Shown here: piece by piece, positions 1 to 64,000 of the stretch | Position numbering within the stretch: position 1 is the first letter of the stretch | Layout: every line of letters starts with the position of its first letter | From: an archaeon | GTDB taxonomy: Archaea > Thermoproteota > Nitrososphaeria > Nitrososphaerales > Gagatemarchaeaceae | Assembly (NCBI GenBank): GCA_021827865.1 | Contig: JAKAUC010000009.1 | Coordinates: 1-64,000, forward strand | DNA length: 64,000 bases | Direction of reading: 5' to 3' | The notes under the pieces: generated by a model | What the model was told of the DNA's origin: nothing | Databases searched by the model: none | The model's input: the letters and a program-made list of their open reading frames with translations, nothing else | Translations under genes and position numbers: made by a program

Positions 1-30
1 TACGGCTACAAGTTCATCGTGTCCGACTGA
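1..30 (+). CDS. C-terminal end of a truncated gene
   Basis: The first ten codons read YGYKFIVSD followed by TGA, in frame with base 1. They are probably the tail of a gene beginning before the window. Too little is present to assign a function. Confidence 0.45.
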   Translation, partial: YGYKFIVSD

Positions 31-74
31 CCTGGCGCCTAGCTGCGGCCGCCGGAGGTCTCCGGGCGGCCCCG

Positions 75-458
75 TCAGCTCGCGGTGGTCGGGCCCTTGA
101 AGCTCTTGAGGAACTTCGCGAGGTCCACGAAGTCAGGGTTGTCTGTCACGTGCCTCATCTTCACAGGGAACTCCCTCCCGTTTATGATGGCCCTCTTGTC
201 TTCCTGAAAGCTCGTCTCAGCGAAATTGACGACGGCGAAGTGGACGGTCCCCTTCAGGTTCTCCTGTATGGTCTCCGGGGTGGGGGGGAACATGCCGACT
301 GAGAACGCTATCCCGTCCACCCAGTTGATGACCGGGGTGCCTGACTGCTTCTGCGCCTCGACCTGCTCGACGATCGTCCTGAGGAAGGCCCCGACCTCAA
401 ACTTCCTGATCTCGTGGATCACAATCTTCTGATAGGGGCGGTATTCTATCTCAACCAA
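75..458 (-). CDS. Conserved hypothetical protein, 127 aa
   Basis: I do not recognise the family. The protein is soluble, with no signal peptide or membrane segment, and mixed alpha/beta in character. It opens with MVEIEYRPYQKIVIHEIRKF from a TTG codon and has a hydrophobic core around residues 70-80 (VHFAVVNFAET). Codon use matches the GC-rich neighbours, which supports it as native. It lies convergent to the gene ending at base 30 and about 85 bp downstream of the acetyltransferase on the same strand. Confidence 0.6.
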   Translation of the reverse strand: MVEIEYRPYQKIVIHEIRKFEVGAFLRTIVEQVEAQKQSGTPVINWVDGIAFSVGMFPPTPETIQENLKGTVHFAVVNFAETSFQEDKRAIINGREFPVKMRHVTDNPDFVDLAKFLKSFKGPTTAS

Positions 459-542
459 GTTATGTCCGCTGCCAAGGGCGCGAGTCCTGGGTCGTCCACA
501 ACCCCTGGTTATTTAGCCTCTGAGTCGCAGCCTTCGGCTCCA

Positions 543-1232
543 TCATGGTTTCGCGCCGGCGACCTTGGACCCGGGCCGGCGCCGGACAGTCTTCCGCATC
601 ACCACGTTGCTCCTGCCGTAGGGGCCGACCACCTTGAACCCGTGCCTCGCGAACATCGACTGGGTCCCGAACCACACCGCCAGGGCGCCCCGGTGCGTGA
701 CCGGGTATGCCTCCACCGTCCCCCCGCCCTGTGACTCTATCGACTTCAGGGCAGCGGCCAGCGCCATCCTCGCGACCCCCTCCCCCCTGTGGGCCCTGTC
801 GACCGACAGGCAGGTGATCCGCCAGAGCCTCCCTCCTCCCAGGCCGAGGGCCTTGTAGTTCCGGGCGGCGTCGATCCTTGGGAGCTCTTCCCTGGGGCCA
901 TACTGGCACCAGCCCACGGGGTCGTCCCCGACGTAGACCAGTATGCCATGGGCGCGGCCCTGCTCGACCAGGGCCACTTTGTCTTCCCTGTTCCTCTTCG
1001 CCCTCCGCTCCAAAGACCACCCCCGGGTCTCGTCCGGAGGGATGGGCCTCGCCCGCTGGTAGTAGGCGCACCAGCAGACCCCCCACTCCCCCCGCTTGCC
1101 GAACAGCCTCTGGAAGTCGGGCCAGGTCTCCTTGGAGAGCTCCTTCGTAGAGAGGGGGGCCGGGGCACACCTGCGCTGGGGCGGGGGGAGGATAACTGCG
1201 TTGCGCCGGCCGGGGTCCGGGTGAAAAGGCAA
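543..1232 (-). CDS. GNAT-family N-acetyltransferase
   Basis: Predicted to transfer an acetyl group from acetyl-CoA to an unknown acceptor. The GNAT core is visible from about residue 28: GDDPVGWCQYGPREELPRI (strands 3-4), then ITCLSVDRAHRGEGVARMAL, where RAHRGEGVA is the acetyl-CoA pyrophosphate loop (the Q/RxxGxG/A motif), and a C-terminal FARHGFKVVG segment. The N-terminal 25 residues from the TTG at 1232 look non-conserved and overlap the promoter of the divergent antiporter, so the true start is probably internal, near the LSTKELSKETW segment. Family is confident; substrate and start are not. Confidence 0.75.
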   Translation of the reverse strand: MPFHPDPGRRNAVILPPPQRRCAPAPLSTKELSKETWPDFQRLFGKRGEWGVCWCAYYQRARPIPPDETRGWSLERRAKRNREDKVALVEQGRAHGILVYVGDDPVGWCQYGPREELPRIDAARNYKALGLGGGRLWRITCLSVDRAHRGEGVARMALAAALKSIESQGGGTVEAYPVTHRGALAVWFGTQSMFARHGFKVVGPYGRSNVVMRKTVRRRPGSKVAGAKP

Positions 1233-1235
1233 GAC

Positions 1236-1243
1236 AGTTAAGC
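1236..1243 (+). promoter_or_regulatory. TATA box for the antiporter gene
   Basis: An AGTTAAG-type TATA element centred about 30 bp upstream of the ATG at 1271. The spacing predicts a leaderless transcript. Confidence 0.5.
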
Positions 1244-1270
1244 CGAATCCCCAGCCGAGGGGGCGCGACC

Positions 1271-2578
1271 ATGGCTTACATCGTCCTCGTCCTCGCCGCG
1301 TTCCTGTTCATCGCCCTGGTCTCGGTCCTGATCGCAAGAAAGATCAGGACCCCATACACCACCCTCCTCGTCCTGATGGGGCTCGCCCTGGCGGCGATAC
1401 CCGTGGCGGGGCTGGCCGGGCTGACTGGTTTCTTCGCGAACCTCGCCAACGAGCAGCTGTTCGTCGGGCTGGTCCTCCCCCCGATACTCTTCGAGAGCGT
1501 CATGAGCATCAAGGCCTCGGACTTCCGCGCCGTCTACAGGCAGGCCTTCGTCATGGCCACGGTCGGGGTGCTGATCTCGACGCTGGTGGTGGGGGTGGTC
1601 CTCTGGAAGGTGGTCGGGTTCTCCCCGCTGGTGTCCTTCCTCTTCGCGGCCCTCATCTCCCCCACCGACGTGGCCACGGTCCTCGAGATCTTCGCCCGGG
1701 TGAACGTGCCGTCCAGGCTCGCCACCCTCGTGGAGATGGAGTCGGTCTTCAACGACCCCACGGGGATCGCGATCTTCACCGTGGTCCTGACCTCCTCGGC
1801 GGCGGCCACCCTACAGCCCGTCACCGCCATAGCCACCTTCACCTACATCCTCACCGGGGGGATCCTCGTAGGGCTGGGGGTAGCCTGGGGGGCGCGCTGG
1901 GTGCAGTCCATGGTCTCCGACGCCGTCACCCAGGTGGTCCTGACCCTGGTGGCGGTCTACGGGTCCTTCGCCGTGGCTTCGGCCATAGGCGCGTCGGGGC
2001 TGATAGCGGTCGCGGTCACGGGGCTCTTCTACGGGAACACCGTCCTCCTGAACATAGACAGCAAGAAGGTGGGGGAGATGACCAGGGAGTTCTGGAGCAT
2101 AATCGCGTTCGTGGCCAACGCCGCGGCGTTCTTCTTCATCGGGGTCAGCACCAACATCTTCCTGCTGGCGACGGGGCTGGGGGCCCTGCTGGTCGCCTAC
2201 GGCGTGGTGGTCATGGCCAGGATAACGTCGGTCTACCCGATCATGAGCATCATGAAGGCGGAAGGGCGCGAGACCCCTTCGTCCTGGATGAACGTCTCGA
2301 CGCTGGGGGGGATGAGGGGCGCCCTGGCCATAGCCCTGGTCTCCGCCATCCCGCTGGCGGCAAGGCAGCCGGTGGCGACCCTCACTTTCGGGGTGGTGAT
2401 GCTGAGCATCCTCCTGCAGGGGCCCCTCCTGGGGCGCTACGCCAACAGAGTCTTCGGCCACCAGGAGACGCTGAAGCCAGACGCCCCCGAGAAGGCCACC
2501 CCCGCCCCGGAGGGGGCTCCTCCGTCCGCGGAGGCTTTATCACAGAAGCGCGAAAGGCCGGACCCCGATGAGCTTTGA
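1271..2578 (+). CDS. Na+/H+ antiporter, CPA1/NhaP type
   Basis: Integral membrane antiporter exchanging monovalent cations for protons. The 435-residue protein has about 12 hydrophobic helices up to residue 395, followed by a charged proline-rich cytoplasmic tail. CPA1 signatures are visible: FVGLVLPPILFESVMSI in the early helices, the FLFAALISPTDVATV segment with the ion-coordinating Thr-Asp, and VFNDPTGIAIF with the second acidic pair (Asn-Asp). The 3' end overlaps the start of glyS by 11 bp, so the two are probably co-transcribed. Confidence 0.9.
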   Translation: MAYIVLVLAAFLFIALVSVLIARKIRTPYTTLLVLMGLALAAIPVAGLAGLTGFFANLANEQLFVGLVLPPILFESVMSIKASDFRAVYRQAFVMATVGVLISTLVVGVVLWKVVGFSPLVSFLFAALISPTDVATVLEIFARVNVPSRLATLVEMESVFNDPTGIAIFTVVLTSSAAATLQPVTAIATFTYILTGGILVGLGVAWGARWVQSMVSDAVTQVVLTLVAVYGSFAVASAIGASGLIAVAVTGLFYGNTVLLNIDSKKVGEMTREFWSIIAFVANAAAFFFIGVSTNIFLLATGLGALLVAYGVVVMARITSVYPIMSIMKAEGRETPSSWMNVSTLGGMRGALAIALVSAIPLAARQPVATLTFGVVMLSILLQGPLLGRYANRVFGHQETLKPDAPEKATPAPEGAPPSAEALSQKRERPDPDEL

Positions 2579-4046
2579 CGAGATAGTCAGGCTGGGCCAG
2601 CAGAGGGGCTTCTTCTTCAAGACGGCCGAGAGCTATCCCAACACCCCGGCCGGGTTCCTCGACTACGGGCCCCAGGGGGTCTCGCTGAAGAACAGGCTCG
2701 TCGAGCTATGGAGGCGGGTGGTGGTCAGGAGGGACGGCATGCTCGAGATCGACGGCGCGCAGATCCTCCCCAGGGCGGTCTTCGAGGCCTCGGGGCACCT
2801 GTCGAGCTTCACCGACCCGTTCGTGAAGTGCGCGAAGTGCGGCTCGGTCTTCAGGCCGGACAAGCTGGTCGAGGAGAAGACGGGGAAGGGGGTCGCTGAG
2901 AAGCTCAGCGACGCCGACTACGACCAGCTGATGGAGAGGTCAGGGGTGAAGTGCCTGAAGTGCGGCTCCAGGCTGGCGGGGACCACCAGGTTCAACATGA
3001 TGTTCAAGCTGGGGATAGGGCCCTCCCAGGAGGAGGCGTACCTGAGGCCTGAGACCTGCCAGAGCATATTCGTGGACTTCCCTCTGCTGTTCAAGACCCA
3101 GAGGGCCAAGCTCCCGGTGGGGATCGCCCAGGTGGGGCGGAGCTTCAGGAACGAGATCGCCCCCAGGCAGGCGCTCATCAGGCTCAGGGAGCTCAACCAG
3201 GCAGAGGTGGAGGTCTTCTTCAACCCGAACAAGGCCGACGACAAGCGCTTCGACGGGGCGCTGGAGAGGGCCCTGGCGTTCAGGCTCCCCGACGGGACCG
3301 ACGCCAAGCTGACCGTGGCCGAGGCGAAGGGGAGGGGGTTGGTCCCCAACAAGCTCGCCGGGCACTACCTCGCCCTCATCGCAGGGTTCTACGAGGACGC
3401 CGGGATCCGCCCGGAGGACATCAGGTTCAGGGTCCTGGCCGAGGAGGACAGGGCGTTCTACTCGAGGGCAGCCTTCGACCTCGAGGTGAAGCTCTCCTGG
3501 GGGTGGGTCGAGCTGGTCGCATGCAACTACAGGGGGGACTACGACCTGGGAGGGCACGCGAGGGTGAGCGGGAGCAACTTCACCGTCGACGACGAAGGGG
3601 AGAAGGTCCTCCCCCACGTCTTCGAGCTGTCGCTTGGGATCGACAGGAGCGTCTTCGCCGTGATGGAGTCGTCCATGCAGGGGGAGGGGGAGAGGAGGGT
3701 GATGGCGCTGCGGCCGTACCTGTCCCCGACCCAGGTCTGCGTCTTCCCGCTGGTGAACAAGGACGGGCTCCAGGAAGCAGCGAGGGGGGTCTTCGAGGAG
3801 CTCAGGGAGTCCTTCGAGGCGTTCTACGACGAGTCGGGGGGGATAGGGAGGAGGTACGCCAGGGCGGACGAGGCCGGGGTCCCCGCCTGCGTCACCCTGG
3901 ACTACGACTCGCTGAAGGACGGGACGGTCACACTCAGGGACAGGGACACCAGGGCCCAGGAGAGGGTCTCGGTGGCCGCCCTCAAGGAAAGGCTCGCCTC
4001 GCTGACGAGGCTCCCCCCTATAGGGAAGAGAGCGCCAGGAAGATAG
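2568..4046 (+). CDS. glyS: Glycyl-tRNA synthetase, archaeal/eukaryotic dimer type
   Basis: Attaches glycine to tRNA-Gly. This is a class II synthetase of 492 aa, on the short side for archaeal GlyRS. It opens with the family N-terminus (GFFFKTAESY, GFLDYGPQGV). Two Cys pairs, CAKC near residue 94 and CLKC near residue 130, form a likely zinc site. Motif 2 is RSFRNEIAPRQ and motif 3 lies near ELSLGIDRSVFAV. The C-terminal anticodon-binding domain follows (about 380-480). It is coupled to the upstream antiporter gene and overlaps the convergent DUF92 gene by 29 bp. Confidence 0.95.
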   Translation: MSFDEIVRLGQQRGFFFKTAESYPNTPAGFLDYGPQGVSLKNRLVELWRRVVVRRDGMLEIDGAQILPRAVFEASGHLSSFTDPFVKCAKCGSVFRPDKLVEEKTGKGVAEKLSDADYDQLMERSGVKCLKCGSRLAGTTRFNMMFKLGIGPSQEEAYLRPETCQSIFVDFPLLFKTQRAKLPVGIAQVGRSFRNEIAPRQALIRLRELNQAEVEVFFNPNKADDKRFDGALERALAFRLPDGTDAKLTVAEAKGRGLVPNKLAGHYLALIAGFYEDAGIRPEDIRFRVLAEEDRAFYSRAAFDLEVKLSWGWVELVACNYRGDYDLGGHARVSGSNFTVDDEGEKVLPHVFELSLGIDRSVFAVMESSMQGEGERRVMALRPYLSPTQVCVFPLVNKDGLQEAARGVFEELRESFEAFYDESGGIGRRYARADEAGVPACVTLDYDSLKDGTVTLRDRDTRAQERVSVAALKERLASLTRLPPIGKRAPGR

Positions 4047-4830
4047 CCAGGGCGGCGGCGGCCCCGGCCACGGTTGAAATCACGTTCACCACGTTGTTCT
4101 CCACGTAGGGGGAGCCCCGGGTGGCCCTGGTCCTCTCCCCGCAGTGCTTCAGGGCTTCGGTGGGCTTCAGGCAGACGACGCAGTACCCCTTCCTCTGGAC
4201 CGCGGCTCCCACCAGGCTGTCGACCACGGCCCCGAAGAGGCCCCCGGCGAGGCAGGCGGGGATGACGAGGTACGGGTCGCGGAGTATCCCAAGCGACAGG
4301 GCGATGACACCTATGACCAACGACGCCACCGCTGCCCCTCCGAACCCGAGGGGGGAGACACCCCCGGAGGTCCCCGGGGCCACGGTCCTCGACGGGTTGG
4401 TGATCAGCCTCGGCTGGGAGTGGCTGAGGAGCCCCAGCTCCGTGGCCGCGGTGTCGGCCGCCGACGCGGCTACGGCGCCCAGGAACATGGCCGCCAGGGG
4501 CTGGCCAGGGTGGAGGAGGTTCCAGACCGCCAGGATCGACCCGAGCCCCCCGTTGGCCAGTATGTGGGGCCAGTTGCGGGCTCCCCCCTTCCCCTGGGCG
4601 CCCCCCAGGCGCCTCTTGTACCCGTACTTGTAGAGGGTGAAGCCTACCCCTAGGACGAAGAAGACCGCGACGATGAAGAACCACCTGAGCCCCCCGCCGT
4701 AGATCACCGCGAACCCCACCGCGGCGCTGGCGAGGAAGCCCCTGGAGTCGATGGCCCTCACGAGGACTGCGGTCAGGGCGACGGCGAGGACCAGGAAGAA
4801 CTCGGCCACCACCTCCACGACAGCGAACAA
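4018..4830 (-). CDS. DUF92 / TMEM19-like integral membrane protein
   Basis: A 270-residue membrane protein with about 6-7 hydrophobic helices. It matches the DUF92 family, which includes plant phytyl-phosphate kinase VTE6 and human TMEM19, through RAIDSRGFLASAAVG at the N-terminus, ASAADTAATELG in the middle (conserved D/E-rich helix), PGTSGGVSPLG, and a C-terminal KHCGERT region ending VENNVVNVIST. Two Cys in YCVVCLKPTE are also typical of the family. By analogy it may phosphorylate an isoprenoid alcohol phosphate, but the archaeal function is unproven. It converges on glyS with a 29-bp overlap. Confidence 0.85.
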   Translation of the reverse strand: MFAVVEVVAEFFLVLAVALTAVLVRAIDSRGFLASAAVGFAVIYGGGLRWFFIVAVFFVLGVGFTLYKYGYKRRLGGAQGKGGARNWPHILANGGLGSILAVWNLLHPGQPLAAMFLGAVAASAADTAATELGLLSHSQPRLITNPSRTVAPGTSGGVSPLGFGGAAVASLVIGVIALSLGILRDPYLVIPACLAGGLFGAVVDSLVGAAVQRKGYCVVCLKPTEALKHCGERTRATRGSPYVENNVVNVISTVAGAAAALAIFLALSSL

Positions 4831-4849
4831 TGTCCCCCGCCCCCTCTGG

Positions 4850-5164
4850 CGGCGTTAAAAGCGCAGGTACGAGGCTCGGCCACCAACCAAGCCCCTCGGG
4901 GGTCCCGGGTAGCAACCCAGGAGCGGGTCCGGGGCTACGCGCTACGTTACGTGCCGCGAGCCAGCCCCTCTGCCAAGATATGCTGAGGCGAGAGTGCACC
5001 CCACACGCCCACAATATCGGGCAGGAAGGACGCACCCTCCCAAACCTGGCGTGATAGCTTTCGGATCACCTGGCTTTCACCCCTACGCCCTCCGTCCTCT
5101 TCTTGAGCGTCAGACGGATGATTACAGATGCAGGTTGGTCCTTACGTTGCGGGAACGATGTTGC
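4850..5164. other. GC-rich intergenic stretch, no gene recognised
   Basis: No convincing ORF. An imperfect hairpin lies near 4904-4922 (CCCGGGT and ACCCAGG around an AGCA loop, fully paired on the minus strand with one G-U). I looked for tRNA, SRP RNA and RNase P motifs and found none that hold up. Confidence 0.4.
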
Positions 5165-5725
5165 TCATCCAGTTGTAGTGTATGTGGTAGAAGTCGCAGT
5201 TACGGTGGTGGTGCTAGATGTGGTGCCGGGCAGGCACCCCAGGCCAGAACATGCGATTGCATGCTCTGTTGCGATGCCTGAAGGGATGCTGAGGGTCACA
5301 AGGCTGACTGCAGCAGAGGTTGACGCGGGAAATGTGTAGTTTGTGCCTGCGTATGATACGCCTACGACGAAGTCACCGGTCCAAACCACTCCACTAGAGT
5401 AGCCGGTGGAGTTGGTCAGGCCCAAGCTGATCTTGTAGTCAGGGGTACAATAGTTGGTTATGGCGGCGGTGACGTTGGCTCCTGTCACGGGCTGGTCTGC
5501 GCCGTCAGTGACCACGCGCACATAGAGAGTCCCATGGATTCCGCTTTGGATGCAGTACGTCGACGCGCTGCTTGTATCGACCACCGTCTTAGTTATGGTA
5601 TGCGTGACTGTGTGCGTCAGCGTTGGCGGCTTCGCAACGATGAATGCCAGCGAGCCGGCCAACAACACAACGAAGACAAGCAGGGCCGTGGTTACGAAGT
5701 TGATGGCCTTCCGCCGCTGCGCCAT
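5165..5725 (-). CDS. Membrane-anchored extracellular protein, Thr/Ser-rich
   Basis: A 186-residue protein of unknown function, probably exported. It has a charged N-terminus (MAQRRKAINF), one strong hydrophobic segment at about residues 9-31 that could be a signal anchor, then a Thr-rich stalk (THTVTHTITKTVV). A beta-rich central region follows with three Cys, and a Ser/Thr-rich tail. The DYKISLG motif in the central part recurs in the secreted protein at 8010-8813. Base composition is less GC-rich than the flanking housekeeping genes, marking the start of an accessory island. Confidence 0.65.
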   Translation of the reverse strand: MAQRRKAINFVTTALLVFVVLLAGSLAFIVAKPPTLTHTVTHTITKTVVDTSSASTYCIQSGIHGTLYVRVVTDGADQPVTGANVTAAITNYCTPDYKISLGLTNSTGYSSGVVWTGDFVVGVSYAGTNYTFPASTSAAVSLVTLSIPSGIATEHAIACSGLGCLPGTTSSTTTVTATSTTYTTTG

Positions 5726-5749
5726 TGGTTAGCTATGGGAACTGCTTGG

Positions 5750-5759
5750 CGTATAGTTC
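5750..5759 (-). promoter_or_regulatory. TATA box for the 5165-5725 gene
   Basis: AACTATACGC on the minus strand, centred about 29 bp before the ATG at 5725, the spacing expected for a leaderless transcript. Confidence 0.5.
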
Positions 5760-5918
5760 TTTTGCTCAGAACGCTTCCCACGAAGCGGACTGGTCAGTCT
5801 CTGATAGTCTCCTATGGTAGTCCGCACACAAGATCTGTAGGTCCTCCTGGCTGCCGCCGCCCGCCAGCCATCGGATGGAGGGCTGTCCTCGGGAAGACTG
5901 TCTCAATTCACCTGGTCG

Positions 5919-6161
5919 TCAATGGTTGACCTTGCAATTATTGCATGTCCTTAGCAGGTCAACGAAAGAGGAAACATTACCCCACCAAAAGAATGCCATC
6001 GCCGAGGAGAGAACGACGAGCACAAGCTTCTCTAAATCAAGCCTGTCGACAAACGCGTCGACGAACCGAACCGGATTCTCCTCAGTGACGTACTCGTCGA
6101 GAGTCTCTGGGAAGAGGATTGACTGACTCCTCTTCTCTCCCGCCACGTAATCATCGGACAT
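5919..6161 (-). pseudogene. Truncated IS1182-type transposase N-terminus
   Basis: The first ~46 residues match the DUF772 N-terminal domain of IS1182-family transposases: a lead-in, FPETLDEYVTEENPVRFVDA, then FVDRLDLEKL. After that the reading frame leaves the family, and the catalytic DDE domain is absent (80 aa, where a full-length transposase is over 400). It is a dead fragment. It sits inside the low-GC island beside a VapBC pair, consistent with past insertion and decay. Confidence 0.75.
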
Positions 6162-6365
6162 ACGACCGCATCACGTCGTTAGAATATAACTTTCCGTCCA
6201 CCTTGCGACTCGGATGAATTTTCACACAGTCTGGAACGGGTTCAAGTCTGCGGCCCGACGGGACACGCCGCGAATTCGCAGCTAGAAGCTGTCCTGAAAT
6301 GAGCGGTTGTGACTGAAAGACAGCGAAAAGAAATCCTGGCATCTTCGCTGTGGAGCGTCGGTGGG

Positions 6366-6755
6366 CTAGCTAATCCACTTCAAAGTCACGCCTTCGATTC
6401 CCCGGAAATGCGGGTCGTCTGTGTAGCAGGGAATCTTGAGGATTCTCGCCGTAGAGGCTATGAGGCTGTCGGCGAAAGGGATCCCATGCTTGTGCTTGAT
6501 CAACGCAGCCTGAATCGCGACTTCCTTGTCGACGCTGACGAGCCTGAAATCCTTTGCCAGGGAATTTGCCCTCAGTTCGGCAACATCCTTGCCCTCCTTC
6601 TCCAAGGTCAGCTTGTATATTTCAGAAAGGGCCGCAGTTGAAAGGTAGTTGGGTTTGGATTCCAGGAGCGCCCTCCTCACCTTCTCCTTCGTATCGGTCC
6701 CGCCGGCGTAGAAGAGCTCGATCAGGAATCTCGTATCGAAGGAGCTGCCTTTCAC
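6366..6755 (-). CDS. vapC: VapC-type PIN-domain toxin ribonuclease
   Basis: Predicted Mg2+-dependent ribonuclease toxin. The PIN fold spans the whole 129-residue protein. The acidic active-site residues are placed as in the family: Asp7 (FDTRFLIE), Glu in ALSEIYK near 45, Asp in PFADSLIAS near 95 and Asp in YTDDPHF near 113. The start overlaps the upstream AbrB-type antitoxin by 4 bp (ATGA), the usual coupling of vapBC operons. It lies in an accessory island next to a transposase fragment. Confidence 0.9.
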   Translation of the reverse strand: MKGSSFDTRFLIELFYAGGTDTKEKVRRALLESKPNYLSTAALSEIYKLTLEKEGKDVAELRANSLAKDFRLVSVDKEVAIQAALIKHKHGIPFADSLIASTARILKIPCYTDDPHFRGIEGVTLKWIS

Positions 6756-6982
6756 TCTTCCTCGGCTCTCATTTCGTCAAGCAGCCTCTTCATCTCTTCG
6801 ACGGAGGCGCGTTTGGACCCGGAGCCAATCAACTCAAGCGTCCCCGTCGCCTTCCGGAGCAGTATCCCCTTCCCGGTGTCTTCGACCTGCAATCTAGTCC
6901 CTTCGTAGATTCCGTACTTCTCTCGCAGCCTCACCGGCACGGTCGTTTGGCCCTTGCGCGTTACTACCACTTCTTCGGTCAT
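6752..6982 (-). CDS. vapB: VapB antitoxin, AbrB/SpoVT type
   Basis: Cognate antitoxin of the downstream PIN toxin. I place the start at the internal ATG at 6982, where the AbrB swapped-hairpin domain begins: EEVVVTRKGQTTVPVRLREK, then a GTRLQVEDTGKGILLRK strand pair. The acidic C-terminal helix (EEMKRLLDEMRAEEE) would bind the toxin. The longer frame to 7132 has a non-conserved extension and runs through the promoter. Expected to autorepress its operon. Confidence 0.88.
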   Translation of the reverse strand: MTEEVVVTRKGQTTVPVRLREKYGIYEGTRLQVEDTGKGILLRKATGTLELIGSGSKRASVEEMKRLLDEMRAEEE

Positions 6983-7014
6983 ACTAGTCTCCAGGTAGTA
7001 CCATGCCGCGGTGC

Positions 7015-7023
7015 TACTTAAAT
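7015..7023 (-). promoter_or_regulatory. TATA box for vapBC
   Basis: GATTTAAGT on the minus strand, roughly 35 bp before the vapB ATG at 6982, preceding a short leader. Confidence 0.5.
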
Positions 7024-7224
7024 CTGCCCGCTCGGACCCCTGGGCAGTATCTCCGAACGAGCATGGACTCCGGCTTCTTTCCTTGGCTATGATATGACCA
7101 GTCCCGTTCAGTGCGGGGTTGCCAATGCTCAAAATGGTTCAACGGTGATGGTGATTCGGAGATACTGCACACCCTGACTGCCACGTTTATTTGTAACCAA
7201 GCCCGGGCGCCAGACAGGGCGGCC

Positions 7225-7404
7225 GTGATAAACGGTCAAGAGCTTTTCGCATTTCTCGGTTGGGCGGTACTCGCACTAGCTCTTGCGCTTGCCATGTACG
7301 GGACAATCAAGGTCCTTGTCAGACGCCGTTCCACATGGTTAGACAGAATCGTCGCCCTGGTCGCGTTGCTTGGGCTCATCATCTTCCTGGTACTGGGAAA
7401 GTGA
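7225..7404 (+). CDS. Small membrane protein with two transmembrane helices
   Basis: Using the GTG at 7225 gives a 59-residue protein with two hydrophobic helices (LGWAVLALALALAMYG and IVALVALLGLIIFLVLG) joined by a positively charged loop (RRRSTW). The GTG is preferred because a TTTATTT element at 7186-7192 lies about 36 bp upstream and the upstream codons of the longer frame look non-coding. Function unknown. It is divergent from vapBC and convergent with the secreted fragment at 7431. Confidence 0.55.
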   Translation: MINGQELFAFLGWAVLALALALAMYGTIKVLVRRRSTWLDRIVALVALLGLIIFLVLGK

Positions 7405-7430
7405 AGAAAAAAGGAAAGGAGAGACTTGGC

Positions 7431-7687
7431 TCAGAATAGGAGGCCGTAAGTCCACGAGACCTGTGCCGTAACGTAAATGTCGTTGTAGCCATTGTAGGTG
7501 AAGGTCGTGCTCCCTGACCCTTCGGTGGTCCATGAGATACTTCCGGTCTTGTAGAATCCATTGCTGTCGTACGCAGTCCAGGAGCCGCCCGTATATGTCC
7601 CGGAATAACATATGCCGAACGGCCCGATTGCGAATGCATCGAAGGGGCCGCTCCAACAACAGATTATGGACTGGTTCGCTTCTCGCC
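7431..7687 (-). pseudogene. Secreted-protein C-terminal fragment or small ORF
   Basis: Reading the minus strand up to the stop at 7431 gives a protein-like sequence rich in Gly, Ser, Thr, Tyr and Trp. It contains SGPFDAFAIGPFGICYSG and YNGYNDIYVTAQVSW and ends YGLLF. Its composition resembles the secreted proteins of this island. No ATG/GTG/TTG was found downstream of the neighbouring winged-helix gene in this frame, so it is either the remnant of a longer exported protein or has an unusual start overlapping that gene. Confidence 0.4.
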
Positions 7688-7987
7688 CTAAAGCCTGAGC
7701 CCAAACGACTTCGCGAATCCCTCGAAGTCCCTGTAGGTCGCCAGGTAACGGAAGCCGTCTCTTGTGACCGAATACCTTGTCCTTTCCCCCCTGGTCGTCC
7801 CATCGAGCAGACCGGCCTGGATCAGGCCGCGCACGATCTCCATAGCCTTGGCATATGAAACGTTTCCCTCCCTGATGATGGTTGCGATGCCAACCCCTTC
7901 CCCCTCATCGTCGGAATGTATGGCAGCAGCCAGGAGGTCGGCAACAATCCCGTCCCTTGTCCTGTGTCTTCCCCCCAATGCGCGCAA
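7688..7987 (-). CDS. Small winged-helix DNA-binding protein (SFGLRL ending)
   Basis: A 99-residue single-domain winged-helix protein. The recognition region is around GVGIATIIREGNVSYAKAME, the wing around TTRGERTRYSVTRDG, and the protein ends FEGFAKSFGLRL. That terminus and layout are shared with the protein at 21560-21847, so the two are paralogues of what I recall as an expanded Nitrososphaerota regulator family. Targets unknown. It immediately precedes the secreted-protein fragment. Confidence 0.75.
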   Translation of the reverse strand: MRALGGRHRTRDGIVADLLAAAIHSDDEGEGVGIATIIREGNVSYAKAMEIVRGLIQAGLLDGTTRGERTRYSVTRDGFRYLATYRDFEGFAKSFGLRL

Positions 7988-8009
7988 TGTTTTGCCTCGG
8001 CCCCTGGAC

Positions 8010-8813
8010 CTATGATGTGCTCACGTAGAGGGTTATCTCCCCGCCGTTAGCCTGGTAGCTGACACCGGCCTGGGGGTTGACGCCTTGAGAGAACCACGGG
8101 TTCGGCAGGCTGTAAGGGAACGAGACCACCTCAGAGTCTATGAAGTTCGTCTTGTTCGAGCCAATCTGACTGAAGGCCATTGATGCTTGGTTGTAACTTT
8201 GCCACGAGTCATGTTGTGATACCGGGAAGTTCCATTGCACAGTGAACTGGGGGAGGAAGTAGGTGCAGGGAGAGCCTGAGCTGGTCTTCGCTACCAACAT
8301 AGTCGCGTCACCCAGGCTTATCTTGTAATCGACGGGTAGCAAGGTGCCATTGGAAACAGCGAACCCTTGCATCCTTCCCGAGTACGCGTATTGGACTACC
8401 GAAGAGAGGAAGAATGTCACGTTATGGAAGTTGACGTAGGCCTCGTCCATGTAGGACGTAAACACCGGGACGAAGGTGACGTACCAGTATGTCGTACCGT
8501 TGATTGTGGTGGTACCGTTGGCGGCCAGGGTGACGTTCGAGTAAGGCAACTTTCCTAGCTTGGTGACCGTACCGTTGAGCCCGCCACCCGTTACCGTGGT
8601 AGTGATGTTAGGCTTGCCCGTGTTGTAGTCCGGAAGGACAAGGGCGTGTGGGACCGAAGACAGGCAGCTGGATGCCGCGATGTCCCCCCCTATGACGTTG
8701 TTCGGACTTGGACCCGGGGGGAGCGCGTAGGCAACCGATATGGCTAGGACGACCGCCAGTAGGACCGCGAAAGCCGAAGTGAGCACGGTCTTCTTTCCCA
8801 AGCCCAAATGCAT
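8010..8813 (-). CDS. Secreted protein of unknown function
   Basis: A 267-residue exported protein. A Sec signal peptide is clear: a positive N-terminus (LGKK), a hydrophobic core at about residues 10-28 (LTSAFAVLLAVVLAISVAYA) and an Ala-rich cleavage region before PPGPSPNN. The mature part is Asn/Ser/Thr/Tyr-rich with many N-glycosylation sequons (NIT, NVT, NGT), typical of archaeal surface proteins. It contains DYKISLG, also present in the 5165-5725 protein. It is divergent from the membrane-bound winged-helix gene at 8926, with a palindrome between them. Confidence 0.75.
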   Translation of the reverse strand: MHLGLGKKTVLTSAFAVLLAVVLAISVAYALPPGPSPNNVIGGDIAASSCLSSVPHALVLPDYNTGKPNITTTVTGGGLNGTVTKLGKLPYSNVTLAANGTTTINGTTYWYVTFVPVFTSYMDEAYVNFHNVTFFLSSVVQYAYSGRMQGFAVSNGTLLPVDYKISLGDATMLVAKTSSGSPCTYFLPQFTVQWNFPVSQHDSWQSYNQASMAFSQIGSNKTNFIDSEVVSFPYSLPNPWFSQGVNPQAGVSYQANGGEITLYVSTS

Positions 8814-8864
8814 GCCAAGTCCTTTCCTGGCGGGGGAGATAGTTCTACGCTTTAGGATGGCCCC

Positions 8865-8880
8865 GTTCTAATGTTAGAAC
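8865..8880. promoter_or_regulatory. Perfect palindrome in divergent promoter (likely operator)
   Basis: GTTCTAA-TG-TTAGAAC: 7-bp perfect arms with a 2-bp TG spacer. It lies between a TATA-like CTATCT on the minus strand near 8841 and CTATTA on the plus strand near 8880-8886. It would suit a dimeric winged-helix regulator controlling both genes. Confidence 0.6.
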
Positions 8881-8925
8881 TATTAGAGATTCGCGAAGAA
8901 CCATGTGTGAAACGCTTGGTCTAGC

Positions 8926-9345
8926 TTGAAACAGAACAATCCAGATGACATCCTCGAAGGGACCACGCGGCGGGTCTTCAGGTTCGTGTACCGCCAGCAG
9001 AACCCGGTCGGAATCCATGATGTGCAGCGTGGCCTCGGCCTGAGCTCACCTTCGGTCGCGCACTACCACATAGGAAAGCTCGTGAAGGCCGGTCTCCTGA
9101 AAGAAGAAGGGGGTGGGTACGTCGTCGACAAGGTCGTCTTCGAGAATATGATCCGTGTCAGGAGGGCGGCCATTCCTCTCCAGACCGCCTATGCCGTGTT
9201 CCTGCTGTCGGCTTTCGCACTGCTAGTCACGGTGTTCCGGCCGGCCCCGGTCTCTTCGACCTATGTCTTCGCCGTCGTGGTGATTGGGGCGGCTCTCGCC
9301 GTTTCCATGTTCGAGGCGTACAAGGCGATGAAGGCGACGGTGTGA
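8926..9345 (+). CDS. Membrane-anchored winged-helix regulator (HTH then 2 TM)
   Basis: A 139-residue predicted transcription factor tethered to the membrane. Residues ~8-75 form an ArsR/MarR-like winged helix (VFRFVYRQQNPVGIHDVQRG, then SSPSVAHYHIGKLVKAGLLK and the wing GGGYVVD). Two hydrophobic helices follow, at about 83-103 and 110-130. The TTG start at 8926 is the first in the frame. It is divergent from a secreted-protein gene and probably controls that gene and itself through the palindrome at 8865-8880. Signal unknown. Confidence 0.75.
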   Translation: MKQNNPDDILEGTTRRVFRFVYRQQNPVGIHDVQRGLGLSSPSVAHYHIGKLVKAGLLKEEGGGYVVDKVVFENMIRVRRAAIPLQTAYAVFLLSAFALLVTVFRPAPVSSTYVFAVVVIGAALAVSMFEAYKAMKATV

Positions 9346-9532
9346 ATGGCACGGCGACCTCACGCCAAAGGTGACCGAGCCCGCTTTTTGGCCCTTGGCC
9401 AAGGACCTGCAGGCGGCTGTTTCGGTCCATGAGACGAGCTAGAGACTTGACTGGGGTCGGCCGATGGGACTTTTCCGACGAGTCAGTCATGGGTGCCTTC
9501 AATAAATACACCACCCCGGCCCTGGGCCAGCC

Positions 9533-10561
9533 ATGCCGCGGATACTTTACGGCGTCAGCCCCATAGGGCTGGGGCACGCCACGAGGTCCCTGGTGGTGGC
9601 CAGGGAGCTGGAGAAGAAGGGGGCGGAGGTCAAGATGTTCTCCGGGGGGAAGGCGGCGGAGTTCCTGAGGGGGTGCGGGGTCGAGGTCGAGGACATCGTG
9701 GAGGACGCCGGCCCGAAAATCGCGGGCGGCGAGATGAAGAACGCGTCTGCCTGGTACCTCAGGTCCTGGCTGGCCCAGAGGAGAAACGTCCCCAAGGCGC
9801 TGAGGCTGGCGGCGTCGTTCGCCCCGGACGTGGTCGTGTGCGACGAGGAGTTCTCAGGGGTGACGGCCGCGGGGGAGATGGGGGTCCCCAGGGCGTTCAT
9901 GGCCGACGAGCTGGAGCTCGGCTTCGCCAGGGGGATGGTGGCGCGCGCCATAGAGGGGAGGGTGGAGGGGTGGTACAGGGGCCTCCTCGGGGCGGTCGAC
10001 CTCCTGATAATCCCAGAAGAGGGGGAGGACGCGGGGAACAAGAGGTTCGTGGGGCCCATCGTGCGGGCTCCGACCGCCATCTGCGCCGAGGTCCGCGCGA
10101 GGCACGGCCTCCCTGAGGGGAGGACGGTCCTGGTCAGCCTCAGCGGGAGCGGAGCCGGGAGGGAGCTCGCCTGGAAGGCCATGGACGCCCTGGGCTCCGT
10201 CCCCGGGGGGCGTCCCTCGCTGGTGGTGGTGGGGAACAGGGGGGCGAAGCTGGAAGGGGAGGGGGTCTACGACCTCGGCCTGGTGAAAGACAACCAGGAC
10301 CTGGTCGCCTGCGCCGACCTCGTCATATCCACGGCCGGGAAGAGCACCATAGACGAGGCCGCGGCCGCCGGGACCCCAATCATAGCCGTCCCAATCAGGA
10401 ACCATGCGGAGCAGGAGAGGAACGCGGCGGCGTTGGGGTACTCCGCGTCGGACTCGGAAAGGCTGCGGGAGCTCGTCCGGCTGAAGATCGGCGCCAGGGG
10501 GGAGCCGAAGGCCTACGACGGCGGGAGCCGCGCGGCGGAGCTGATCACGTCCCTCGCCTAG
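9533..10561 (+). CDS. MurG-like glycosyltransferase (GT-B fold)
   Basis: Predicted nucleotide-sugar-dependent glycosyltransferase of 342 aa. It has the GT-B two-domain layout: an N-terminal domain beginning RILYGVSPIGLGHATRSLVV, whose GLGHATR glycine-rich loop is typical of MurG/GT28-like proteins, and a C-terminal domain with VLVSLSGSGAGRE and the donor-binding stretch ADLVISTAGKSTIDEAAAAG followed by PIIAVPIRNHAEQ. Acceptor unknown; surface glycan or glycolipid synthesis is likely. An AATAAATA TATA box sits about 30 bp upstream of the ATG. Confidence 0.82.
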   Translation: MPRILYGVSPIGLGHATRSLVVARELEKKGAEVKMFSGGKAAEFLRGCGVEVEDIVEDAGPKIAGGEMKNASAWYLRSWLAQRRNVPKALRLAASFAPDVVVCDEEFSGVTAAGEMGVPRAFMADELELGFARGMVARAIEGRVEGWYRGLLGAVDLLIIPEEGEDAGNKRFVGPIVRAPTAICAEVRARHGLPEGRTVLVSLSGSGAGRELAWKAMDALGSVPGGRPSLVVVGNRGAKLEGEGVYDLGLVKDNQDLVACADLVISTAGKSTIDEAAAAGTPIIAVPIRNHAEQERNAAALGYSASDSERLRELVRLKIGARGEPKAYDGGSRAAELITSLA

Positions 10562-10567
10562 CCTCGG

Positions 10568-11287
10568 TCAGGGCGCCCTTCGGGCCGGGGCTTCCTTCTC
10601 CTGGACATCCTTGAGGGAGGCGATCAGGGCCTCGTCGGTCGGGATACCGGAGAGGGCCAGGACCAGCCGCTCCTTCCTGGCCAGCTCTACGGCGAGAGGG
10701 TCCACCTCCTTGGGGCCGTGGATGACGACCATCCTGGGCTTGAGCTGCGACACCCGTATCGCGACCAGGGGGCTCCTCCCCATCCCCACCTTCGTGAAGA
10801 CCAGCGCCCGCTCGGTGGTCGCGCCGAATATCCTGTAGAAGTCGTAGCCCGAAAGGGCGTAGATCGTCTTTATGCTGTCCACCACCGTGTATCCGTAGAG
10901 CTTCACCTGTTCCGGCTCCCCAGAGAGGACTGTCGCGTCCAGGGCGCGGAGTATCTTCGTCGCCTCGACCGGGGCAGGGAACTCGCCGATGGAGAGTATC
11001 GCCTGCTCTTCGCCGCTGGCCACGAGCTTGGAGACGACCCTCTCCTTCCCTTCGTCCAGCCTCACCAGCGCCTCCACGTACTTCTTGACGAACTGGACCC
11101 CCGGGGAGGGCCTGCGCCCCGACTCGTAGTCGCTGAGGACCGAGGCTGAAAGCCCCAGGGCGTGCGCGAGGGCGACCTGCTTGATCCCGAGCCTGTCCCT
11201 CCAGGCCCTCATCGCCCGCCCAGCGTCCGGGCTGGCTACCACGTCCCCCGCTATCTTCGCGAGGGCGTCGCCGGGAGAAGATTCCAT
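10568..11287 (-). CDS. XRE-type transcriptional regulator with archaeal C-terminal domain
   Basis: A 239-residue regulator. Residues ~24-75 form a Cro/CI helix-turn-helix (WRDRLGIKQVALAHALGLS, SVLSDYESGRRPSPG). The C-terminal ~150 residues form a separate domain with motifs LYGYTVVDSIKTIYAL and RMVVIHGPKEVDPLAVELA, resembling ligand-sensing domains attached to HTH proteins in archaea. The ligand is unknown. It is convergent with the glycosyltransferase and leads the 11330 gene by about 40 bp on the same strand. Confidence 0.75.
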   Translation of the reverse strand: MESSPGDALAKIAGDVVASPDAGRAMRAWRDRLGIKQVALAHALGLSASVLSDYESGRRPSPGVQFVKKYVEALVRLDEGKERVVSKLVASGEEQAILSIGEFPAPVEATKILRALDATVLSGEPEQVKLYGYTVVDSIKTIYALSGYDFYRIFGATTERALVFTKVGMGRSPLVAIRVSQLKPRMVVIHGPKEVDPLAVELARKERLVLALSGIPTDEALIASLKDVQEKEAPARRAP

Positions 11288-11329
11288 GCAATTAGCCGGT
11301 TGCCGTAGCTCAGATAAGTCTTTGGCGAA

Positions 11330-12307
11330 CTATTCCGGACCCCATCGCTTCTTCGAAAGGGCGGCCACCTGCTCCTTCAGCACGGCGACCCCCAGCCTGA
11401 CAGGTGCCTCCTCTCTCGCCAGGCCCAGCTGCCTCGTCAGCCGCTCGCCGAGGAGCTTCCCGTCCCCGGTGGTGAGGCTCGAGAGTGTCTCCCTGGGCCG
11501 GGCGCGGAGGAGGGCGGTGACACCTTCCGCGAGCTCCTCGCCGAGGAAAGAGTAGCACTCGGCCAGCTCCATGCGGACCACGAGCTCCCTGGCCTTGGCC
11601 GAGAGGATCTCTGTCCTGGCGGCCGACCACTCCGACTCCCCCTGTGGCGCCCCTCCCCGGAGGATGTCGTGCAGGACCGTCAGCCCCTCCAGCCTGGCGC
11701 CGCACCCGGCCCTGCTGGCCGCCTCCAGGCCGGCGCCCGCGGCGACTGCTTCGAAGCTCTTGGCTGCGCCCCTGGAAAACGACCTGAGCTGGGAGAGCAG
11801 GTGGCTCGGGGACGGGACCGCCTCCTTGGACAGGAGGAAGGCGCCGGCGAACTCGTAGCTCGATGCCATGAGCCAAAAGTCCGCGTCGATCAGGCTCCCC
11901 TTCGCGAGGGCGTCCTCGGCCCTCCCCAGTCCCTTCAGCGCCGAGCCGAGGCGGGCGGTGCTCGCAGCCTCAGCCGACGCCGAGAGGGTGGCTGAGCTGG
12001 TGGCTATGGCGGTGGAGAGCGTAAGGGAAGTGTCTCGGACGGGCTTCGCCGAGGCCAGAGAGAGGGCGCGCTCGGGCCTGGGCCTCAGGACCTCGTCCTC
12101 GGTGGCGAAGGCCACGTCCACGAACACGTCCCCGAGCTTGAGCGAAGTGGCAGGGCGAGTATCGCCTGTCACCACCAGGACGTCGAACTCGCAGCTGTAC
12201 CTCTGCATCCCCCTCGAAGCGCACCCCACGACGGCCACGGCAGAGTCGAGGTAGGCGTCCAGTATCGGCCTCAGGTGGTCCGCGACGGGCCCGGTCTTCC
12301 CCTTCAT
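11330..12307 (-). CDS. Conserved hypothetical, nucleotidyltransferase-like N-terminus
   Basis: A 325-residue soluble protein. Residues ~20-75 resemble a minimal nucleotidyltransferase core: VVGCASRGMQRYSCEFDVLVV, with an Asp after the strand, then DVFVDVAF. The rest is alpha-helical and Ala/Ser/Leu-rich, with patterns expected of a HEPN-like or substrate-binding helical bundle. Whether the catalytic acidic pair is intact is uncertain. It is divergent from the tfb gene. Function unknown. Confidence 0.55.
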   Translation of the reverse strand: MKGKTGPVADHLRPILDAYLDSAVAVVGCASRGMQRYSCEFDVLVVTGDTRPATSLKLGDVFVDVAFATEDEVLRPRPERALSLASAKPVRDTSLTLSTAIATSSATLSASAEAASTARLGSALKGLGRAEDALAKGSLIDADFWLMASSYEFAGAFLLSKEAVPSPSHLLSQLRSFSRGAAKSFEAVAAGAGLEAASRAGCGARLEGLTVLHDILRGGAPQGESEWSAARTEILSAKARELVVRMELAECYSFLGEELAEGVTALLRARPRETLSSLTTGDGKLLGERLTRQLGLAREEAPVRLGVAVLKEQVAALSKKRWGPE

Positions 12308-12440
12308 CTGATAATCGTCCTTTGCAGCTCTGAAAACGTCCTATGAAAACGTGCCAAGTAGAGTTTCGCCCGCGGTCCGCCATCCAATTCTAACCGATAA
12401 CACGGTCGTGCATTGAAATTCCTCTAAAAGAGGCACAAGA

Positions 12441-12450
12441 CATATATATG
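12441..12450 (+). promoter_or_regulatory. TATA box upstream of tfb
   Basis: CATATATATG, itself palindromic, about 40 bp before the GTG at 12486. Confidence 0.5.
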
Positions 12451-12485
12451 TGACAGGGAGGGTGTGACATGTAAGTATTTCGTTA

Positions 12486-13433
12486 GTGATAGATTTGTTC
12501 GCAGACAAAGACTTCTCGAGACTGATGCGCCTGCAGAAGGCGATGGACAAGTGCCCCCGCTGCGGCAAGGGGCCGATGATCGTCGACTCCGCCGGGGGCG
12601 AGCTGTTCTGCGGCGCCTGCGGCTTCGTAGTGAAGGAGAAGATCGAGGAGGTCGGGCCCGAGTGGAGGGCTTTCTCCAAGGAGGAGAAGGACGACAGGAG
12701 CAGGGGAGGGATTCCTACGTCCATAGCAATGCACGACATGGGCCTCGCGACCGTCATAGGAGGGGTCAACAAGGACGCTTCGGGCAAGTCCCTCTCGGCC
12801 TCCATGAAGGCGACCGTGGAGAGGCTCAGGACCTGGGACTCGCGCAGCCAGGTGCACGAGCCGGTCGACAGGAACCTGAGGCAGGCTTTCAGCGAGCTGG
12901 ACAGGCTCTCGGACAAGCTCTCGGTCTCCGACGCCGTGGTCGAGAAGGCGGCCTACGTCTACAGGAAGGCCCTGGAGAGGGGGCTGGTGAGGGGCAGGTC
13001 GATCTCTGCCATAATCGCGGCGTCGCTCTATGCCGCCTGCAGGGACACCCAGACCCCGAGGACGCTGAAGGACCTGGCGGCGGTCTCGAACGTGAAGAAG
13101 AAGGACATCGCCAGGTGCTACAGGCTTCTGCTCAAGGAGATGGACATCAAGATGCCCGTGGTGGACCCCACGAAGTGCATCTCGAGGATCGCGTCGAAGG
13201 CGGGGCTCTCCGAGAAGACGAAGAGGAGGGCGCTGGAGATACTGAAGAGGGCCGAGGAGACGAGGATTTCAGCCGGCAAGGACCCCATGGGGCTGGCTGC
13301 GGCTGCGCTCTATGTCGCCTGCACCCTGGAAGGGGAGGACAAGACCCAGAAGGACGTGGCCGAGGCGGCCGGGGTCACCGAAGTCACCATCAGGAACAGG
13401 TACAAGGGACTCAGGTCCGCGCTGGGGATCTAG
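12486..13433 (+). CDS. tfb: Transcription initiation factor B (TFB)
   Basis: Archaeal TFIIB homologue that bridges TBP-bound promoters and RNA polymerase. The 315-residue protein has a zinc ribbon with Cys pairs at CPRCGKG and CGACG (about residues 23-44), a B-finger region (WRAFSKEEKDDRSRGG), and two cyclin-like repeats (about 115-200 and 210-310). The repeats show SISAIIAASLYAACRD and PMGLAAAALYVACTLEG, with a C-terminal recognition helix (AAGVTEVTIRNRYKGL). A GTG start at 12486 is used; the ATG of MRLQKAM just upstream of the ribbon is an alternative. Confidence 0.95.
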   Translation: MIDLFADKDFSRLMRLQKAMDKCPRCGKGPMIVDSAGGELFCGACGFVVKEKIEEVGPEWRAFSKEEKDDRSRGGIPTSIAMHDMGLATVIGGVNKDASGKSLSASMKATVERLRTWDSRSQVHEPVDRNLRQAFSELDRLSDKLSVSDAVVEKAAYVYRKALERGLVRGRSISAIIAASLYAACRDTQTPRTLKDLAAVSNVKKKDIARCYRLLLKEMDIKMPVVDPTKCISRIASKAGLSEKTKRRALEILKRAEETRISAGKDPMGLAAAALYVACTLEGEDKTQKDVAEAAGVTEVTIRNRYKGLRSALGI

Positions 13434-13580
13434 AACCGGTCCGCAATCGGCGGCCGGGCACCTGAGCTTCTCGAAAAGCTGTCCGCCGCCGCTCTGACCG
13501 ACCCCTTGGAATCCCAGGGCATGTAGGGACGCGTGGAGCAGGAGCCCGGCTCCTCAGGCAGCGGTCCGCTGCCGCCCTTC

Positions 13581-14111
13581 TCAGTCTTCCCTTACGAGCC
13601 TTTCTTTCCCGCGCTCGGCCAGCCCTCCTCTGGGGTAGATCGAGGGGAAGCTAGAAGAGAGAATGTCGACGTACTTCGCCGTCTCCGCATCGTTCATGAA
13701 CTGGAACATGTACCTCCCCGAGTAAGGCTCGGGGGGGCCTTCCCGCCTCAGGAACTCGATGTGGATGAGCGGGTCCCCCTGCTTGATCGTTATCGGGGTC
13801 CTCTCGTTGCTCAGGTTCACCAGCTCCAGGGCGAGCCTCCCGACGAAGCCGCTGTGGACCTTGACGGAGTTGAGGAACGACAGCCCCAGCCTCCCGAACT
13901 TGCTCTTGGAGGTGAGGTGCGCGACCACGTCCGGGGGGGTGAACACTATCTCCCGCGAGACCATGTTCCTGTGCTCGAGGTAGTTGAGGGTCCTGTCTTC
14001 GCGGACCGTCAGGACGTACCCGTCCCCGTCGAAGGCCGAGCTCTCGGACGGGTAGATGCAGCCGTACTTGGCCACCATCTCCCTCATGATGGGCGCTCCG
14101 ATCACTGTCAT
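13581..14111 (-). CDS. dcd: dCTP deaminase / dUTPase-family nucleotide hydrolase
   Basis: Predicted to make dUMP/dUTP precursors by deaminating dCTP, or to hydrolyse dUTP. The 176-residue trimer-fold protein shows the family landmarks: TSKSKFGRLGLSF (phosphate-contacting S-rich segment), HSGFVGRLALELVNLS, where the Glu matches the deaminase catalytic Glu, and KQGDPLIHIEF. The R-S-S-x-A-R form of motif 2 is altered to KSKFGR, so deaminase versus dUTPase activity is unsettled. Its ATG overlaps the stop of the upstream CPBP protease gene by 4 bp. Confidence 0.8.
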   Translation of the reverse strand: MTVIGAPIMREMVAKYGCIYPSESSAFDGDGYVLTVREDRTLNYLEHRNMVSREIVFTPPDVVAHLTSKSKFGRLGLSFLNSVKVHSGFVGRLALELVNLSNERTPITIKQGDPLIHIEFLRREGPPEPYSGRYMFQFMNDAETAKYVDILSSSFPSIYPRGGLAERGKERLVRED

Positions 14112-15175
14112 GTTGTTGGAGATGGCCCCGCCCCGGGCCCCTTATCAACAAACCCCTCCGCTTCTGAATGTCTCGCCAGGTACTTGCTCAGGGCCAGATA
14201 CACCACGAGGACGAAGGAGGCGACGCCGAAGAGGAGGGTCAGGTCGTAGTCGACCAGCGCCTCGCCCAGGTAGGCGTTGGCGGCGCTGGCGGAGAGCCCG
14301 AAGGCAGACTGGCCGAAGAAGACGTACACGACCCCGAGGTAGTCGACCCCCCAGTGCGCGAGGACGGCGACGTGGAACCCGTACCTGACGTAGAGGTACC
14401 CCAGGACGAGGCCCCCCCAGACCGCGTCCGGGAGCTTGGCCCAGGACCACCCCCCGGCGCCCCCGCAGTTGACGTGGCAGACCCCGAAGGTGATGGCGCT
14501 CCCCACCATGGCCGCCCAGATGATCGCCGCCGACGCGCCGCCCACGGCCGCTCCCTCGAAGACGGCCGACGGCCGCCAGAGCGCCTTCAGCGCCTGCCTG
14601 GGGGACCTGCCGATGGAGAGGACAAGTGCGAAGAGGCCTATGAGGACGACCCTGAACCCGAACTCCTCCCTGAGGGGGGCCAGGGTGAGGGTGCCCAGCT
14701 CCAGGAGGGGGTCGTAGCTGGCGAAGGGGTTCCCCACCGACCCGAGGACCGACATGGAGACCGCGGTGATGAAAGTCCCGGTGAAGCTGATGAATCCTAT
14801 CGCCACGAGGATCACGAAGAGCGGGCTCTCCATGAGCGTCCCCAACCCCGAGGCGAAGGCCTCTCTGACGGCCCGCAGGGGCCTCTTCTGCTGCCTGGCG
14901 CCGTAGGCGAACATCCCCGCGTAGACGGCCAGGAGCAGAAGGAAAGTCCCCCCGATGGGGACGGTGAAAGGGAGCACGGCCGCCACCGGGCCCACGAACA
15001 GGAAGGTCGGCACGTAGGAGCCGTAGCTCAGATGGTCGGAGAGCCCCCCGTGGAAGACGGCATAGACCCCCGCAGGGAAGGAGCCGACTATCAGCGCCAG
15101 GGTGAAGAATGCCAGGCCGATGAAGACGGCGACGACTGCGTTGGACCCGGGCGACCTCGGCGGCCGGTCCTGCAA
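14108..15175 (-). CDS. CPBP-family intramembrane metalloprotease (CAAX protease-like)
   Basis: Multi-pass membrane protease of the CPBP/Abi family, 355 aa from the TTG at 15175. The start is chosen because the longer frame is Ser/Arg-rich non-conserved sequence overlapping the zinc-ribbon gene. About eight hydrophobic helices are present. The active-site motifs are EEFGFRVVLIG (Glu-Glu-x-x-x-Arg) near residue 190 and FHVAVLAHWGVDY (His) near residue 290. Substrate unknown. It lies in an operon with the zinc-ribbon gene (1-bp gap) and dcd (4-bp overlap). Confidence 0.85.
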   Translation of the reverse strand: MQDRPPRSPGSNAVVAVFIGLAFFTLALIVGSFPAGVYAVFHGGLSDHLSYGSYVPTFLFVGPVAAVLPFTVPIGGTFLLLLAVYAGMFAYGARQQKRPLRAVREAFASGLGTLMESPLFVILVAIGFISFTGTFITAVSMSVLGSVGNPFASYDPLLELGTLTLAPLREEFGFRVVLIGLFALVLSIGRSPRQALKALWRPSAVFEGAAVGGASAAIIWAAMVGSAITFGVCHVNCGGAGGWSWAKLPDAVWGGLVLGYLYVRYGFHVAVLAHWGVDYLGVVYVFFGQSAFGLSASAANAYLGEALVDYDLTLLFGVASFVLVVYLALSKYLARHSEAEGFVDKGPGAGPSPTT

Positions 15176-15176
15176 C

Positions 15177-15395
15177 TCAGCGCTTCTCCTCGTCGTCCGG
15201 CCCCTTCTCCAGGTAGACAGACCCCGAGTAGCCGCACTTCGGGCAGAGGTACTCCGCGGGGACGAAGCCCCACAGGTCCTTGTTGGCTGCGGCCAGGGGG
15301 GAGAGGCAACGGGGGCAGAGCTTCCTTTCCGGCGCGAAGGGGCTGCGCCTGGCCAGGACCGGCTCCCTGTCTTCCGGCTCCCGCTCGGAGTCCAC
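15177..15395 (-). CDS. Small zinc-ribbon protein
   Basis: A 72-residue protein with two CxxC knuckles, LCPRCLSP and LCPKCGYSG, separated by about 22 residues, forming a rubredoxin-type zinc ribbon. The N-terminal 25 residues and the C-terminus (EKGPDDEEKR) are charged and probably disordered. The GTG at 15395 is supported by a TTTTAA element about 27 bp upstream (15420-15426). First gene of the operon with the CPBP protease and dcd. Role unknown. Confidence 0.75.
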   Translation of the reverse strand: MDSEREPEDREPVLARRSPFAPERKLCPRCLSPLAAANKDLWGFVPAEYLCPKCGYSGSVYLEKGPDDEEKR

Positions 15396-15477
15396 GATTG
15401 GCTGGCCGCCGCCGTCCGCTTAAAACCATTAGAGCTGAAGGCCTGGTTCTGTCCCGCCGACGGGTGACCCACCCCGC

Positions 15478-15794
15478 CCCCCAGTCCTGGGCGACATACT
15501 CATGGTCAGCATGTTCCTCGCCTTGCGACCTCCCCTTCAGCCCAGGCGACCTGCCGTCCCCTGATGAGGGATGACCGGCACAGGCAGAGATCCTAAGCAG
15601 TCAGGCTCTGGCGGGGGACCGCCGTCGTCCTCGCGTCGGCGACATTCGCCCTTCCGGCTCAGGGCGGCCGGGGCCTGGGACTCCCCGCGGAGGAGCTCGG
15701 CAGGACGCTTTCCTTCACCGCGCCAAGATTCGACGGCGCGCGGCCCCGCTCCTAACAGGTTCGGGATGAGGCTTATCCCTCTAGGAAGGCGCGC
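15478..15794. other. Intergenic region, 317 bp
   Basis: No ORF with protein-like character. A GCTTATCC element at 15770-15777 is a plausible TATA box for the surface protein. A TGATGA box-C-like sequence near 15561 has no matching box D in the expected range. Confidence 0.35.
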
Positions 15795-17615
15795 TTGCTC
15801 GTGCTCACGAACAGGCACTCCGTCCTACCTTCCTTGGCGATTCTCCTCCTCCTCGTCGGCGGAGCCGCAGCCCCCCTGGCGCTGCTCGCCCCGGCCGTCC
15901 ATGCCTCGTTCGGGACCACGGTCTCGATCACCACCTCCAACGGCTCGACGGTCTGCCCCGCCTCCCCTCTCGGCGGGACCTGGGACGGCGCCACGGACAC
16001 CTGTTCGTTCTCTTCAGCTTCTGGAACGGCGCTTACAATCTCGTCCTTGACCACCCTGGACATAGGCGCAGGGGTGACAGTCTCGGCGACCAGCAGCGTC
16101 GGCGACGGCATCGACAACTCCGGCACCATCAACAACGACGGGACTCTGAGCGGCAGCTACAGCGGCGGCTGCTACTGCTTAGCCATCGGCATCAACAACA
16201 ACGGCGGCACCATCAACAACCTGGGGACTATGACCGGCAGCGCCAGCGAGGGCTACTACGGCATCTACAACAATGGTCTGTCTAACAACGATGGGACGAT
16301 GAGCAGCAGCTCCTTTTTTGGTTCTTCCAGTCTCAGCAACCCCGGCGCCATCAACGATTACTGCGGCGCCTCCCCGTCGCCTTTTCCCAGCGGCAGCACC
16401 GTCAACGCCATCTCCTGCTACACGGCCACCTTCTCCCCGAGCGGCCTCCCCTCAGGGGTCACCTGGGGGGTCACCACGTCCTGGGGCCCCTTCGTGCTGC
16501 CCTATCACAGCACCGGGTCCGGGGCCAGCATCGCCGTAGACGCTAACACCGCCCAGGGGTCCCTCAACTTCTCCCTCGACACGCCGGTGACCGCCTCTGG
16601 TGTCACCTACGACTGCTCCTTGGGGTGCTCCAGGACGACCACGTTGTCGTTCTCTGCGACCTTCCTCGCCGACTACGTCGTCGCGACCACGACCTCCATC
16701 TCCGCGTCCCCGACCTCCGTCAGCTACGGGTCGTCCGTCACCTACTCCGCCACGGTCACCCCCAGCACCGCAACCGGGACCGTGGCCTTCACCGTAGGGT
16801 CCACTGCCCTGTGCACGGCGACGCTTACTGGAGGCGCCGGGACCTGCACCGCCACCAACGCGCCGGGGGGCTCCGACACGGTGACGGGGACCTATTCGGG
16901 AGACAGCAACGACGGCGCCTCCTCAGGGACGGCTAGCCTCACTGTGAACGCCGTCGGCTCCTCCACCACCGTATCCTGCTCCCCCACTCCAGTCCAGGCC
17001 GGCTACTCCACCACCTGCACCGCCACGGTGGCAGGCACTTCGCCCAGCGGGGCCGTGTCATGGTCCACCGCCGGGTTCGGAACCTTCTCCCCGTCGGCTT
17101 CGTGCACCCTCTCCTCCGGGGGGTGCTCCGTCACATACACGCCGACGGCTTCGACTTCGCCGGTCACGATAACGGGAGCCTACGGCGGGGACTCTAACAA
17201 CGCGGCCAGCTCGGCGACCTTCTCCCTCTCGGTCACACCCTCGGCGCCCCCCTATCCTCCCATCCCCTCCTATGCCATGCCTGCAGTCCTCGACTTCAGC
17301 ACCTATGGGAACCTCTCCCTTACCGCCAACGAGGTCGGGATGATCGGCGGAGGCCAGGTCATCTACAACATCCCCTCCATCAACCAGACCCTCCTGAACG
17401 GGGAGCTGACCCAGGGGAACTTCGACCTCTTCCCGAACGCCATGAGCGTCTGCTCCACCCAGCTCTACGGCCAGACTTACATCAGGGTCAGCGGCTTCTC
17501 CGCGATGTCCTGGGGGGCGGGGCTCACCAACTCCACGGAGTTCGTCTTCGGCTCCTACGTGTCCTACCTGACAGGGGCCCAGGGGTGGCCGGCCGAGCCT
17601 GCCTGCGCCAGCTGA
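15795..17615 (+). CDS. Large surface protein with Ig-like domains
   Basis: A 606-residue exported protein. A signal peptide covers about residues 8-36 (LAILLLLVGGAAAPLALLAP, then an AVHAS cleavage region). Residues ~100-195 hold three imperfect Asn/Gly/Thr repeats (DNSGTINNDGTLSG, NNNGGTINNLGTMTG, NNGLSNNDGTMSS), probably a beta-solenoid. Two bacterial Ig-like modules follow (about 295-385 and 388-475), with SVSYGSSVTYSATVTPSTAT and repeated TGTYSGDSN/TGAYGGDSN ends. Eleven or more Cys suggest disulfides. No C-terminal anchor was seen. Likely adhesin or cell-surface structure. Confidence 0.78.
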   Translation: MLVLTNRHSVLPSLAILLLLVGGAAAPLALLAPAVHASFGTTVSITTSNGSTVCPASPLGGTWDGATDTCSFSSASGTALTISSLTTLDIGAGVTVSATSSVGDGIDNSGTINNDGTLSGSYSGGCYCLAIGINNNGGTINNLGTMTGSASEGYYGIYNNGLSNNDGTMSSSSFFGSSSLSNPGAINDYCGASPSPFPSGSTVNAISCYTATFSPSGLPSGVTWGVTTSWGPFVLPYHSTGSGASIAVDANTAQGSLNFSLDTPVTASGVTYDCSLGCSRTTTLSFSATFLADYVVATTTSISASPTSVSYGSSVTYSATVTPSTATGTVAFTVGSTALCTATLTGGAGTCTATNAPGGSDTVTGTYSGDSNDGASSGTASLTVNAVGSSTTVSCSPTPVQAGYSTTCTATVAGTSPSGAVSWSTAGFGTFSPSASCTLSSGGCSVTYTPTASTSPVTITGAYGGDSNNAASSATFSLSVTPSAPPYPPIPSYAMPAVLDFSTYGNLSLTANEVGMIGGGQVIYNIPSINQTLLNGELTQGNFDLFPNAMSVCSTQLYGQTYIRVSGFSAMSWGAGLTNSTEFVFGSYVSYLTGAQGWPAEPACAS

Positions 17616-17790
17616 TGAAGGACCCCGTCCCCCCTTTCCTCCACGTCGGTGGTCTGCCTCGGCACCGTGGTCCCGGGGGGCTCGGGTCGTGATTGACGAA
17701 GGTAGCGGTCCCCAGGCGGGGCCAGGGCTACAGGCGCACTAGTCCCGGCGCGAGGGCTGCGAAGACGTCTCTGGGCCGAAGCGGCCGGGC

Positions 17791-18582
17791 CTATCTCGCC
17801 GGCTGCGCGGGCGCGCTCCCCCTTGCGAAGAGCTCGTAGGCCTCGTCCGCCCCCTTCCCATCGTGGACCACCCCCCTCACCGCCCTGATCATGGCCACCG
17901 GGTCCGACGACTGGAATATGTTCCGCCCCATGTCCACCCCAGCCGCCCCTTCAGCCACCGCGCTGTGGGCGAGCTGCAGAGCCTCGCGCTCGGGGAGCTT
18001 CTTCCCCCCTGCTATGACAACTGGGACGGGGCAGCCGTCGACCACCTTCCTGAAGTCGGCGCAGTAGTAGGTCTTCACTATGCTGGCCCCCAGCTCGGCC
18101 GCTATGCGGCAGGCAAGCCCGAGGTACCTCGCGTCCCTGGCCATCTCCCTCCCCACGGCGGTTACAGCCAGGACGGGCATACCGTACCTCTCGCCTTCGT
18201 CGACGAGCCCCGCCAGGTTGGCGAGGGTCTCCTTCTCGTGCTCCGAGCCTACGAACACCGAGACCGCGACCGCAGACGCGTTGAGCCTCACAGCCTCCTC
18301 GATGGAGGTGGTGACCACCTCGTCCGAGAGCTCCTTCAGTATGCTGGTCCCCCCTGACACCCTGAGCACTATGGGGACGCCCTGGTCGGGGTCCACGGAC
18401 GTCCTGAGCACCCCGCGGGTCAGCATCAGCGAGTCCGCGTAGGGCAGGAGGGGGGTTATCGTCCTCCGGGGGTTCTCAAGCCCGGTGGTCGGGCCCTGGA
18501 AGTAGCCGTGGTCGACAGCGAGCATCACTGTCCTCCCCCCATTCATCACCCTCTCGACCCTGTTCTTCAGCCCCCAGCTCAT
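17791..18582 (-). CDS. LsrF-like class I aldolase/thiolase
   Basis: A TIM-barrel enzyme of the DeoC/FbaB/LsrF class. Similarity to enterobacterial LsrF (3-hydroxy-5-phosphonooxypentane-2,4-dione thiolase) is strong as I recall that sequence: VMLAVDHGYFQGPTTGLE at the N-terminus, ASIVKTYYCADF with the Schiff-base Lys near residue 170, VIAGGKKLPEREAL, and GVDMGRNIFQS. LsrF acts in autoinducer-2 breakdown in bacteria, but no lsr transporter or kinase lies nearby. Related archaeal aldolases act on fructose bisphosphate or in aromatic amino-acid synthesis, so the substrate is open. Confidence 0.82.
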   Translation of the reverse strand: MSWGLKNRVERVMNGGRTVMLAVDHGYFQGPTTGLENPRRTITPLLPYADSLMLTRGVLRTSVDPDQGVPIVLRVSGGTSILKELSDEVVTTSIEEAVRLNASAVAVSVFVGSEHEKETLANLAGLVDEGERYGMPVLAVTAVGREMARDARYLGLACRIAAELGASIVKTYYCADFRKVVDGCPVPVVIAGGKKLPEREALQLAHSAVAEGAAGVDMGRNIFQSSDPVAMIRAVRGVVHDGKGADEAYELFARGSAPAQPAR

Positions 18583-18623
18583 GGAGGGCCTCGCCTCCGG
18601 CTCCGGTAATAAAGCGTCCGGGC

Positions 18624-19661
18624 TCAGGGTGTGACGACGACCTTCATGGCTGTCCCGCCGGAGGCGGCTTCGACCGCCTTCCCGAACTCGTCCAGAGGGA
18701 ACCTGTGGGTGACCAGGGCTCCGAACTCCGCGCCCCTGGACTCGAGGACCCTCAGCGCCCCCTTGGTGTCAGTCTCGGTGGCCCCGTAGCTGGTCTGGAC
18801 CTCCCGCTCGGCGTTGTACAGATCGCTGACGTCGTAGTCGAGGACCGACCCCTTCGGGGGGACCCCGAAGATGCAGACCCTCCCCCCCTTCCTGACCGAC
18901 CTCAGCCCCTGGAGGATCGCCGCCCTGCTCCCGGAGGCGACCATGGCGACGTCGGCTCCTCTCCCATCAGTCTCGGCCCTGACCTGGGCCGGGACGTCCT
19001 CGGCGGCGGCGTCGATGACCCTCCCCACCCCCGCCTTCTCCGCGAAGCGCAGCCTCCACTCGGCTACGTCGCTGACCACCACCTTCGCGCTGGTGGGGGC
19101 GAGGAGGAGGGCGTGCATCATCCCCACCGGCCCGGCCCCGGCTATGAAGACCGACTCCCCAGGCTCGACGTGGCACTTCCTCACGGCCCTGACGCAGCAG
19201 GCGAGGGGCTCGATGAGGGAGGCGACTTCGAAGCTGAGATTCCCGGGGAGCTTCAGGACCCCTCCCCTCTCCACGTTCCACTTCGGGACGGCGAACACCT
19301 CGGAGAAGCCGCCGGGGACCAGGTTGCTCCCGCGATAGTGGTCGCACATCGTCTCGTTGCCTGCACGGCAGAGGTAGCAGGTGTAGTCGGGGACGTGGTG
19401 GTGCGGGAAGACCCTGTCGCCGACGGAGAACCCCCCGGCCCCTTCGCCCAGCTCGGCGACCACCCCCGCCGCCTCATGGCCGACCACAGGCATCGAGGCT
19501 GTGTACTCCCCCCTGATCTTCTCCAGGTCCGTCCCGCAGAGCCCGCAGGCCTTCATCGACACCGTTACCTCCCCCTCCCCCGGGCGAGGCGCTTCAGACT
19601 CGGTCCGCCTCGGCTCGTAGCCGTGGCCCCCTCTCGCCGGCGCGAGGACTATGGACTTCAA
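18624..19661 (-). CDS. Zinc-dependent medium-chain alcohol/polyol dehydrogenase
   Basis: NAD(P)-dependent MDR dehydrogenase of 345 aa, close to the sorbitol/threonine/glucose dehydrogenase group. The catalytic zinc ligands are in ACGLCGTDLEKI (Cys) and VVGHEAAGVV (His-Glu). A lobe with YTCYLCRAGNETMCDHY carries the structural-zinc Cys. The Rossmann glycine motif is SVFIAGAGPVGMMHAL. The TTG at 19661 is chosen because the family N-terminus (KSIVLAPARGG) begins there and a TTAAAT element lies about 30 bp upstream (19689-19696). A role in sugar or polyol oxidation fits. Confidence 0.85.
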   Translation of the reverse strand: MKSIVLAPARGGHGYEPRRTESEAPRPGEGEVTVSMKACGLCGTDLEKIRGEYTASMPVVGHEAAGVVAELGEGAGGFSVGDRVFPHHHVPDYTCYLCRAGNETMCDHYRGSNLVPGGFSEVFAVPKWNVERGGVLKLPGNLSFEVASLIEPLACCVRAVRKCHVEPGESVFIAGAGPVGMMHALLLAPTSAKVVVSDVAEWRLRFAEKAGVGRVIDAAAEDVPAQVRAETDGRGADVAMVASGSRAAILQGLRSVRKGGRVCIFGVPPKGSVLDYDVSDLYNAEREVQTSYGATETDTKGALRVLESRGAEFGALVTHRFPLDEFGKAVEAASGGTAMKVVVTP

Positions 19662-19758
19662 CCTGATGCCGCGGTCCCCCCCGGGGCGATTTAAGCAGGC
19701 GCGGACCGCCCGGGCGGCTGAAACTTCATATCCGATGCCGCCAGCTCGGCCCAACGCC

Positions 19759-20856
19759 ATGGGGGTCCCGGAGAAGATCAAGAAGATAGAGGAGGACATG
19801 GCCAAGACCCAGGTCAACAAGAAGACGGAGCACCACATCGGGCTCCTCAGGGCGAAGCTGGCCAAGCTGAGGGCGGAGCAGGAGGAGCAGCGCACCAGGA
19901 AGTCCGGGACGAGGCTCGGCTTCGACGTCAAGAAGTCGGGCGACGCCACCGTCGTCCTCATAGGCCTCCCCAGCGTCGGCAAGTCCACCCTCCTCAACAG
20001 GCTGACCAACGCGAAGTCGAAGGTGGCCGCATACCAGTTCACGACCCTGGACGTGGTCCCCGGGGTGATGGAGCACAACGGGGCGAGGATCCAGGTCCTC
20101 GACCTCCCTGGGATAATCAAGGGAGCCTCGTCGGGGAAGGGGCTGGGGAAGAGGGTCCTCGCTGTGGCGAGGAGCGCCGACCTGATACTTTTCGTGGTCG
20201 ACGTCTTCCAGCCCGAGGCCAGGGAGCTCCTGGAGCGCGAGCTCAGGACCACCGGGATCAGGGTCGACGTCCGCCCCCCGAACCTGGTGATAGAGAAGGT
20301 GGACTCCGGGGGGATAAGCGTCGCCGCCCAGGTGAAGCTCACGAAGGTGAGCGAGGCGCTGGTGAAAGACATCCTCCGGGTCTACGACGTCAACGGGGCA
20401 AGGGTGGTGATCAGGGAGGACATAACGGACGAGCAGCTCGTCGACGTGCTCTCGGGCAACAGGGTCTACGCCCCGTCCCTCACGGTGATGAACAAGATCG
20501 ACCTTGTCAACACCGGGTTCACCAGCGAGCTGGGCCGGAAGCTCGGCTACGGGTTCGTCCCCGTCTCCGCCGAGACCGACGTCAACATCCAGGCGCTCAA
20601 GGAGGAGATCTACAGGAGGCTCGACTTTCTCAGGATATACATGCGGAGGAGGACCGGGGAGACCGACTTCGAGGAGCCGATGATGCTCCGCGGGGGGGCC
20701 ACCATCGGCGACGTCTGCGACAAGGTGCACAGGGCCATGAAGGACGACTTCCGCTACGCCCAGGTGTGGGGGAAGAGCGTGAAGTTCGGGGGCCAGCGGG
20801 TGGGGATGGCCCACAGGCTGATGGACCAGGACGTCCTCACGATAGTGACCAGGTAA
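19759..20856 (+). CDS. DRG/Rbg-family GTP-binding protein
   Basis: Developmentally regulated GTPase, a ribosome-associated translation GTPase family universal in archaea and eukaryotes. 365 aa, the usual length. Order: N-terminal helical region (MGVPEKIKKIEEDMAKTQ), G1 GLPSVGKSTLLNRLT near residue 72, G3 DLPGIIKGAS, S5D2-like insertion, G4 NKID, G5 VSAETD, and a C-terminal TGS domain from about 290 to the end. The start is set at the ATG at 19759, which matches the family N-terminus and lies about 31 bp from a TTCATATCC TATA element. Confidence 0.93.
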   Translation: MGVPEKIKKIEEDMAKTQVNKKTEHHIGLLRAKLAKLRAEQEEQRTRKSGTRLGFDVKKSGDATVVLIGLPSVGKSTLLNRLTNAKSKVAAYQFTTLDVVPGVMEHNGARIQVLDLPGIIKGASSGKGLGKRVLAVARSADLILFVVDVFQPEARELLERELRTTGIRVDVRPPNLVIEKVDSGGISVAAQVKLTKVSEALVKDILRVYDVNGARVVIREDITDEQLVDVLSGNRVYAPSLTVMNKIDLVNTGFTSELGRKLGYGFVPVSAETDVNIQALKEEIYRRLDFLRIYMRRRTGETDFEEPMMLRGGATIGDVCDKVHRAMKDDFRYAQVWGKSVKFGGQRVGMAHRLMDQDVLTIVTR

Positions 20857-20887
20857 GAGCGGCGGGTCGAGGATCCGTGGCTTCATG

Positions 20888-20897
20888 CTTTTATATC
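20888..20897 (+). promoter_or_regulatory. TATA box for the 7TM/winged-helix pair
   Basis: CTTTTATATC centred about 30 bp upstream of the TTG at 20923. This decides that start over the ATG at 20941. Confidence 0.6.
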
Positions 20898-20922
20898 CGG
20901 ACGCGTCCCTGGGTGGCTCAAC

Positions 20923-21573
20923 TTGACTCCGGGCCCGGACATGGCGCTCATCGACGTCCTGCTCCAGTTCATCGGGGTGTTCGTGTCCTTCTCGGTGGCC
21001 TACGTCGCGCTGAAGGGGGTAAGGCAGACGGAGAGCACCTCCCTGCTGAGGCTGGCCCTCGCCTTCGCGTTCCTGGGCTTTGGTTTCTTCGTGGAGAGCC
21101 TGGTCGGGCTCGGACAGCTCTTCCCGTCCCTGTCCATAACGGCGACCGACGTGGTGGTGGGGGGGCTGCTGCTGGAGACCACCGGCTACTTCTTCCTGGC
21201 GTTCTCCCACGCGGTGGACGTCGTCCTGTCGAAGCGCATGGGGGCCGCCCTCCTCATCTTCCCGGTGATGTCGCTCAGCGGGCCGGACCTGGCCAACATC
21301 CTCTCGATCCTGTCGTTCTACTTCGTGACCTATGGGGTGGTCGAGACCCTCTACTCCTACGCCAGGACCAGGAAGCCGGACACCCTCCTCATAGCCATGG
21401 GGCTCTCCATGCTGGGGATCGGCACCTTCTTCCAGTGGTTATCACTTCTGTACCAGTATGTCGGCGTTCTTTCACTACTGCAGATTATACTCCAGGTGAT
21501 GGGTCTTACGATATTGTTCACCCCCGTGCTCAGGTTCGCGGTGGGAGGAGTGAAGGTGGATGGCCCAATATAG
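20923..21573 (+). CDS. Seven-helix membrane protein, putative sensor
   Basis: A 216-residue membrane protein with about seven hydrophobic helices and short loops; no enzyme motif was recognised. TM1 (LIDVLLQFIGVFVSFSVAYVAL) follows a short N-terminus and the C-terminus is short and cytoplasmic. Its stop lies 14 bp inside the following winged-helix gene, so translation is coupled. The pairing suggests a membrane sensor working with a small DNA-binding partner. Function is inferred from context only. Confidence 0.7.
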   Translation: MTPGPDMALIDVLLQFIGVFVSFSVAYVALKGVRQTESTSLLRLALAFAFLGFGFFVESLVGLGQLFPSLSITATDVVVGGLLLETTGYFFLAFSHAVDVVLSKRMGAALLIFPVMSLSGPDLANILSILSFYFVTYGVVETLYSYARTRKPDTLLIAMGLSMLGIGTFFQWLSLLYQYVGVLSLLQIILQVMGLTILFTPVLRFAVGGVKVDGPI

Positions 21574-21847
21574 GACCCAGGTAAGGATCATAGCGGACGT
21601 GCTAAGCACGGCCAGGGACATGAACACCGAGGGGACCGGGGTGGGGGTCACAGCCCTCCTGCGCAGGGGGAACATATCCTACACGAGGATGACCAAGCTC
21701 CTGTCCGAGCTCGTAGGGTCCGGGCTCCTCCTGGAGCTCACGGGGGATAAGATCTCAAAGTACATGATATCCGAGAAGGGGATCCAGTTCCTGGCCGCCT
21801 ACTACTCCTTCGAGGACTTCGCCCAGTCTTTCGGCCTTAGGCTGTAG
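21560..21847 (+). CDS. Small winged-helix DNA-binding protein (SFGLRL ending)
   Basis: A 95-residue single winged-helix domain. Helix-turn-helix region: GVGVTALLRRGNISYTRMTK, then a second helix LLSELVGSGLLLE and the wing GDKISKYMISEKG. It ends FEDFAQSFGLRL, like the paralogue at 7688-7987. Overlap with the upstream 7TM gene implies a two-gene operon. Confidence 0.78.
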   Translation: MAQYRTQVRIIADVLSTARDMNTEGTGVGVTALLRRGNISYTRMTKLLSELVGSGLLLELTGDKISKYMISEKGIQFLAAYYSFEDFAQSFGLRL

Positions 21848-21903
21848 GCTTCGGCGAATCAGCGGGGCTCCTCCAGGGCCGCCAGGGCGATAGGGGAAAT
21901 CGG

Positions 21904-21909
21904 TTTATA
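21904..21909 (+). promoter_or_regulatory. TATA box for mdh
   Basis: TTTATA centred 27 bp before the ATG at 21933, predicting a leaderless mRNA. Confidence 0.6.
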
Positions 21910-21932
21910 CTCCGGCCGGAGGGCGGAAAACG

Positions 21933-22859
21933 ATGATAGGGGTAGCAGGAGCGGGGAAGATAGGCGCCCAGTCCGCGTTGGAGATCGCGTCGATGGGGCT
22001 GGACGACGTCGCCCTGGTGGACATAGTCCCAGGGCTGGCCGAAGGGGAGGCTCTGGACATCAGCCACAAGCTCTCGGACCTGGGGGTCGACGTCGACGTC
22101 TCGGGGTCGACCGACTACTCCACCCTGAGGGGGGCGAGCCTGGTGGTCATAGCGGCCGGCATGGGGCGGAAGCCCGGGATGACGCGGATGGACCTCCTCG
22201 CCAAGAACGCCGACATAGTCGCCCCGGTGACCAGGGAGGTCGCGAAGCACGCCCCCAGCTCGGTCCTTCTCATGATGACCAACCCCATGGACGTCCTGAC
22301 CTACGTCGCCCTGAAGGCGTCGGGGTTCCCGAAGGCGAGGGTGGTCGGCCAGGGTGGGCTCCTTGACAACTCGCGCTTCAAGTACGTCCTGGCCAAGAAG
22401 CTGGGCGTCTCTAGGGGGTCCGTCTCGTCGCTGGTGATCGGGGAGCACGGGGAGAACATGGTCCCCCTCGCCAGCCACACGTACATCAGCGGGGTCCCGC
22501 TCACGACGCTGCTCAACGAACTTGAGATCCAGGAGGCCATCGAAGACACGAGGAAGGTCGCCGCCGACGTCATAGCGAAGAAGGGGGCCACCGTCTTCGC
22601 CCCAGGGAGGGTGGTCGCGCGCATGGCGAAGGCCATAGTCGACGACACGAAGGAGGTCCTCCCCGCGTCAGCCTACCTCGAAGGGGAGTACGGGGTCAGC
22701 GGCATGTGCATGGGCGTCCCGCTCAGGCTGGGGGCCGGGGGGATAGAGAAGATCTACGAGCTCAAGCTGACGGACAAGGAGAGGGACTGGTTCAACAAGG
22801 GCGCGGACACCCTCCGCGAAGCCATAGCCAACCTGAAGATCGCCGAACGAAGCGGCTGA
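21933..22859 (+). CDS. mdh: Malate dehydrogenase (LDH-like)
   Basis: Interconverts malate and oxaloacetate in the TCA cycle. 308 aa, the usual length. NAD-binding Rossmann motif GVAGAGKIGAQSA at residues 3-15 with Asp at the end of strand 2 (VALVDIVPG), the substrate arginines in AAGMGRKPGMTRMDLL, TNPMDVLTY, and the catalytic His in VIGEHGENMVPL. The Arg in the RKPGM active-site loop (R81 region) favours malate over lactate. Confidence 0.93.
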   Translation: MIGVAGAGKIGAQSALEIASMGLDDVALVDIVPGLAEGEALDISHKLSDLGVDVDVSGSTDYSTLRGASLVVIAAGMGRKPGMTRMDLLAKNADIVAPVTREVAKHAPSSVLLMMTNPMDVLTYVALKASGFPKARVVGQGGLLDNSRFKYVLAKKLGVSRGSVSSLVIGEHGENMVPLASHTYISGVPLTTLLNELEIQEAIEDTRKVAADVIAKKGATVFAPGRVVARMAKAIVDDTKEVLPASAYLEGEYGVSGMCMGVPLRLGAGGIEKIYELKLTDKERDWFNKGADTLREAIANLKIAERSG

Positions 22860-22935
22860 GCCCTCGGGGACCAGGCGCCCGAGAGGCGGGGGGTCATCAG
22901 CCTTATGTCCGCCCGGCGGCCGGGAGTGGACCTTC

Positions 22936-23442
22936 ATGGCGGGCGCGAAGAGGCGGACCAGGGGAGCGGCCAGGGCGGGGCCCGGGTTCAGGCTGAGGGA
23001 GGCGACGGCGAGGGACATACCCACCCTGGTGAGCCACAGGAGGATGATGTGGACGGCCATAGGCCACGATTCCGCGGCCTCCATCGAAGGGTCTGACGCC
23101 CCCTACGAGAAGTGGGCCCGCCGGATGATGGGGGAGCGGAGGTTCGTGGGCTTCGTGGTGACCAGCGGGGACGAGGTGGCGGGGAGCGGGGCGCTGTGGC
23201 TCCGCGAGGAGCAGCCCCGTCCGGGTTTCAGCTCCGGCTTGGCCCCCTACCTCCTGTCGATGTACACCGAGCCGAGGTTCCGGAGGTCGGGGGTGGCGAC
23301 GGCCATAGTCAAGGCGGCCATCAAGTGGAGCAGGGCCAGGGGCTACCGCAAGGTCGAGCTCCACGCTTCAAGGGCGGGGAGGCCCGTCTACGAAGCGCTG
23401 GGGTTCGAGCGGACCTGGGAGATGAGGGCCCCCCTGGGTTAG
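22936..23442 (+). CDS. GNAT-family N-acetyltransferase
   Basis: A 168-residue acetyltransferase. Residues ~18-165 form the GNAT domain: FRLREATARDIPTLVSH at strand 1, LSMYTEPRFRRSGVATAIVK, where RFRRSGVA is the acetyl-CoA loop, and VELHASRAGRPVYEALGFER at the C-terminus, a common GNAT ending. A basic N-terminal extension precedes it, and the first conserved residue suggests the start could be slightly downstream. Substrate unknown. Confidence 0.85.
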   Translation: MAGAKRRTRGAARAGPGFRLREATARDIPTLVSHRRMMWTAIGHDSAASIEGSDAPYEKWARRMMGERRFVGFVVTSGDEVAGSGALWLREEQPRPGFSSGLAPYLLSMYTEPRFRRSGVATAIVKAAIKWSRARGYRKVELHASRAGRPVYEALGFERTWEMRAPLG

Positions 23443-23526
23443 GCCCGGAGCGAAACCCTACTCCATTAGGGGGCGCTTACAGACGGGAAAGCTAAAGAAC
23501 CGTCCACTTCGGCGTCCACAAAGGCC

Positions 23527-24705
23527 TTGCTAATCATAGTCCTCCTCAAGGGGGTCCCAGCGAGGACCACCCAGGCCATCCAGATAGGGGGCGTCCTGAA
23601 CCGCGAGGCCATGGACCTGGTGCTCAACCCCCACGACGCAAAGGCCGTCGAGGCTGCGGACTACCTCAAGCGGAGGGCCGGAGGGAAGGTGGTCGCCCTC
23701 AGCATGGGCCCCGACATGAAGCTGATACCGCTGATGAAGCCCCTGTACGACGCCGAGGTGTCGGGGGTCGACGAGGAGTACATACTCAGCGACAGGAAGA
23801 TGGCGGGCTCCGACACCCTGGCCACCTCCTACGCGGTGTCCCTGGGGGTGAAGAAGCTCGTGGAGAGGCACACGGCGCCCCTGGACGAGCTCTCGGCGGA
23901 GATCAGGAGGGCCGGGTACTCCGACACCGTGAAGGCGAAGGCCGCGGCGCTCTACGCCGCCAACCTCCTCCCCAACAGGGTGTACAGCGAGCTCCCGTCC
24001 GTCAGGGACAGCATTGTCCACAGGTTCATCGAGGGGAGGCTGACGGCCGACGCCGCCCTGGCCGAGCTTGCAGCGGAGAGGGAGAGGGCCTCTCGGTTCA
24101 TAGTGCTTTCCGGCGTGAAGACCACCGACGGGGAGACAGGGAGCGTCGGCCCCCAGGTCGCCGAGGGGACCTCCGAGCTCCTCGGGACCGTGGTTCCCCA
24201 CGCCACCTACGTCGAGGACTTCGACTTCGACCCCCAGACCGGGACCCTGTCGTCGGAGAGGAGGATCGGATACCTCTCGCAGAAGCTGGAGATGAAGCTC
24301 CCCGCCCTGCTCACGGTCTCCGCCGAGTACCGCCCCAGGGACGCCCCGGCGTCGAACCTCCTCGAAGTGAGGGGGAGCAACTACAGGGGGAAGGTCCTGC
24401 AGGCGACGAAGTGGACCGCCGACGACCTGGGGGCGGACATCAAGAGGCTGGGCCTCGCCGGCTCCCCGACCATAGTCGGGGCGGGGATCGACATCGGCAA
24501 GCCCCCGGTGCAGAAGAAGGTGGGGGAGAGCCTGGTCTTCCTGAAGGCGTCCCCGCAGCTCGAGTTCGAGTCCAAGAAGTACGGCCCCTTCTCCCCCGGG
24601 GACCTCGTCACGGGGCTCCCGGACTCTGCGGTGGAGAAGCTGAAGGCCGAGGGGGCGGTAGGGGCGTTCACCATGGAGATGCTGGCCGGGGAGCTCTTCC
24701 GATGA
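23527..24705 (+). CDS. etfB: Electron transfer flavoprotein beta subunit with insertion
   Basis: Small ETF subunit (FixA type) that docks dehydrogenases and carries AMP or a second FAD. The family N-terminus (IIVLLKGVPARTTQAIQIGG, then VLNPHDAKAVEAA) and the SDRKMAGSDTLATSYA segment are present. The GVKTTDGETGSVGPQVAEGT motif starts near residue 194, about 75 residues later than expected, because of an extra helical segment at about 113-190. Length is 392 aa versus ~260 normally. TTG start. The 3' end overlaps etfA by 4 bp (ATGA). Probably partners fixCX for quinone-linked electron transfer or bifurcation. Confidence 0.88.
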   Translation: MLIIVLLKGVPARTTQAIQIGGVLNREAMDLVLNPHDAKAVEAADYLKRRAGGKVVALSMGPDMKLIPLMKPLYDAEVSGVDEEYILSDRKMAGSDTLATSYAVSLGVKKLVERHTAPLDELSAEIRRAGYSDTVKAKAAALYAANLLPNRVYSELPSVRDSIVHRFIEGRLTADAALAELAAERERASRFIVLSGVKTTDGETGSVGPQVAEGTSELLGTVVPHATYVEDFDFDPQTGTLSSERRIGYLSQKLEMKLPALLTVSAEYRPRDAPASNLLEVRGSNYRGKVLQATKWTADDLGADIKRLGLAGSPTIVGAGIDIGKPPVQKKVGESLVFLKASPQLEFESKKYGPFSPGDLVTGLPDSAVEKLKAEGAVGAFTMEMLAGELFR

Positions 24706-25787
24706 GCGCCGAATCCCGGGGGGTCTGGGTCTACCTGCAGCACAGCCGGGGGGACCTGACCAAGGACTCCTTGGAGCTCCTGGCCGCGGCCAGGGGGGTC
24801 GCCTCGAAGCTCAGCCAGCAGGTGGTGGGGGTGCTGGTGGGGAGCGGCGTGGAGGACCTCGCGCGGAAGGCCATAGCCTACGGCGCAGACTCGGTGCTGG
24901 CGGTCGACGACCCGGCCCTGGAGAACTACTTCAACCTCGCCTACGCCGACGCCATCTATTCGCTTGTCTCCGAGAGGAAGCCCTACGTCCTTCTGTTCGC
25001 CGCCAACGAGATAGGCAAGGACATAGCAGCCAGGGTCGCCTTCCGCATCCCCACCGGGCTGGCCACGGACAACGTCCAGCTGGCGGTGGAGGACTACAAC
25101 AACCCGGCCCTCGGGCAGTTCAAGGACCTGCTCATCCAGATCAGGCCGGACTTCGGCACCAGGCTCGCGAGGATCTACACCCCCAGGCACAGGCCTCAGA
25201 TGGCGACGGTGAGGCCGGGGAGCTTCTCCCCCCTCGAGCCCGACCCCGGGAGGAAGGGGGAGGTGGAGAAGCTGGGCTTCGCGCGGAAGGAGTACCCCGC
25301 CAGGGTGGCGGAGGTCAGGGAGCTCCCCCCACAGGTCCCGGACCTGGCGGGGGCGGACGTGGTGATAAGCCTGGGGATGGGGATACTGAAGGACGGGTCG
25401 GGGAGGGCGAGGGACCCGGCTGAGGCGTACAGGTATGCGGAGAAGCTGAAGGACGCCCTGGAGAGGAAGTACCACCTGAGGGCCGAGATCGGAGCGACCC
25501 GCGCCCTGGTCTACGCCGAGGTGAAGGAGCTCGAGGGGCTGATAGGAAAGTCCAACCAGGTCGGCCAGACCGGGGCGACGGTCAAGCCCAGGGTGTACGT
25601 CGCCGTGGGGATAAGCGGCGCCCTGCAGCACAGGGTGGGGATGCAGAACTCGGCCAAGATAGTGGCGATAAACACAGACCCCGGGGCCCCGATATTCAAG
25701 ATAGCCCACTACCCCATAGTGGGGGACCTGTACGAGGAGCTCCCCAGGCTGATATCCGCCATCGGAGGGGGGGAAGGCGCTGCCTGA
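24702..25787 (+). CDS. etfA: Electron transfer flavoprotein alpha subunit
   Basis: Large ETF subunit (FixB type) binding FAD. 361 aa from the ATG at 24702, which overlaps the etfB stop. The N-terminal domain begins GVWVYLQHSRGDL. The C-terminal FAD domain is unmistakable: IGATRALVYAEV, the NQVGQTGATVKPRVYVAVGI stretch, SGALQHRVGMQNSAKIVAIN, and DPGAPIFKIAHYPIVGDLYE. It works with EtfB and the adjacent flavoprotein-quinone oxidoreductase in the membrane electron chain. Confidence 0.95.
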   Translation: MSAESRGVWVYLQHSRGDLTKDSLELLAAARGVASKLSQQVVGVLVGSGVEDLARKAIAYGADSVLAVDDPALENYFNLAYADAIYSLVSERKPYVLLFAANEIGKDIAARVAFRIPTGLATDNVQLAVEDYNNPALGQFKDLLIQIRPDFGTRLARIYTPRHRPQMATVRPGSFSPLEPDPGRKGEVEKLGFARKEYPARVAEVRELPPQVPDLAGADVVISLGMGILKDGSGRARDPAEAYRYAEKLKDALERKYHLRAEIGATRALVYAEVKELEGLIGKSNQVGQTGATVKPRVYVAVGISGALQHRVGMQNSAKIVAINTDPGAPIFKIAHYPIVGDLYEELPRLISAIGGGEGAA

Positions 25788-27453
25788 CTTCGACGTCATA
25801 GTGGTCGGCGCCGGCCCGGCGGGGTCCGCCGCTGCCCTCAGCCTCGCCAGGAAGGGGGTCAACGTCCTCATGCTCGAGAAGTCGAGGGTCCCCGGAGAGA
25901 GGAGCATGACAGGGGGGGTGCTCTACGGAGACTCCCCGGGAGGCTGGGGGCTCATCCACCTCGTCCCCGGCTTCGAGGCGACGGCCCCCCTGGAGAGGAA
26001 GATAACGTCCCACGAGGTCGTGGTCCTCGACGCCCCGGACCCGGCGAAGGGGACGGCGAGGTACTATCGGCTGACGAAGGACTCGGTCCCCGCCCGGGCC
26101 AGGCTCTTCTCCATGGGCTTCGAGACAGGCCACGACTACTCGGTCCTCAGGCGCAGGTTCGACCGCTGGTTCGCGGCCCAGGCGGTCCAGGCCGGCGCCA
26201 TGCTCTCCACGGAGACCACGGCCGAAGGGCTGACCATCGAGGGAGGGGCCGTCGTCGGGGTCCGGACCCCCAGGGAGGACCTCAGGGCGAAGCTTGTCAT
26301 CGACGCCTCGGGGGTGACGTCCAACCTGGTGGCCGAGGCGGGGCTGAGAGGGAGGCTGACCCCCCGGGAGCTCTACCACGGGATAAAGCGGGTCTACAGG
26401 CTCGACGCCGGCGCCATCGAGCAGAGGTTCAAGGTGAAGCCTGGGGAGGGGAAGGCCGTCTTCTACCTTGGGAGGTTCATGAACGACATCAGCGGGGGGG
26501 CCTTCGTCTACACCAACAGGGACACCCTGTCCGTGGGGATGGTGGTCTCGCTGGGCTCGCTCATCAGGAGGACCACCGAGCACTTCGACCAGGTCGGGAA
26601 GCTCCTGGACGTCCAGGACGCCTTCGAGGCCCACCCCATGGTCGCCGAGCTCCTGGACGGGGCCCAGGCAGTGGAGTACGCGGCCCACAACATACCAAAG
26701 GGGCACAGGGCGATGCTGAAGCGCCCCTACGCCGACGGATTCCTGGTGGCCGGGGACGCCCTCGGGTCCTTCGTCAAGATAGGGCCCATGATCGACGGGA
26801 TGAGGAGGGCGGTCAGCTCAGGGATGATGGCGGCGTCCGCCTACATGCTGGCCGCGCCGTCGGGGTCCTTCAGGGGGAAGGAGCTCTCCAGGTACAGGGA
26901 CCTCCTCAGGCCGATCTACGAAGACGTCGGGAGGTCGGGGAGGGACAGCCTAGTCACCGAGAGCTCGTTCACCTACCACACCCTCCCTGGGCTCCTGTTC
27001 TCCACCAGGGTGATGTCCAAGGTCTACAAGTTCGAGCCCAGGGCCGCCCCGGGGGCTCACCGGGACGCCATAGCCAGGGTCCAGGAGGGGACCGGGCTCC
27101 TCGCCTACGACGAGGACGAGGCCTACTCCCACATCGCCGTGGACACAGCCCTGGCGTCAAAGTCGCTCACAAAGCCCTGGGTCCCGGCGTGCCCGACCAA
27201 CTGCTACACCATATTCACCCCGAAGGGGGTCTTCGCGTCCTTCAAGGACCTCTACGAGCACAACCTGGCGCAGAACGGCGGTGACGGGAGGGGGGCGATG
27301 TCTGAGGCCCTGGCAGACATCGGTGCCGCCGAGCTCCGGTTCGACCACGTCCCCTGCGTCGCCTGCGGGACCTGCGGGGCCATCGGCCCCACGGAGATGG
27401 TGAAGTTCGGCCACGAAAGGGACGGCCACGGCGTCAGGTACAAGTTCGGCTAG
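25780..27453 (+). CDS. fixC: FixC-FixX fusion: ETF-quinone oxidoreductase with ferredoxin domain
   Basis: Flavoprotein that takes electrons from EtfAB and passes them to quinone. N-terminal FAD motif VIVVGAGPAGSAAALSLARK, then DYSVLRRRFDRWFAAQA and a second FAD contact ADGFLVAGDALGSF. The last ~90 residues are a FixX-like ferredoxin domain with CPTNCYT and CVACGTCGAIGP. The FAD motif needs residues upstream of the GTG at 25801, but the frame holds no ATG/GTG/TTG before a stop at 25750. The CTG at 25780, overlapping etfA, gives LPDFDVIVVG and is proposed as start. Confidence 0.85.
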   Translation: MPDFDVIVVGAGPAGSAAALSLARKGVNVLMLEKSRVPGERSMTGGVLYGDSPGGWGLIHLVPGFEATAPLERKITSHEVVVLDAPDPAKGTARYYRLTKDSVPARARLFSMGFETGHDYSVLRRRFDRWFAAQAVQAGAMLSTETTAEGLTIEGGAVVGVRTPREDLRAKLVIDASGVTSNLVAEAGLRGRLTPRELYHGIKRVYRLDAGAIEQRFKVKPGEGKAVFYLGRFMNDISGGAFVYTNRDTLSVGMVVSLGSLIRRTTEHFDQVGKLLDVQDAFEAHPMVAELLDGAQAVEYAAHNIPKGHRAMLKRPYADGFLVAGDALGSFVKIGPMIDGMRRAVSSGMMAASAYMLAAPSGSFRGKELSRYRDLLRPIYEDVGRSGRDSLVTESSFTYHTLPGLLFSTRVMSKVYKFEPRAAPGAHRDAIARVQEGTGLLAYDEDEAYSHIAVDTALASKSLTKPWVPACPTNCYTIFTPKGVFASFKDLYEHNLAQNGGDGRGAMSEALADIGAAELRFDHVPCVACGTCGAIGPTEMVKFGHERDGHGVRYKFG

Positions 27454-27558
27454 CCGCGGGGCCGGGGCCTCGATTTTGGCCGGCAAGACGGAAGGGCAGA
27501 GCGCCTGGCCGGGCGGGAAAGTAGGGGCTTCAAATACGGCGACCAGGGGCTCCCGGCC

Positions 27559-28506
27559 ATGGACGTCCCCAGAGTGTCCCTGGCCCAGATCGAGGACGCA
27601 GCAGCGAGGATCAAAGGCTCCGTCTACAGGACCCCGCTCCTCCCTTCGTCCCGCTTCGACGAAGGCTCGGTCCTCCTGAAGCTGGAGTGCCTCCAGCCCA
27701 CCGGGAGCTTCAAGGTCAGGGGGGCCTGGAACATGATGAGCAGGTCCACGGCCCAGGAGAAGCAGAAGGGGTTCCTGACCATATCCGCCGGGAACCACGG
27801 CCAGGCCGTGGCCTGGAGCGCGAAGAGGCTGGGCGCCCCCTGCACGGTGTACGTCCCCACGGACGCGGTCCAGCGCAAGGTCGACTCCATGGAGTCCATG
27901 GGGGCGAAGATCGTCCGCCGCCCCCACAGGGAGATAATGGAGGCCATGGCCGACGACAGGATGGGGAAGCTGGGGATGACATTCGTCCACCCCTTCGGGG
28001 ACCCCCTGGTGGTCGCCGGCCAGGGGACCGTCGGCCTCGAGGTCTTGGAAGACCTCCCCGGGGTGAAGAGCATCGTCGTCCCCATCGGGGGCGGGGGGCT
28101 GGCGGCCGGGATAGCCCAGGCGGTCAGGGCGAAGACCCCGGGGGTGAAGGTCTACGGGGTCCAGGCGGAAGGGGCTGCGCCCGTCCCAAAGTCCCTGGCC
28201 ACCGGGAAGGCGGAGGACGTCGGCGAGCCTCACACCATAGCCGACGGGATCGGGGCGACCAAGGCCTACGGGTACATGCTCCCCATCCTGCGCGAGCACC
28301 TGGAGGGGGCGTTCACGGTCAGCGACGACGAGATGAAGGCGGCGATGAAGAGGCTGATGCTCGAGTCCCACGTTGCCCCCGAGCCCGCCGGGGCCGCGTC
28401 CCTCGCCTGCGCCCTGAAGCACGCCGGCGAGATACCGAAGCCGACGGTCTGCGTCGTCAGCGGGGGGAACGCCGGCCCTGCCCTCCTGGCCTCGCTCCTC
28501 TCCTAG
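27559..28506 (+). CDS. Threonine dehydratase-like PLP enzyme
   Basis: Fold-type II PLP enzyme of 315 aa, like catabolic threonine/serine dehydratase or serine racemase; no C-terminal ACT domain. PLP Lys in PTGSFKVRGAWNM, the Asn loop SAGNHGQAVAWSA, the phosphate-binding VPIGGGGLAAGIA, and the C-terminal SGGNAGP (Ser ligand to the PLP ring nitrogen). Likely converts threonine to 2-ketobutyrate or serine to pyruvate. It is followed 13 bp later by an ornithine cyclodeaminase-family gene on the same strand. Confidence 0.87.
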   Translation: MDVPRVSLAQIEDAAARIKGSVYRTPLLPSSRFDEGSVLLKLECLQPTGSFKVRGAWNMMSRSTAQEKQKGFLTISAGNHGQAVAWSAKRLGAPCTVYVPTDAVQRKVDSMESMGAKIVRRPHREIMEAMADDRMGKLGMTFVHPFGDPLVVAGQGTVGLEVLEDLPGVKSIVVPIGGGGLAAGIAQAVRAKTPGVKVYGVQAEGAAPVPKSLATGKAEDVGEPHTIADGIGATKAYGYMLPILREHLEGAFTVSDDEMKAAMKRLMLESHVAPEPAGAASLACALKHAGEIPKPTVCVVSGGNAGPALLASLLS

Positions 28507-28519
28507 GGGCTCGGCATCC

Positions 28520-29527
28520 TTGAAGACCCTCTTCCTCGGCGCCGGCGCCGTCTCCGAGGTCCTCGGGATGCGGGAGTGCATCGAGGTGATGGACGGGTGC
28601 CTGAGGGCGATGGCCCGGGGGGAGGCCGGGTTCCCGCCCAGGTTCGCGATGCCCCACCCCTCGAGGAGGGGCGCCCTGGGGATGATGCCGGGCTACCTGA
28701 AGAGGGAGGGGGTCCTCGGGCTGAAGGCGACCTCCGTCTTCCCCGGGAACGCCGGGACGAAGTACGAGTCCCACCAGGGGGCGGTGCTGCTCTTCGAGGC
28801 GGAGCACGGCAGCCTCCTGGCGGCTGTGGACGCCGGGACGATCACCAGGGTAAGGACCGGGGCCGCCAGCGCGGTGGCGACCAGGGCGCTGGCGCGGAAG
28901 GACTCGAGGGTGCTGGCCATCCTCGGGTCCGGGACCCAGGCCCTCAGCCACCCCGAAGGGATGGAGGAGGCCATGCCGGGGCTCTCGGCCGTGAGGGTCT
29001 GGTCGAGGACCCAGGCCAACGCGAAGAGGTTCGCCGGCTCCGCGAGGGGGAGGGGGGTGGACGCGGAGGCCTTCGAGGGGGCGGCGGAGGCGGTCGAGGG
29101 GGCGGACGTCGTCTGCACTGTCACCGGGTCGACCTCCCCCGTCCTCCTCGGACGGTGGCTGGGCCCGGGGGCCCACGTCAACGCGGCGGGGGCGTCGAGG
29201 CCCCCGGCGAGGGAGCTGGACAGCGACGCGGTGAAGATGTCCAGGCTGTACGTCGACAGCAGGGAGTCGGCCCGGCTGGAGGCTGACGACTACCTGGTCC
29301 CCCTGAGGGAGGGGGCCATAGGCGAAGGGCACATCGTCGGGGAGATCGGGGAGGTGCTCGAGGGGACGGCCCCGGGGCGCGGGGCCGACTCAGACGTGAC
29401 CGTCTTCAAGTCCCTGGGGCTCGCCATCGAGGACCTGGCCGCGGCCAACTTCGCCTACAGGCGAGCCGCCGAGCTGGGCCTGGGGACGTCCCTGGAGTTC
29501 GGGTCAGAGAGGGAAGGGAGCGGCTAG
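28520..29527 (+). CDS. Ornithine cyclodeaminase / mu-crystallin family dehydrogenase
   Basis: NAD(P)-dependent enzyme of the OCD/alanine dehydrogenase family, 335 aa, TTG start. Visible: GLKATSVFPGN in the substrate domain, DAGTITRVRTGAASAVATR (conserved Arg/Thr helix), the Rossmann motif AILGSGTQALSHPEG, followed by VRVWSRTQANAKRF, and HVNAAGASRPPARELD. In GSGTQALSHPEGM the usual AxxH after GTQA is shifted, so the nucleotide contact may differ. Ornithine cyclodeaminase, alanine dehydrogenase and ketimine reductase activities cannot be separated. Confidence 0.82.
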   Translation: MKTLFLGAGAVSEVLGMRECIEVMDGCLRAMARGEAGFPPRFAMPHPSRRGALGMMPGYLKREGVLGLKATSVFPGNAGTKYESHQGAVLLFEAEHGSLLAAVDAGTITRVRTGAASAVATRALARKDSRVLAILGSGTQALSHPEGMEEAMPGLSAVRVWSRTQANAKRFAGSARGRGVDAEAFEGAAEAVEGADVVCTVTGSTSPVLLGRWLGPGAHVNAAGASRPPARELDSDAVKMSRLYVDSRESARLEADDYLVPLREGAIGEGHIVGEIGEVLEGTAPGRGADSDVTVFKSLGLAIEDLAAANFAYRRAAELGLGTSLEFGSEREGSG

Positions 29528-29592
29528 CCGAGGGGCCGGCCATCGGTCCCCCTGCGAAGGACAGATATCCCCCTCTTCAGGGGGGGCGCTGA

Positions 29593-30789
29593 ATGTCTTC
29601 GGGTTACCTGGAGAGGCTGAGCAGGACAGTCAAGCAGCATCAGGACTGGCGGACGAAGGAGTGCCTGAACCTGATCCCGTCAGAGAACCGCGGGAGCGCG
29701 CAGATGCGCTCCATGTTCCTGTCAGACCTGGGGAACAGGTACACGGCCCCGGACAGGTTCTACAGGGGGACCAAGTTCGCCGACGAGCTCCTCTCCCTCA
29801 CCGAGGAGCTGGCGAGGAAGGCCTTCAACGCGCGCTACGCCGACGTCCGATCGCTCTCCGGGCACACCGCGGACATGGCCGTCCTCCTCTCGCTGACGGA
29901 GGCCGGCGACAGGATACTCTCTGTCAGCCCCGAGAACGGGGGCTACCCGGGGATAACCCACCTCGGGCTGGGGAAGATCCTCAGGCTGGAGAACGAGTAC
30001 TTCGCCTACGACGACGACGCCGTGAACATAGACCCGAAGGAGTCCACTCCGCTGATGGGGGGTCCGAAGGTGGCGTTCTTCGGCTCGAGCTACATCCCCT
30101 TCCCACACCCGACCAGGCAGCTCTCCTCCCTCGCCGACGGGGTCTGCGTCTACGACGCCTCCCACGTCCTGGGGCTGATAGCGGGCGGGGAGTTCCAGGA
30201 CCCGCTGAGGGAGGGGTGCTCCCTCATGATAGGGTCGACCCACAAGAGCTTCCCGGGGCCCCAGGGAGGGATCATCCTCTCCAACGACGAGGAGGCGTTC
30301 ACCAAGGTCGCAGGGAACTTATTCCCAGGCATAGTCGACAACGTCCACCTCGACAGGGTGGCAGCCCTCGCCGTCTCCCTGGTGGAGATGATGCAGTACG
30401 GGAGGCCCTACGCCCAGTCCATGGTGAAGAACTCCCAGGCGCTGGCGAAGGCCCTGGCCGACGAGGGGGTCAGGCTGAGGGGGGCGGCCCACGGGTACTC
30501 AAAGTCCCACCAGGTCCTCCTGGACTACGAGCAGCCGCGGCTCAAGCTGCTGTCGACCCGGCTGGAGCAGGCGAACATAATCGTGGACGAGGGAGGGAGG
30601 GTCGGGACCACGGAGGTCACCAGGATGGGCTACGGCCCGGGGGAGATGGAGACCATAGCCGAGCTGTTGGCGATGATCATCCTCGGGAAGAAGGCCCCGG
30701 ACTTTGTGCAGAAGAAGGTGAAGACCCTGGTGAAGCAGTTCCAGCAGCCGAGGTTCGTGCTGTCTTCGTCCCCCAGGCTGTTCGAGTGA
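29593..30789 (+). CDS. glyA: Serine hydroxymethyltransferase-like PLP enzyme
   Basis: Fold-type I PLP enzyme of 398 aa, archaeal SHMT type. N-terminus with ECLNLIPSENRGSAQMRSM, a conserved SHMT start; RYTAPDRFYRGTKFADELL; the PLP Lys in GSTHKSFPGPQGGII; and C-terminal substrate region ANIIVDEGGRVGTTEVTRMG (Arg binding the carboxylate). Converts serine and glycine using a pterin one-carbon carrier. Shorter and divergent relative to bacterial GlyA, so a related aldol reaction is possible. Confidence 0.85.
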   Translation: MSSGYLERLSRTVKQHQDWRTKECLNLIPSENRGSAQMRSMFLSDLGNRYTAPDRFYRGTKFADELLSLTEELARKAFNARYADVRSLSGHTADMAVLLSLTEAGDRILSVSPENGGYPGITHLGLGKILRLENEYFAYDDDAVNIDPKESTPLMGGPKVAFFGSSYIPFPHPTRQLSSLADGVCVYDASHVLGLIAGGEFQDPLREGCSLMIGSTHKSFPGPQGGIILSNDEEAFTKVAGNLFPGIVDNVHLDRVAALAVSLVEMMQYGRPYAQSMVKNSQALAKALADEGVRLRGAAHGYSKSHQVLLDYEQPRLKLLSTRLEQANIIVDEGGRVGTTEVTRMGYGPGEMETIAELLAMIILGKKAPDFVQKKVKTLVKQFQQPRFVLSSSPRLFE

Positions 30790-30822
30790 CCCCGGGCGGG
30801 CGGCGCTCTTCAGACCCGCCGG

Positions 30823-31839
30823 CTACCTGTGCGCTATCCCCAGGGACTCGTCCGTGAGCTTCATCGACTCTTCGCGGGCGTAGCCGCCTACCATGGCCCT
30901 GATGGCGTCTATGTTCTCCGGGACCACTATGGACTCCTGGTGCACCCCAAGGAAGAAGTAAGCCTCCCCGTCCACCACCGTGACCGAGTCCTTCCATACC
31001 GTTGCTTCGTAGACGTCGTTCCTGTCCCTCCCCTTCTCCCTGGCCCAGTCCATCACGTTGGCCGTGGACTTGAACCCGGACCTGCCGTCCACCAGGCTCA
31101 TCCTCGGGGCCGCCTGCAGCGCCTTCACGACGTCCTCCTTCGTGGCCTTGGACTTTAGGCTCAGTATGACGCTGTGCAGATGCATGTGGGTGGTCGGGAC
31201 CTTGAAGGCCATGGTGACTATCTCTATCCCGGGGAGGACGGTCCTGACGTCCGGGCCGTGGTGCGACGGCAGGGTCGTCGGGTCCAGAACCACCGCGTCG
31301 ATGGGGCCCTTCTTCACGTCGTCGGGGTCCGCGGCCCTCCTGGCCAGGACCGCCCTCGCCCTGGCCACCCCGGGGCCCTTGTCCACGGCGTCGATGGTCC
31401 GGCAGAGGCCCGTGGTGTTGCAGGAGACCACCCTCACCGCCTGCTTCCGCGCCGCCTGCTCGAAGTTGCACTGGGCGACGAAGGACGTCCCGGTGAGCTC
31501 GTGCTCCTCCCCGCCCTGGAAGACCGCCTTCACCCCGGCCTGGGAGTAGACCGCCTTGTTGGCAGGCCCGCTCTCCTCCGGCGCCCCGTCGACTATCACG
31601 TCTACCCTCTGGAGGAGGTCGTTCAGGGTCCCCCTCAGGTTGTACCCCTCCTTGTTGAACGCCGCCAGGCTCTTCATGTCAAGGGCGTAGAGGGGGATCC
31701 CCTTGTCCCCGGCCACGGCGTACTTGTAGTGCGGGTGGGCGGCGGTCACCCCGACGAGCTCCATGTCCTTCTGCTTCCGCACGGCGTCGGCCACCCTCCT
31801 CCCTATGGTCCCGTAGCCGTTGACCCCGACCCTGATCAT
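30823..31839 (-). CDS. gap: Glyceraldehyde-3-phosphate dehydrogenase, archaeal type II
   Basis: Phosphorylating GAPDH of central glycolysis/gluconeogenesis, 338 aa. N-terminal IRVGVNGYGTIGRRVADAV dinucleotide fold, catalytic Cys in VRVVSCNTTGLCRTID near residue 140, the family-specific DPTTLPSHHGPD loop and THMHLHSVILSL in the catalytic domain. It follows pgk by 6 bp in a two-gene operon. Type II GAPDH is characteristic of archaea. Confidence 0.95.
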   Translation of the reverse strand: MIRVGVNGYGTIGRRVADAVRKQKDMELVGVTAAHPHYKYAVAGDKGIPLYALDMKSLAAFNKEGYNLRGTLNDLLQRVDVIVDGAPEESGPANKAVYSQAGVKAVFQGGEEHELTGTSFVAQCNFEQAARKQAVRVVSCNTTGLCRTIDAVDKGPGVARARAVLARRAADPDDVKKGPIDAVVLDPTTLPSHHGPDVRTVLPGIEIVTMAFKVPTTHMHLHSVILSLKSKATKEDVVKALQAAPRMSLVDGRSGFKSTANVMDWAREKGRDRNDVYEATVWKDSVTVVDGEAYFFLGVHQESIVVPENIDAIRAMVGGYAREESMKLTDESLGIAHR

Positions 31840-31845
31840 GGCGGC

Positions 31846-33102
31846 CTAGGCCCCTCCAGGCGGCTTTAGAGCTTCGCCCGCGCCCTCCCCTGTCCGGCCC
31901 CACTTTTCCGCCGCCCTCTCCAGGGCGTCGATGAGCGGGAGCCGCTTCCCGGCCAGGTACTGGACCAGGGCTCCGCCGGCGGTGCTGATGTGGTCGATCT
32001 GGTCGTGGATGCCGTACTTGCGCAGGGCCGTCGACAGGTGCCCCCCGCTGATGATGGTGGTCCCCAGGGACGACGCCATGGCCCTCAGGAGCCCCTCGGT
32101 CCCCAGGCTGAACTCCTCCCACTCGAAGGCACCGGGGGGGCCGCTCATGAAGACGGTCCCGGCCCCCTTGATGTAGCGCGAATAGTGGTCGACTGACCTT
32201 GACCCAATGTCCAGGACCTGGGCGGCGGACCCTATCTGCCAGGGCTCGACCTCCTTCCGTCCCCCGTCCACCCTGGTCGCCACGTCCACCGGGAGGACGA
32301 ACCGGTCCGGGTCGTCGTCCATCAGCTGCCTGGCCCTGACCACCAGCTTCTGCTCGCCGTCCACCCCTATCTCCCCCCTCAGCTTCCCCGCGGCCCTCAG
32401 GAAGACAAGGCCCACCACGCCGCACAGGAGGACCCTGTCCGCCCTCCCGTTGGCGATGAGCGCGTCGATGGCCTCCAGGCGGTCGTTCACCTTCGCTCCC
32501 CCGAGGACGGTCACGTAGGGCCCCTTCTCCACCGTCGCGATCCTGTCAAGCATCCTGAGCTCCCTCCCGACCGTCCTTCCGGCGCAGGTGGGGACGAGCC
32601 CCGCGAATCCCACGATGGTGGGGGAGGCCCGATGGGCGGTGGAGAAGGCGTCGAGGACGCAGGCGTCCAGGTGCCCGCTCAGCCGCTTCACCAAGTACGT
32701 CTTCTCCGCGTCCGCCGGCTTGTACTCCTGGTTCTCCTCCGCGGTGAACCTCAGGTTGTCGAGCATCAGCACCCCTCCGTCAGGGAGGGAGTCGATCAGG
32801 GAAAGCGCGTCCGGCCCGAACACGTCGGGGACGAACCTGACCTCCCTGCCGAGTATCTCCCCCAGGGCCTTGGCGTGGGCTTCCAGGCTCGTGTAGTCCG
32901 ACCTCCCGACCCGCCCCTGGTGCGACGCGACCACTACCTTCGACTTTGGCAGGTCGTTGACGGTCATCGCGGCCTCCTCCAGCCGCGCCCGCTCCATCAG
33001 CGCCCCGGTCTCAGGATGGATGGGGGTGTTGACGTCGACCCGCAGGAAGACCCGCTTCCCCTCGAGATCGAGGTCCTCGATGGTCAGCATCTTGATCGGC
33101 AT
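31846..33102 (-). CDS. pgk: Phosphoglycerate kinase
   Basis: Transfers phosphate between 1,3-bisphosphoglycerate and ADP. 418 aa. N-domain: VFLRVDVNTPIHPETG (substrate loop), VVVASHQGRVGRSDY, LDNLRFTAEENQE, and DAFSTAHRASPT. C-domain: VLGGAKVNDRLEAID near residue 205, GTVFMSGPPGAFEWEEF, and a terminal ISTAGGALVQYLAG nucleotide loop (consensus GGG-S/A). First gene of the pgk-gap operon. Confidence 0.96.
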   Translation of the reverse strand: MPIKMLTIEDLDLEGKRVFLRVDVNTPIHPETGALMERARLEEAAMTVNDLPKSKVVVASHQGRVGRSDYTSLEAHAKALGEILGREVRFVPDVFGPDALSLIDSLPDGGVLMLDNLRFTAEENQEYKPADAEKTYLVKRLSGHLDACVLDAFSTAHRASPTIVGFAGLVPTCAGRTVGRELRMLDRIATVEKGPYVTVLGGAKVNDRLEAIDALIANGRADRVLLCGVVGLVFLRAAGKLRGEIGVDGEQKLVVRARQLMDDDPDRFVLPVDVATRVDGGRKEVEPWQIGSAAQVLDIGSRSVDHYSRYIKGAGTVFMSGPPGAFEWEEFSLGTEGLLRAMASSLGTTIISGGHLSTALRKYGIHDQIDHISTAGGALVQYLAGKRLPLIDALERAAEKWGRTGEGAGEALKPPGGA

Positions 33103-33130
33103 GGCGCCATCGAAGTCGCCGACGTCCAGC

Positions 33131-33140
33131 GATTATATGC
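33131..33140 (-). promoter_or_regulatory. TATA box for pgk-gap
   Basis: GCATATAATC on the minus strand, about 33 bp upstream of the pgk ATG at 33102. Confidence 0.55.
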
Positions 33141-33234
33141 GTTGCCCTCGTCCGTCGCCCCGGGCCTCTGGGAGGCGTTAAGATAGCGCGGCCCTCACGA
33201 ACGGAACGGCGCCCCCTTAACTTAACGGCACTGC

Positions 33235-34074
33235 CTAGCCGCTGATCCCCGTCGCTATGCTGACTATTCCGCTGGCGAGGGCGAGGATGCCGAGCGAGAT
33301 GGTCAGGAGGGCGATCCTCTGGCTCCCGGCCGCCCTCAGGAGGAGGCCGATGAACGCCACGCCTATCAGGACGCTCACGAAGATCGCGAGGAGTATCACC
33401 TGCGGGGTTATCGCGCCGATGGCGTTGGTCACGGAGACGTGGGAGAAGAGGACCGTGACCCCGGCGGCGCCGATGGAGGCGGGTATCAGCGCGAGGAAGG
33501 ACAGCTTGAACGAGTCCTTGGGGTTGATCCCCAGGAGCAGCATGACTGACACGGTTATCCCGGATCTGCTCACCCCCGGAAGGGCGGAGACCCCCTGGAC
33601 TATCCCCACCAGCACCAGCTCCTTGAGGGAGAGGTCTCGAAGCCCCTTGGTCGGGACGTACTTCCCCTTGGCATAGGTGATCAGGAGGCCGTCCCCTATG
33701 AGGACGCAGCCTAGCAGGATCATTGGGAGCCCCAGGGCAGGGCCCGACACCGACTGCACCGTGGTGTAGATCGCCACACCCACCAGGGCTGTGAACGCCG
33801 TCACCACGACCAGGAACTTCAGGAGAAGCCTCCCCTCCTCGTCCCCCTTCCCGACCAGGGCGAGGAGGACCCTCCACACTTCGTGCCTGAAGTAGTAGGC
33901 GGCCGCGACGAAGGTCCCGGCCTCCAGGAAGAGCCCGATGGCGTAGGCCTCGTTGAAGTTCAGGCCGAAGAGGTACGTCGACGCAATTATCACCTGGGTC
34001 TTGCTGCTTATGGGGAGCCATTCGCTCACCCCCTGCACGATCCCGAGGACTATGCCTAGGAGCCAGTTGGTCAT
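33235..34074 (-). CDS. uppP: Undecaprenyl-diphosphatase family (UppP/BacA)
   Basis: Membrane polyprenyl-diphosphate phosphatase, 279 aa, with about eight hydrophobic helices. The two BacA signatures are present: GIVQGVSEWLPISSKTQVI near the N-terminus (family E-rich motif with the conserved Glu-Trp-Leu-Pro-x-Ser-Ser) and GIVQGVSALPGVSRSGITVS in the middle (PGxSRSG). In archaea it presumably recycles a dolichyl-type lipid carrier for surface glycan or N-glycan assembly rather than peptidoglycan. Confidence 0.92.
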   Translation of the reverse strand: MTNWLLGIVLGIVQGVSEWLPISSKTQVIIASTYLFGLNFNEAYAIGLFLEAGTFVAAAYYFRHEVWRVLLALVGKGDEEGRLLLKFLVVVTAFTALVGVAIYTTVQSVSGPALGLPMILLGCVLIGDGLLITYAKGKYVPTKGLRDLSLKELVLVGIVQGVSALPGVSRSGITVSVMLLLGINPKDSFKLSFLALIPASIGAAGVTVLFSHVSVTNAIGAITPQVILLAIFVSVLIGVAFIGLLLRAAGSQRIALLTISLGILALASGIVSIATGISG

Positions 34075-34104
34075 GAAACGCCTGCCCGGCCCGCCCGGCG
34101 CGGC

Positions 34105-34482
34105 TTAAAGCGTTGCCACTTGCCCGTCTTCTGGGGTCCGCGAGGCGATGGTCAGCTCGTCCCCGGGCTCTATGTCCTTCAGGGCGACGTCCCCGCCCGC
34201 CTCGAAGTCAGGAAAGACGTTGGGGTCGTCCGACCTGTTCACGTGCCTTTCCGGGTCGGGGTAGAGGTAGGTGACGTCCCCCCTCCTGTGGGTGAACTGG
34301 GCCCTTTCGTCGGCGGTGAGCCCTTCGTACTCTTCCGGGGTGATGGCCCTGAGGTTCCACCTGAGGACCAGCTCCCCCTTCGCGAACCTCCTGGCGGCGA
34401 AGACGCCGAGCCCGTCCGCGAACTGGGGCGCAGCCAGCCTGGACGGCCTCACCAGCACCTCGTCTTCGTGGCTCTGGGGCAT
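34105..34482 (-). CDS. Small SET-domain protein
   Basis: A 125-residue protein consisting almost entirely of a SET fold. N-terminal strand-loop FADGLGVFAARRFAKGELVL (the xGxGVFAxxxIxxGE pattern), HVNRSDDPNVF in place of the usual NHSCxPN pseudoknot motif, and DIEPGDELTI at the end. SET proteins methylate lysine using S-adenosylmethionine; whether this minimal one is active is uncertain because the N-H-S motif is altered to H-V-N-R-S. It starts about 60 bp from the divergent membrane gene at 34543. Confidence 0.8.
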   Translation of the reverse strand: MPQSHEDEVLVRPSRLAAPQFADGLGVFAARRFAKGELVLRWNLRAITPEEYEGLTADERAQFTHRRGDVTYLYPDPERHVNRSDDPNVFPDFEAGGDVALKDIEPGDELTIASRTPEDGQVATL

Positions 34483-34542
34483 GGCAGGCGCCTCGGTGCA
34501 CTGTTCTTAAAGCCTCGAAGGGGAAGGTGCTCCGATACCTCA

Positions 34543-34881
34543 GTGCAGAACGGGACCCTGACCAACATCTTCTGGGGACTCCTCCTCATCTGGTTCGGCT
34601 TCGTTGCCGTACTGCTGAGAGGGGACCTGGGGGCCACGGTCAACTCCCCAATCTTCGCCTTCGGGACCGGCGCCCTCCTCCTCCTGTTGAACCTCGCCAG
34701 GACGTTCCTGAGGCTGAGGCTGAGCATCCTCACCCTGGGCCTCGGCCTGATACTCACCATAGCCAACGCCTTCGAGCTTGCCTTCCGCGAGGCGGTCCCC
34801 TTCCTCCCGGAGCTGCTGATCATAGCCGGCGCCGCGCTCATCATCGGCGCCTTCAGGACGAGGAACTTCCAGACCTACTAA
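34543..34881 (+). CDS. Four-helix small membrane protein
   Basis: A 112-residue integral membrane protein from the GTG at 34543 with about four hydrophobic segments (NIFWGLLLIWFGFVAVLL, FAFGTGALLLLLNLAR, a Leu-rich third and ELLIIAGAALIIGAF). The GTG is preferred because a TTCTTAAAG TATA element lies ~35 bp upstream and the longer frame is antisense to the SET gene. No known family recognised. Confidence 0.6.
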   Translation: MQNGTLTNIFWGLLLIWFGFVAVLLRGDLGATVNSPIFAFGTGALLLLLNLARTFLRLRLSILTLGLGLILTIANAFELAFREAVPFLPELLIIAGAALIIGAFRTRNFQTY

Positions 34882-34887
34882 TCCCGC

Positions 34888-35280
34888 TCACGCGAAGCCG
34901 TGGGACCTGTAGTGGACGACGTAGAGCTCCTCGTAGGGGGTGACGAAGGGGCAGAAGGGGCACTTGAACAGGTTGTCCGGGAGCATCTCTCCGGTGTCCT
35001 TCCTCCCCCGGGACCTCGAGAGCGGGTCTGAGGAGTGCACCACGACCGACCCCCCCGACGCCTCGACCGACCACTCCGCCGAGTCCTTGCGCTTCGACGC
35101 AAAGTCCCTCACCAGCCGCACCACCTCCTCCGGGGCGGCCTTGCCGGACACCTCGTCGAGGACGATCTTGCTGTCTTTGATCAGGGCCAGGGCTCTCCCG
35201 GCCAGCCCGTCAGAGATGGCGGACGCCAGCGCGAGCTGCTCGTCGACCGTCATCTCGGCGCACTCGACTTCGATCATCAC
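34888..35280 (-). CDS. Conserved protein with C-terminal C2H2 zinc finger
   Basis: A 130-residue protein. Residues 1-70 form an unrecognised helical domain, and a charged linker follows (LSRSRGRKD). The last 26 residues make a canonical C2H2 finger: CPFC, 12 residues, then H-x4-H (FKCPFCPFVTPYEEL, VVHYRSHGFA). Single C2H2 fingers at a C-terminus are seen in small archaeal proteins of unknown role. Convergent with the membrane gene and divergent from the MFS carrier, with a palindrome between. Confidence 0.7.
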   Translation of the reverse strand: MMIEVECAEMTVDEQLALASAISDGLAGRALALIKDSKIVLDEVSGKAAPEEVVRLVRDFASKRKDSAEWSVEASGGSVVVHSSDPLSRSRGRKDTGEMLPDNLFKCPFCPFVTPYEELYVVHYRSHGFA

Positions 35281-35323
35281 TTCGTCCGAGACCGCCGGGG
35301 GTTAAGAGTTCGCCCCCGCATCT

Positions 35324-35339
35324 ACGTCGATATCGACGT
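35324..35339. promoter_or_regulatory. 16-bp perfect palindrome upstream of MFS gene
   Basis: ACGTCGATATCGACGT in the divergent intergenic space between the zinc-finger gene and the MFS gene. Related sequences occur at 36781, 38267 and 40518 (see findings). Operator role is inferred. Confidence 0.45.
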
Positions 35340-35456
35340 CGAGGAGGGCGGGCCGAGGGGCTCCCCTCGTTTGCGGGCCGTTTTCACTTCCTGCGAGTCT
35401 CCGCCCGCGGACCTAGCTTGTCGCACTCGCTTTTGGTGACCACGAAAGGTGAGCGA

Positions 35457-35465
35457 ACTATAAAC
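35457..35465 (+). promoter_or_regulatory. TATA box for the MFS gene
   Basis: ACTATAAAC centred 29 bp before the TTG at 35490. It decides that start over the TTG at 35418. Confidence 0.6.
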
Positions 35466-35489
35466 ATCCGCTCCGACGCGGCCAGCCGC

Positions 35490-36731
35490 TTGAACAAGAA
35501 CGTCCGCCTGCTGGGAGTCGCAGCAGCTGTCAGGCTCCTGGGGGCGGCGATGGTGTACCCTTTCCTCTCGCTCTACTTCAAGAACGTGGTGGGGCTCGGC
35601 TACGCGGAGATAGGCGCGCTCCTGGTCCTCGTCGCCGTCCTCCCCCTCGCGGTCTCACCCTTCGGCGGCCTGATAACCGACAGGGCGGGGAGGCGGAGGG
35701 TCTTCCTCGCGGGGCTCACGGGGGAGGCGGCGTCAGTCTTCCTGATGGCGGTCAGCATGCGCTTCGAGCTGGTCGCCGGGGTCCTCCTCGGCGGGACCAT
35801 GGCCGGGGTGGCTGGGTCCCTGGCGCAGCCCGCCATCCAGGCCTACGTCGCCGACATGACCGACGTGAAGGAGAGGACGATGGGGTACACCTGGGTGAGG
35901 ATCGGGTTCAATGTCGGCTTCACAGTGGGGGTGGCGGTGGGGGGCGTGCTCATCGGGTTCGTCGGCTTCCCCGATACCGCCCTGGTCACCACGGCGATCC
36001 TGGTCGGCGGGATCATCTTCATGCTCGTCATGCTCGACCCGTCCCCCTACGACCTGGCGCGCTCGAAGGGATCCTTCCTGGCGGAGGCGGCGCACCCGGC
36101 TGCGAGGCCGGGGTCCTTCCGCGAGAGCCTGAGGATACTCGCCGCCGACAGGACGTTCCTCATCCTCTGCTTCGCGTCCCTCGCGTCGGGGCTGATCTAC
36201 GGCAACTGGGGGACGACGTTCATCCTGTTCACCAACACCGTCCTCCTGGTCCCCACGGGGATACTTGGCATCGCCCTGGCGCTGAACGGGGTCATAGTCG
36301 TCTTCGCCCAGATGCCTATGACCAAGATGATGACAGGGAGGAAGCACACCTACTCGGCGGTGCTGGCCGTGGTCCTGATGGGTGCCTCGTTCCTCGCCCT
36401 GGGCGGGATCAGCCTGGTCACCGGAGCGGCCCTGGTGGCGGTGTTCACCTTCGTGGTCCTCCTCACCCTGGGGGAGAACATGGGGGCGATACCGTCCATG
36501 ACCCTCGCCTCCAACGTAGCCCCGGCCACGGAGATAGGGAACTACAACGGGGTCTTCGGGATGTTCAACGGGATTGGGAGCAGCATCTCCCCGCTGTTAG
36601 GGGGGATCGTCCTCGCGACGGTGGCGAACCCCCTGGGGGTGTGGGCCCTGCTCGCGATACCATGCATCCCGGCGATACTCCTGTTCCAGTGGGCGGGGCG
36701 CAGGATACCCATCGCGGCCAACACGGTCTGA
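35490..36731 (+). CDS. Major facilitator superfamily transporter
   Basis: A 413-residue secondary transporter with 12 predicted helices. The MFS signature between helices 2 and 3 reads GGLITDRAGRRRVFLAGL. The central loop is around 210-235 (LARSKGSFLAEAAHPAARPG), and the C-terminal half carries a weaker repeat of the motif (MTKMMTGRKHTY). Motif layout suits drug or metabolite export, or sugar uptake; the substrate is not predictable. The TTG at 35490 is chosen on TATA spacing; the hydrophobic protein starts just after. Confidence 0.85.
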   Translation: MNKNVRLLGVAAAVRLLGAAMVYPFLSLYFKNVVGLGYAEIGALLVLVAVLPLAVSPFGGLITDRAGRRRVFLAGLTGEAASVFLMAVSMRFELVAGVLLGGTMAGVAGSLAQPAIQAYVADMTDVKERTMGYTWVRIGFNVGFTVGVAVGGVLIGFVGFPDTALVTTAILVGGIIFMLVMLDPSPYDLARSKGSFLAEAAHPAARPGSFRESLRILAADRTFLILCFASLASGLIYGNWGTTFILFTNTVLLVPTGILGIALALNGVIVVFAQMPMTKMMTGRKHTYSAVLAVVLMGASFLALGGISLVTGAALVAVFTFVVLLTLGENMGAIPSMTLASNVAPATEIGNYNGVFGMFNGIGSSISPLLGGIVLATVANPLGVWALLAIPCIPAILLFQWAGRRIPIAANTV

Positions 36732-36827
36732 GCCTGGGCCTTCGCAGGACCGGGGACGGCGCGGCCCTTGGCTATCAAGTTCGATATCTACGTCGACAGG
36801 GCCCCCGGCCGTGGCTGACTGGCGGGG

Positions 36828-37256
36828 CTAGAGCCCCTGGATCAGGTCGTTCCACCCCTTGGCGACGTGCCAGGCCTGCCTGACGAACCCCGACTGCGGG
36901 GGCCTCTCCGGGATGGTCTGGAGCTTGAGCTGGTACACGATGGCGGTCTTCTGGTGCTTTGCGTCCCAGACCGAGACCCCGCGCTCCAGGAAGCCGAGGT
37001 CGAGGAGCTTCCTGATCAGCTTGGTGTAGAAGTTGTGGTAGCTGTACTTGACCCCCAGCTTCCCCGACTCCAGGTCCTTGGCGAAGAACCTCATCTCCCT
37101 CCTGGTCATGGACAGGGTGTTGGTCTGCTTCATCCTGTCGATGGTCAGCCTTGCCGCCTTGATGGTCTCGTCCCTCTCCCCGAAAAGGAAGCTCAGGACG
37201 TTCCCCCTGCCTATGGAGTCTGCGTTCCACCAGAGTTTGAAGCTCTTGGACGACAT
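36828..37256 (-). CDS. Conserved hypothetical, winged-helix-like
   Basis: A 142-residue basic protein from the ATG at 37256. I do not recognise it with certainty. Predicted helices at 25-75 contain TRREMRFFAKDLESG and SYHNFYTKLIRKLLDLGFLER, followed by strands (KTAIVYQLKLQ), a helix-helix-strand order compatible with a winged-helix domain. The ATG at 37256 sits ~30 bp from a TCTAATTT element; the upstream frame to 37310 is probably untranslated. Confidence 0.6.
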   Translation of the reverse strand: MSSKSFKLWWNADSIGRGNVLSFLFGERDETIKAARLTIDRMKQTNTLSMTRREMRFFAKDLESGKLGVKYSYHNFYTKLIRKLLDLGFLERGVSVWDAKHQKTAIVYQLKLQTIPERPPQSGFVRQAWHVAKGWNDLIQGL

Positions 37257-37310
37257 CTCCCTCGTTCCCCTCCGGGGTCCGAAATTAGAGGCGTGGTAAG
37301 AAACGCTCAA

Positions 37311-37651
37311 CCATCATGTCAAAACGGGGCGGCCACGGTGGGAGCCAGCACGGAGGAAAAAACCGGATCCGCTCGGCCGGCGGGACTTTCGCCTGCCGAC
37401 CCCCCTTTCCGCGAGTTCCCTCCGAGGGGGACAGGATCTGCCTGTCCCTCTAAACGTTTAGTGCATCCTAGAGGGTCACAGAACACCCCCTGGGACCAAA
37501 GAATCCCCCTTGCGCAATGACCGCTTTTTCGAGGGCAGCTGGTGTCCCTCAAGGGACATATCCACGACCCTCCGCCCCGGGCCGGGGCCTCCGCGGGGGG
37601 GGCGCCTGGGCCCCCGAACAAACCTGGCCGGGGGTGACAACTTGTTAAGCA
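37311..37651. other. Intergenic region with several inverted repeats
   Basis: No gene seen. It holds a perfect hairpin GGGACAGG-atctg-CCTGTCCC (37428-37448), the palindrome CTAAACGTTTAG (37450-37461) nested in CCCTCTA/TAGAGGG arms (37446-37476), and TGTCCCT-ca-AGGGACA (37543-37558). This may be a structured RNA or a regulatory array. Confidence 0.45.
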
Positions 37652-37711
37652 ATGACTCCACCCCTTTGCAGCCGAGATTGTAAATCACATAATCATATAT
37701 TTGAGCACGAA

Positions 37712-37882
37712 ATGGCAAAGAAGGTCGCGATCTCGGTCACCATCGACGGCGACGTCCTCAGGTCGCTGGACAACGCCCTGCGGCAGGTGCAGTCGAAGGA
37801 GCTCGCCCGGGGGAAGCTTTCCTCCAACCGGAGCAGCATGATCGAGAAGATAGTCAGAGACTGGGCCGACGGCCAGGGCTAG
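37712..37882 (+). CDS. Ribbon-helix-helix (CopG/Arc-type) protein
   Basis: A 56-residue protein from the ATG at 37712. The N-terminal strand KVAISVTIDGDVLRSLDN and the two helices (VLRSLDNALRQV and NRSSMIEKIVRDWAD) match the RHH DNA-binding fold, with the SNRSSMIE turn before helix B. A longer frame from 37652 has no conserved sequence. CATATATTT and GTAAATC elements upstream are TATA candidates. Likely a small repressor; no partner toxin adjacent. Confidence 0.8.
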   Translation: MAKKVAISVTIDGDVLRSLDNALRQVQSKELARGKLSSNRSSMIEKIVRDWADGQG

Positions 37883-38505
37883 CGGCCCGGCGCCCCGGGA
37901 GGTCCTACTCCCGTCGAGCCTTCGGGCTATGGCCTCGGGGTGGCCGATGCAAAAGCCGAGGCTCCCTCCGCCAGGGCGGGGGTTGCTACTTCGGTTCGTC
38001 CCGGGTCGCGTCCCTGGACTTCGCGCGCTGCCGCGTCGACCTGGACGGAGGGCGACCCCCGCCATGGGGGGTGAGCCGCTCCGGAGGAATACTTTGGGCC
38101 TGTGGACACCATGGCTCCACGCGGCAACAAAGGCATGGCGCGGAAGCGTTCTGTTCGGGGGAGCCTTCAGCGCTCGGAGATGTGGCAAAGGCGACCGGCG
38201 TCCGCCAGGAAAAGCGCGCCGCCGGCGGCGAGGGAAGAGCGGCCGGTGGGGGGTATCGAGGTTGGTATCGACGTCGATGCCGCGTCCAGTACTTGGATGC
38301 TACTGTCTATAGAGACTCTGGCCAACATGTTTTTATCCTCCACCTCTCTGTACTGTGCTTGTCCAGTGGGGCAATCAGAACAGCCCGCCGCCTGAATAAG
38401 GACGGAGACGGTCCGTAAAATCGGACCCGGACACTTCCGATTATCAAAGAACGAGCGACGGCGCCCTATGACGCCGGCACAAGCGGACAAGAACTGCGAG
38501 ACTGA
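37883..38505. other. Long intergenic region without recognised gene
   Basis: About 620 bp with only weak ORFs of arginine- or proline-rich composition. It contains the palindrome ATCGACGTCGAT (38267-38278) and a TTTTTATC element near 38330 that could start a short transcript toward 38500. Confidence 0.4.
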
Positions 38506-38509
38506 CTTA

Positions 38510-39211
38510 CTAGGGTATCTTCTTCGCCACTCGGAGGGTGCGCCTCGCGAGGTCCGAGACCCGCCTGTCGTGGGTGGTCACGAATATCGTCCTCCCTTCG
38601 GTCATGTTGTCCCCCCTGAGTATGCCGAGTATGACCTCCGACATCAGGGGGTCCAGTGCCTCGGTCGGCTCGTCCAGGAGGAGCACAGGCGGGTCGTTGA
38701 CCAGGGCCCTCGCGAAGGAGACCATCTGCCTCTCCCCTACGCTCATGGTCCCGACCACCTTCTTCGCGTCCTCCCTTATCCCCACCTTCACCATGGCCGC
38801 CTCGGCCTTCTTCCTCCTCGCGTCCCTGTCGACCTTGAGGAAGTGGAGGGGGAGCTCTACGTTCTCGTAGGCCGTGAGCTCCGGGATCAGCGTCTGCGAC
38901 TGCGGGACCAGCCCTATGTTCCTGGCCCTGAAGGCCGCGGCCTCGTCGTCGTCCAGGCTGGTGACGTCCTGGCCCATGACTATGATAGAGCCGGAGGTCG
39001 GCCTCTCGATGCCGGCGAACATGTTGATCAGGGTGGTCTTCCCGCTCCCTATGGGCCCAGCCAGTGCGACGAAGGTCCCGCGGAGGAGCTGGAAGTGCAG
39101 GTCGGTGTATACCTCGCTCTCGCCGTAGGACTTGCTGACGTGCTTGACCTCCACCGAGAACCTTTCGCTGGAGACAGGCTGCGCGGGCCTGGTCTCGGCT
39201 AACTGCGCCAA
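38510..39211 (-). CDS. ABC transporter ATPase, LolD/MacB type
   Basis: ATP-binding subunit of 233 aa. Walker A GPIGSGKTTLINM near residue 53, Q-loop GLVPQSQTLIPELTAYENV, ABC signature degenerate as MSVGERQMVSFARAL, Walker B PVLLLDEPTEALD, and switch His in FVTTHDRRVSD. The sequence belongs to the LolD/MacB/FtsE-like class that pairs with FtsX-fold permeases. Its start overlaps the upstream permease gene by 13 bp. Confidence 0.9.
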   Translation of the reverse strand: MAQLAETRPAQPVSSERFSVEVKHVSKSYGESEVYTDLHFQLLRGTFVALAGPIGSGKTTLINMFAGIERPTSGSIIVMGQDVTSLDDDEAAAFRARNIGLVPQSQTLIPELTAYENVELPLHFLKVDRDARRKKAEAAMVKVGIREDAKKVVGTMSVGERQMVSFARALVNDPPVLLLDEPTEALDPLMSEVILGILRGDNMTEGRTIFVTTHDRRVSDLARRTLRVAKKIP

Positions 39212-39684
39212 GTCGCCCTTCCTCCGGCGTAGGTCCCGATGGCCAGGGCCGCGGACGAAGCAACGACGACGGCGAGGACCCCATAGGCTGTGGACAGGGC
39301 GAGGCCTGGGCCGGCGAGGAGGGAACCGAGCAGGGCGCCCACCACCGCCCCCAGGGCCGAACCTGCTGCGCCGTAGACCAGGACCGATCCGAATATTGCC
39401 GAGGATATGCTCGAGCTGGACGCCCCTATGGAGCGCAGGTCAGAGACCGTCTTCCCCGACCTCCGGAGTATGTCGACAGAGATCGCAGCGGAGCACGCCG
39501 CCAGGGACGCGAACACCACCGCGGTGACGGCGGCCAAGCCCCCCGCCCCCAGCGCCTGGGCGGCGGCCGCCCCGTTCAGGGCGACGGCTGCGGAGAATGT
39601 GGCGACCATCAGATGGGTAGAGCCTGTTATCTTGAGGCTGCGAGCGATGGGGCCCCCCCGCTGCATAAGAGAGCCTGCCTTCAA
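39199..39684 (-). CDS. Minimal FtsX/MacB-like permease
   Basis: A 161-residue membrane protein with four hydrophobic helices. The FtsX-family coupling segment appears as SGKTVSDLRSIGASSSSISS followed by a Gly/Ala-rich helix (GSALGAVVGALLGSLLAG). The large extracytoplasmic domain usual in MacB/LolC is missing, leaving only the transmembrane core. It overlaps the ATPase gene by 13 bp, so the two form one exporter or regulatory complex. Substrate unknown. Confidence 0.7.
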   Translation of the reverse strand: MKAGSLMQRGGPIARSLKITGSTHLMVATFSAAVALNGAAAAQALGAGGLAAVTAVVFASLAACSAAISVDILRRSGKTVSDLRSIGASSSSISSAIFGSVLVYGAAGSALGAVVGALLGSLLAGPGLALSTAYGVLAVVVASSAALAIGTYAGGRATWRS

Positions 39685-39742
39685 CGGCCCGGCGCCTCCA
39701 CCGATAGATGCAAGGGGATACCCTCCGGGCTAGCGGGACTGC

Positions 39743-40423
39743 CTATTCTGCCGTGGCCTGGACCGCCTTCTGCACAGGAGCCTGGGCAACCTGCTTCTGT
39801 TGCTGCTGCTTCTCCTCCTTCCTCTCCTGCTGCGAGAGGGGCTCCGTGGCGGCCTTTAGCATCCTGGCGAGGTCCTCGGTCTCCTGGGAATTCCTCCTCA
39901 GCATCGCCTGGCACGACTCGGCCGCGACCTTGAACGCCGCCTCGTCTATCTCTCCGGCCCTGAACTGGACCTTGATGTCCACCAGGAACCTGTTGAGCGT
40001 CTCTCCCTGGCCCTCGAGCTCGCCTATCCTCACGGCGATCGACTCGGCGAGGGACTTGTACGACCCCTGGATCTTCGACGCCTCGTCCGAGTACTTTGAC
40101 ATCATCTCCTCGAAGAGCGTTCGCGGGATCTCCCCTTCGCGGGCTAGGTCCTGGAGCGCCTTGGCCCTCCTCTTGACCCCGTCGATCTCCTTGCCGAGGG
40201 CGTCGCTCTCGACCCTCCACGCAGGTATCAGGACGAATCCTTCAGACGTCGACACTATCCTCTGGCTAGGATACTCGGTGAAGTCGCCGTTCCCCTGGTC
40301 GACCCCGACCGACTTCAGCTCCCCGGAGGTGTCGACGGAGAACCCGACGACGAATCCGACGTACCGCCCGTAGGTGTCCTTCACGGGCTTGTCCACAAGC
40401 TTCCCCAGTGCTTCTGCACGCAT
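39743..40423 (-). CDS. cdvA: CdvA-like cell division protein
   Basis: Candidate first protein of the archaeal ESCRT (Cdv) division machinery, which binds membrane and DNA and recruits CdvB. Domain order fits CdvA: an N-terminal PRC-barrel-like domain (PVKDTYGRYVGFVVGFSVD, then LIPAWRVESDALG) at residues 1-75, a long coiled coil at about 75-200, and a short basic/Gln-rich tail (KEEKQQQQKQ), the region where CdvA normally carries its CdvB-binding peptide. A clear E3B-type peptide is not obvious. cdvB/cdvC are not in the window. Confidence 0.75.
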   Translation of the reverse strand: MRAEALGKLVDKPVKDTYGRYVGFVVGFSVDTSGELKSVGVDQGNGDFTEYPSQRIVSTSEGFVLIPAWRVESDALGKEIDGVKRRAKALQDLAREGEIPRTLFEEMMSKYSDEASKIQGSYKSLAESIAVRIGELEGQGETLNRFLVDIKVQFRAGEIDEAAFKVAAESCQAMLRRNSQETEDLARMLKAATEPLSQQERKEEKQQQQKQVAQAPVQKAVQATAE

Positions 40424-40447
40424 GCGGATGATAACGCTCCGCGCGGG

Positions 40448-40861
40448 TTATAGTGGAAAGTGTGAATTTCGGCGAGCCAAGAGGTCAATTCGTTTGACCT
40501 CTTCGCAGTGGGCGTGGGATATCGACTTCGATATCGACCTCGACAGTAGGGCCCGGAGCACCACCTCGCTGCAGCCGCCCCCCTCCTTCGCCCTGAGCCT
40601 CCTCCGGAGCGCACGGAAGACGACATCGACGGCCCGGTCGCTCCCCAGGATGGTCCGCATCGTCCCCCTGGCCCCGGCGGGGTCGGCGGCGAGGACGGTG
40701 CAGAACCCGGCCCCAGCCATCACCCTGAAGTGGTGCTCGATCACCCTGGAGAACTGCGAGCCGAAGAGGACGTCGAGGTTGTCGTCGACGAGCCTGGACT
40801 CTTCGGCCCCGAAGACAGCCCTCCCCCGGGTCCGGGGACCCCGCGGCCTCCTCCCCTGCAT
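40448..40861 (-). CDS. Conserved hypothetical protein, 137 aa
   Basis: Soluble and mainly helical, with no family recognised. A central region reads SRVIEHHFRVMAGAGFCTVLAA, followed by a helical GTMRTILGSDRAVDVVFRA. The C-terminal 25 residues are encoded by the repeated TCGATATCGA motif (40518-40544) and may not be conserved. It starts 25 bp upstream of cdvA on the same strand, so an operon is possible. Confidence 0.5.
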   Translation of the reverse strand: MQGRRPRGPRTRGRAVFGAEESRLVDDNLDVLFGSQFSRVIEHHFRVMAGAGFCTVLAADPAGARGTMRTILGSDRAVDVVFRALRRRLRAKEGGGCSEVVLRALLSRSISKSISHAHCEEVKRIDLLARRNSHFPL

Positions 40862-41017
40862 GCATGGTCAGGGGCCGTGCGGATTTAACGGGCCGCTGAG
40901 ACCCGGGGGGCCGGCCTGGGAGGGTGGGCCTCGGGTTCTCTTGCATGTGCGCCCGGGTCGCTGTGGTTCACGGCCAGGGCGGCGGTGTAGTCACGGGGAG
41001 GATCTGTCGCATCGGCT

Positions 41018-41371
41018 CTAGGCGCTGCACGCGCCAGAGTCGTGGAGCCTCGCCAGCGCCCCGTAGGCGAAGGCGGCGAGCCCGCGGAGGGTCCCGCTCG
41101 ACAGCATCGCCCTGGACGCCAGGGCTCCCCCCGGGAGCTGGGAGGCGAGCGCAGGGAGGGCGTCGGCGCCGCTCACCGCTCCTCCGTCGTCTGATATCAT
41201 GTGGAACGACATGCGCCTCTTCGCAGCTGGGATGGAGTCGAGGGCGCCCTCCCGCTCCGCTTCGGTCAGACCCACGTATCTCATCCTCCGCCCGGGGTCG
41301 AGGAAGCCGACCGCCCGCCTGAACGCCGTGCAGGGCCCGCAGTCAGAGTCGTAGGCGAGGGTGTAGCGCAT
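41018..41371 (-). CDS. DCC-family thiol-disulfide protein (DUF393)
   Basis: A 117-residue thioredoxin-like protein. It begins with the family motif YDSDCGPCTAF (DxxCxxC), giving a redox-active Cys pair at positions 11 and 14, and continues RMRYVGLTEAEREGAL. The rest is Ala/Gly/Leu-rich helix. Redox partner unknown. A CTTAAGAG TATA element (41396-41403) lies ~28 bp upstream of the ATG. Confidence 0.8.
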   Translation of the reverse strand: MRYTLAYDSDCGPCTAFRRAVGFLDPGRRMRYVGLTEAEREGALDSIPAAKRRMSFHMISDDGGAVSGADALPALASQLPGGALASRAMLSSGTLRGLAAFAYGALARLHDSGACSA

Positions 41372-41410
41372 GGCTGTTCTCGGAGCGCCTCCTTCTCTTA
41401 AGGGGTCCCC

Positions 41411-41977
41411 TCACTGCGGGGCGCCGAGGAAGAGACGCCCGAGCTTGACTATGATGGACTGGCTCGGGATGGTCTGGAAGTAGAGGTCGAGGTTGAGGAG
41501 CCCCCTGGGGTCGTTGGGCCCCACGCCGAGCTTCAGCAGCGGCCTGTTGGTGCACTGGGCCGCGACCCCCGCGAGGAACCTGGCGCCGTCCGCCGCCGAG
41601 GCGTCAGGGGAAGCCTGGAATGCCATGATCTCCCCTGTCTCGAGGTCCCGGGCCAGCCACAGGTGATACCCCTTCCCGTCCACGGGGACGTCGGCCCCGT
41701 CGATGGCGACGGAGCGCCTGTACCGCCTCTCCTCCCTGGGGAGGCTGGTCACCAGCGAGACGTAGGCGTCCCTGGCAGCGACGTAGGACATCCCGCCGAG
41801 CATCTTCGAGACCTCGCGGTACGAGTAGCCTGAGTTGCAGAGGCCGGCGGCGACCACCTTCTTTTCGACCGGGACCTTGTTCCTCCTGAAGGCGTGCACC
41901 GAGACCGCCCACTTGCTGATGATTGAGAGCGGCCCCAGGCCGGTCGCGAAGGTCGGGACAGGCTTCAACGATGACAT
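41411..41977 (-). CDS. Transposase-derived protein (IS6/IS240-like DDE fold)
   Basis: A 188-residue protein related to archaeal IS6/IS240-type transposases. An HTH region (AAGLCNSGYSYREVSKMLGG) precedes the DDE core: first Asp in SVAIDGADVPVDGKGYHLW, then LARDLETGEIMAFQA. The stretch where active transposases read V-D-R-G-P is LKLGVGPND, losing the second catalytic Asp, and no downstream E-x6-R/K helix is present. No terminal inverted repeats were found nearby. Likely a domesticated, non-mobile derivative; codon use matches the host. Confidence 0.7.
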   Translation of the reverse strand: MSSLKPVPTFATGLGPLSIISKWAVSVHAFRRNKVPVEKKVVAAGLCNSGYSYREVSKMLGGMSYVAARDAYVSLVTSLPREERRYRRSVAIDGADVPVDGKGYHLWLARDLETGEIMAFQASPDASAADGARFLAGVAAQCTNRPLLKLGVGPNDPRGLLNLDLYFQTIPSQSIIVKLGRLFLGAPQ

Positions 41978-42078
41978 GTGCGGTCGTTAAGATGCGACAG
42001 GGGGCGCTTAGGATAGAAACTCGAATTATCTTAACAGGCTGCTGAGTCAGATTCGACCTGGCCAGCCGCCGGCTTCGG

Positions 42079-43128
42079 CTAGTCCGTCGACCGGCCCCCG
42101 AGAGGCCGGACGGGCTCGGTCCTCCCGCTCTGCATCGACCTCAGGGCCGCTTCGCAGATGGCAAGCGAGGTGTACCCGTCGGCTGCCGTCGCCCCCTGGG
42201 GCCCTCCTCCAAGGACGGCGGCCACGAAGCTGCCGAGGGAGGCCGTCAGGTCCGCCAGCTGTCCGCTCATCTGTATATTCGTGGTGCTCGTCCTGTCCCC
42301 CCTGTCCCTCAGCTTCAGGTAGCTTTCCACGTCGGGGGAGTCGTCGGACTCTGACCGCACGGCGCCGTTCAAAGCCCCCATCTCCCCGGCGATGCTGAGC
42401 GAAAGGTCGGACCCGAAGCCCTCCAGGGTGTCCGCTACGATGAACCTGCTGCGCTCCCCGAACTCGACGACGAAGAAGGCGCTCTTCAGATGCCCCGTCG
42501 CGAAGGGCTCAGTGCCGTCTATGAACCCCGAGACCGCCAGGGGCTTCGCCTGGGCGCCGAACAGCCAGTTCGAGAGGTCGGCGTAGTGTATCGCCTCTTC
42601 GAGGAGCTGGTGGCCCACCCTCTGGCCGTCGTACTTCCAACCCCCGGACCCGCCCCGCATCGGGAACCTCCAGGATTCGATCTTTCCGAAGACCGGCGCC
42701 CCGATGTCTCCATTCTCGAGGACCGCCTTCACGGACCTCCAGAAGTTGGAGTACCTGTTCTCGAATCCGATCTGGACCACCCTCCCGCTGCTCCTCTGCG
42801 AGTCGACGACCTTCTTGGCGTCGTCGAGGGTGGTGGCGATGGGTTTCTCCAGGTAGACGTCCTTCCCTTCGGAGAGGGCCTTCAGGGCGAGGCCGGCGTG
42901 GGTGTAGTTCGGGGTGGCGATGATGACAGAGTCGACGTCCCCGGACCTGAGGAACTCTGAGTAGTCGATGAACCCGGGGAGGCCGGTCTCGTCCTCCGCT
43001 TCCCGAAGGCTCTTCTCGCTCCCGGCGCAGACGGCCGTCAGCGAAGCGTCTGGGATCTGCGAAACCGCCTTGACGTGCATCCGACCGAACCTGCCGTATC
43101 CCACGAGGCCTAGCTTTACCTTCGACGT
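42079..43128 (-). CDS. Gfo/Idh/MocA-family sugar dehydrogenase
   Basis: NAD(P)-dependent oxidoreductase acting on sugars or inositols, 349 aa with the proposed start. Rossmann motif KLGLVGYGRFGRMHVKAV, SVIIATPNYTHAGLALKAL, and the signature EKPIATTLDDAKKVVD. His in LLEEAIHYADLSNWLFG is the substrate-side residue. The GTG at 43104 would cut off the first Rossmann strand. In frame upstream, the ACG at 43128 gives MSKVKLGLVGYGR, with a TTATAA box ~28 bp before it. First gene of the catabolic region. Confidence 0.85.
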   Translation of the reverse strand, partial: TSKVKLGLVGYGRFGRMHVKAVSQIPDASLTAVCAGSEKSLREAEDETGLPGFIDYSEFLRSGDVDSVIIATPNYTHAGLALKALSEGKDVYLEKPIATTLDDAKKVVDSQRSSGRVVQIGFENRYSNFWRSVKAVLENGDIGAPVFGKIESWRFPMRGGSGGWKYDGQRVGHQLLEEAIHYADLSNWLFGAQAKPLAVSGFIDGTEPFATGHLKSAFFVVEFGERSRFIVADTLEGFGSDLSLSIAGEMGALNGAVRSESDDSPDVESYLKLRDRGDRTSTTNIQMSGQLADLTASLGSFVAAVLGGGPQGATAADGYTSLAICEAALRSMQSGRTEPVRPLGGRSTD

Positions 43129-43153
43129 GACTTTTCCGCGAGGGAAATTCCGC

Positions 43154-43159
43154 TTATAA
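43154..43159 (-). promoter_or_regulatory. TATA box for the Gfo/Idh gene
   Basis: TTATAA, centred about 28 bp before the ACG at 43128. This spacing supports a leaderless ACG start. Confidence 0.5.
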
Positions 43160-43200
43160 GAATTCGAGGGGCCCGCCGCCAGGCCCCGTCGACCCCGTGG

Positions 43201-44202
43201 TCAGCGGCGGCCTGACTCGCGGACGAAGCAGGCCACGAAGTGCCCCTTTGTGACCTCGACGAGCCCGGGCGCCGAAGGGGCGCACTTGTCCACACCGACG
43301 GGGCACCTGGGGTAGAACGGGCACCCCTGGAACTCGTCGGGGTCCACGGTCTTGAAGACCGCGGTGTCCTCCTCCGACCATGTCTGCTCCCCCTTGAGCC
43401 TGGGGGCGGACCTGAGGAGGAGCTCGGTGTATGGGTGGAGGGGGGACTCCACTATCTCCTTGGAGGAGCCTATCTCGACTATCTTCCCCCGGTACATGAC
43501 CGCGATCCTGTCGCTGATGTAGAGGGCGACGGCCAGGTCGTGGGTGATGAATATGATGGTCAGCTTCCCCTTCCTGTTGAGGTCCTTCAGGAGCTCCAGG
43601 ATCCCGGCCCTGAGGCTGACGTCGATCATGGAGACGGGTTCGTCCGCGATGATCACCTCGGGCTCGACCATCATCGCCCTCGCGACCGAGACCCTCTGCC
43701 TCTGGCCTCCGCTCAGCTGGTTGGGATACTTGTCCCAGATCTCGCGGGGGTTCAGGCCGACCCCCCTGAGGGCCTCTTCGATCCTCGACTTCGTCTCTTC
43801 GTCCCCCTTGGACAGCTTGAACCTCTCCAGCGGGGTCGAGAGGGTGTCGTAGACCGTCGACAGCGGGTTGAAGGTGCTGTACGGGTCCTGGAAGACCATC
43901 TGCACCTTCTTCCAGAGGCCCTTCAGCTCCTTCCTCCTGCCGAAGTTCACCTTCTTCCCGTCGATGATGACCTCCCCCGACGTCGGCTTGGTGAGGGCGA
44001 CGACGGCCCTCCCGAGGGTGGTCTTCCCGCTCCCGCTCTCGCCCACCAAGGAGATGACCTCCCCGCGCTTCACCTTCAGGCTGATCCCGTCCACCGCCCT
44101 GACGAGCCGGGGGCCCCCCTTCCTCGCGGCTGCGGGCTCGTTCTTGATCTGGAAGTAGACCCGCAGGTCCCTTATGTCCACGGCGACGTTGTCGGAGCTC
44201 AT
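43201..44202 (-). CDS. dppF: Oligopeptide/oligosaccharide ABC transporter ATPase (DppF/OppF)
   Basis: Second ATPase of a Dpp/Opp-type importer, 333 aa from the ATG at 44202. Walker A GESGSGKTTLGRAV, Q-loop QMVFQDPYSTFNP, signature QLSGGQRQRVSVARAM, Walker B VIIADEPVSMID, H-loop THDLAVAL. The C-terminal OppF domain has the FeS/zinc-binding Cys cluster (GCPFYPRCP, DKCAPS, FVACF). The ATG overlaps the dppD stop (ATGA). The chosen start removes a 36-residue Arg-rich extension. Confidence 0.94.
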   Translation of the reverse strand: MSSDNVAVDIRDLRVYFQIKNEPAAARKGGPRLVRAVDGISLKVKRGEVISLVGESGSGKTTLGRAVVALTKPTSGEVIIDGKKVNFGRRKELKGLWKKVQMVFQDPYSTFNPLSTVYDTLSTPLERFKLSKGDEETKSRIEEALRGVGLNPREIWDKYPNQLSGGQRQRVSVARAMMVEPEVIIADEPVSMIDVSLRAGILELLKDLNRKGKLTIIFITHDLAVALYISDRIAVMYRGKIVEIGSSKEIVESPLHPYTELLLRSAPRLKGEQTWSEEDTAVFKTVDPDEFQGCPFYPRCPVGVDKCAPSAPGLVEVTKGHFVACFVRESGRR

Positions 44203-45155
44203 TTCGTCCTCAACCAACAGGCGACCATGTCTTTGCCGTCGCCGACCAGAGGGGGCTCTTCTTTTGTGCATCTGTCGAAGGCGTAGGGGCAGCGGGGGGC
44301 GAACCTGCATCCGGCCGGCGGCGATATCAGGTCAGGGGGGCTCCCTGGGATGCCTTTGACCACTGTCGTCCCGCTCCCTATGGCGGGGACGGCGCCGAGG
44401 AGGGCCTGGGTGTAGGGGTGCTGCGGGTCAGCGATCACCTGCTGGGTGGGCCCGACTTCGACTATCTTCCCGGCGTACATTATGGCCAGCCTGTCGGCGG
44501 TCCCGTTCATGATCGATATGTCGTGGGTGATGAGGATGGTGGTGACCCCGAGCTTGGCCTGCAGCGCCTTCAGGGTCCTCATGACCCCCGCCTGGACTAC
44601 GACGTCGAGGGCGGTGGTCGGCTCGTCCGCGATCAGTATGTCCGGGGAAAGACAGAGGGCGAGGGCGATGACCACCCTCTGACGCATCCCGCCGCTGAGC
44701 TCGTGGGGGTAAGACTTCGCCCTCGCGGGGTCGATGCTGACGAGCTCGAGGAGCCCCTGGACCTTGGCCCTGGCCTGCTCCTTGGTCTCCTGGCTGTGCT
44801 GGACGATGGTCTCGACGATCTGGGACTCGACGGTCTTGACCGGGTCCAGGGTGTTCATCGCCGCCTGGAACACCATGGCGACCTTCTCCCATCGGAACCT
44901 CCTCAGGGCGTCGGCGTCCAACGACAGGAGGTCTATCCCCTCGACCTTCACGGAGCCCCCGGTCACCTTCCCCGGTTCGTTCATCCGCAGGAGCGTGAGC
45001 GCCAGGGTCGTCTTTCCGCAGCCGGACTCTCCGACCAACCCGAGGAACTCCCCCTTGACCACCTCCAGGGTCACGCCGTCGACGGCCTTCAGGCTCCCCC
45101 TGGCCGAGGGGTAGGTGATGACTAGGTCCTCGAACCGGGCGACGGGCTGGGTCAT
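44199..45155 (-). CDS. dppD: Oligopeptide/oligosaccharide ABC transporter ATPase (DppD/OppD)
   Basis: First ATPase of the importer, 318 aa from the ATG at 45155. Walker A GESGCGKTTLALT, MVFQAAMNTLDPVKTV, signature HELSGGMRQRVVIALAL, Walker B ILIADEPTTALD, ITHDISIM, and the C-terminal Cys motif GCRFAPRCPYAFDRC. It overlaps dppF by 4 bp and follows dppC by 20 bp. In archaea this family imports peptides or oligosaccharides; given the sugar-acid genes nearby, sugars are likely. Confidence 0.94.
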   Translation of the reverse strand: MTQPVARFEDLVITYPSARGSLKAVDGVTLEVVKGEFLGLVGESGCGKTTLALTLLRMNEPGKVTGGSVKVEGIDLLSLDADALRRFRWEKVAMVFQAAMNTLDPVKTVESQIVETIVQHSQETKEQARAKVQGLLELVSIDPARAKSYPHELSGGMRQRVVIALALCLSPDILIADEPTTALDVVVQAGVMRTLKALQAKLGVTTILITHDISIMNGTADRLAIMYAGKIVEVGPTQQVIADPQHPYTQALLGAVPAIGSGTTVVKGIPGSPPDLISPPAGCRFAPRCPYAFDRCTKEEPPLVGDGKDMVACWLRTK

Positions 45156-45175
45156 GTCCCCGGAGCCCCCCGCGC

Positions 45176-46042
45176 TCAAGACCTGACCCTCCCGATGCGC
45201 TCGACGCCGTGGGCCAGGAGTATGAATCCGATGCCGAGGACGGCTATCAGCAGGCCGGGGGGGATGAACCACCACCAGGCGCCGATGAGAAGGGCGTTCC
45301 TGCTCAGGGCGAAGTAGAGCATCGTCCCCAGGCTCAGGTTGGTCACCGCGCCGAGCCCGATGTAGTCTAGCCCTGCCTCGATCACCACCGCGGTCACGGC
45401 GGCATAGACCCCGTACAGCACCACCAGGGGGAGCATGTTGGGGAGGAGGACGGTCAGCATTATCTGCGAGTCGCTCATCCCTGAGAGCTTGGCCGCGTCG
45501 ACGAAGGGCCTGGTCTTGAGGGTGAGGGTCTGGGACCGTATCACCCTGGCCATGGATGGCCACGAGAGGAAGCCTATGACCCCGATGACGAGGATGACGT
45601 TGGCGGGGAAGACCGAGGCGATGACCAGCAGGAGAGGGAGGAGGGGGAGGACCAGCACCACGTCGGTGAACCGCATCAGCCCCTCCCCGGTCCGGCCGCC
45701 GTGGTAGCCGGAGAGGAGCCCGATCCCGGTGCCTATCACCGTGGCTATGGCCCCGGCGAAGACGCCTATGATGAACGACCCCCTGGCCGCCCAGATCAGC
45801 TGGCTGAACAGGTCCTCGCCGATGTCGTCCGTCCCAAGCAGGTGGGCGAAGGACGGGGGGGCGTAGGCGACGGGGAACTGCCTGGTCGGCGAATAGGGGG
45901 CGATCCACTGGGCGAAGAACACGACGATCACGAAGGCGGCGGTGATCGCGAAGCCTATCTTCCCGGACCAGTTCCCCGTTATCACCCCGAGGTCCTTCCA
46001 GCGCCGTACGAGGAACTTCTTTACGTCGACCACTCCGATCAA
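45176..46042 (-). CDS. dppC: ABC transporter permease (DppC type)
   Basis: Inner-membrane permease, 288 aa, six predicted helices. N-terminal cytoplasmic segment and TM1 (IGFAITAAFVIVVFFAQWIA), the family motif LLGTDDIGEDLFSQLIWAAR, and the EAA coupling loop FVDAAKLSGMSDSQIMLTVLLPNMLP. Its start overlaps the stop of dppB by 4 bp. Confidence 0.93.
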   Translation of the reverse strand: MIGVVDVKKFLVRRWKDLGVITGNWSGKIGFAITAAFVIVVFFAQWIAPYSPTRQFPVAYAPPSFAHLLGTDDIGEDLFSQLIWAARGSFIIGVFAGAIATVIGTGIGLLSGYHGGRTGEGLMRFTDVVLVLPLLPLLLVIASVFPANVILVIGVIGFLSWPSMARVIRSQTLTLKTRPFVDAAKLSGMSDSQIMLTVLLPNMLPLVVLYGVYAAVTAVVIEAGLDYIGLGAVTNLSLGTMLYFALSRNALLIGAWWWFIPPGLLIAVLGIGFILLAHGVERIGRVRS

Positions 46043-47049
46043 TACTCCACTCGTGGGTCCAGGTACAGGTAGGCTATGTCGGCGACCAGGTTCGCCAGTA
46101 TCACCATGATGGCGGTGACGAAGAAGACCCCCTCTATGACGGGATAGTCACGGACCAGGGCGGACTGCTCGATCAGGAACCCCATGCCTGGGTACGAATA
46201 GATGATCTCCACGAGGTAGGCCCCGGCGAGGATGTTCCCGAAGCTGAGGGCGAGGTTGGTTATGCTCGGGAGCAGGGCGTTGCGGGCCGCGTGGCCTAGG
46301 ACCAGGGTCCTCTGCTTCAGCCCCCTGGCCTTGGCGGCCATCACGAAGTCCTCCTCCAGGATGTTGACCATGTTGTTGCGCATGACCAGGGCCTGCAGGG
46401 GCATGTTGAGGATCACCAGGGTCAGTATGGGCAGGAAGGAGTGCCCCAGGATGTTGAACACCTGGGACAGGTCGAGGGTCGTGGCCCCGCCGCTGGTCGA
46501 GAGGGACGGGGGGAAGATCTTCAGCTGTATCGCGAAGACGTAGATGAGGATGGTGGCGAGCCAGTAGCTCGGGACGCCCCACATGATGTTCGAGACGCCG
46601 AACATGGCGTTGTCCGCCTTCGACCCCCGGTGCCAGGCCAGCCAGGAACCCAGCAGGACCCCGAGGGGCCACGAGATGAGCTGCGACGCCCCGACGAGGA
46701 GGAGGGTCCATGGCAGGGCGGCGGAGATCAGCGTCCAGACGGGGAGGGGGTAGTGGGCGAAGGAGATCCCGAAGTTCGGGGGGAAGGTGAGGAAGGTGTC
46801 AGCCAGGTAGGTCTCGAACTGCCTCCAGAGGGGCTGGGTCAGCCCCAGCTGCTGCAGCAGCTGCTGGCGCTGCAGCGGGAGGAGGTCCGAGGACGCGATG
46901 ACGCTGACTATGTTCCCCGGCTCGAGCCTTGGGATGATGAAGTTGATGAGGTAGGCGACGAAGAAAGCGAGTATCGAGACAAGTATGCGCTGGCGGAGGT
47001 AGGAGCCGCGGACCCGGCTAGGAAGTCGGAAAGGAGATCTTAACTTAAT
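46039..47049 (-). CDS. dppB: ABC transporter permease (DppB type), ATT start proposed
   Basis: Permease of the importer, 336 aa in full. Read from 47049 it has the expected N-terminus (LRQRILVSILAFFVAYLINF), an extracytoplasmic loop rich in Gln/Leu (QQLLQQLGLTQPLW), and the C-terminal permease domain with EAA loop DFVMAAKARGLKQRTLVLGH. No ATG, GTG or TTG occurs between the upstream stop and the internal ATG at 46605, which would delete ~140 residues including the first helices. ATT at 47049 reads MKLRSPFRLPSR and sits 27 bp from a TTATAT box. No substrate-binding protein gene is adjacent. Confidence 0.85.
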   Translation of the reverse strand: MKLRSPFRLPSRVRGSYLRQRILVSILAFFVAYLINFIIPRLEPGNIVSVIASSDLLPLQRQQLLQQLGLTQPLWRQFETYLADTFLTFPPNFGISFAHYPLPVWTLISAALPWTLLLVGASQLISWPLGVLLGSWLAWHRGSKADNAMFGVSNIMWGVPSYWLATILIYVFAIQLKIFPPSLSTSGGATTLDLSQVFNILGHSFLPILTLVILNMPLQALVMRNNMVNILEEDFVMAAKARGLKQRTLVLGHAARNALLPSITNLALSFGNILAGAYLVEIIYSYPGMGFLIEQSALVRDYPVIEGVFFVTAIMVILANLVADIAYLYLDPRVEY

Positions 47050-47073
47050 CCCCCTTTTCGCGGCATTTGTGAG

Positions 47074-47079
47074 TTATAT
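47074..47079 (-). promoter_or_regulatory. TATA box for the dpp operon
   Basis: ATATAA on the minus strand, 27 bp before the ATT at 47049. Confidence 0.5.
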
Positions 47080-47167
47080 CTCTCTTTCCCGCGACGCGCC
47101 AAGAAACGCCATGTTTCAGCCGACCGGACGGCCCGGTTGACGGAGCGAAGAGAGGGACGACGCGCGG

Positions 47168-47950
47168 CTATGGGACGCTGCTGATCTCGGTCGGGTCCCC
47201 CTTGCGGCTTATCAGGCGCCCGCCGTCTACGATGACGTAGCTCCCAGTAATGAAAGAGTTGTCGTCCGAAGCAAGGAAGGCGATGGCCTTCGCCACCTCT
47301 TCCCTCCTCCCCATCCTGCCCAGGAGCGGCGCCGCCCTCTGGTCCAGGGACGCGGGGACGTCCCCTTCCTTGATGTAGATCGGGCCCGGGAGGACGGACA
47401 GGACCTGGATGCCGAACTTCCCAAGGTCAGACGCCATGCTCTTCATCATGGAGATGACGCCCCCCTTGGTCGACACGTAGGCGAAGGAATCCTGGAGAGG
47501 GAAGAGAGCCTGGATGGCGCCTATCAGGATTATCTTCCCCCTGACGTGGTCCGCGACCATCTTCTTGGCCACCCCCTGGCACAGGAGGAAGGGGGAGGTC
47601 ATGTTGAGCTGGACCATCCTCTTCCACTCCTCGAAGGGGATGTCGAGGACGCTGTAGCGGCTGTCCCTCGAGGCGTTGCTCACCAGTATGTCCACGGTCC
47701 CGTGGTTCGAGGCGAACCACCCCAGGAACCTCTGGACGTCCTCGAGGTCCTCGAGGTCGACCTGCATGAACTTGATCCGCTTCGAGCTCTTCTCTATGGC
47801 CTCCCCCCGCTTCTTGTCTCGCCCTATGATCAGTACCTCCTGGGCCCCCAGCTCTTCGAAGAGCCTCGCGACCGCTTCTCCGATCCCCCTCGTCCCCCCG
47901 GTGATGACGCATCTCTTCCCCGCCAGGCTCCCCAATTGCATTCTCCCCAT
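47168..47950 (-). CDS. Short-chain dehydrogenase/reductase
   Basis: NAD(P)-dependent SDR of 260 aa. Cofactor motif CVITGGTRGIGEAVARLF, NAG motif altered to DILVSNASRD, catalytic Ser in ILIGAIQALF (less typical), Tyr and Lys in FAYVSTKGGVISMM, and a C-terminal GSYVIVDGG. The Ser of the triad is not at the standard place. The best guess is oxidation of a sugar or sugar acid. A TATTTAAG element lies ~35 bp upstream of the ATG. Confidence 0.87.
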   Translation of the reverse strand: MGRMQLGSLAGKRCVITGGTRGIGEAVARLFEELGAQEVLIIGRDKKRGEAIEKSSKRIKFMQVDLEDLEDVQRFLGWFASNHGTVDILVSNASRDSRYSVLDIPFEEWKRMVQLNMTSPFLLCQGVAKKMVADHVRGKIILIGAIQALFPLQDSFAYVSTKGGVISMMKSMASDLGKFGIQVLSVLPGPIYIKEGDVPASLDQRAAPLLGRMGRREEVAKAIAFLASDDNSFITGSYVIVDGGRLISRKGDPTEISSVP

Positions 47951-48067
47951 CTACCCCGGGTTCTCCTCCGACTTTGATTTCCGTATTTAAGAGTGACACG
48001 CGACGGGATTCGCCAGACCCGGGGACCCCGGTGGTCCGCGGCCCGAAGGGGGCCGGCGCGCCGGTCG

Positions 48068-49192
48068 TCAGCCCTGGCGCATGACCGCGGAAATGACGGC
48101 CCTCAGCGACTCGGCCAGGACCCTGACCTCGTTCTTCCGCAGGGTGCGGAGGTCCAGGGTGATGCTGTTCTTCGCCTTGATGACGTCGTTGGAGGGCCTG
48201 ACAAGGACCTGAGGGCTCCCCTCGGCCAGCCTGCGCTTCGCCTCCTCGGCCCTCTTCTCCCCGTCGGCGGTCTCGAAGTAGATCCCGACCCTGGGGACAG
48301 GCTGAGGGAAGTTAAGCCTCCAGGGAAACACGACCTCGGTCCTCAGGTTGGGTATCCCTTGCAAGGACGCCTTCACCCGCTCTGCCCTCTCCCGCCATTC
48401 GTCTACCAGCTTCTCGTCGTCGGACGCCGCGGCCAGCTCCACCGCCTTCATCAGCCCCACGACCTGCTCCTTGCTGACCTTCATCCCCCTCCCGGGCCCG
48501 TAGTTGGGGAAGGAGAGGTCCCTGGCCCTCGAGACGAAGGCCGCCCTCCCTACCAGGAGCCCCGTCGCGTTGGGGCCGTTGAAGCTCTTCCCGCCGCTCA
48601 CCGACACCGAGTCAGGGCCGTAGGCGAGCACCTCCTTGATCCCCCTGATGGCGGGGTCGACCACCGCGGCGTCGACGATGGCAGGGATCCCCGCCCTTCC
48701 GCAGGCGTCGACGGTCTCCCTGAGGTTGAACTCAAAGTCCTGGTCGTTCAAGACGTAGGCCACGGCCACGGTGGACGGGTCGATGTGCTCGGCGAGGGAC
48801 TCGGACTCTGAGCGCCTCTTCACCTCCTTGAGCCCCAGGCCCCCGGCCACGTAGGACTCCGCGTACTTCGTGATGTGGCACGACTGGATGACCACGTTCG
48901 GGGACTTCGTCCCCCTCCCCCGCTCCCTGGCCAGGGAGAGGGCGGCCTGGGCCGCCATGGCGTTCGCCGCGTAGGCCCCCGATGTCACGAAGCCGTCCTC
49001 GCACCCGAGCTGGGTCGCGAGGAGCTTGCCTGTGTTCCGCTCGAGAGCCCTCATGTCCACCCAGCGCCCCGAGGCCTCGTCCATGGCCCTCACGACCCGG
49101 GGGTCGGGGCATGAGCCGCCGTATACCGTGATGTGACCCCCCGCGTTCAGGGTCCTCTTGAACCCCAGCTGCTCCAGGAGCCCCTTGGCCAT
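48068..49192 (-). CDS. SelA-like PLP enzyme (DgaE-type ammonia lyase family)
   Basis: Fold-type I PLP enzyme of 374 aa of the SelA/DgaE family. N-terminus RTLNAGGHITVYGGSCPDP, a substrate/PLP region EDGFVTSGAYAANAMAAQAA, IVDAAVVDP with the PLP-contact Asp, and the Schiff-base Lys in VSVSGGKSFNGPNATGLLVG near residue 215. DgaE relatives deaminate glucosaminate-6-phosphate, often beside the metal-dependent amidohydrolase type found here at 62873. True L-seryl-tRNA selenium transferase is unlikely, given no selenocysteine machinery in view. Confidence 0.85.
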   Translation of the reverse strand: MAKGLLEQLGFKRTLNAGGHITVYGGSCPDPRVVRAMDEASGRWVDMRALERNTGKLLATQLGCEDGFVTSGAYAANAMAAQAALSLARERGRGTKSPNVVIQSCHITKYAESYVAGGLGLKEVKRRSESESLAEHIDPSTVAVAYVLNDQDFEFNLRETVDACGRAGIPAIVDAAVVDPAIRGIKEVLAYGPDSVSVSGGKSFNGPNATGLLVGRAAFVSRARDLSFPNYGPGRGMKVSKEQVVGLMKAVELAAASDDEKLVDEWRERAERVKASLQGIPNLRTEVVFPWRLNFPQPVPRVGIYFETADGEKRAEEAKRRLAEGSPQVLVRPSNDVIKAKNSITLDLRTLRKNEVRVLAESLRAVISAVMRQG

Positions 49193-49324
49193 CGCAGGTG
49201 CGCGCCGGCCAGTCCCAGCGTATTAATCAGTTTGCGGCGGGGCGGGTCCCTTCCGGCCAACTGAATTAATTAAGAGAATCTTTCACTGAGCATCTCTCCG
49301 AAGAGGGTCCTCGGGGAGAGCAGT

Positions 49325-49585
49325 TCAGTATATCGTGTGCGGGCCACACCTCAGGAACACCACGACCCTTTCAAGAGGATCGACGGAATAGAGAACCCTG
49401 ATTGCACGCCCGACGTCGTAGCCATAGGCTCCCTTCCACTTGCCATACTTGGGCCTTCCAAGAGCAGCCGGGTTGCCCGAGTTCAGAATGCCGCTGATGG
49501 CTTCGTTCACCCTCTGCTGGTCTTGGCGACCGAGGCTCTTGTGGTCTCTTCTGAAGGTCGGAGTGTATGCAGAGGACCACGGCAA
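49325..49585 (-). CDS. relE: RelE/ParE-type toxin
   Basis: An 86-residue toxin of the RelE superfamily. It has the short basic alpha/beta fold: YTPTFRRDHKSLGRQDQQRV (helices), SGNPAALGRPKYGKWKGAYG, YDVGRAIRVLYSVD (beta core with Arg), and RVVVFLRCGPHTIY at the C-terminus. It would cleave mRNA on the ribosome. It follows a small acidic antitoxin gene by 6 bp in an accessory region. Confidence 0.82.
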   Translation of the reverse strand: MPWSSAYTPTFRRDHKSLGRQDQQRVNEAISGILNSGNPAALGRPKYGKWKGAYGYDVGRAIRVLYSVDPLERVVVFLRCGPHTIY

Positions 49586-49591
49586 GGTTGC

Positions 49592-49831
49592 TCAGCGGAT
49601 CTCTAGGTCTCGTATCATCTGCTTTGCGTTCTTGAATCGCTTGATTCTTCCCTCTTTCATTTCTTTGATTGCCAGGTCAGTCCTCTCACGGTAGTCTGAG
49701 TCGAAGATCTCCCAGGTCTGCTCTCTGATTTCCTCGTCGGTGGCGCCTTTCTCCACTCCATCCCTGAGCATGGCTACCAGGTGTTCTACAGTCTCCTTAT
49801 CGACTAGGTACCTCTGCTCCGCCCTTACCAT
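49592..49831 (-). CDS. Antitoxin partner of the RelE-type toxin
   Basis: A 79-residue acidic helical protein (DKETVEHLVAMLRDGVEKGA, EEIREQTWEIFDSDYRERTD, RIKRFKNAKQMIRDLEIR). The size, charge, position upstream of the toxin and 6-bp gap identify it as the antitoxin; no specific DNA-binding fold is evident. Likely autorepresses with the toxin. Confidence 0.72.
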   Translation of the reverse strand: MVRAEQRYLVDKETVEHLVAMLRDGVEKGATDEEIREQTWEIFDSDYRERTDLAIKEMKEGRIKRFKNAKQMIRDLEIR

Positions 49832-49849
49832 TCTAATTGATATTCACCG

Positions 49850-50985
49850 CCAGAGGTAGATAAAGCGATTGGGCAAACCCCGTCTCTCGTCGGAGGCTCG
49901 CCTGCACCAGCCGACTCCCTCCAGGCTCGGCCATCGCTCCGGAGCAAATTCACCCCCCGCGATGCCTACCGAATGCACCGCTCGCCTGCCGGCTCGCTTC
50001 GCTCCCCCCTCTTTGCCCCTCCGCTCGTCCTTCGCCTTCACCCCGCCTCGAAGCGGGGCCCTCGCTCACGTTGTTCGCTCGGGGGGTGTCGGCTGGTGCA
50101 GGCTCGCAAGTGAGGGGGGAGAATTGAGCTCCAATCGGGAAATGGAGGAGAGAGGAAGGAGCATACCCTCTGAAGGAGGAAAGTGCCGGTCTATTCCGAC
50201 ACGCCGCATATCCGGCGAATGGGGGAGGCGAGTGGTCCGAAATCACCTGACGTCTTCCCTCGCTGTTCGACAGGACAGTGTATGGGCGGTGTCATATTGC
50301 ACGTGCGGTCGCCGGGATTTCCGTCCGCGCTTATCTTCGTTCTATTGTCGTATTCAACCATGTGTACAGGTAGATGAACCACTGATGAGAGGGGTCAATC
50401 CTCTTAGGAGTTACGCGGTTGAGCCGAGACGGTATAAGGAACGTAAGAAGCTACAAGATAGATAGCAAGACGTTACTCGATTCGATGGATTTCCTGCAAG
50501 GTTTGTCATCTCGCATTCCAGCCGCGTAACTCCTACAATAGTAGAAAGTGGGTTGATTGGTAGCCGCCCACCCCACGATGTCGAATCCTTCAGAATCGGC
50601 GCGCGGCGAGAAAGATCGAGAAGGTAGGTGGGCCGTTTACGTCTCCAGGGCGAATAACCGAACGTGGTGAGTGTGGCTCTGAGTTCCAGGGCGCTACCTC
50701 GGCAGGGACAAGTAGATTGATGACAAAGCTGATGATAAGGACCGCGCTCGCGTTCAAGACAACGGAAGGTGTCGTAGGATCTCGAAGTTCCGCGAACCGT
50801 TCCAATTTTTCCGGGACAGTCAAGTCGCAAGACTTTCCATCTAGGGAGACACGAGTAGGGAGTACGGATTCAGGCCAGGAGGCGTTGTGAGCTACCTGGT
50901 TCATAATGTGGTTCCATACATGCCGTTCAGGTTTAGCAGGAATCAGACAGCGATACTCACAGTCACCTGTCGTCGGCTAAGACCA
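49850..50985. other. Accessory intergenic region, no convincing gene
   Basis: About 1.1 kb with ORFs in several frames but none with protein-like features; a 104-residue frame on the minus strand (50590-50904) has one hydrophobic stretch and low support. The 5' half is GC-rich and carries a long inverted repeat (49900-50103); the 3' half is less GC-rich. It could hold an RNA or element remnant. Confidence 0.4.
49900..50103. repeat. 16-bp inverted repeat spanning ~200 bp
   Basis: GCCTGCACCAGCCGAC at 49900-49915 and its exact reverse complement at 50088-50103. An inner hairpin CCCCGC-ctcgaa-GCGGGG lies at 50041-50058. Possible MITE-like remnant or structured RNA. Confidence 0.55.
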
Positions 50986-50987
50986 AC

Positions 50988-51206
50988 TCAGCATGGGAAG
51001 TAGTAAGTCGACGCTTCAATGCAAGCACCGAAACCTACCAACACTTTGGTTGCTGAAGCGTAGTACGAACCATGCCCGCCCAGTGCACAGGAAAAGCCAC
51101 ACCCACTTGGTGCGGCTGCCGGAACATACGCAATTGGGGCAAAGACCGCCAGCACCAATATTGCGAAAGCCGCTCCTGGAATCACGATGCTGATTGAATA
51201 CCTCGT
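50988..51206 (-). CDS. Small exported protein, Cys-containing
   Basis: About 72 residues with the ACG at 51206 as start (79 with the TTG at 51227). A hydrophobic segment (VIPGAAFAILVLAVFAPIAY) could be a signal peptide, and the mature part has four Cys (SGCGFSCALGG, GFGACIEAS, FPC). The TATA-like CTTAAC (51229-51234) is only ~5 bp from the TTG but ~26 bp from the ACG, which favours the shorter form. Function unknown. Confidence 0.4.
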   Translation of the reverse strand, partial: TRYSISIVIPGAAFAILVLAVFAPIAYVPAAAPSGCGFSCALGGHGSYYASATKVLVGFGACIEASTYYFPC

Positions 51207-51278
51207 GCTCTCATCACTTCGGTGCAATCTTAACTTCGGGTGCGAAGGGTGTCACCTGGGGAACGAGGTTTCGAGATG

Positions 51279-52553
51279 TCATGGATATGATGACGAGAGC
51301 CAGCTATCACTCCAAGTACTGCCGTGCGCCCCATTGCTCGGGGTTGTGCTTGAGACCAATTCCGTTGTAAGTCCTGTGTTGTACAAGTTCAGTTTCCAAG
51401 TGTTCGAACCGGAGTTCAAAGCGACCTTGTTGCCATAGTTGTTAATAGCCCCCCAGAAGTTTTGGGTACCAAACTCTGGGTTTTGGGCCAGATGCCCTCC
51501 TGATAGACCGGGCCTTTCTTCGAGGAATTGCACGTATTGATTGTCAGGGAAACATTCGCCTGAACTCGTATACTGGCCAGTGGCTCGGTTTGTTATCTTC
51601 AATTCTACCACCCAGTCAGCCCCCCCGCTGACCCCACCTGCGGGAGAGCAGTTGGCTGTGGGCTGAACCCACTCCATCGTAACAGCGTCACCGGAAGTCC
51701 AATCGCCTACGTTCGGAGTCGTTGTCAAAAGCGTTGTACCATCTAGCGCATATTGGAAGAAGACGCAGTTTGATGCATAGGAATTCGATCCGCAGTTTGA
51801 CGGTTCGGCTTGGTTGCCTCCCCAGTAGGCTAGTATGACCTGGAAGAAGAATGGGTCACTAGGAAGACTACTACTCAGCCAGTTGTAATTACTCGTCCCT
51901 AACCAATTCCCCCAATCCCAGCAATAGCTACCACAACTGGAAGGACTGGCCAGGTCGGAGAAGACCGTTGTGTTATACTCGGCCCCGTCCATTGGGTAAC
52001 TTCCACCAGAATTGGAATCTTGCGCTTGATGTCCTGCCGCAAGATCGTTGTTAGCTGTGGATCCCCCATATGAAACAGAGTTGTTCTGTGAAGCGAAAGT
52101 GTATATCGACTCTACAACCTTCAGACTCCCTTCAGACGCCCATACGCCGATAACAGTGCCGTTTGGAAGAATGTATTGGTAAACCCCGTACACTGTGTTG
52201 TTGTCTGCAAAGCCTACAGTTGTCTGAGCGTAATCGTAAGGATTCCCTTGTGAGGACCATAGACTGAGGTACGGCCTGAGCTGGTCCTTAGCGATATCAT
52301 GCGAAGTCAGCCACACGGATAAAGCTGGCAATGCAAGGATTGTAGAGGACGCAGCTTCAGACTGGAATGGATACGAGCTGTTCAACCAGAGTTCTCCTCC
52401 CACCAAAGTGCTTGCGGAAGAGGACAGAGTTACTTGTGACCCGCCGCTCGCAGAAATTGGCTGAACCAAGTTCAAGCCCGTTATCATGGAGGTGAGACCG
52501 AGCAGCCCAAGGACAAGAAGGGAAACAAACCGCCCACGAGTTGCACATGACAT
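51279..52553 (-). CDS. Large secreted protein of unknown function
   Basis: A 424-residue exported protein. Signal peptide at about residues 8-36 (FVSLLVLGLLGLTSMITG, then an ISASGG cleavage region). The mature protein is rich in Ser, Asn, Gly, Trp and Tyr, with several sequons (NNT, NGT, NNS, NTT) and Cys pairs (SCGSYCWDWGNW, CGSNSYASNC). Long beta strands suggest a jelly-roll fold, and a glutamic-peptidase-like or lectin-like role is conceivable but not demonstrated. Divergent from the membrane-bound regulator at 52645 across a perfect palindrome. Confidence 0.75.
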   Translation of the reverse strand: MSCATRGRFVSLLVLGLLGLTSMITGLNLVQPISASGGSQVTLSSSASTLVGGELWLNSSYPFQSEAASSTILALPALSVWLTSHDIAKDQLRPYLSLWSSQGNPYDYAQTTVGFADNNTVYGVYQYILPNGTVIGVWASEGSLKVVESIYTFASQNNSVSYGGSTANNDLAAGHQAQDSNSGGSYPMDGAEYNTTVFSDLASPSSCGSYCWDWGNWLGTSNYNWLSSSLPSDPFFFQVILAYWGGNQAEPSNCGSNSYASNCVFFQYALDGTTLLTTTPNVGDWTSGDAVTMEWVQPTANCSPAGGVSGGADWVVELKITNRATGQYTSSGECFPDNQYVQFLEERPGLSGGHLAQNPEFGTQNFWGAINNYGNKVALNSGSNTWKLNLYNTGLTTELVSSTTPSNGAHGSTWSDSWLSSSYP

Positions 52554-52581
52554 TTGATGGTTACCGCGTTAATTGAGGGGC

Positions 52582-52588
52582 AATATCT
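52582..52588 (-). promoter_or_regulatory. TATA box for the secreted-protein gene
   Basis: AGATATT on the minus strand, about 30 bp before the ATG at 52553. Confidence 0.45.
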
Positions 52589-52590
52589 GA

Positions 52591-52614
52591 TTTTGTCGGA
52601 ATGTTCCGACAAAA
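52591..52614. promoter_or_regulatory. 24-bp perfect palindrome between divergent promoters
   Basis: TTTTGTCGGAA-TG-TTCCGACAAAA: 11-bp perfect arms around a TG spacer. It lies between the minus-strand TATA (52582-52588) and the plus-strand TATA (52613-52620), so a bound dimer would block both. It has the same spacer and position as the palindrome at 8865-8880. Confidence 0.75.
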
Positions 52615-52620
52615 ACTTAA
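52613..52620 (+). promoter_or_regulatory. TATA box for the membrane-bound regulator
   Basis: AAAACTTAAC region centred about 27-28 bp before the ATG at 52645; leaderless spacing. It abuts the palindrome. Confidence 0.55.
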
Positions 52621-52644
52621 CTGTTTGTACCGCTACAACACGTT

Positions 52645-53226
52645 ATGTCTATTCGTTCCGTCCGTCTCTTACTTTATCTTATGGTTACCTTCTCGGTTCT
52701 CACTACCGTCACTGCCCTATTTTCACTACTTGCGCCTCTGGGCGTTTCAATTCCACCGTGCACAGGAAGTGGGATCTGCTACGTCATGGAATCACCTGGA
52801 CTTGGATTGCTTCAGATGTTTGTGAAACAGAGCCCTGTCCTGGCTTCAGGAGGGTGGGGGCTGGTCGTCATCACGTCACTCTGGTACCAACGAACGACTT
52901 CGACCTGGAGGAAGATGGGCTTCGACTCCGACGTCTTTCAGCTTCTGATGCGGACGAAAGGGGGCCCGACAAGGGTCCGCCTGCTCCGGTCCCTGACGAC
53001 GTCGAAGAACAGGTTGGAACTCTCCCGGGAGCTCGGCTACGACTGGAATGTGATAGACCGGCACATCAAAATCCTCCTCAAGCACGGGATGATAGAAGAA
53101 GACACAGCCTATGGGAACGTAAAGCTGTACCAGCTTACTGGCGCAGGAAAGAAATTGATGAGCCTAATAGAAGAACTCCAAGGAGCAGACGCGCACTCTG
53201 TACCACCTACCGAAGGCAAGACCTAG
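52645..53226 (+). CDS. Membrane-anchored winged-helix regulator (2 TM then HTH)
   Basis: A 193-residue transcription factor tethered to the membrane by its N-terminus. Two hydrophobic helices (about 8-30, and 65-82 around LASGGWGLVVITSLW) flank a short loop with two Cys (PPCTGSGICYV), then a winged-helix domain at about 95-180: RVRLLRSLTTSKNRLELSRE, GYDWNVIDRHIKILLKHGMI (recognition helix) and wing YGNVKLYQLT. Domain order is the reverse of the 8926 protein. It probably regulates the divergent secreted-protein gene and itself. Confidence 0.8.
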   Translation: MSIRSVRLLLYLMVTFSVLTTVTALFSLLAPLGVSIPPCTGSGICYVMESPGLGLLQMFVKQSPVLASGGWGLVVITSLWYQRTTSTWRKMGFDSDVFQLLMRTKGGPTRVRLLRSLTTSKNRLELSRELGYDWNVIDRHIKILLKHGMIEEDTAYGNVKLYQLTGAGKKLMSLIEELQGADAHSVPPTEGKT

Positions 53227-53583
53227 AGACATTCTGGTACCATTCGACAGCATGGGAGAGTGCAGCTGCCCGGCGAGTCGGTCGGTCGGACGTCCCAGAA
53301 CTACCCGTCTACCTGCGTATCCTGTGGGCGTTCTCGAGTTAGCCGTATTTTGGACGTTAATCTCAACACATCACGACGTTCTCGGATGCCATCGTGTATC
53401 CACCCACATTCCGCGTTAATCAGAACGCATCAAACTTCGGAGATAAGGATTCGCTCAAGAAATTAGTTGCATCCCTTCCGACTCCCCAGGGCCGGGTCGC
53501 CAGGCTTCAAGGGGCAAAGCCCGTCGGGGTCTGGCGGATAGCTTCAACTGGGGGCCCCGGCCACGCCCCGCCACGAGACCATA
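53227..53583. other. Intergenic region, 357 bp
   Basis: No gene recognised. CGTTAATC and CGTTAATCAG near 53352 and 53413 are AT-rich promoter-like elements. The GC content rises after about 53470, marking the end of the accessory island. Confidence 0.35.
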
Positions 53584-54732
53584 ATGGGGCTGCGAGAGTC
53601 AGGCTTCGCATTCTTGATGGTCGCGTTCCCGATATTCCTGATCGGGCTCTGCGCGAGGGCATCGAGCAACATGGTCCAGACCACCCTCCCCATCCTGGGG
53701 AGGTACGTCTTCGGGCTCGGGCCTTTCTACGGCGGGCTGGCGATCTCGGTCTACAACGTCCTGGGGATCTTCGGGAACTACGTGGTCAACCCGCGCCTGT
53801 CGGGGAGGACCCAGAGGAGGAGCGTCCTGGCGCTGACGGCGGCGGTCGCCGTCTCGTCCCTGCTCCTGACGTTCTCCGGCCCGGTCACGGCGGTGATACT
53901 GGGCGGGGTCATCGGATTCTCCTTCGGCATAATCTTCCCCAGCGTGATCACCACGGTCTCCCTCACGGGGGGGAAAGACGGGGAGCGGCTCCTGGCGCTC
54001 TTCACGACGGCCCTCACCATGAGCCTGGTCCTCGGCCCGATACTCGAGAGCTACATCCTCACATTCAGCTACAGGCTCGTCTTCCTCTTCTTCTCCTTCG
54101 TCGCGGCCGCGATGTTCCTTTCGTCGTTGAAGGTGCGCTTCGCGACCACCTCGAAGCAGAGCCTGAAGACCACCCCGGCGTCCAGGAAGGGGGTCTACGC
54201 GGGGACCCTGGTCACCTCGGTCTTCTACCTCCCCTTCGCCGCCCTCACAGCCTTCCTCCCCCTCTACGCCGCCCAGGTCTTCGGCACCGACGCTTCGGCA
54301 TCCTACCTTTCGTTCGTCCCCCTGTTCGCGGTCTCGGTCTGCGTCAGGGCCTTCATGACCATAAGGCCGTTCAAGCGCCTCAGGCTCCCGATCCTGGTCT
54401 CGATCCTGATCTCAGCCCTGGGGCTCGCGGCCATGGTATACGCCCCGAGCTACGCCGCCTTCCTGGTAGTGATGGCCTTCTTCGGGATCCCTCACGGCAT
54501 CACCTACACGGTCTCCCTGATAGTGGTCTCAAGGACGTCGGCCGAGGGCGAGAGGAACGCGGCGGTCAGCCTCCTCTCTGCCTACACGAACCTGGTGTAC
54601 GTCGCCGTGCCTGTGGTCATGGGCTACATCATAGAGCGGGCAGGGATCCAGCCGGCGTTCCTCCTCCTCCTCGTCCCCACGGTGGGGTTCTCCATCCTCC
54701 TCCTGCGAAGGTACCGAAGCCAGCTCTTCTGA
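53584..54732 (+). CDS. Major facilitator superfamily transporter
   Basis: A 382-residue MFS carrier with about 11-12 helices. TM1 is FAFLMVAFPIFLIGLCARAS; the helix 2-3 loop is short and lacks the full canonical motif (VNPRLSGRTQRRSVLAL); the central loop is at about 190-205 and helix 10 is around GIPHGITYTVSLIVV. Its position 73 bp before a 2-hydroxyacid dehydrogenase and near sugar-acid enzymes suggests import of a sugar acid or hydroxyacid, but this is inferred from context. Confidence 0.82.
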   Translation: MGLRESGFAFLMVAFPIFLIGLCARASSNMVQTTLPILGRYVFGLGPFYGGLAISVYNVLGIFGNYVVNPRLSGRTQRRSVLALTAAVAVSSLLLTFSGPVTAVILGGVIGFSFGIIFPSVITTVSLTGGKDGERLLALFTTALTMSLVLGPILESYILTFSYRLVFLFFSFVAAAMFLSSLKVRFATTSKQSLKTTPASRKGVYAGTLVTSVFYLPFAALTAFLPLYAAQVFGTDASASYLSFVPLFAVSVCVRAFMTIRPFKRLRLPILVSILISALGLAAMVYAPSYAAFLVVMAFFGIPHGITYTVSLIVVSRTSAEGERNAAVSLLSAYTNLVYVAVPVVMGYIIERAGIQPAFLLLLVPTVGFSILLLRRYRSQLF

Positions 54733-54805
54733 GCAGGATTAGGGACGGCGTCGCGGCCGGATGTGAAACGCTAACCTTAGAAGTGCCACGGGTTAGACGA
54801 GCACC

Positions 54806-55804
54806 ATGCCCCAGTTCCATATCTACGTCACGACCAACGAGGTCCCGGCCCAGGCCCTCGACCTGTTGAGGTCTTCCGGAACGGTCAAGGTCTACGGCGG
54901 GACGGCGGCCCCGCCCAGGGACGTCCTCCTGAAGGAAGCGGCGGAAGCGGACGCCCTGTTCTGCATACTCACGGAGAAGGTCGACGCGGAGCTCCTCTCC
55001 AAGGCGCCCAGGCTGAAGGTGGTAGCGAACATGGCCGTCGGCTTCGACAACATCGACCTCGCCGAGGCCACGAAGCACGGGGTGCTGGTCACCAACACCC
55101 CCGAGGTCCTCACCGAGACCACCGCGGACGCCACCTTCGCGCTGATACTCGCGGCCGGGAGGAGGATAGCCGAGGGGGACAGGCTGATCCGGAGCGGAGG
55201 GTGGAAGCTCAGGTGGAGCCCCATGATGATGGTGGGCCACGACGTCTACGGCAAGACCCTCGGGATCTACGGCCTCGGGAGGATAGGCGCGGCGGTGGCA
55301 AGGAGGGCAGCGGGGTTCGGGATGAATCTGGTCTACTACGACTCGTCCAGGAACAAGGACCTGGAGGAGAAGCTGGGGGTGAAGTACCTCCCCTTCGACG
55401 ACCTGATGAGGGAGAGCGACTTCTTGACCGTCCACGTCCCGCTCCTCCCGACGACGCGGAAGAGCCTGGGGGAGAAGCAGCTGGGGCTGATGAAGAAGAC
55501 CGCCTATGTCATCAACACGTCCCGGGGCCAGGTCATAGACGAGGCCGCGCTGACCCAGGCTCTGAGGGAGAGGAGGATAGCGGGGGCCGCCATCGACGTC
55601 TTCGAAAACGAGCCCCTGGGGCCCGAGAGCGGGTTGACGAAGCTGGAGAACGTGGTCCTCACCCCCCACCTGGCGAGCGCCAGCATCGAGACAAGGACTG
55701 AGATGGCGATGATGGCGGCGAGGAACCTGGCGGCCGCCCTGAAGGGGGAGGTCCCGCCGAACCTCGTGAACAAGGACGTCCTGGCAGTAAGGAAGGCTCG
55801 CTAG
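54806..55804 (+). CDS. D-2-hydroxyacid dehydrogenase (glyoxylate/hydroxypyruvate reductase type)
   Basis: NAD(P)-dependent reductase of 332 aa, GyaR-like. N-terminal strand HIYVTTNEVP, LKVVANMAVGFDNIDLAEAT, the Rossmann motif KTLGIYGLGRIGAAVARRA, VINTSRGQVIDEAAL with the catalytic Arg, Glu in AIDVFENEPLG and His in LTPHLASAS. It would reduce glyoxylate, hydroxypyruvate or a similar 2-keto acid, fitting disposal of C2/C3 fragments from aldolase cleavage. Confidence 0.92.
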   Translation: MPQFHIYVTTNEVPAQALDLLRSSGTVKVYGGTAAPPRDVLLKEAAEADALFCILTEKVDAELLSKAPRLKVVANMAVGFDNIDLAEATKHGVLVTNTPEVLTETTADATFALILAAGRRIAEGDRLIRSGGWKLRWSPMMMVGHDVYGKTLGIYGLGRIGAAVARRAAGFGMNLVYYDSSRNKDLEEKLGVKYLPFDDLMRESDFLTVHVPLLPTTRKSLGEKQLGLMKKTAYVINTSRGQVIDEAALTQALRERRIAGAAIDVFENEPLGPESGLTKLENVVLTPHLASASIETRTEMAMMAARNLAAALKGEVPPNLVNKDVLAVRKAR

Positions 55805-55813
55805 GCGGAAGAG

Positions 55814-56593
55814 TCAGGGAGCCCTCAGGGCCTGGACGGCGTCCCTGGCCGCCGACAGCATGAACCCCGAGTCCGTGGAGTACATCAGGACCCGCATCCC
55901 CCTTTCTCGCCACTCCTTCAGGATCTTCATGTCCCGGATGTGGTTCCCGGCCGCGACGCCGTGCTTCTCGGCCGCTTCGACCACCTTGGAGATGGCGCTC
56001 ACCATCTTCGGGTGGTTCAGCTCCCCGGGGCACCCGAGGGATATGGAGAGGTCGTTGGGGCCGATGAGGGCTACGTCGACTCCTTCTATGGAGACCAGGT
56101 CCTCGATGTGGTCGATGGCCTTCTGGCTCTCAATCTGGATGATGACGACGGAGTTCTCGTTCGACTTCGCCAGCTGCTCGGGGACGGCGGAGGTCTTGTA
56201 GTCCGTTATGACTGACCTGATGCCGTAGCTCCTCTGGCCCATGGGGGGGTACTTCGTCGCGTCGACGGCCATCCTCACCTGCTGGACGTCTTCGGTGTGA
56301 GGTATCATTATGCCGTGGACCCCCTGGTCCATGGTCTTGGCGACGTGGAAGTAGTCGGCGGTGGGCACCCTGGCCAGTACCATGAGATCGGTGGACTTCG
56401 CGGCCCTGACCATGTCGGCCACGGTCTCAAACGTGAACGACCCGTGTTCGGTGTCTATCATGGCGAAGTCGAACCCCGCGGCAGCGAGGACGCGGACGAC
56501 CTCGGGGTTGGTGAACTCGTTGATCATCGTCCCCAGGACGACCTTGCCCTGCTTCAGGTCCCTCTTCACCCTGTTCCCTTCGAGCAGGTTCAT
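55814..56593 (-). CDS. HpaI/HpcH-type class II aldolase
   Basis: Metal-dependent pyruvate aldolase of 259 aa from the ATG at 56593. KQGKVVLGTMINEFTNPEVV, catalytic His region IDTEHGSFTF, VLARVPTADYFHVAKTMDQG, VHGIMIPHTEDVQQV, metal-binding Glu in VVIIQIESQKAIDHIEDLV and Asp in VALIGPNDLSISLG. Members cleave 2-keto-3-deoxy sugar acids to pyruvate and an aldehyde. A CATTTAAC element lies ~25 bp upstream. The longer frame adds non-conserved residues. Confidence 0.92.
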   Translation of the reverse strand: MNLLEGNRVKRDLKQGKVVLGTMINEFTNPEVVRVLAAAGFDFAMIDTEHGSFTFETVADMVRAAKSTDLMVLARVPTADYFHVAKTMDQGVHGIMIPHTEDVQQVRMAVDATKYPPMGQRSYGIRSVITDYKTSAVPEQLAKSNENSVVIIQIESQKAIDHIEDLVSIEGVDVALIGPNDLSISLGCPGELNHPKMVSAISKVVEAAEKHGVAAGNHIRDMKILKEWRERGMRVLMYSTDSGFMLSAARDAVQALRAP

Positions 56594-56664
56594 GAGCGAA
56601 GTCGTCCCCCTGGACGTTAAATGGGTTTCCCAGGATCGGGGCGAAGGGCCGGGGGCGGCCTGGT

Positions 56665-57552
56665 TCACTGGTCTCTTCTGGCCGGCGGCCCCGCTCTGCT
56701 CCAGTTGGGGGGGAGGCCCTTCACGCCGGGGTCCACGACGTAGACGTGCCCGGCGTCGGCCTCTCCCAGGAGTTCGCTCGAAGTGGTCACATAGAGGCGG
56801 TCGAGCCCTTCCCCCCCGAAGGTCAACGAGGTCGTGGCCTTCACCGGGAGGAGGCACTCCTCCAGCTTCGTCCCCCTGTCGGGGTCCCACCTGGAGATCC
56901 TGCCGCCGCGGGCGTGGGCGATCCAGAGCATCCCTTCAGAGTCGACTGTCATGCCGTCGGGGCGGCCGCTCTGGCCGCGGAAGTCAACGCAGGTCGCCTT
57001 GTTCTGGATTTCTCCTGTCCCCGGGTCGTAGTCGAACCTGAACACCTTCAGCACCGGGGTGTCTATCAGGTACATCCGCCTGTCATCCTTGGACCAGGCC
57101 AGCCCGTTGGACACGGCGAGCCCCCCCGTCCTCCGCTTCACCTTGCCGTCGAGGTCGAGGACGTAGAGCGAAGCCGTGGGGGACCTGAGGTCGGGGTTCA
57201 TGGTCCCGGCCCAGTACCTCCCCGACGAGTCGCACTTGCCGTCGTTGAGCCGGTTGCCGGCCATCTCTTTCTCGACCTCGGCCAGGACGCCGAAGGCGCC
57301 GGTACCGAAGTCGACGCTGCAGAAGGCGTGGCTCAGGGTGCACGCGAGCCCGCCGGGCTTTTCCGCCAGCTGTACCGAGGTGACGAGGTCCGGCGAAGCG
57401 ACGAAGGACTCGGAGCCGGTCTCCATGTCCTTGCGCACTATCCTCTTCGCCAGGATGTCGACCCAGTAGAGGGCCTTCGAGCCGGGGTCGTAGACCGGGC
57501 TTTCGCCGAGCTTGGCCTGATATTCGCTGAACCGGGCGGCTGTCATCCCCAT
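56665..57552 (-). CDS. SMP-30/gluconolactonase-family lactonase
   Basis: Six-bladed beta-propeller lactonase of 295 aa that opens aldonolactones. Metal-site residues are placed as in the family: Glu in KLGESPVYD, Asn in NRLNDGKCDSSGRYW, Asn in LAVSNGLAWS and Asp in GRPDGMTVDSEGMLW. It is divergent from the aldehyde dehydrogenase and follows the aldolase region, consistent with step two of a non-phosphorylative sugar-oxidation pathway. Confidence 0.92.
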   Translation of the reverse strand: MGMTAARFSEYQAKLGESPVYDPGSKALYWVDILAKRIVRKDMETGSESFVASPDLVTSVQLAEKPGGLACTLSHAFCSVDFGTGAFGVLAEVEKEMAGNRLNDGKCDSSGRYWAGTMNPDLRSPTASLYVLDLDGKVKRRTGGLAVSNGLAWSKDDRRMYLIDTPVLKVFRFDYDPGTGEIQNKATCVDFRGQSGRPDGMTVDSEGMLWIAHARGGRISRWDPDRGTKLEECLLPVKATTSLTFGGEGLDRLYVTTSSELLGEADAGHVYVVDPGVKGLPPNWSRAGPPARRDQ

Positions 57553-57606
57553 GGCGCAGTCCCTGACCGCCGGCGGACGGGAGATAAACTTGGAGCGGAT
57601 GAAGAG

Positions 57607-57612
57607 TTTATA
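57607..57612 (+). promoter_or_regulatory. TATA box for the aldehyde dehydrogenase
   Basis: TTTATA centred ~29 bp before the ATG at 57639; leaderless spacing. Confidence 0.55.
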
Positions 57613-57638
57613 CCCACGCGGGGTCCCTGACGGGGAGT

Positions 57639-59054
57639 ATGATGAAAGAAGCGACCATCGAGGTAGTCAACCCCGCGTCGGGGAAGGCCGTCGGGAGGGT
57701 CCCCGACCTCACGCTGGAGCAGGTGAGGGCCGCCATAGGCGCGAGCCAGGCCGCCCTGGGCCAGATCCAGGCGCTCACGATAGCGGAGCGGGCGGCCATG
57801 CTCAGGAAGGTTGCCAGGCTGATACAGTCCAACGCCGAGGAGCTCGCTTCTACCATGACCCAGGAGATCGGGAGGCCCATCTCGAGTTCGAAGGGGGAGA
57901 TGGCGAGGACGGCCCAGATATTCGAGCTGGTGGCCGCAGACCTGCGGGGGGTCTTCGAGGGGGAGTTCATCCCCCTGGAGTCCTACGAATACCCCAAGGG
58001 GAACAAGAAGAGGATAGCGTTCGTGACCCGGGAGCCCGTAGGGGTGGTGGGGACCATAACCCCGTTCAACTTCCCCGCTTCGAGCTTCGCCCACAAGGTG
58101 GCCCCGGCCCTGGCCGTGGGGGACACGGTGGTCCACAAGCCGACCGTCCTGGCCCCGCTCACCCAGCTGAAGATGGCGGCCCTGATAAAGGAGGCCGGGT
58201 TCCCTGACGGCTCGGTCTCTTTCGTCACCGGGAGGTCCAGCATGATAGGGGACGAGTTCGTTGAGAACCCCAAGGTCTCCATGATATCCTTCACGGGCTC
58301 GGAGAGGGTCGGGCTGGAGCTGGCCAGCAGGGCCATAGCGAAGGGGAAGCGGGTGATAATGGAGCTCGGGGGGAGCGACGCGCAGATAGTGCTGGAGGAC
58401 GCGGACCTGGACAGGGCGACGGAAGCGGCCGTCTTCGGCAGGTTCGACTACGCCGGCCAGTTCTGCAACTCCACGAAGCGGCTGGTGGTCAGGGCAGAGG
58501 TCGCGGCGGAGTTCGGGGAGAGGCTGAAGGAGCGGGTGAAGACATTCAAGGTCGGGGACCCCATGGAGCAGGACACCTCGGTGGGGCCCCTGATATCCCG
58601 GGAGGCCCTGGAGTCGATGCGGGGGTTCGTCGCCGAGGCGAAGGGGGCCGGGGCGAGGGTCGTGTACGAAGGGAGCGTCCCCCAGGGGGCCAGCGGCCAC
58701 TTCTTCCCCCCCACGATCATCCAAGGGGACGAGAAGATGCGCATAGCGAAGGAGGAGGTGTTCGGGCCCATACTCCCCCTGATAGAAGTGAAGTCAGACG
58801 AGGAGGCGGTGTCTGTCGCCAACTCCACCGAGTACGGCCTGGACGCCGCGGTGTTCACCAGGGACTTCTCGAGGGCCTACAGGATGGCCGCGAAGCTGAA
58901 GGCGGGGACCGTCATGATCAACGACACCACCAGGCTCAGGTGGGACGGCCTCCCCTTCGGCGGGTTCAAGAAGAGCGGGATCGGAAGAGAGGGGACCAAG
59001 AACACCATGATAGAGATGACCGAGTCGAAGATCGTCGAGTACACGCTGGACTGA
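57639..59054 (+). CDS. Aldehyde dehydrogenase (lactaldehyde/glyceraldehyde type)
   Basis: NAD(P)-dependent dehydrogenase of 471 aa. Cofactor/oxyanion Asn in TITPFNFPASSF, SFTGSERVGLELAS, catalytic Glu in MELGGSDAQIVLE, catalytic Cys in YAGQFCNSTKRLV and the C-terminal PFGGFKKSGIGREG. The sequence is of the succinate-semialdehyde/lactaldehyde/GAPN cluster. It would oxidise the aldehyde released by the aldolase (glyceraldehyde, glycolaldehyde or lactaldehyde). Two ATG codons start the frame; either fits the TATA spacing. Confidence 0.92.
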   Translation: MMKEATIEVVNPASGKAVGRVPDLTLEQVRAAIGASQAALGQIQALTIAERAAMLRKVARLIQSNAEELASTMTQEIGRPISSSKGEMARTAQIFELVAADLRGVFEGEFIPLESYEYPKGNKKRIAFVTREPVGVVGTITPFNFPASSFAHKVAPALAVGDTVVHKPTVLAPLTQLKMAALIKEAGFPDGSVSFVTGRSSMIGDEFVENPKVSMISFTGSERVGLELASRAIAKGKRVIMELGGSDAQIVLEDADLDRATEAAVFGRFDYAGQFCNSTKRLVVRAEVAAEFGERLKERVKTFKVGDPMEQDTSVGPLISREALESMRGFVAEAKGAGARVVYEGSVPQGASGHFFPPTIIQGDEKMRIAKEEVFGPILPLIEVKSDEEAVSVANSTEYGLDAAVFTRDFSRAYRMAAKLKAGTVMINDTTRLRWDGLPFGGFKKSGIGREGTKNTMIEMTESKIVEYTLD

Positions 59055-59091
59055 GACCATCCGATCCCGGGACGGCTCCGACGGCCTCGTC

Positions 59092-59107
59092 GAACCTATT
59101 TCAAAAC
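59092..59107 (+). repeat. Left terminal inverted repeat of the truncated IS copy
   Basis: GAACCTATTTCAAAAC, identical to the left end of the complete copy at 60376-60391 and the reverse complement of the right end at 61246-61261. Confidence 0.85.
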
Positions 59108-59175
59108 TGAGTTAATGGCCTAGCCTAGCCCTTCTCTCATACCAGCTCTTCCCCCGTCGCGGCCCCCGTGACCGC

Positions 59176-59412
59176 ATGAGATTCAGTTGCATCGACGACG
59201 AGTTGTGGGGGTTCATCGAGCCTCTCCTCCCTCCTCTTGCAAGCGAGGGGAGGCCTAGGGCCGACGACAGGAGGACCATCAACGCAATCCTCTACATCCT
59301 CAAGACAGGGATACCCTGGGACGACCTCCCCGAGGAGTACGGGGACGACGTCACAGCCTGGAGGAGGCTCAAGGAGTGGGAGGAGAAGGGGGTCTGGACC
59401 AGGCGTTCCTAG
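59176..59412 (+). pseudogene. Truncated IS5-family transposase (N-terminal part)
   Basis: 78 codons homologous to the start of the transposase at 60456: CIDDELWGFIEPLLPPLASE, GRPRADDRRTINAILYILKT and DDLPEEYGDDVTAWRRLKEW. Similarity stops at about 59398 and the frame ends after WTRRS. The DDE domain and right end are missing. The nucleotide sequence differs from the full copy at many positions, so this is an older or separate copy. Confidence 0.82.
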
Positions 59413-59420
59413 TGGGGAAC

Positions 59421-59627
59421 ATGAAACAGACAATCCCCATGCTTGAGGAGTCGACCGGCCTGAGCTTCAAGACCGTCCAGAAGGTCCTCCAGAGACTCTC
59501 TGGAAAGGGGTTCGTGGCCCCTGGAGGGAAGATTGGGAACGCCCAGGCCTACCAGTTCAGGCTCGAGAAGGAGCTACGCGAGTTGATCGAATGGGCGACG
59601 AAGTACCAGTTCACTGGGGCTGACTAG
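59421..59627 (+). pseudogene. HTH regulator fragment next to the IS remnant
   Basis: 69 residues from the ATG at 59421: TIPMLEESTGLSFKTVQKVL and QRLSGKGFVAPGGKIGNAQA form a winged-helix with wing, then a short charged helix RLEKELRELIEWATKYQ. Upstream codons (DQAFLVGN) continue in frame into the IS remnant, suggesting the N-terminus was removed by the insertion. It may still be translated as a small DNA-binding protein. Confidence 0.5.
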
Positions 59628-59638
59628 ACAGCCCCAGA

Positions 59639-60037
59639 TCAAAGTTGTTTCAGAGCTTCTGAGACCGACAGAATCCTTGTCCTCTTGAATCCCTTCAATT
59701 CGAGAAGGTGTCTGTCGCCAGTCACAAGGACATCTGCGCCTCCGTCGAATGCCGTGTTTAGAATAGCGTCGTCCGCCGGGTCGTCTTCGACAACCCTGAA
59801 GTTGGACGTCACCGTCGTTACGTCGCCCGACTGCATCAGAGTGAGGATCGTGTTGCTGATTTCGTCGTCGCTGAGCTTGAATTTCGGTCTTCGTAGGACT
59901 GTTCCGACCTCTTTCAGGATGAACTCGGACACCACAATCTGGAGTCGGCCGTCAATCCCCTTGTCCAACAGCTGACGCGGCTTGCCGCCGGAGACTACAG
60001 CGCTGACTATGACGTTGGTGTCGAGGACGACTCGCAT
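59639..60037 (-). CDS. vapC: PIN-domain toxin (VapC-like, COG1569 type)
   Basis: A 132-residue PIN domain: Asp6 in VVLDTNVIVSAV, Glu in SEFILKEVGTVL, acidic cluster VVEDDPADDAILNTAF and Asp in VLVTGDRHLLEL. All four acidic positions are present, so ribonuclease activity is plausible. It follows the AbrB-type antitoxin by 9 bp and lies inside the IS-bounded unit. Confidence 0.88.
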   Translation of the reverse strand: MRVVLDTNVIVSAVVSGGKPRQLLDKGIDGRLQIVVSEFILKEVGTVLRRPKFKLSDDEISNTILTLMQSGDVTTVTSNFRVVEDDPADDAILNTAFDGGADVLVTGDRHLLELKGFKRTRILSVSEALKQL

Positions 60038-60046
60038 CCTCTCGTC

Positions 60047-60322
60047 CTATCTGCTCCGGTGCCTCTCTCTTCTGACCGCGGCGACTTCATCAAGAACCTC
60101 CTTCTCCGAGATTTTCAGCTTCTTTGCGTCCATCCCCCTGAATATCTCGTCCCACTCCTTCCTCAGGTCAGGGAGCTCCAGCTTCTTCATTATGACCGTG
60201 TCCCCCCTTCCGTAGACGAGGAACTTGGTCCTGGGCTTTATCCCGAGCTCCTTCCTCAGAGACTGTGGTATGACCACCTGTCCCTTTTCGCTGACAGTGG
60301 TGACCTCAGGTTCTTGTGCCAT
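60047..60322 (-). CDS. vapB: AbrB/MazE-type antitoxin
   Basis: A 91-residue antitoxin. Swapped-hairpin domain TTVSEKGQVVIPQSLRKELG and TKFLVYGRGDTVIMKKL, followed by a C-terminal helical toxin-binding part (RKEWDEIFRGMDAKKLKISE). It is upstream of the PIN gene with a 9-bp gap. Expected to repress the operon. Confidence 0.85.
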   Translation of the reverse strand: MAQEPEVTTVSEKGQVVIPQSLRKELGIKPRTKFLVYGRGDTVIMKKLELPDLRKEWDEIFRGMDAKKLKISEKEVLDEVAAVRRERHRSR

Positions 60323-60375
60323 GCCCTACCAGTAGGAAAGTAAAACATTCTTACTATATATGGATTTTCGGCAGA

Positions 60376-61261
60376 GAACCTATTTCAAAACTTGGGCATA
60401 TAATCTGCCCTTCTTCGCACAGGCGTCCCTCGGCGATCCCGTCCTGTGGCGACCCATGAAATTCAACCCTATCGACGACGAGCTGTGGGAGTTCGTCGAG
60501 CCCCTCCTCCCCCCTCTTGCGAGTGAGGGGAGGCCGAGGGCTGACGACAGGAGGACCATCAATGCGATCCTCTACGTCCTCAAGACCGGCATCCCATGGA
60601 ACGACCTCCCCGAGGAGTACGGGGACGACGTCACAGCCTGGAGGAGGCTCAAGGAGCGGGAGGAGAAGGGGGTCTGGAAGAGAGTCATGGACGCCATGGT
60701 GGCGAGAGGCTACTCGACCGGTGCGGTGGACATGGACTCCCTCTCAATCGACAGCGACACCATCCCTGCCAAAAAGGGGAGCTCTTGTTGGCTTTGATGG
60801 CCACAAGAGGGTCAAGGGGACGAAGGTCCACGCCGCGGTGACCGAAGGGTCCCTGCCTGTCGCCGTCGACATCAGTTCGGGGAGGATACACGAAGGGACG
60901 AGACTCGTCTCTCTGATGGAGTCGGTCTCCATAGATACGGGGCACAGGCCGAGGAAGAGGCCGAAGGTCGTCTACGCCGACACGAAGCATGCCACGCCGC
61001 TGAACAGGATCTACCTCGACAAGCTGCACGTGAGGTCGCAGATTCCCGACCCTCCCCAGGAGACGAAGAAGAGGCCCGGGAGACCGAGAGTCCTCGACAG
61101 GGAGACATACCACGGAGTGAGGTACAACGTGGAGAGGTTCTTCGGGTGGCTGGAGAACTTCAGGAAGGTCTCGGTCAGGTATGAGAGGCTGCCGAACGTG
61201 TTCCTGGGGCTGGTCAGGCTCGCCTGTGTCATGATCCTAAGGAGGGTTTTGAAATAGGTTC
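60376..61261 (+). mobile_element. Near-complete IS5-family insertion sequence, 886 bp
   Basis: 16-bp perfect terminal inverted repeats GAACCTATTTCAAAAC (60376-60391) and its reverse complement (61246-61261) enclose a two-frame transposase. Length, TIR and orfA/orfB layout fit the IS5 superfamily (IS427/IS1031-like groups). No clear target duplication flanks the inner left end. Confidence 0.88.
60456..61257 (+). CDS. IS5-family transposase in two frames (frameshift)
   Basis: OrfA (60456-60797) carries the DUF4096-type N-terminal domain and the first catalytic Asp region (GAVDMDSLSIDSDTIPAKKG). The rest continues in the +1 frame (ALVGFDGHKRVKGTKVHAAV, then DTKHATPLN and the C-terminal GVRYNVERFFGWLENFR with the catalytic Glu) to 61257. 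The switch is at an AAAAAGGGGAG run at 60771-60781. It is either programmed frameshifting or an indel that killed the element; -1 slippage would not restore the frame, which favours an indel. Confidence 0.82.
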
Positions 61262-61274
61262 GTCGCGGCGAATC

Positions 61275-61280
61275 TTTAAA
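61275..61280 (+). promoter_or_regulatory. TATA box for the UxaA-type genes
   Basis: TTTAAA centred ~29 bp before the ATG at 61307, only ~10 bp from the composite element's right flank. Confidence 0.55.
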
Positions 61281-61306
61281 TCGCCTCGGACGGTCGCGAG
61301 GTTTTC

Positions 61307-61597
61307 ATGGCGCGGAAGTTCCTTGTGCATGCAAGACGAGACCAGGTCGGGGTCGCAGTGGCTGACATCCTGAAGGGAGAAGAGGTCGAAGGGACCTTCA
61401 TGGACGACGGGAGCAAGGTCACGGTGAAGAGCCAGGACGAAGTCCCGCTGGGCCACAAGATAGCGCTGATGGAGATCGGGAAGGGGCAGAAGGTGATAGA
61501 GTACGGCGAGGAGATAGGGGTGGCGACCGCCGGGATCCCGAAGGGGAGCCACGTGCACGTCCACAACATAAAGTCGATGAGATGGGGGAGCAGTTGA
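61307..61597 (+). CDS. UxaA-family small subunit (SAF domain)
   Basis: A 96-residue SAF-domain protein equivalent to the N-terminal domain of altronate/galactarate dehydratase, or to SuyA. Motifs: HARRDQVGVAVADILKGEEV, DEVPLGHKIALMEIGKGQ, YGEEIGVATAGIPKGSHVHV, HNIKSMRW. Forms the active enzyme with the next gene, 1 bp downstream. Predicted to dehydrate a sugar acid to its 2-keto-3-deoxy form. Confidence 0.9.
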   Translation: MARKFLVHARRDQVGVAVADILKGEEVEGTFMDDGSKVTVKSQDEVPLGHKIALMEIGKGQKVIEYGEEIGVATAGIPKGSHVHVHNIKSMRWGSS

Positions 61598-61598
61598 G

Positions 61599-62750
61599 AT
61601 GACAAAGATACTCGGATACGAAAGAGAGAACGGGCACATAGGCGTAAGGAACCACGTCCTCATCATCCCGCTGGACGACCTCTCCAATTCGGCGGCGACG
61701 GGGGTCGAGAGCCTCATCAAGGGGACCAGGGCGATACCGCACCCCTACGGGAGGCTGCAGTTCGGGCCCGACCTCGAGCTGATGTTCAAGACCCTCGCCG
61801 GGTTCGGCAGGAACCCCAACGTGGCCGGGGCCGTCGTGATAGGGATAGAGCAGAACTGGACCCAGGAGATCGCGGACAGGATCGCGAAGACGGGGAAGCA
61901 CGTCGAAGCGCTGAGCATCGAAGGGAGCGGGGACCTGAAGACCATCGAGAAGGCTTCTAGGATCGCGAAGTCCATGGTCCAGGACGCCACGGAGAAGCCC
62001 AGGCGGGAGTACGACCTTTCGTCCCTCCTGATAAGCACGAAGTGCGGCGAGTCGGACACGACGTCCGGCCTTGCTTCCAACCCGACCATCGGGGCGCTCT
62101 ATGACAGGCTGGTGGCCGAAGGGAACACCCTCCTGCTCGGAGAGACCTCTGAGCTGACGGGGGCCGAGGCCCACATCGCCAACCAGATGGCGACCCCGGC
62201 GCTGAAGCTAAAGTTCCAGAAGATGTTCGACGACTACACGAAGGAGATCACCAGGCAGGGGGCGGACCTCCTCGGGTCGCAGCCCACCCAGGGGAACATC
62301 AAAGGGGGGCTCAGCACCATCGAAGAGAAGGCGCTGGGGAACATACAGAAGGCGGGGAAGAGCAAGTTCGTCGACGTGCTGGACTACGCCGAAGAGCCGA
62401 CCAAGAAGGGGCTCAACTACATGAACACGTCCTCGGCTGCGGCCGAGTGCGTCACCCTGTTCGCCGCAGCGGGGGCGGTGGTGCACCTGTTCACCACGGG
62501 CCAGGGGAACATAATCGGGAACCCGATCATCCCCGTGATCAAGCTCTCGGCGAACCCGAAGACCGTCGCCACGATGTCGGAGCACATAGACCTCGACGTG
62601 TCCGGCCTGCTCAGGTTCGAGTACGACCTGAAGGAGGCCGCCGACAGGCTGTACAAGCTCGTCGTGAAGACAGCGTCCGGGAGGCTCACGGCCAACGAGG
62701 TGCTCAGGCACTTCGAGTTCGTGCCGACGAAGCTGTACATCTCCGCCTAG
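61599..62750 (+). CDS. UxaA-family dehydratase large subunit
   Basis: The 383-residue catalytic part of the altronate/galactarate dehydratase (UxaA) family. Visible: RENGHIGVRNHVLIIPLDDL, HPYGRLQFGPDLELM, the metal-binding segment TKCGESDTTSGLASNPTIGA with Cys and Asp, LLGETSELTGAEAHI, and a C-terminal TTGQGNIIGNPIIPVIK. With the SAF protein it likely dehydrates a sugar acid using Fe2+ or Mg2+. The alternative SuyAB (sulfolactate lyase) cannot be excluded, but the lactonase and aldolase neighbours favour sugar acids. Confidence 0.9.
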   Translation: MTKILGYERENGHIGVRNHVLIIPLDDLSNSAATGVESLIKGTRAIPHPYGRLQFGPDLELMFKTLAGFGRNPNVAGAVVIGIEQNWTQEIADRIAKTGKHVEALSIEGSGDLKTIEKASRIAKSMVQDATEKPRREYDLSSLLISTKCGESDTTSGLASNPTIGALYDRLVAEGNTLLLGETSELTGAEAHIANQMATPALKLKFQKMFDDYTKEITRQGADLLGSQPTQGNIKGGLSTIEEKALGNIQKAGKSKFVDVLDYAEEPTKKGLNYMNTSSAAAECVTLFAAAGAVVHLFTTGQGNIIGNPIIPVIKLSANPKTVATMSEHIDLDVSGLLRFEYDLKEAADRLYKLVVKTASGRLTANEVLRHFEFVPTKLYISA

Positions 62751-62872
62751 CGAAGGCGGAGGCGGCCGTGCTCCCGGGGCCGGACCAGTCCGCGTCCCTG
62801 GGCCACCGGGGCCGGTCGGCCGCTCACGCGTAATAATCCCCTCCTGAGGGTCCATGAGAGGGGTGGTGGTCA

Positions 62873-64000
62873 TTGTACATCAAGATCGCCGACTGTAGGA
62901 TGGTGGATACGCGCTCGAGGAAGGTGGAGCGGGTGGACATCGGCGTGAAGGACGGGGTGGTGGACGCGGTCGGCGAGGTGAAGGCGAAGGCTGACAAGGC
63001 CCTGGACGCCCACGGGGACTACGTGAGCCCGGCCCTGGTCGACCTGCACTCCCACGTGTACCACCTGGGGACCAGCCTGGGGGTCGACGCGGACGAAATC
63101 GCGCGCAGCTGGGGGACCGGGGTGTTCGTGGACGCCGGCAGCTCCGGCGCGGGGAACTTCGCCGGGTTCAGGGACCACGTGATCAGGCGGTCCGGGGCGA
63201 AGATCTACGCCTTCCTCAACATCGGGTTCGGTGGGATCCCCTTCTTCGGCATCCATGGAGACCAGCAGGCTGGGGAGATACCGGACATCAGGGTAGCCGA
63301 CGAAGACGCCTGCGCGGACTGCATCGAGAGGAACAGGGGGGACATAGTTGGGGTCAAGGTGAGGGTGAGCGAGAACGCGAACGGGACCCTGGGGGTGGAG
63401 CCGCTCAAGGCCGCCAGGCGGTGCGCGAGGAGGGCGAAGGTCCCCCTGATGGTCCACTTCGGGAGGCCTCAGCCGACGGTCAAGGAGGTGGTCTCTCTCC
63501 TGGACAAGGGGGACATCCTGACCCACGCGTTCAGGGCGGAGCCGAACTCCATCGTCGAAGGCGGCCACGTGCTGCGGGAGATAGCGGCCGCGCGGAAGAG
63601 GGGGGTGGTGATGGACATCGGCCACGGGAGCGGGAGCTTCTCATTCGACACCGCCAGGAGGGCATTGGCCGACGGGTTCAAGCCGGACACCATAAGCACG
63701 GACATCCACACCCTGTCGCTGGCAGACCCGGTGGTGAGCCTGGAGACCACCATGACCAAGCTCCTCGGCCTCGGGATGAGCATGGCCGAGGTCGTCCTGG
63801 CCGCCACCTACTCCCCGGCGGCGGCGATTGGGAGGCCAGAGCACGGCTCCATAACGGTCGGGAGGCCAGCCGACCTGGTGACCCTCAGCCTGTCGGCCGG
63901 GAGGAAGAAGCTGAGAGACGCCGCCGGGGAGGCGATGGAGTTCGACGGGGAGATCAGGCCGGTGCTGCGGCTGAAGGGGAACAGGGTCTCCCGGCCTGGC
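62873..64000 (+). CDS. Dihydroorotase-like amidohydrolase (partial at window end)
   Basis: Metal-dependent hydrolase open to the end of the window (376 codons, no stop). TTG start at 62873; YIKIADCRMVDTRSRKVERV begins the family. Metal ligands: HSHVYH near residue 60, the likely carboxylated Lys in DIVGVKVRVSEN, His in VPLMVHFGRPQP and DILTHAFRAEP, and Asp in TISTDIHTLS. It resembles amidohydrolase/deacetylase proteins linked to SelA-like DgaE enzymes; one is encoded here at 48068. Substrate unknown. Confidence 0.87.
   Translation, partial: MYIKIADCRMVDTRSRKVERVDIGVKDGVVDAVGEVKAKADKALDAHGDYVSPALVDLHSHVYHLGTSLGVDADEIARSWGTGVFVDAGSSGAGNFAGFRDHVIRRSGAKIYAFLNIGFGGIPFFGIHGDQQAGEIPDIRVADEDACADCIERNRGDIVGVKVRVSENANGTLGVEPLKAARRCARRAKVPLMVHFGRPQPTVKEVVSLLDKGDILTHAFRAEPNSIVEGGHVLREIAAARKRGVVMDIGHGSGSFSFDTARRALADGFKPDTISTDIHTLSLADPVVSLETTMTKLLGLGMSMAEVVLAATYSPAAAIGRPEHGSITVGRPADLVTLSLSAGRKKLRDAAGEAMEFDGEIRPVLRLKGNRVSRPG

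Follow-up and report, generated by a model that had tools for sequence, protein, structure and literature searches.

Two genes diverge from a perfect palindrome in this 64,000-nucleotide stretch of archaeal DNA (the window), and the arrangement raises the question of which protein reads the palindrome and which promoters that protein controls. The gene on the minus strand (51279-52553) encodes, by its open reading frame and translation, a 424-aa protein with a hydrophobic N-terminus; it is predicted to be exported, a status assigned from hydropathy both here and for the corresponding partners in relatives. The product of the plus-strand gene (52645-53226) is a 193-aa, predicted membrane-anchored winged-helix protein, hereafter the regulator. 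A preliminary description of this DNA had placed a large exported protein divergent from a winged-helix protein and a 24-bp palindrome with 11-bp arms and a TG spacer between them. Both reading frames are as it gave them, and the palindrome, which reads TTTTGTCGGAA-TG-TTCCGACAAAA and belongs to neither strand, is exact over all 24 bp at 52591-52614. Its centre lies about 43 and about 50 nt from the two start codons, and we consider it the candidate operator.

Palindrome in the window and in the genome

Only one perfect palindrome with arms of 11 bp or more and a spacer of at most 8 is present in the 64-kb window, the one at 52591-52614, and six of the same class arose in 20 mononucleotide-shuffled windows (about 0.3 each), so that a palindrome of this kind in 64 kb is by itself not rare. 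Within the 112-nt stretch between the two hydrophobic N-termini, none of 200 shuffles reached the observed palindrome. As its size is unremarkable in shuffled windows, the argument for an operator has to be made from its place and from comparison with relatives. No second copy with up to three mismatches was found in the window, nor any in 100 shuffles of it. The exact operator core occurs at one site in the whole 1.94-Mb assembly (G000, contig C13), and allowing two mismatches gives 31 matches, against 58 for a mirrored control. A global regulon was rejected on this basis, the exact core occurring once in this assembly and the looser matches not exceeding the mirrored control. An RNA hairpin or terminator was also rejected as the main reading, given that the palindrome lies between divergent start codons and adjoins a TATA element in relatives.

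The regulator and its family

The AF2 model of the regulator (pLDDT 83) has long N-terminal helices at residues 3-32 and 53-90 followed by a winged helix, with residues 134-146 as the modelled recognition helix. Its Pfam-type match is to HTH_20 (E 5e-5, under the curated cut-off), and Foldseek matches the domain to MarR, ArsR and AspA winged helices. Of the two transmembrane segments initially assigned to the protein, the first is borne out by a clear hydrophobic helix, which exceeds 1.45 in 30 of 33 homologs, whereas the second is only moderately hydrophobic in the window (mean Kyte-Doolittle 1.19) and among the same 33 exceeds 1.45 in 9 and 1.0 in 27. With two membrane crossings, the N-terminus and the DNA-binding domain would both lie on the inner side.

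A 19-row profile searched against 46 genomes of the same family as the source (E ≤1e-10) found the regulator family in 25 of them, with 42 matches and a gap in E value between 1.3e-26 and 6.8e-13. Regions were fetched for 33 of the 34 family matches at E ≤1.3e-26, leaving out a stop-containing fragment in G402:C212 and all 8 weaker matches, and for five matches from other families of the class, 38 in total. The non-redundant set comprises 35 of these, after removal of L091 and L122, which are the window's locus (10546 and 10545 of 10546 bases identical to it), and of L128, a near copy of L127; covariation counts additionally exclude L109, a near copy of L111. In a class relative (L126 in G001, regulator ORF 2499-4130), a large insert separates the two hydrophobic helices and is possibly an extracellular sensor domain.

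Exported genes beside the regulator

Because the codon-usage gene caller misses the exported gene, exported partners were sought among raw ORFs with a hydrophobic N-terminus; the same caller also misses the N-terminal part of the regulator. An automatic rule, which asks for an opposite-strand ORF whose N-terminal hydrophobic stretch starts 40-330 nt upstream, found a partner for 26 of 35 regulators and for 18 of 167 control genes, namely the remaining gene calls of these regions and of the window (Fisher P 7e-14, over loci that are not fully independent); at L092 it took a smaller ORF than the nearest one. Inspection added L105 and L113, in which a DUF4349-type exported partner lies farther away and escapes the rule owing to Ns or to a hydrophobic part that went undetected, bringing the divergent exported gene to 28 of the 35 non-redundant loci.

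The partners themselves differ in family. Apart from the window's own family, separate ones are formed by the partners at L101, L104, L105, L110 and L113, at L095, L100, L102 and L112, at L092 and L093, at L109 and L111, and at L127 and L128, and the rest are singletons. When 20 further proteins, mostly exported partners, were scanned with Pfam, the one from L110 alone passed a curated cut-off (DUF4349 and PKD), and the L099 and L100 partners gave C1q matches under the cut-off. Seven regulators are without a divergent exported partner, and L106 is the one close, complete relative among them: L114 and L117 are without the helix motif, L118 and L119 without the hydrophobic part, and L121 and L126 are outliers. 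Eleven further loci of the wider class were viewed with short flanks: one of them (L028) has a dyad that matches at 6 or more of 7 positions, and of the ten among them read for neighbours, four (L009, L015, L024, L028) have a divergent exported ORF, as judged by eye.

The next ORF downstream of the exported gene (50988-51227, minus) encodes a 79-aa protein that combines a hydrophobic segment with a tail containing Cys, and it may belong to the operon as a third gene. Small proteins like it occur near the regulator copies at L096, L097, L102, L118 and L120 (two at the last), according to a pattern built after seeing examples, and by eye also near L092 and L093.

Conservation of the operator

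At the level of the family the operator takes the form TTTGTCGGA-N4-TCCGACAAA. The preliminary description had proposed searching relatives for such divergent pairs and aligning their intergenic palindromes, and this comparison bears it out: of the 28 pairs at 35 loci, 27 have a dyad with a 4-bp centre (27 of all 35 regulator loci), matching at 4-7 of 7 positions where random offsets average 1.8. The dyad stands at one fixed distance from the regulator TATA; of the 26 aligned rows, 23 carry T at D4 and 22 carry T at D6. The remaining paired locus, L112, has one half-site only. At the seven unpaired loci the best site reaches 0-4 of 7 and no TATA-linked dyad is present; L118 attains its 4 of 7 at a site that scores like background, and L106 has a half-site only. 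The contrast in dyads between paired and unpaired loci is a weak one, L106 being the only close, complete relative on the unpaired side.

Examined one by one, only 12 of the 32 non-redundant intergenic regions contain a palindrome that exceeds those of their shuffles (P ≤0.05). The two half-sites change together within loci: with sites placed by eye, 155 of 182 positions match between halves, against 116 in shuffles (P 5e-5). A leave-one-clade-out model that uses only the right half and the TATA recovers 24 of the 26 hand-placed sites, and the covariation of the two halves persists with sites placed blind in this way: 145 of 182 positions match, against 112 in shuffles (P 5e-5, the lowest value that 20,000 shuffles can give). 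The halves match more within than between loci, and thus the dyad is kept while its sequence changes.

A reverse search of the 46 family genomes with TTGTCSGA-N4-TCSGACAA, allowing one mismatch, returned eight sites, one in each of eight genomes, and all eight lie upstream of members of this regulator family. The mirrored control pattern gave 11 sites in the same genomes, so it is by their location that the eight support an operator. Orthologous loci lacking the palindrome had been named in advance as evidence against the arrangement, and one is found from the side of the exported gene: at L041 (G398/G415) an ortholog of that gene has as its neighbour an ORF judged by eye to be thiolase-like, and it lacks both an adjacent regulator and such a palindrome. 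Regulator-paired loci keep the dyad in 27 of 28 cases. On account of L041 the idea that the palindrome marks the exported gene was rejected: the site belongs with the regulator rather than with the exported gene itself.

Covariation between regulator residues and operator bases

Three residues that lie in helix 134-146 or just before it vary with three operator bases. Regulators with Asn135 have G at -3 in 6 of 6 half-sites, as against 0 of 46 for the others; those with Glu or Gln at 133 have C at -2 in 6 of 6 (1 of 46 for the others); and those with Tyr or Trp at 139 have T at -6 in 14 of 14 (2 of 38). Counted over 13 groups derived from the regulator tree, whose independence is incomplete given the many open forks of that tree, the pairs give P values of 0.013 for 135/-3, 0.013 for 133/-2 and 0.0035 for 139/-6, uncorrected and for pairs noticed before testing. 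In a blind scan of all columns, residue 139 comes first for -6 and residue 135 first for -3, and residue 133 is second for -2 behind residue 84. Residue 36 leads for -5, where residue 136 is third, and residue 178 leads for the four bases summed; both of these leaders lie outside the recognition helix. L108, which sits on its own long branch, has both Asn135 and GTCGGA in common with the window clade.

We take the covariation of three recognition-helix-region residues with three operator bases as strong comparative evidence that the palindrome is the binding site of the regulator, and the earlier suggestion that one regulator binds this site gains support from it as well as from the covariation of the two halves. 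Judged from these sequence comparisons, the regulator very probably binds the palindrome.

Promoter geometry and proposed model

The palindrome lies between two TATA-like elements identified from the sequence and an alignment of 26 loci: AGATATT for the exported gene (52582-52588, minus) and CTTAAC for the regulator gene (52616-52621, plus). The preliminary description had placed it between two TATA boxes, which stands, and had it overlap the plus-strand one, which does not, as CTTAAC adjoins the operator just outside the palindrome. Counted outward from the 22-bp operator core in the 26 aligned sites, the regulator-side TATA at +2 to +8 is strong (AT 0.81-1.0), and its AT-rich counterpart on the side of the exported gene, placed in mirror image, is weaker (AT 0.92, 0.31, 0.96, 1.0, 0.58 and 0.81 at +3 to +8). 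The BRE is positioned upstream of the TATA element, and an operator flanked by a TATA element on each side therefore covers the BRE position on both sides. Such cover over the BRE of both promoters favours repression; the weak TATA of the exported gene would also fit activation and leaves that reading open.

We propose the following model, at a rough probability of 0.47, for a local, dedicated and autoregulated switch that represses both genes. The regulator would be held in the membrane by its N-terminal hydrophobic helices with its DNA-binding domain inside and would bind, as a dimer and from the membrane, to the palindrome that separates the two divergent genes. There it would cover the BRE of its own strong promoter and the mirror-image BRE of the weaker exported-gene promoter, so that the bound dimer most likely limits expression of its own gene and silences the exported gene, perhaps along with the small ORF downstream of it. 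This would last until a signal, acting at the membrane or beyond it, altered the dimer. Comparison among relatives brings out the conserved gene pair, the likewise conserved putative operator at fixed geometry and its covariation with the recognition helix region; repression rather than activation, binding of a dimer from the membrane, an extracellular signal and a protease-like role for the exported protein are what we infer beyond it. That the regulator controls both promoters, by whatever sign, is probable.

The same site could also serve two opposite ends, with the regulator shutting its own strong promoter while recruiting the transcription machinery to the weak exported promoter. The strong TATA on one side and the weaker one on the other agree with such an autorepressor and activator, as does the activation of flaB by ArnR, a studied archaeal membrane regulator (PMC6396743), but the operator lies roughly as far from the TATA of the exported gene as from the other one, in mirror image, and should cover that BRE too, and we hold this reading to be possible but doubtful. 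It is unlikely that the operator serves the promoter of the regulator only, with the exported neighbour running independently: the fixed spacing between operator and regulator TATA and the ortholog of the exported gene that has neither regulator nor site beside it would fit pure autoregulation, but a divergent exported neighbour accompanies 26 of 35 regulators against 18 of 167 controls, and L106, a close and complete regulator without such a neighbour, has only a half-site. A different, soluble factor on the palindrome, with the membrane protein acting elsewhere, is compatible with a regulator-palindrome link drawn from sequence evidence but is very improbable, in that operator bases covary with the recognition helix region of the regulator, the exact site is unique in the genome and the sites of relatives adjoin this regulator family.

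The arrangement recurs in related archaea, where site and regulator vary together, and so has the look of a reusable local switch for secreted proteins. In its broader form, to which we give somewhat better than even odds, each regulator evolves together with an operator of its own, the two being insulated from other such pairs and following a readable recognition code, and these pairs have repeatedly been coupled to unrelated exported proteins in Nitrososphaerota, one switch per effector.

The exported protein

The 424-aa protein has no match of its own in Pfam (PF01828 included), NCBIfam or the PDB sequences, and a profile of the L112 family likewise finds none among the PDB sequences; a structure model from five rows reaches pLDDT 33, too low to be used. 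G1 peptidases are acid endopeptidases with a fold of two sandwiched beta-sheets. True G1 peptidases (PF01828) are present in 21 of the 46 family genomes at E ≤0.01, 20 of them over the cut-off, and none was found in G000, the window's own genome. Against a local profile of 13 G1 proteins taken from these genomes the window's exported family scores a probability of 88.9% (E 2.4e-6; 0.6% with the reversed profile), against an uncleaned G1 set 62.7%, and the window protein taken singly scores E 2.3 with the local profile. The L111 partner matches the G1 profile at 98.3%, and the L112 family does not match G1 directly (0.5%); the window family matched the L112 family at 7% at first and at 78% with cleaner rows. 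G1 peptidases have a Gln/Glu catalytic dyad (PMC3009609, PMC6154417), and in the alignment Gln238 and Glu346 occupy the catalytic columns in all four window-family rows. The profile match of the C-terminal half and the Gln and Glu at the dyad columns thus resemble the MEROPS G1 family (eqolisins), whereas the absence of a PF01828 match and of a significant single-sequence score against the local G1 profile sets the protein apart. We describe its C-terminal half as distantly G1-like, a putative and not a proven peptidase.

The exported protein has matches in 7 of 400 genomes drawn from the class, its own included. The pair is present in G000, G200 and G296 and absent in G398; G331, in which a contig end cuts the locus, and G201 and G332, with a fragment or weak match, were not judged. 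G200 and G406 carry the locus nearly base for base and are effectively one observation with the window. The near-identical locus in G200, which is listed in the same genus and not in the same species (L123 against L122, 10545 of 10546 bases over about 10.5 kb), would reflect recent transfer or shared binning. The G296 copy (L042, 3929-5256) has 72% protein identity and an exported gene split over two frames, by decay or assembly error; its regulator gene is open and its palindrome is kept with two changes.

Relation to known regulators

In its modelled fold the regulator resembles MarR and ArsR repressors and AspA, the centromere-binding protein of pNOB8, all of which were Foldseek matches. 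Repressors of the MarR type commonly act from an intergenic palindrome between divergent genes. MarR/ArsR-type repressors and AspA are soluble, whereas hydrophobic helices precede the domain of the window regulator. The window regulator also resembles the transmembrane transcription regulators (TTRs), of which ToxR-like one-component regulators are an example. TTRs are common in bacteria and archaea and are defined by a single chain that unites a membrane part with a DNA-binding domain (PMC10269533), a definition that the window regulator fits on its predicted architecture. The same source counts 1,384 archaeal membrane-bound transcription factors; its main text does not contain the words "divergent" or "genomic context", and within the part of it available to us no family-wide divergent exported partner with a covarying operator was found.

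ArnR and ArnR1 of Sulfolobus acidocaldarius are archaeal membrane-bound one-component regulators with inverted-repeat boxes, TCGAC-N5-GTCGA, in archaellum and pili promoters, and the authors call theirs, to their knowledge, the first biochemical analysis (PMC6396743). The window regulator shares with them a predicted place in the membrane and an inverted-repeat site. ArnR as laid out there has an N-terminal HTH, HAMP and sensor parts and two C-terminal TM helices (PMC6396743), whereas the window regulator has its hydrophobic helices at the N-terminus and its winged helix at the C-terminus, and its candidate target is the divergent neighbour rather than archaellum or pili promoters. Secreted peptidases are reported for another family of the phylum's non-ammonia-oxidisers (PMC10640624), where the sections at hand make no mention of G1 or of such regulators, and the open-access PMC texts covered, in part, gave no description of this module of regulator, operator and exported protein.

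Archaeal membrane-bound transcription factors are numerous and little studied. Here sequence alone gives the family, the putative operator, the promoter geometry and three residue-to-base rules, from which binding and specificity swaps become predictable, and the module would offer a handle on the control of secreted proteins in uncultured Nitrososphaerota.

Genomic surroundings

Across 49250-53300 the GC content is about 0.49-0.61, as against 0.62-0.69 in the flanks, and together with the missed gene calls this possibly marks an acquired segment. A ParE/RelE-like toxin ORF lies near the module (49325-49831, minus; PHROG RelE-like E 1e-8, ParE-like E 1e-5, the latter under the cut-off), with a small ORF upstream of it as a possible antitoxin. 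At 59176-59627 on the plus strand, an IS4/5-type transposase remnant (DUF4096) overlaps a small winged-helix-like ORF (matches under the cut-offs).
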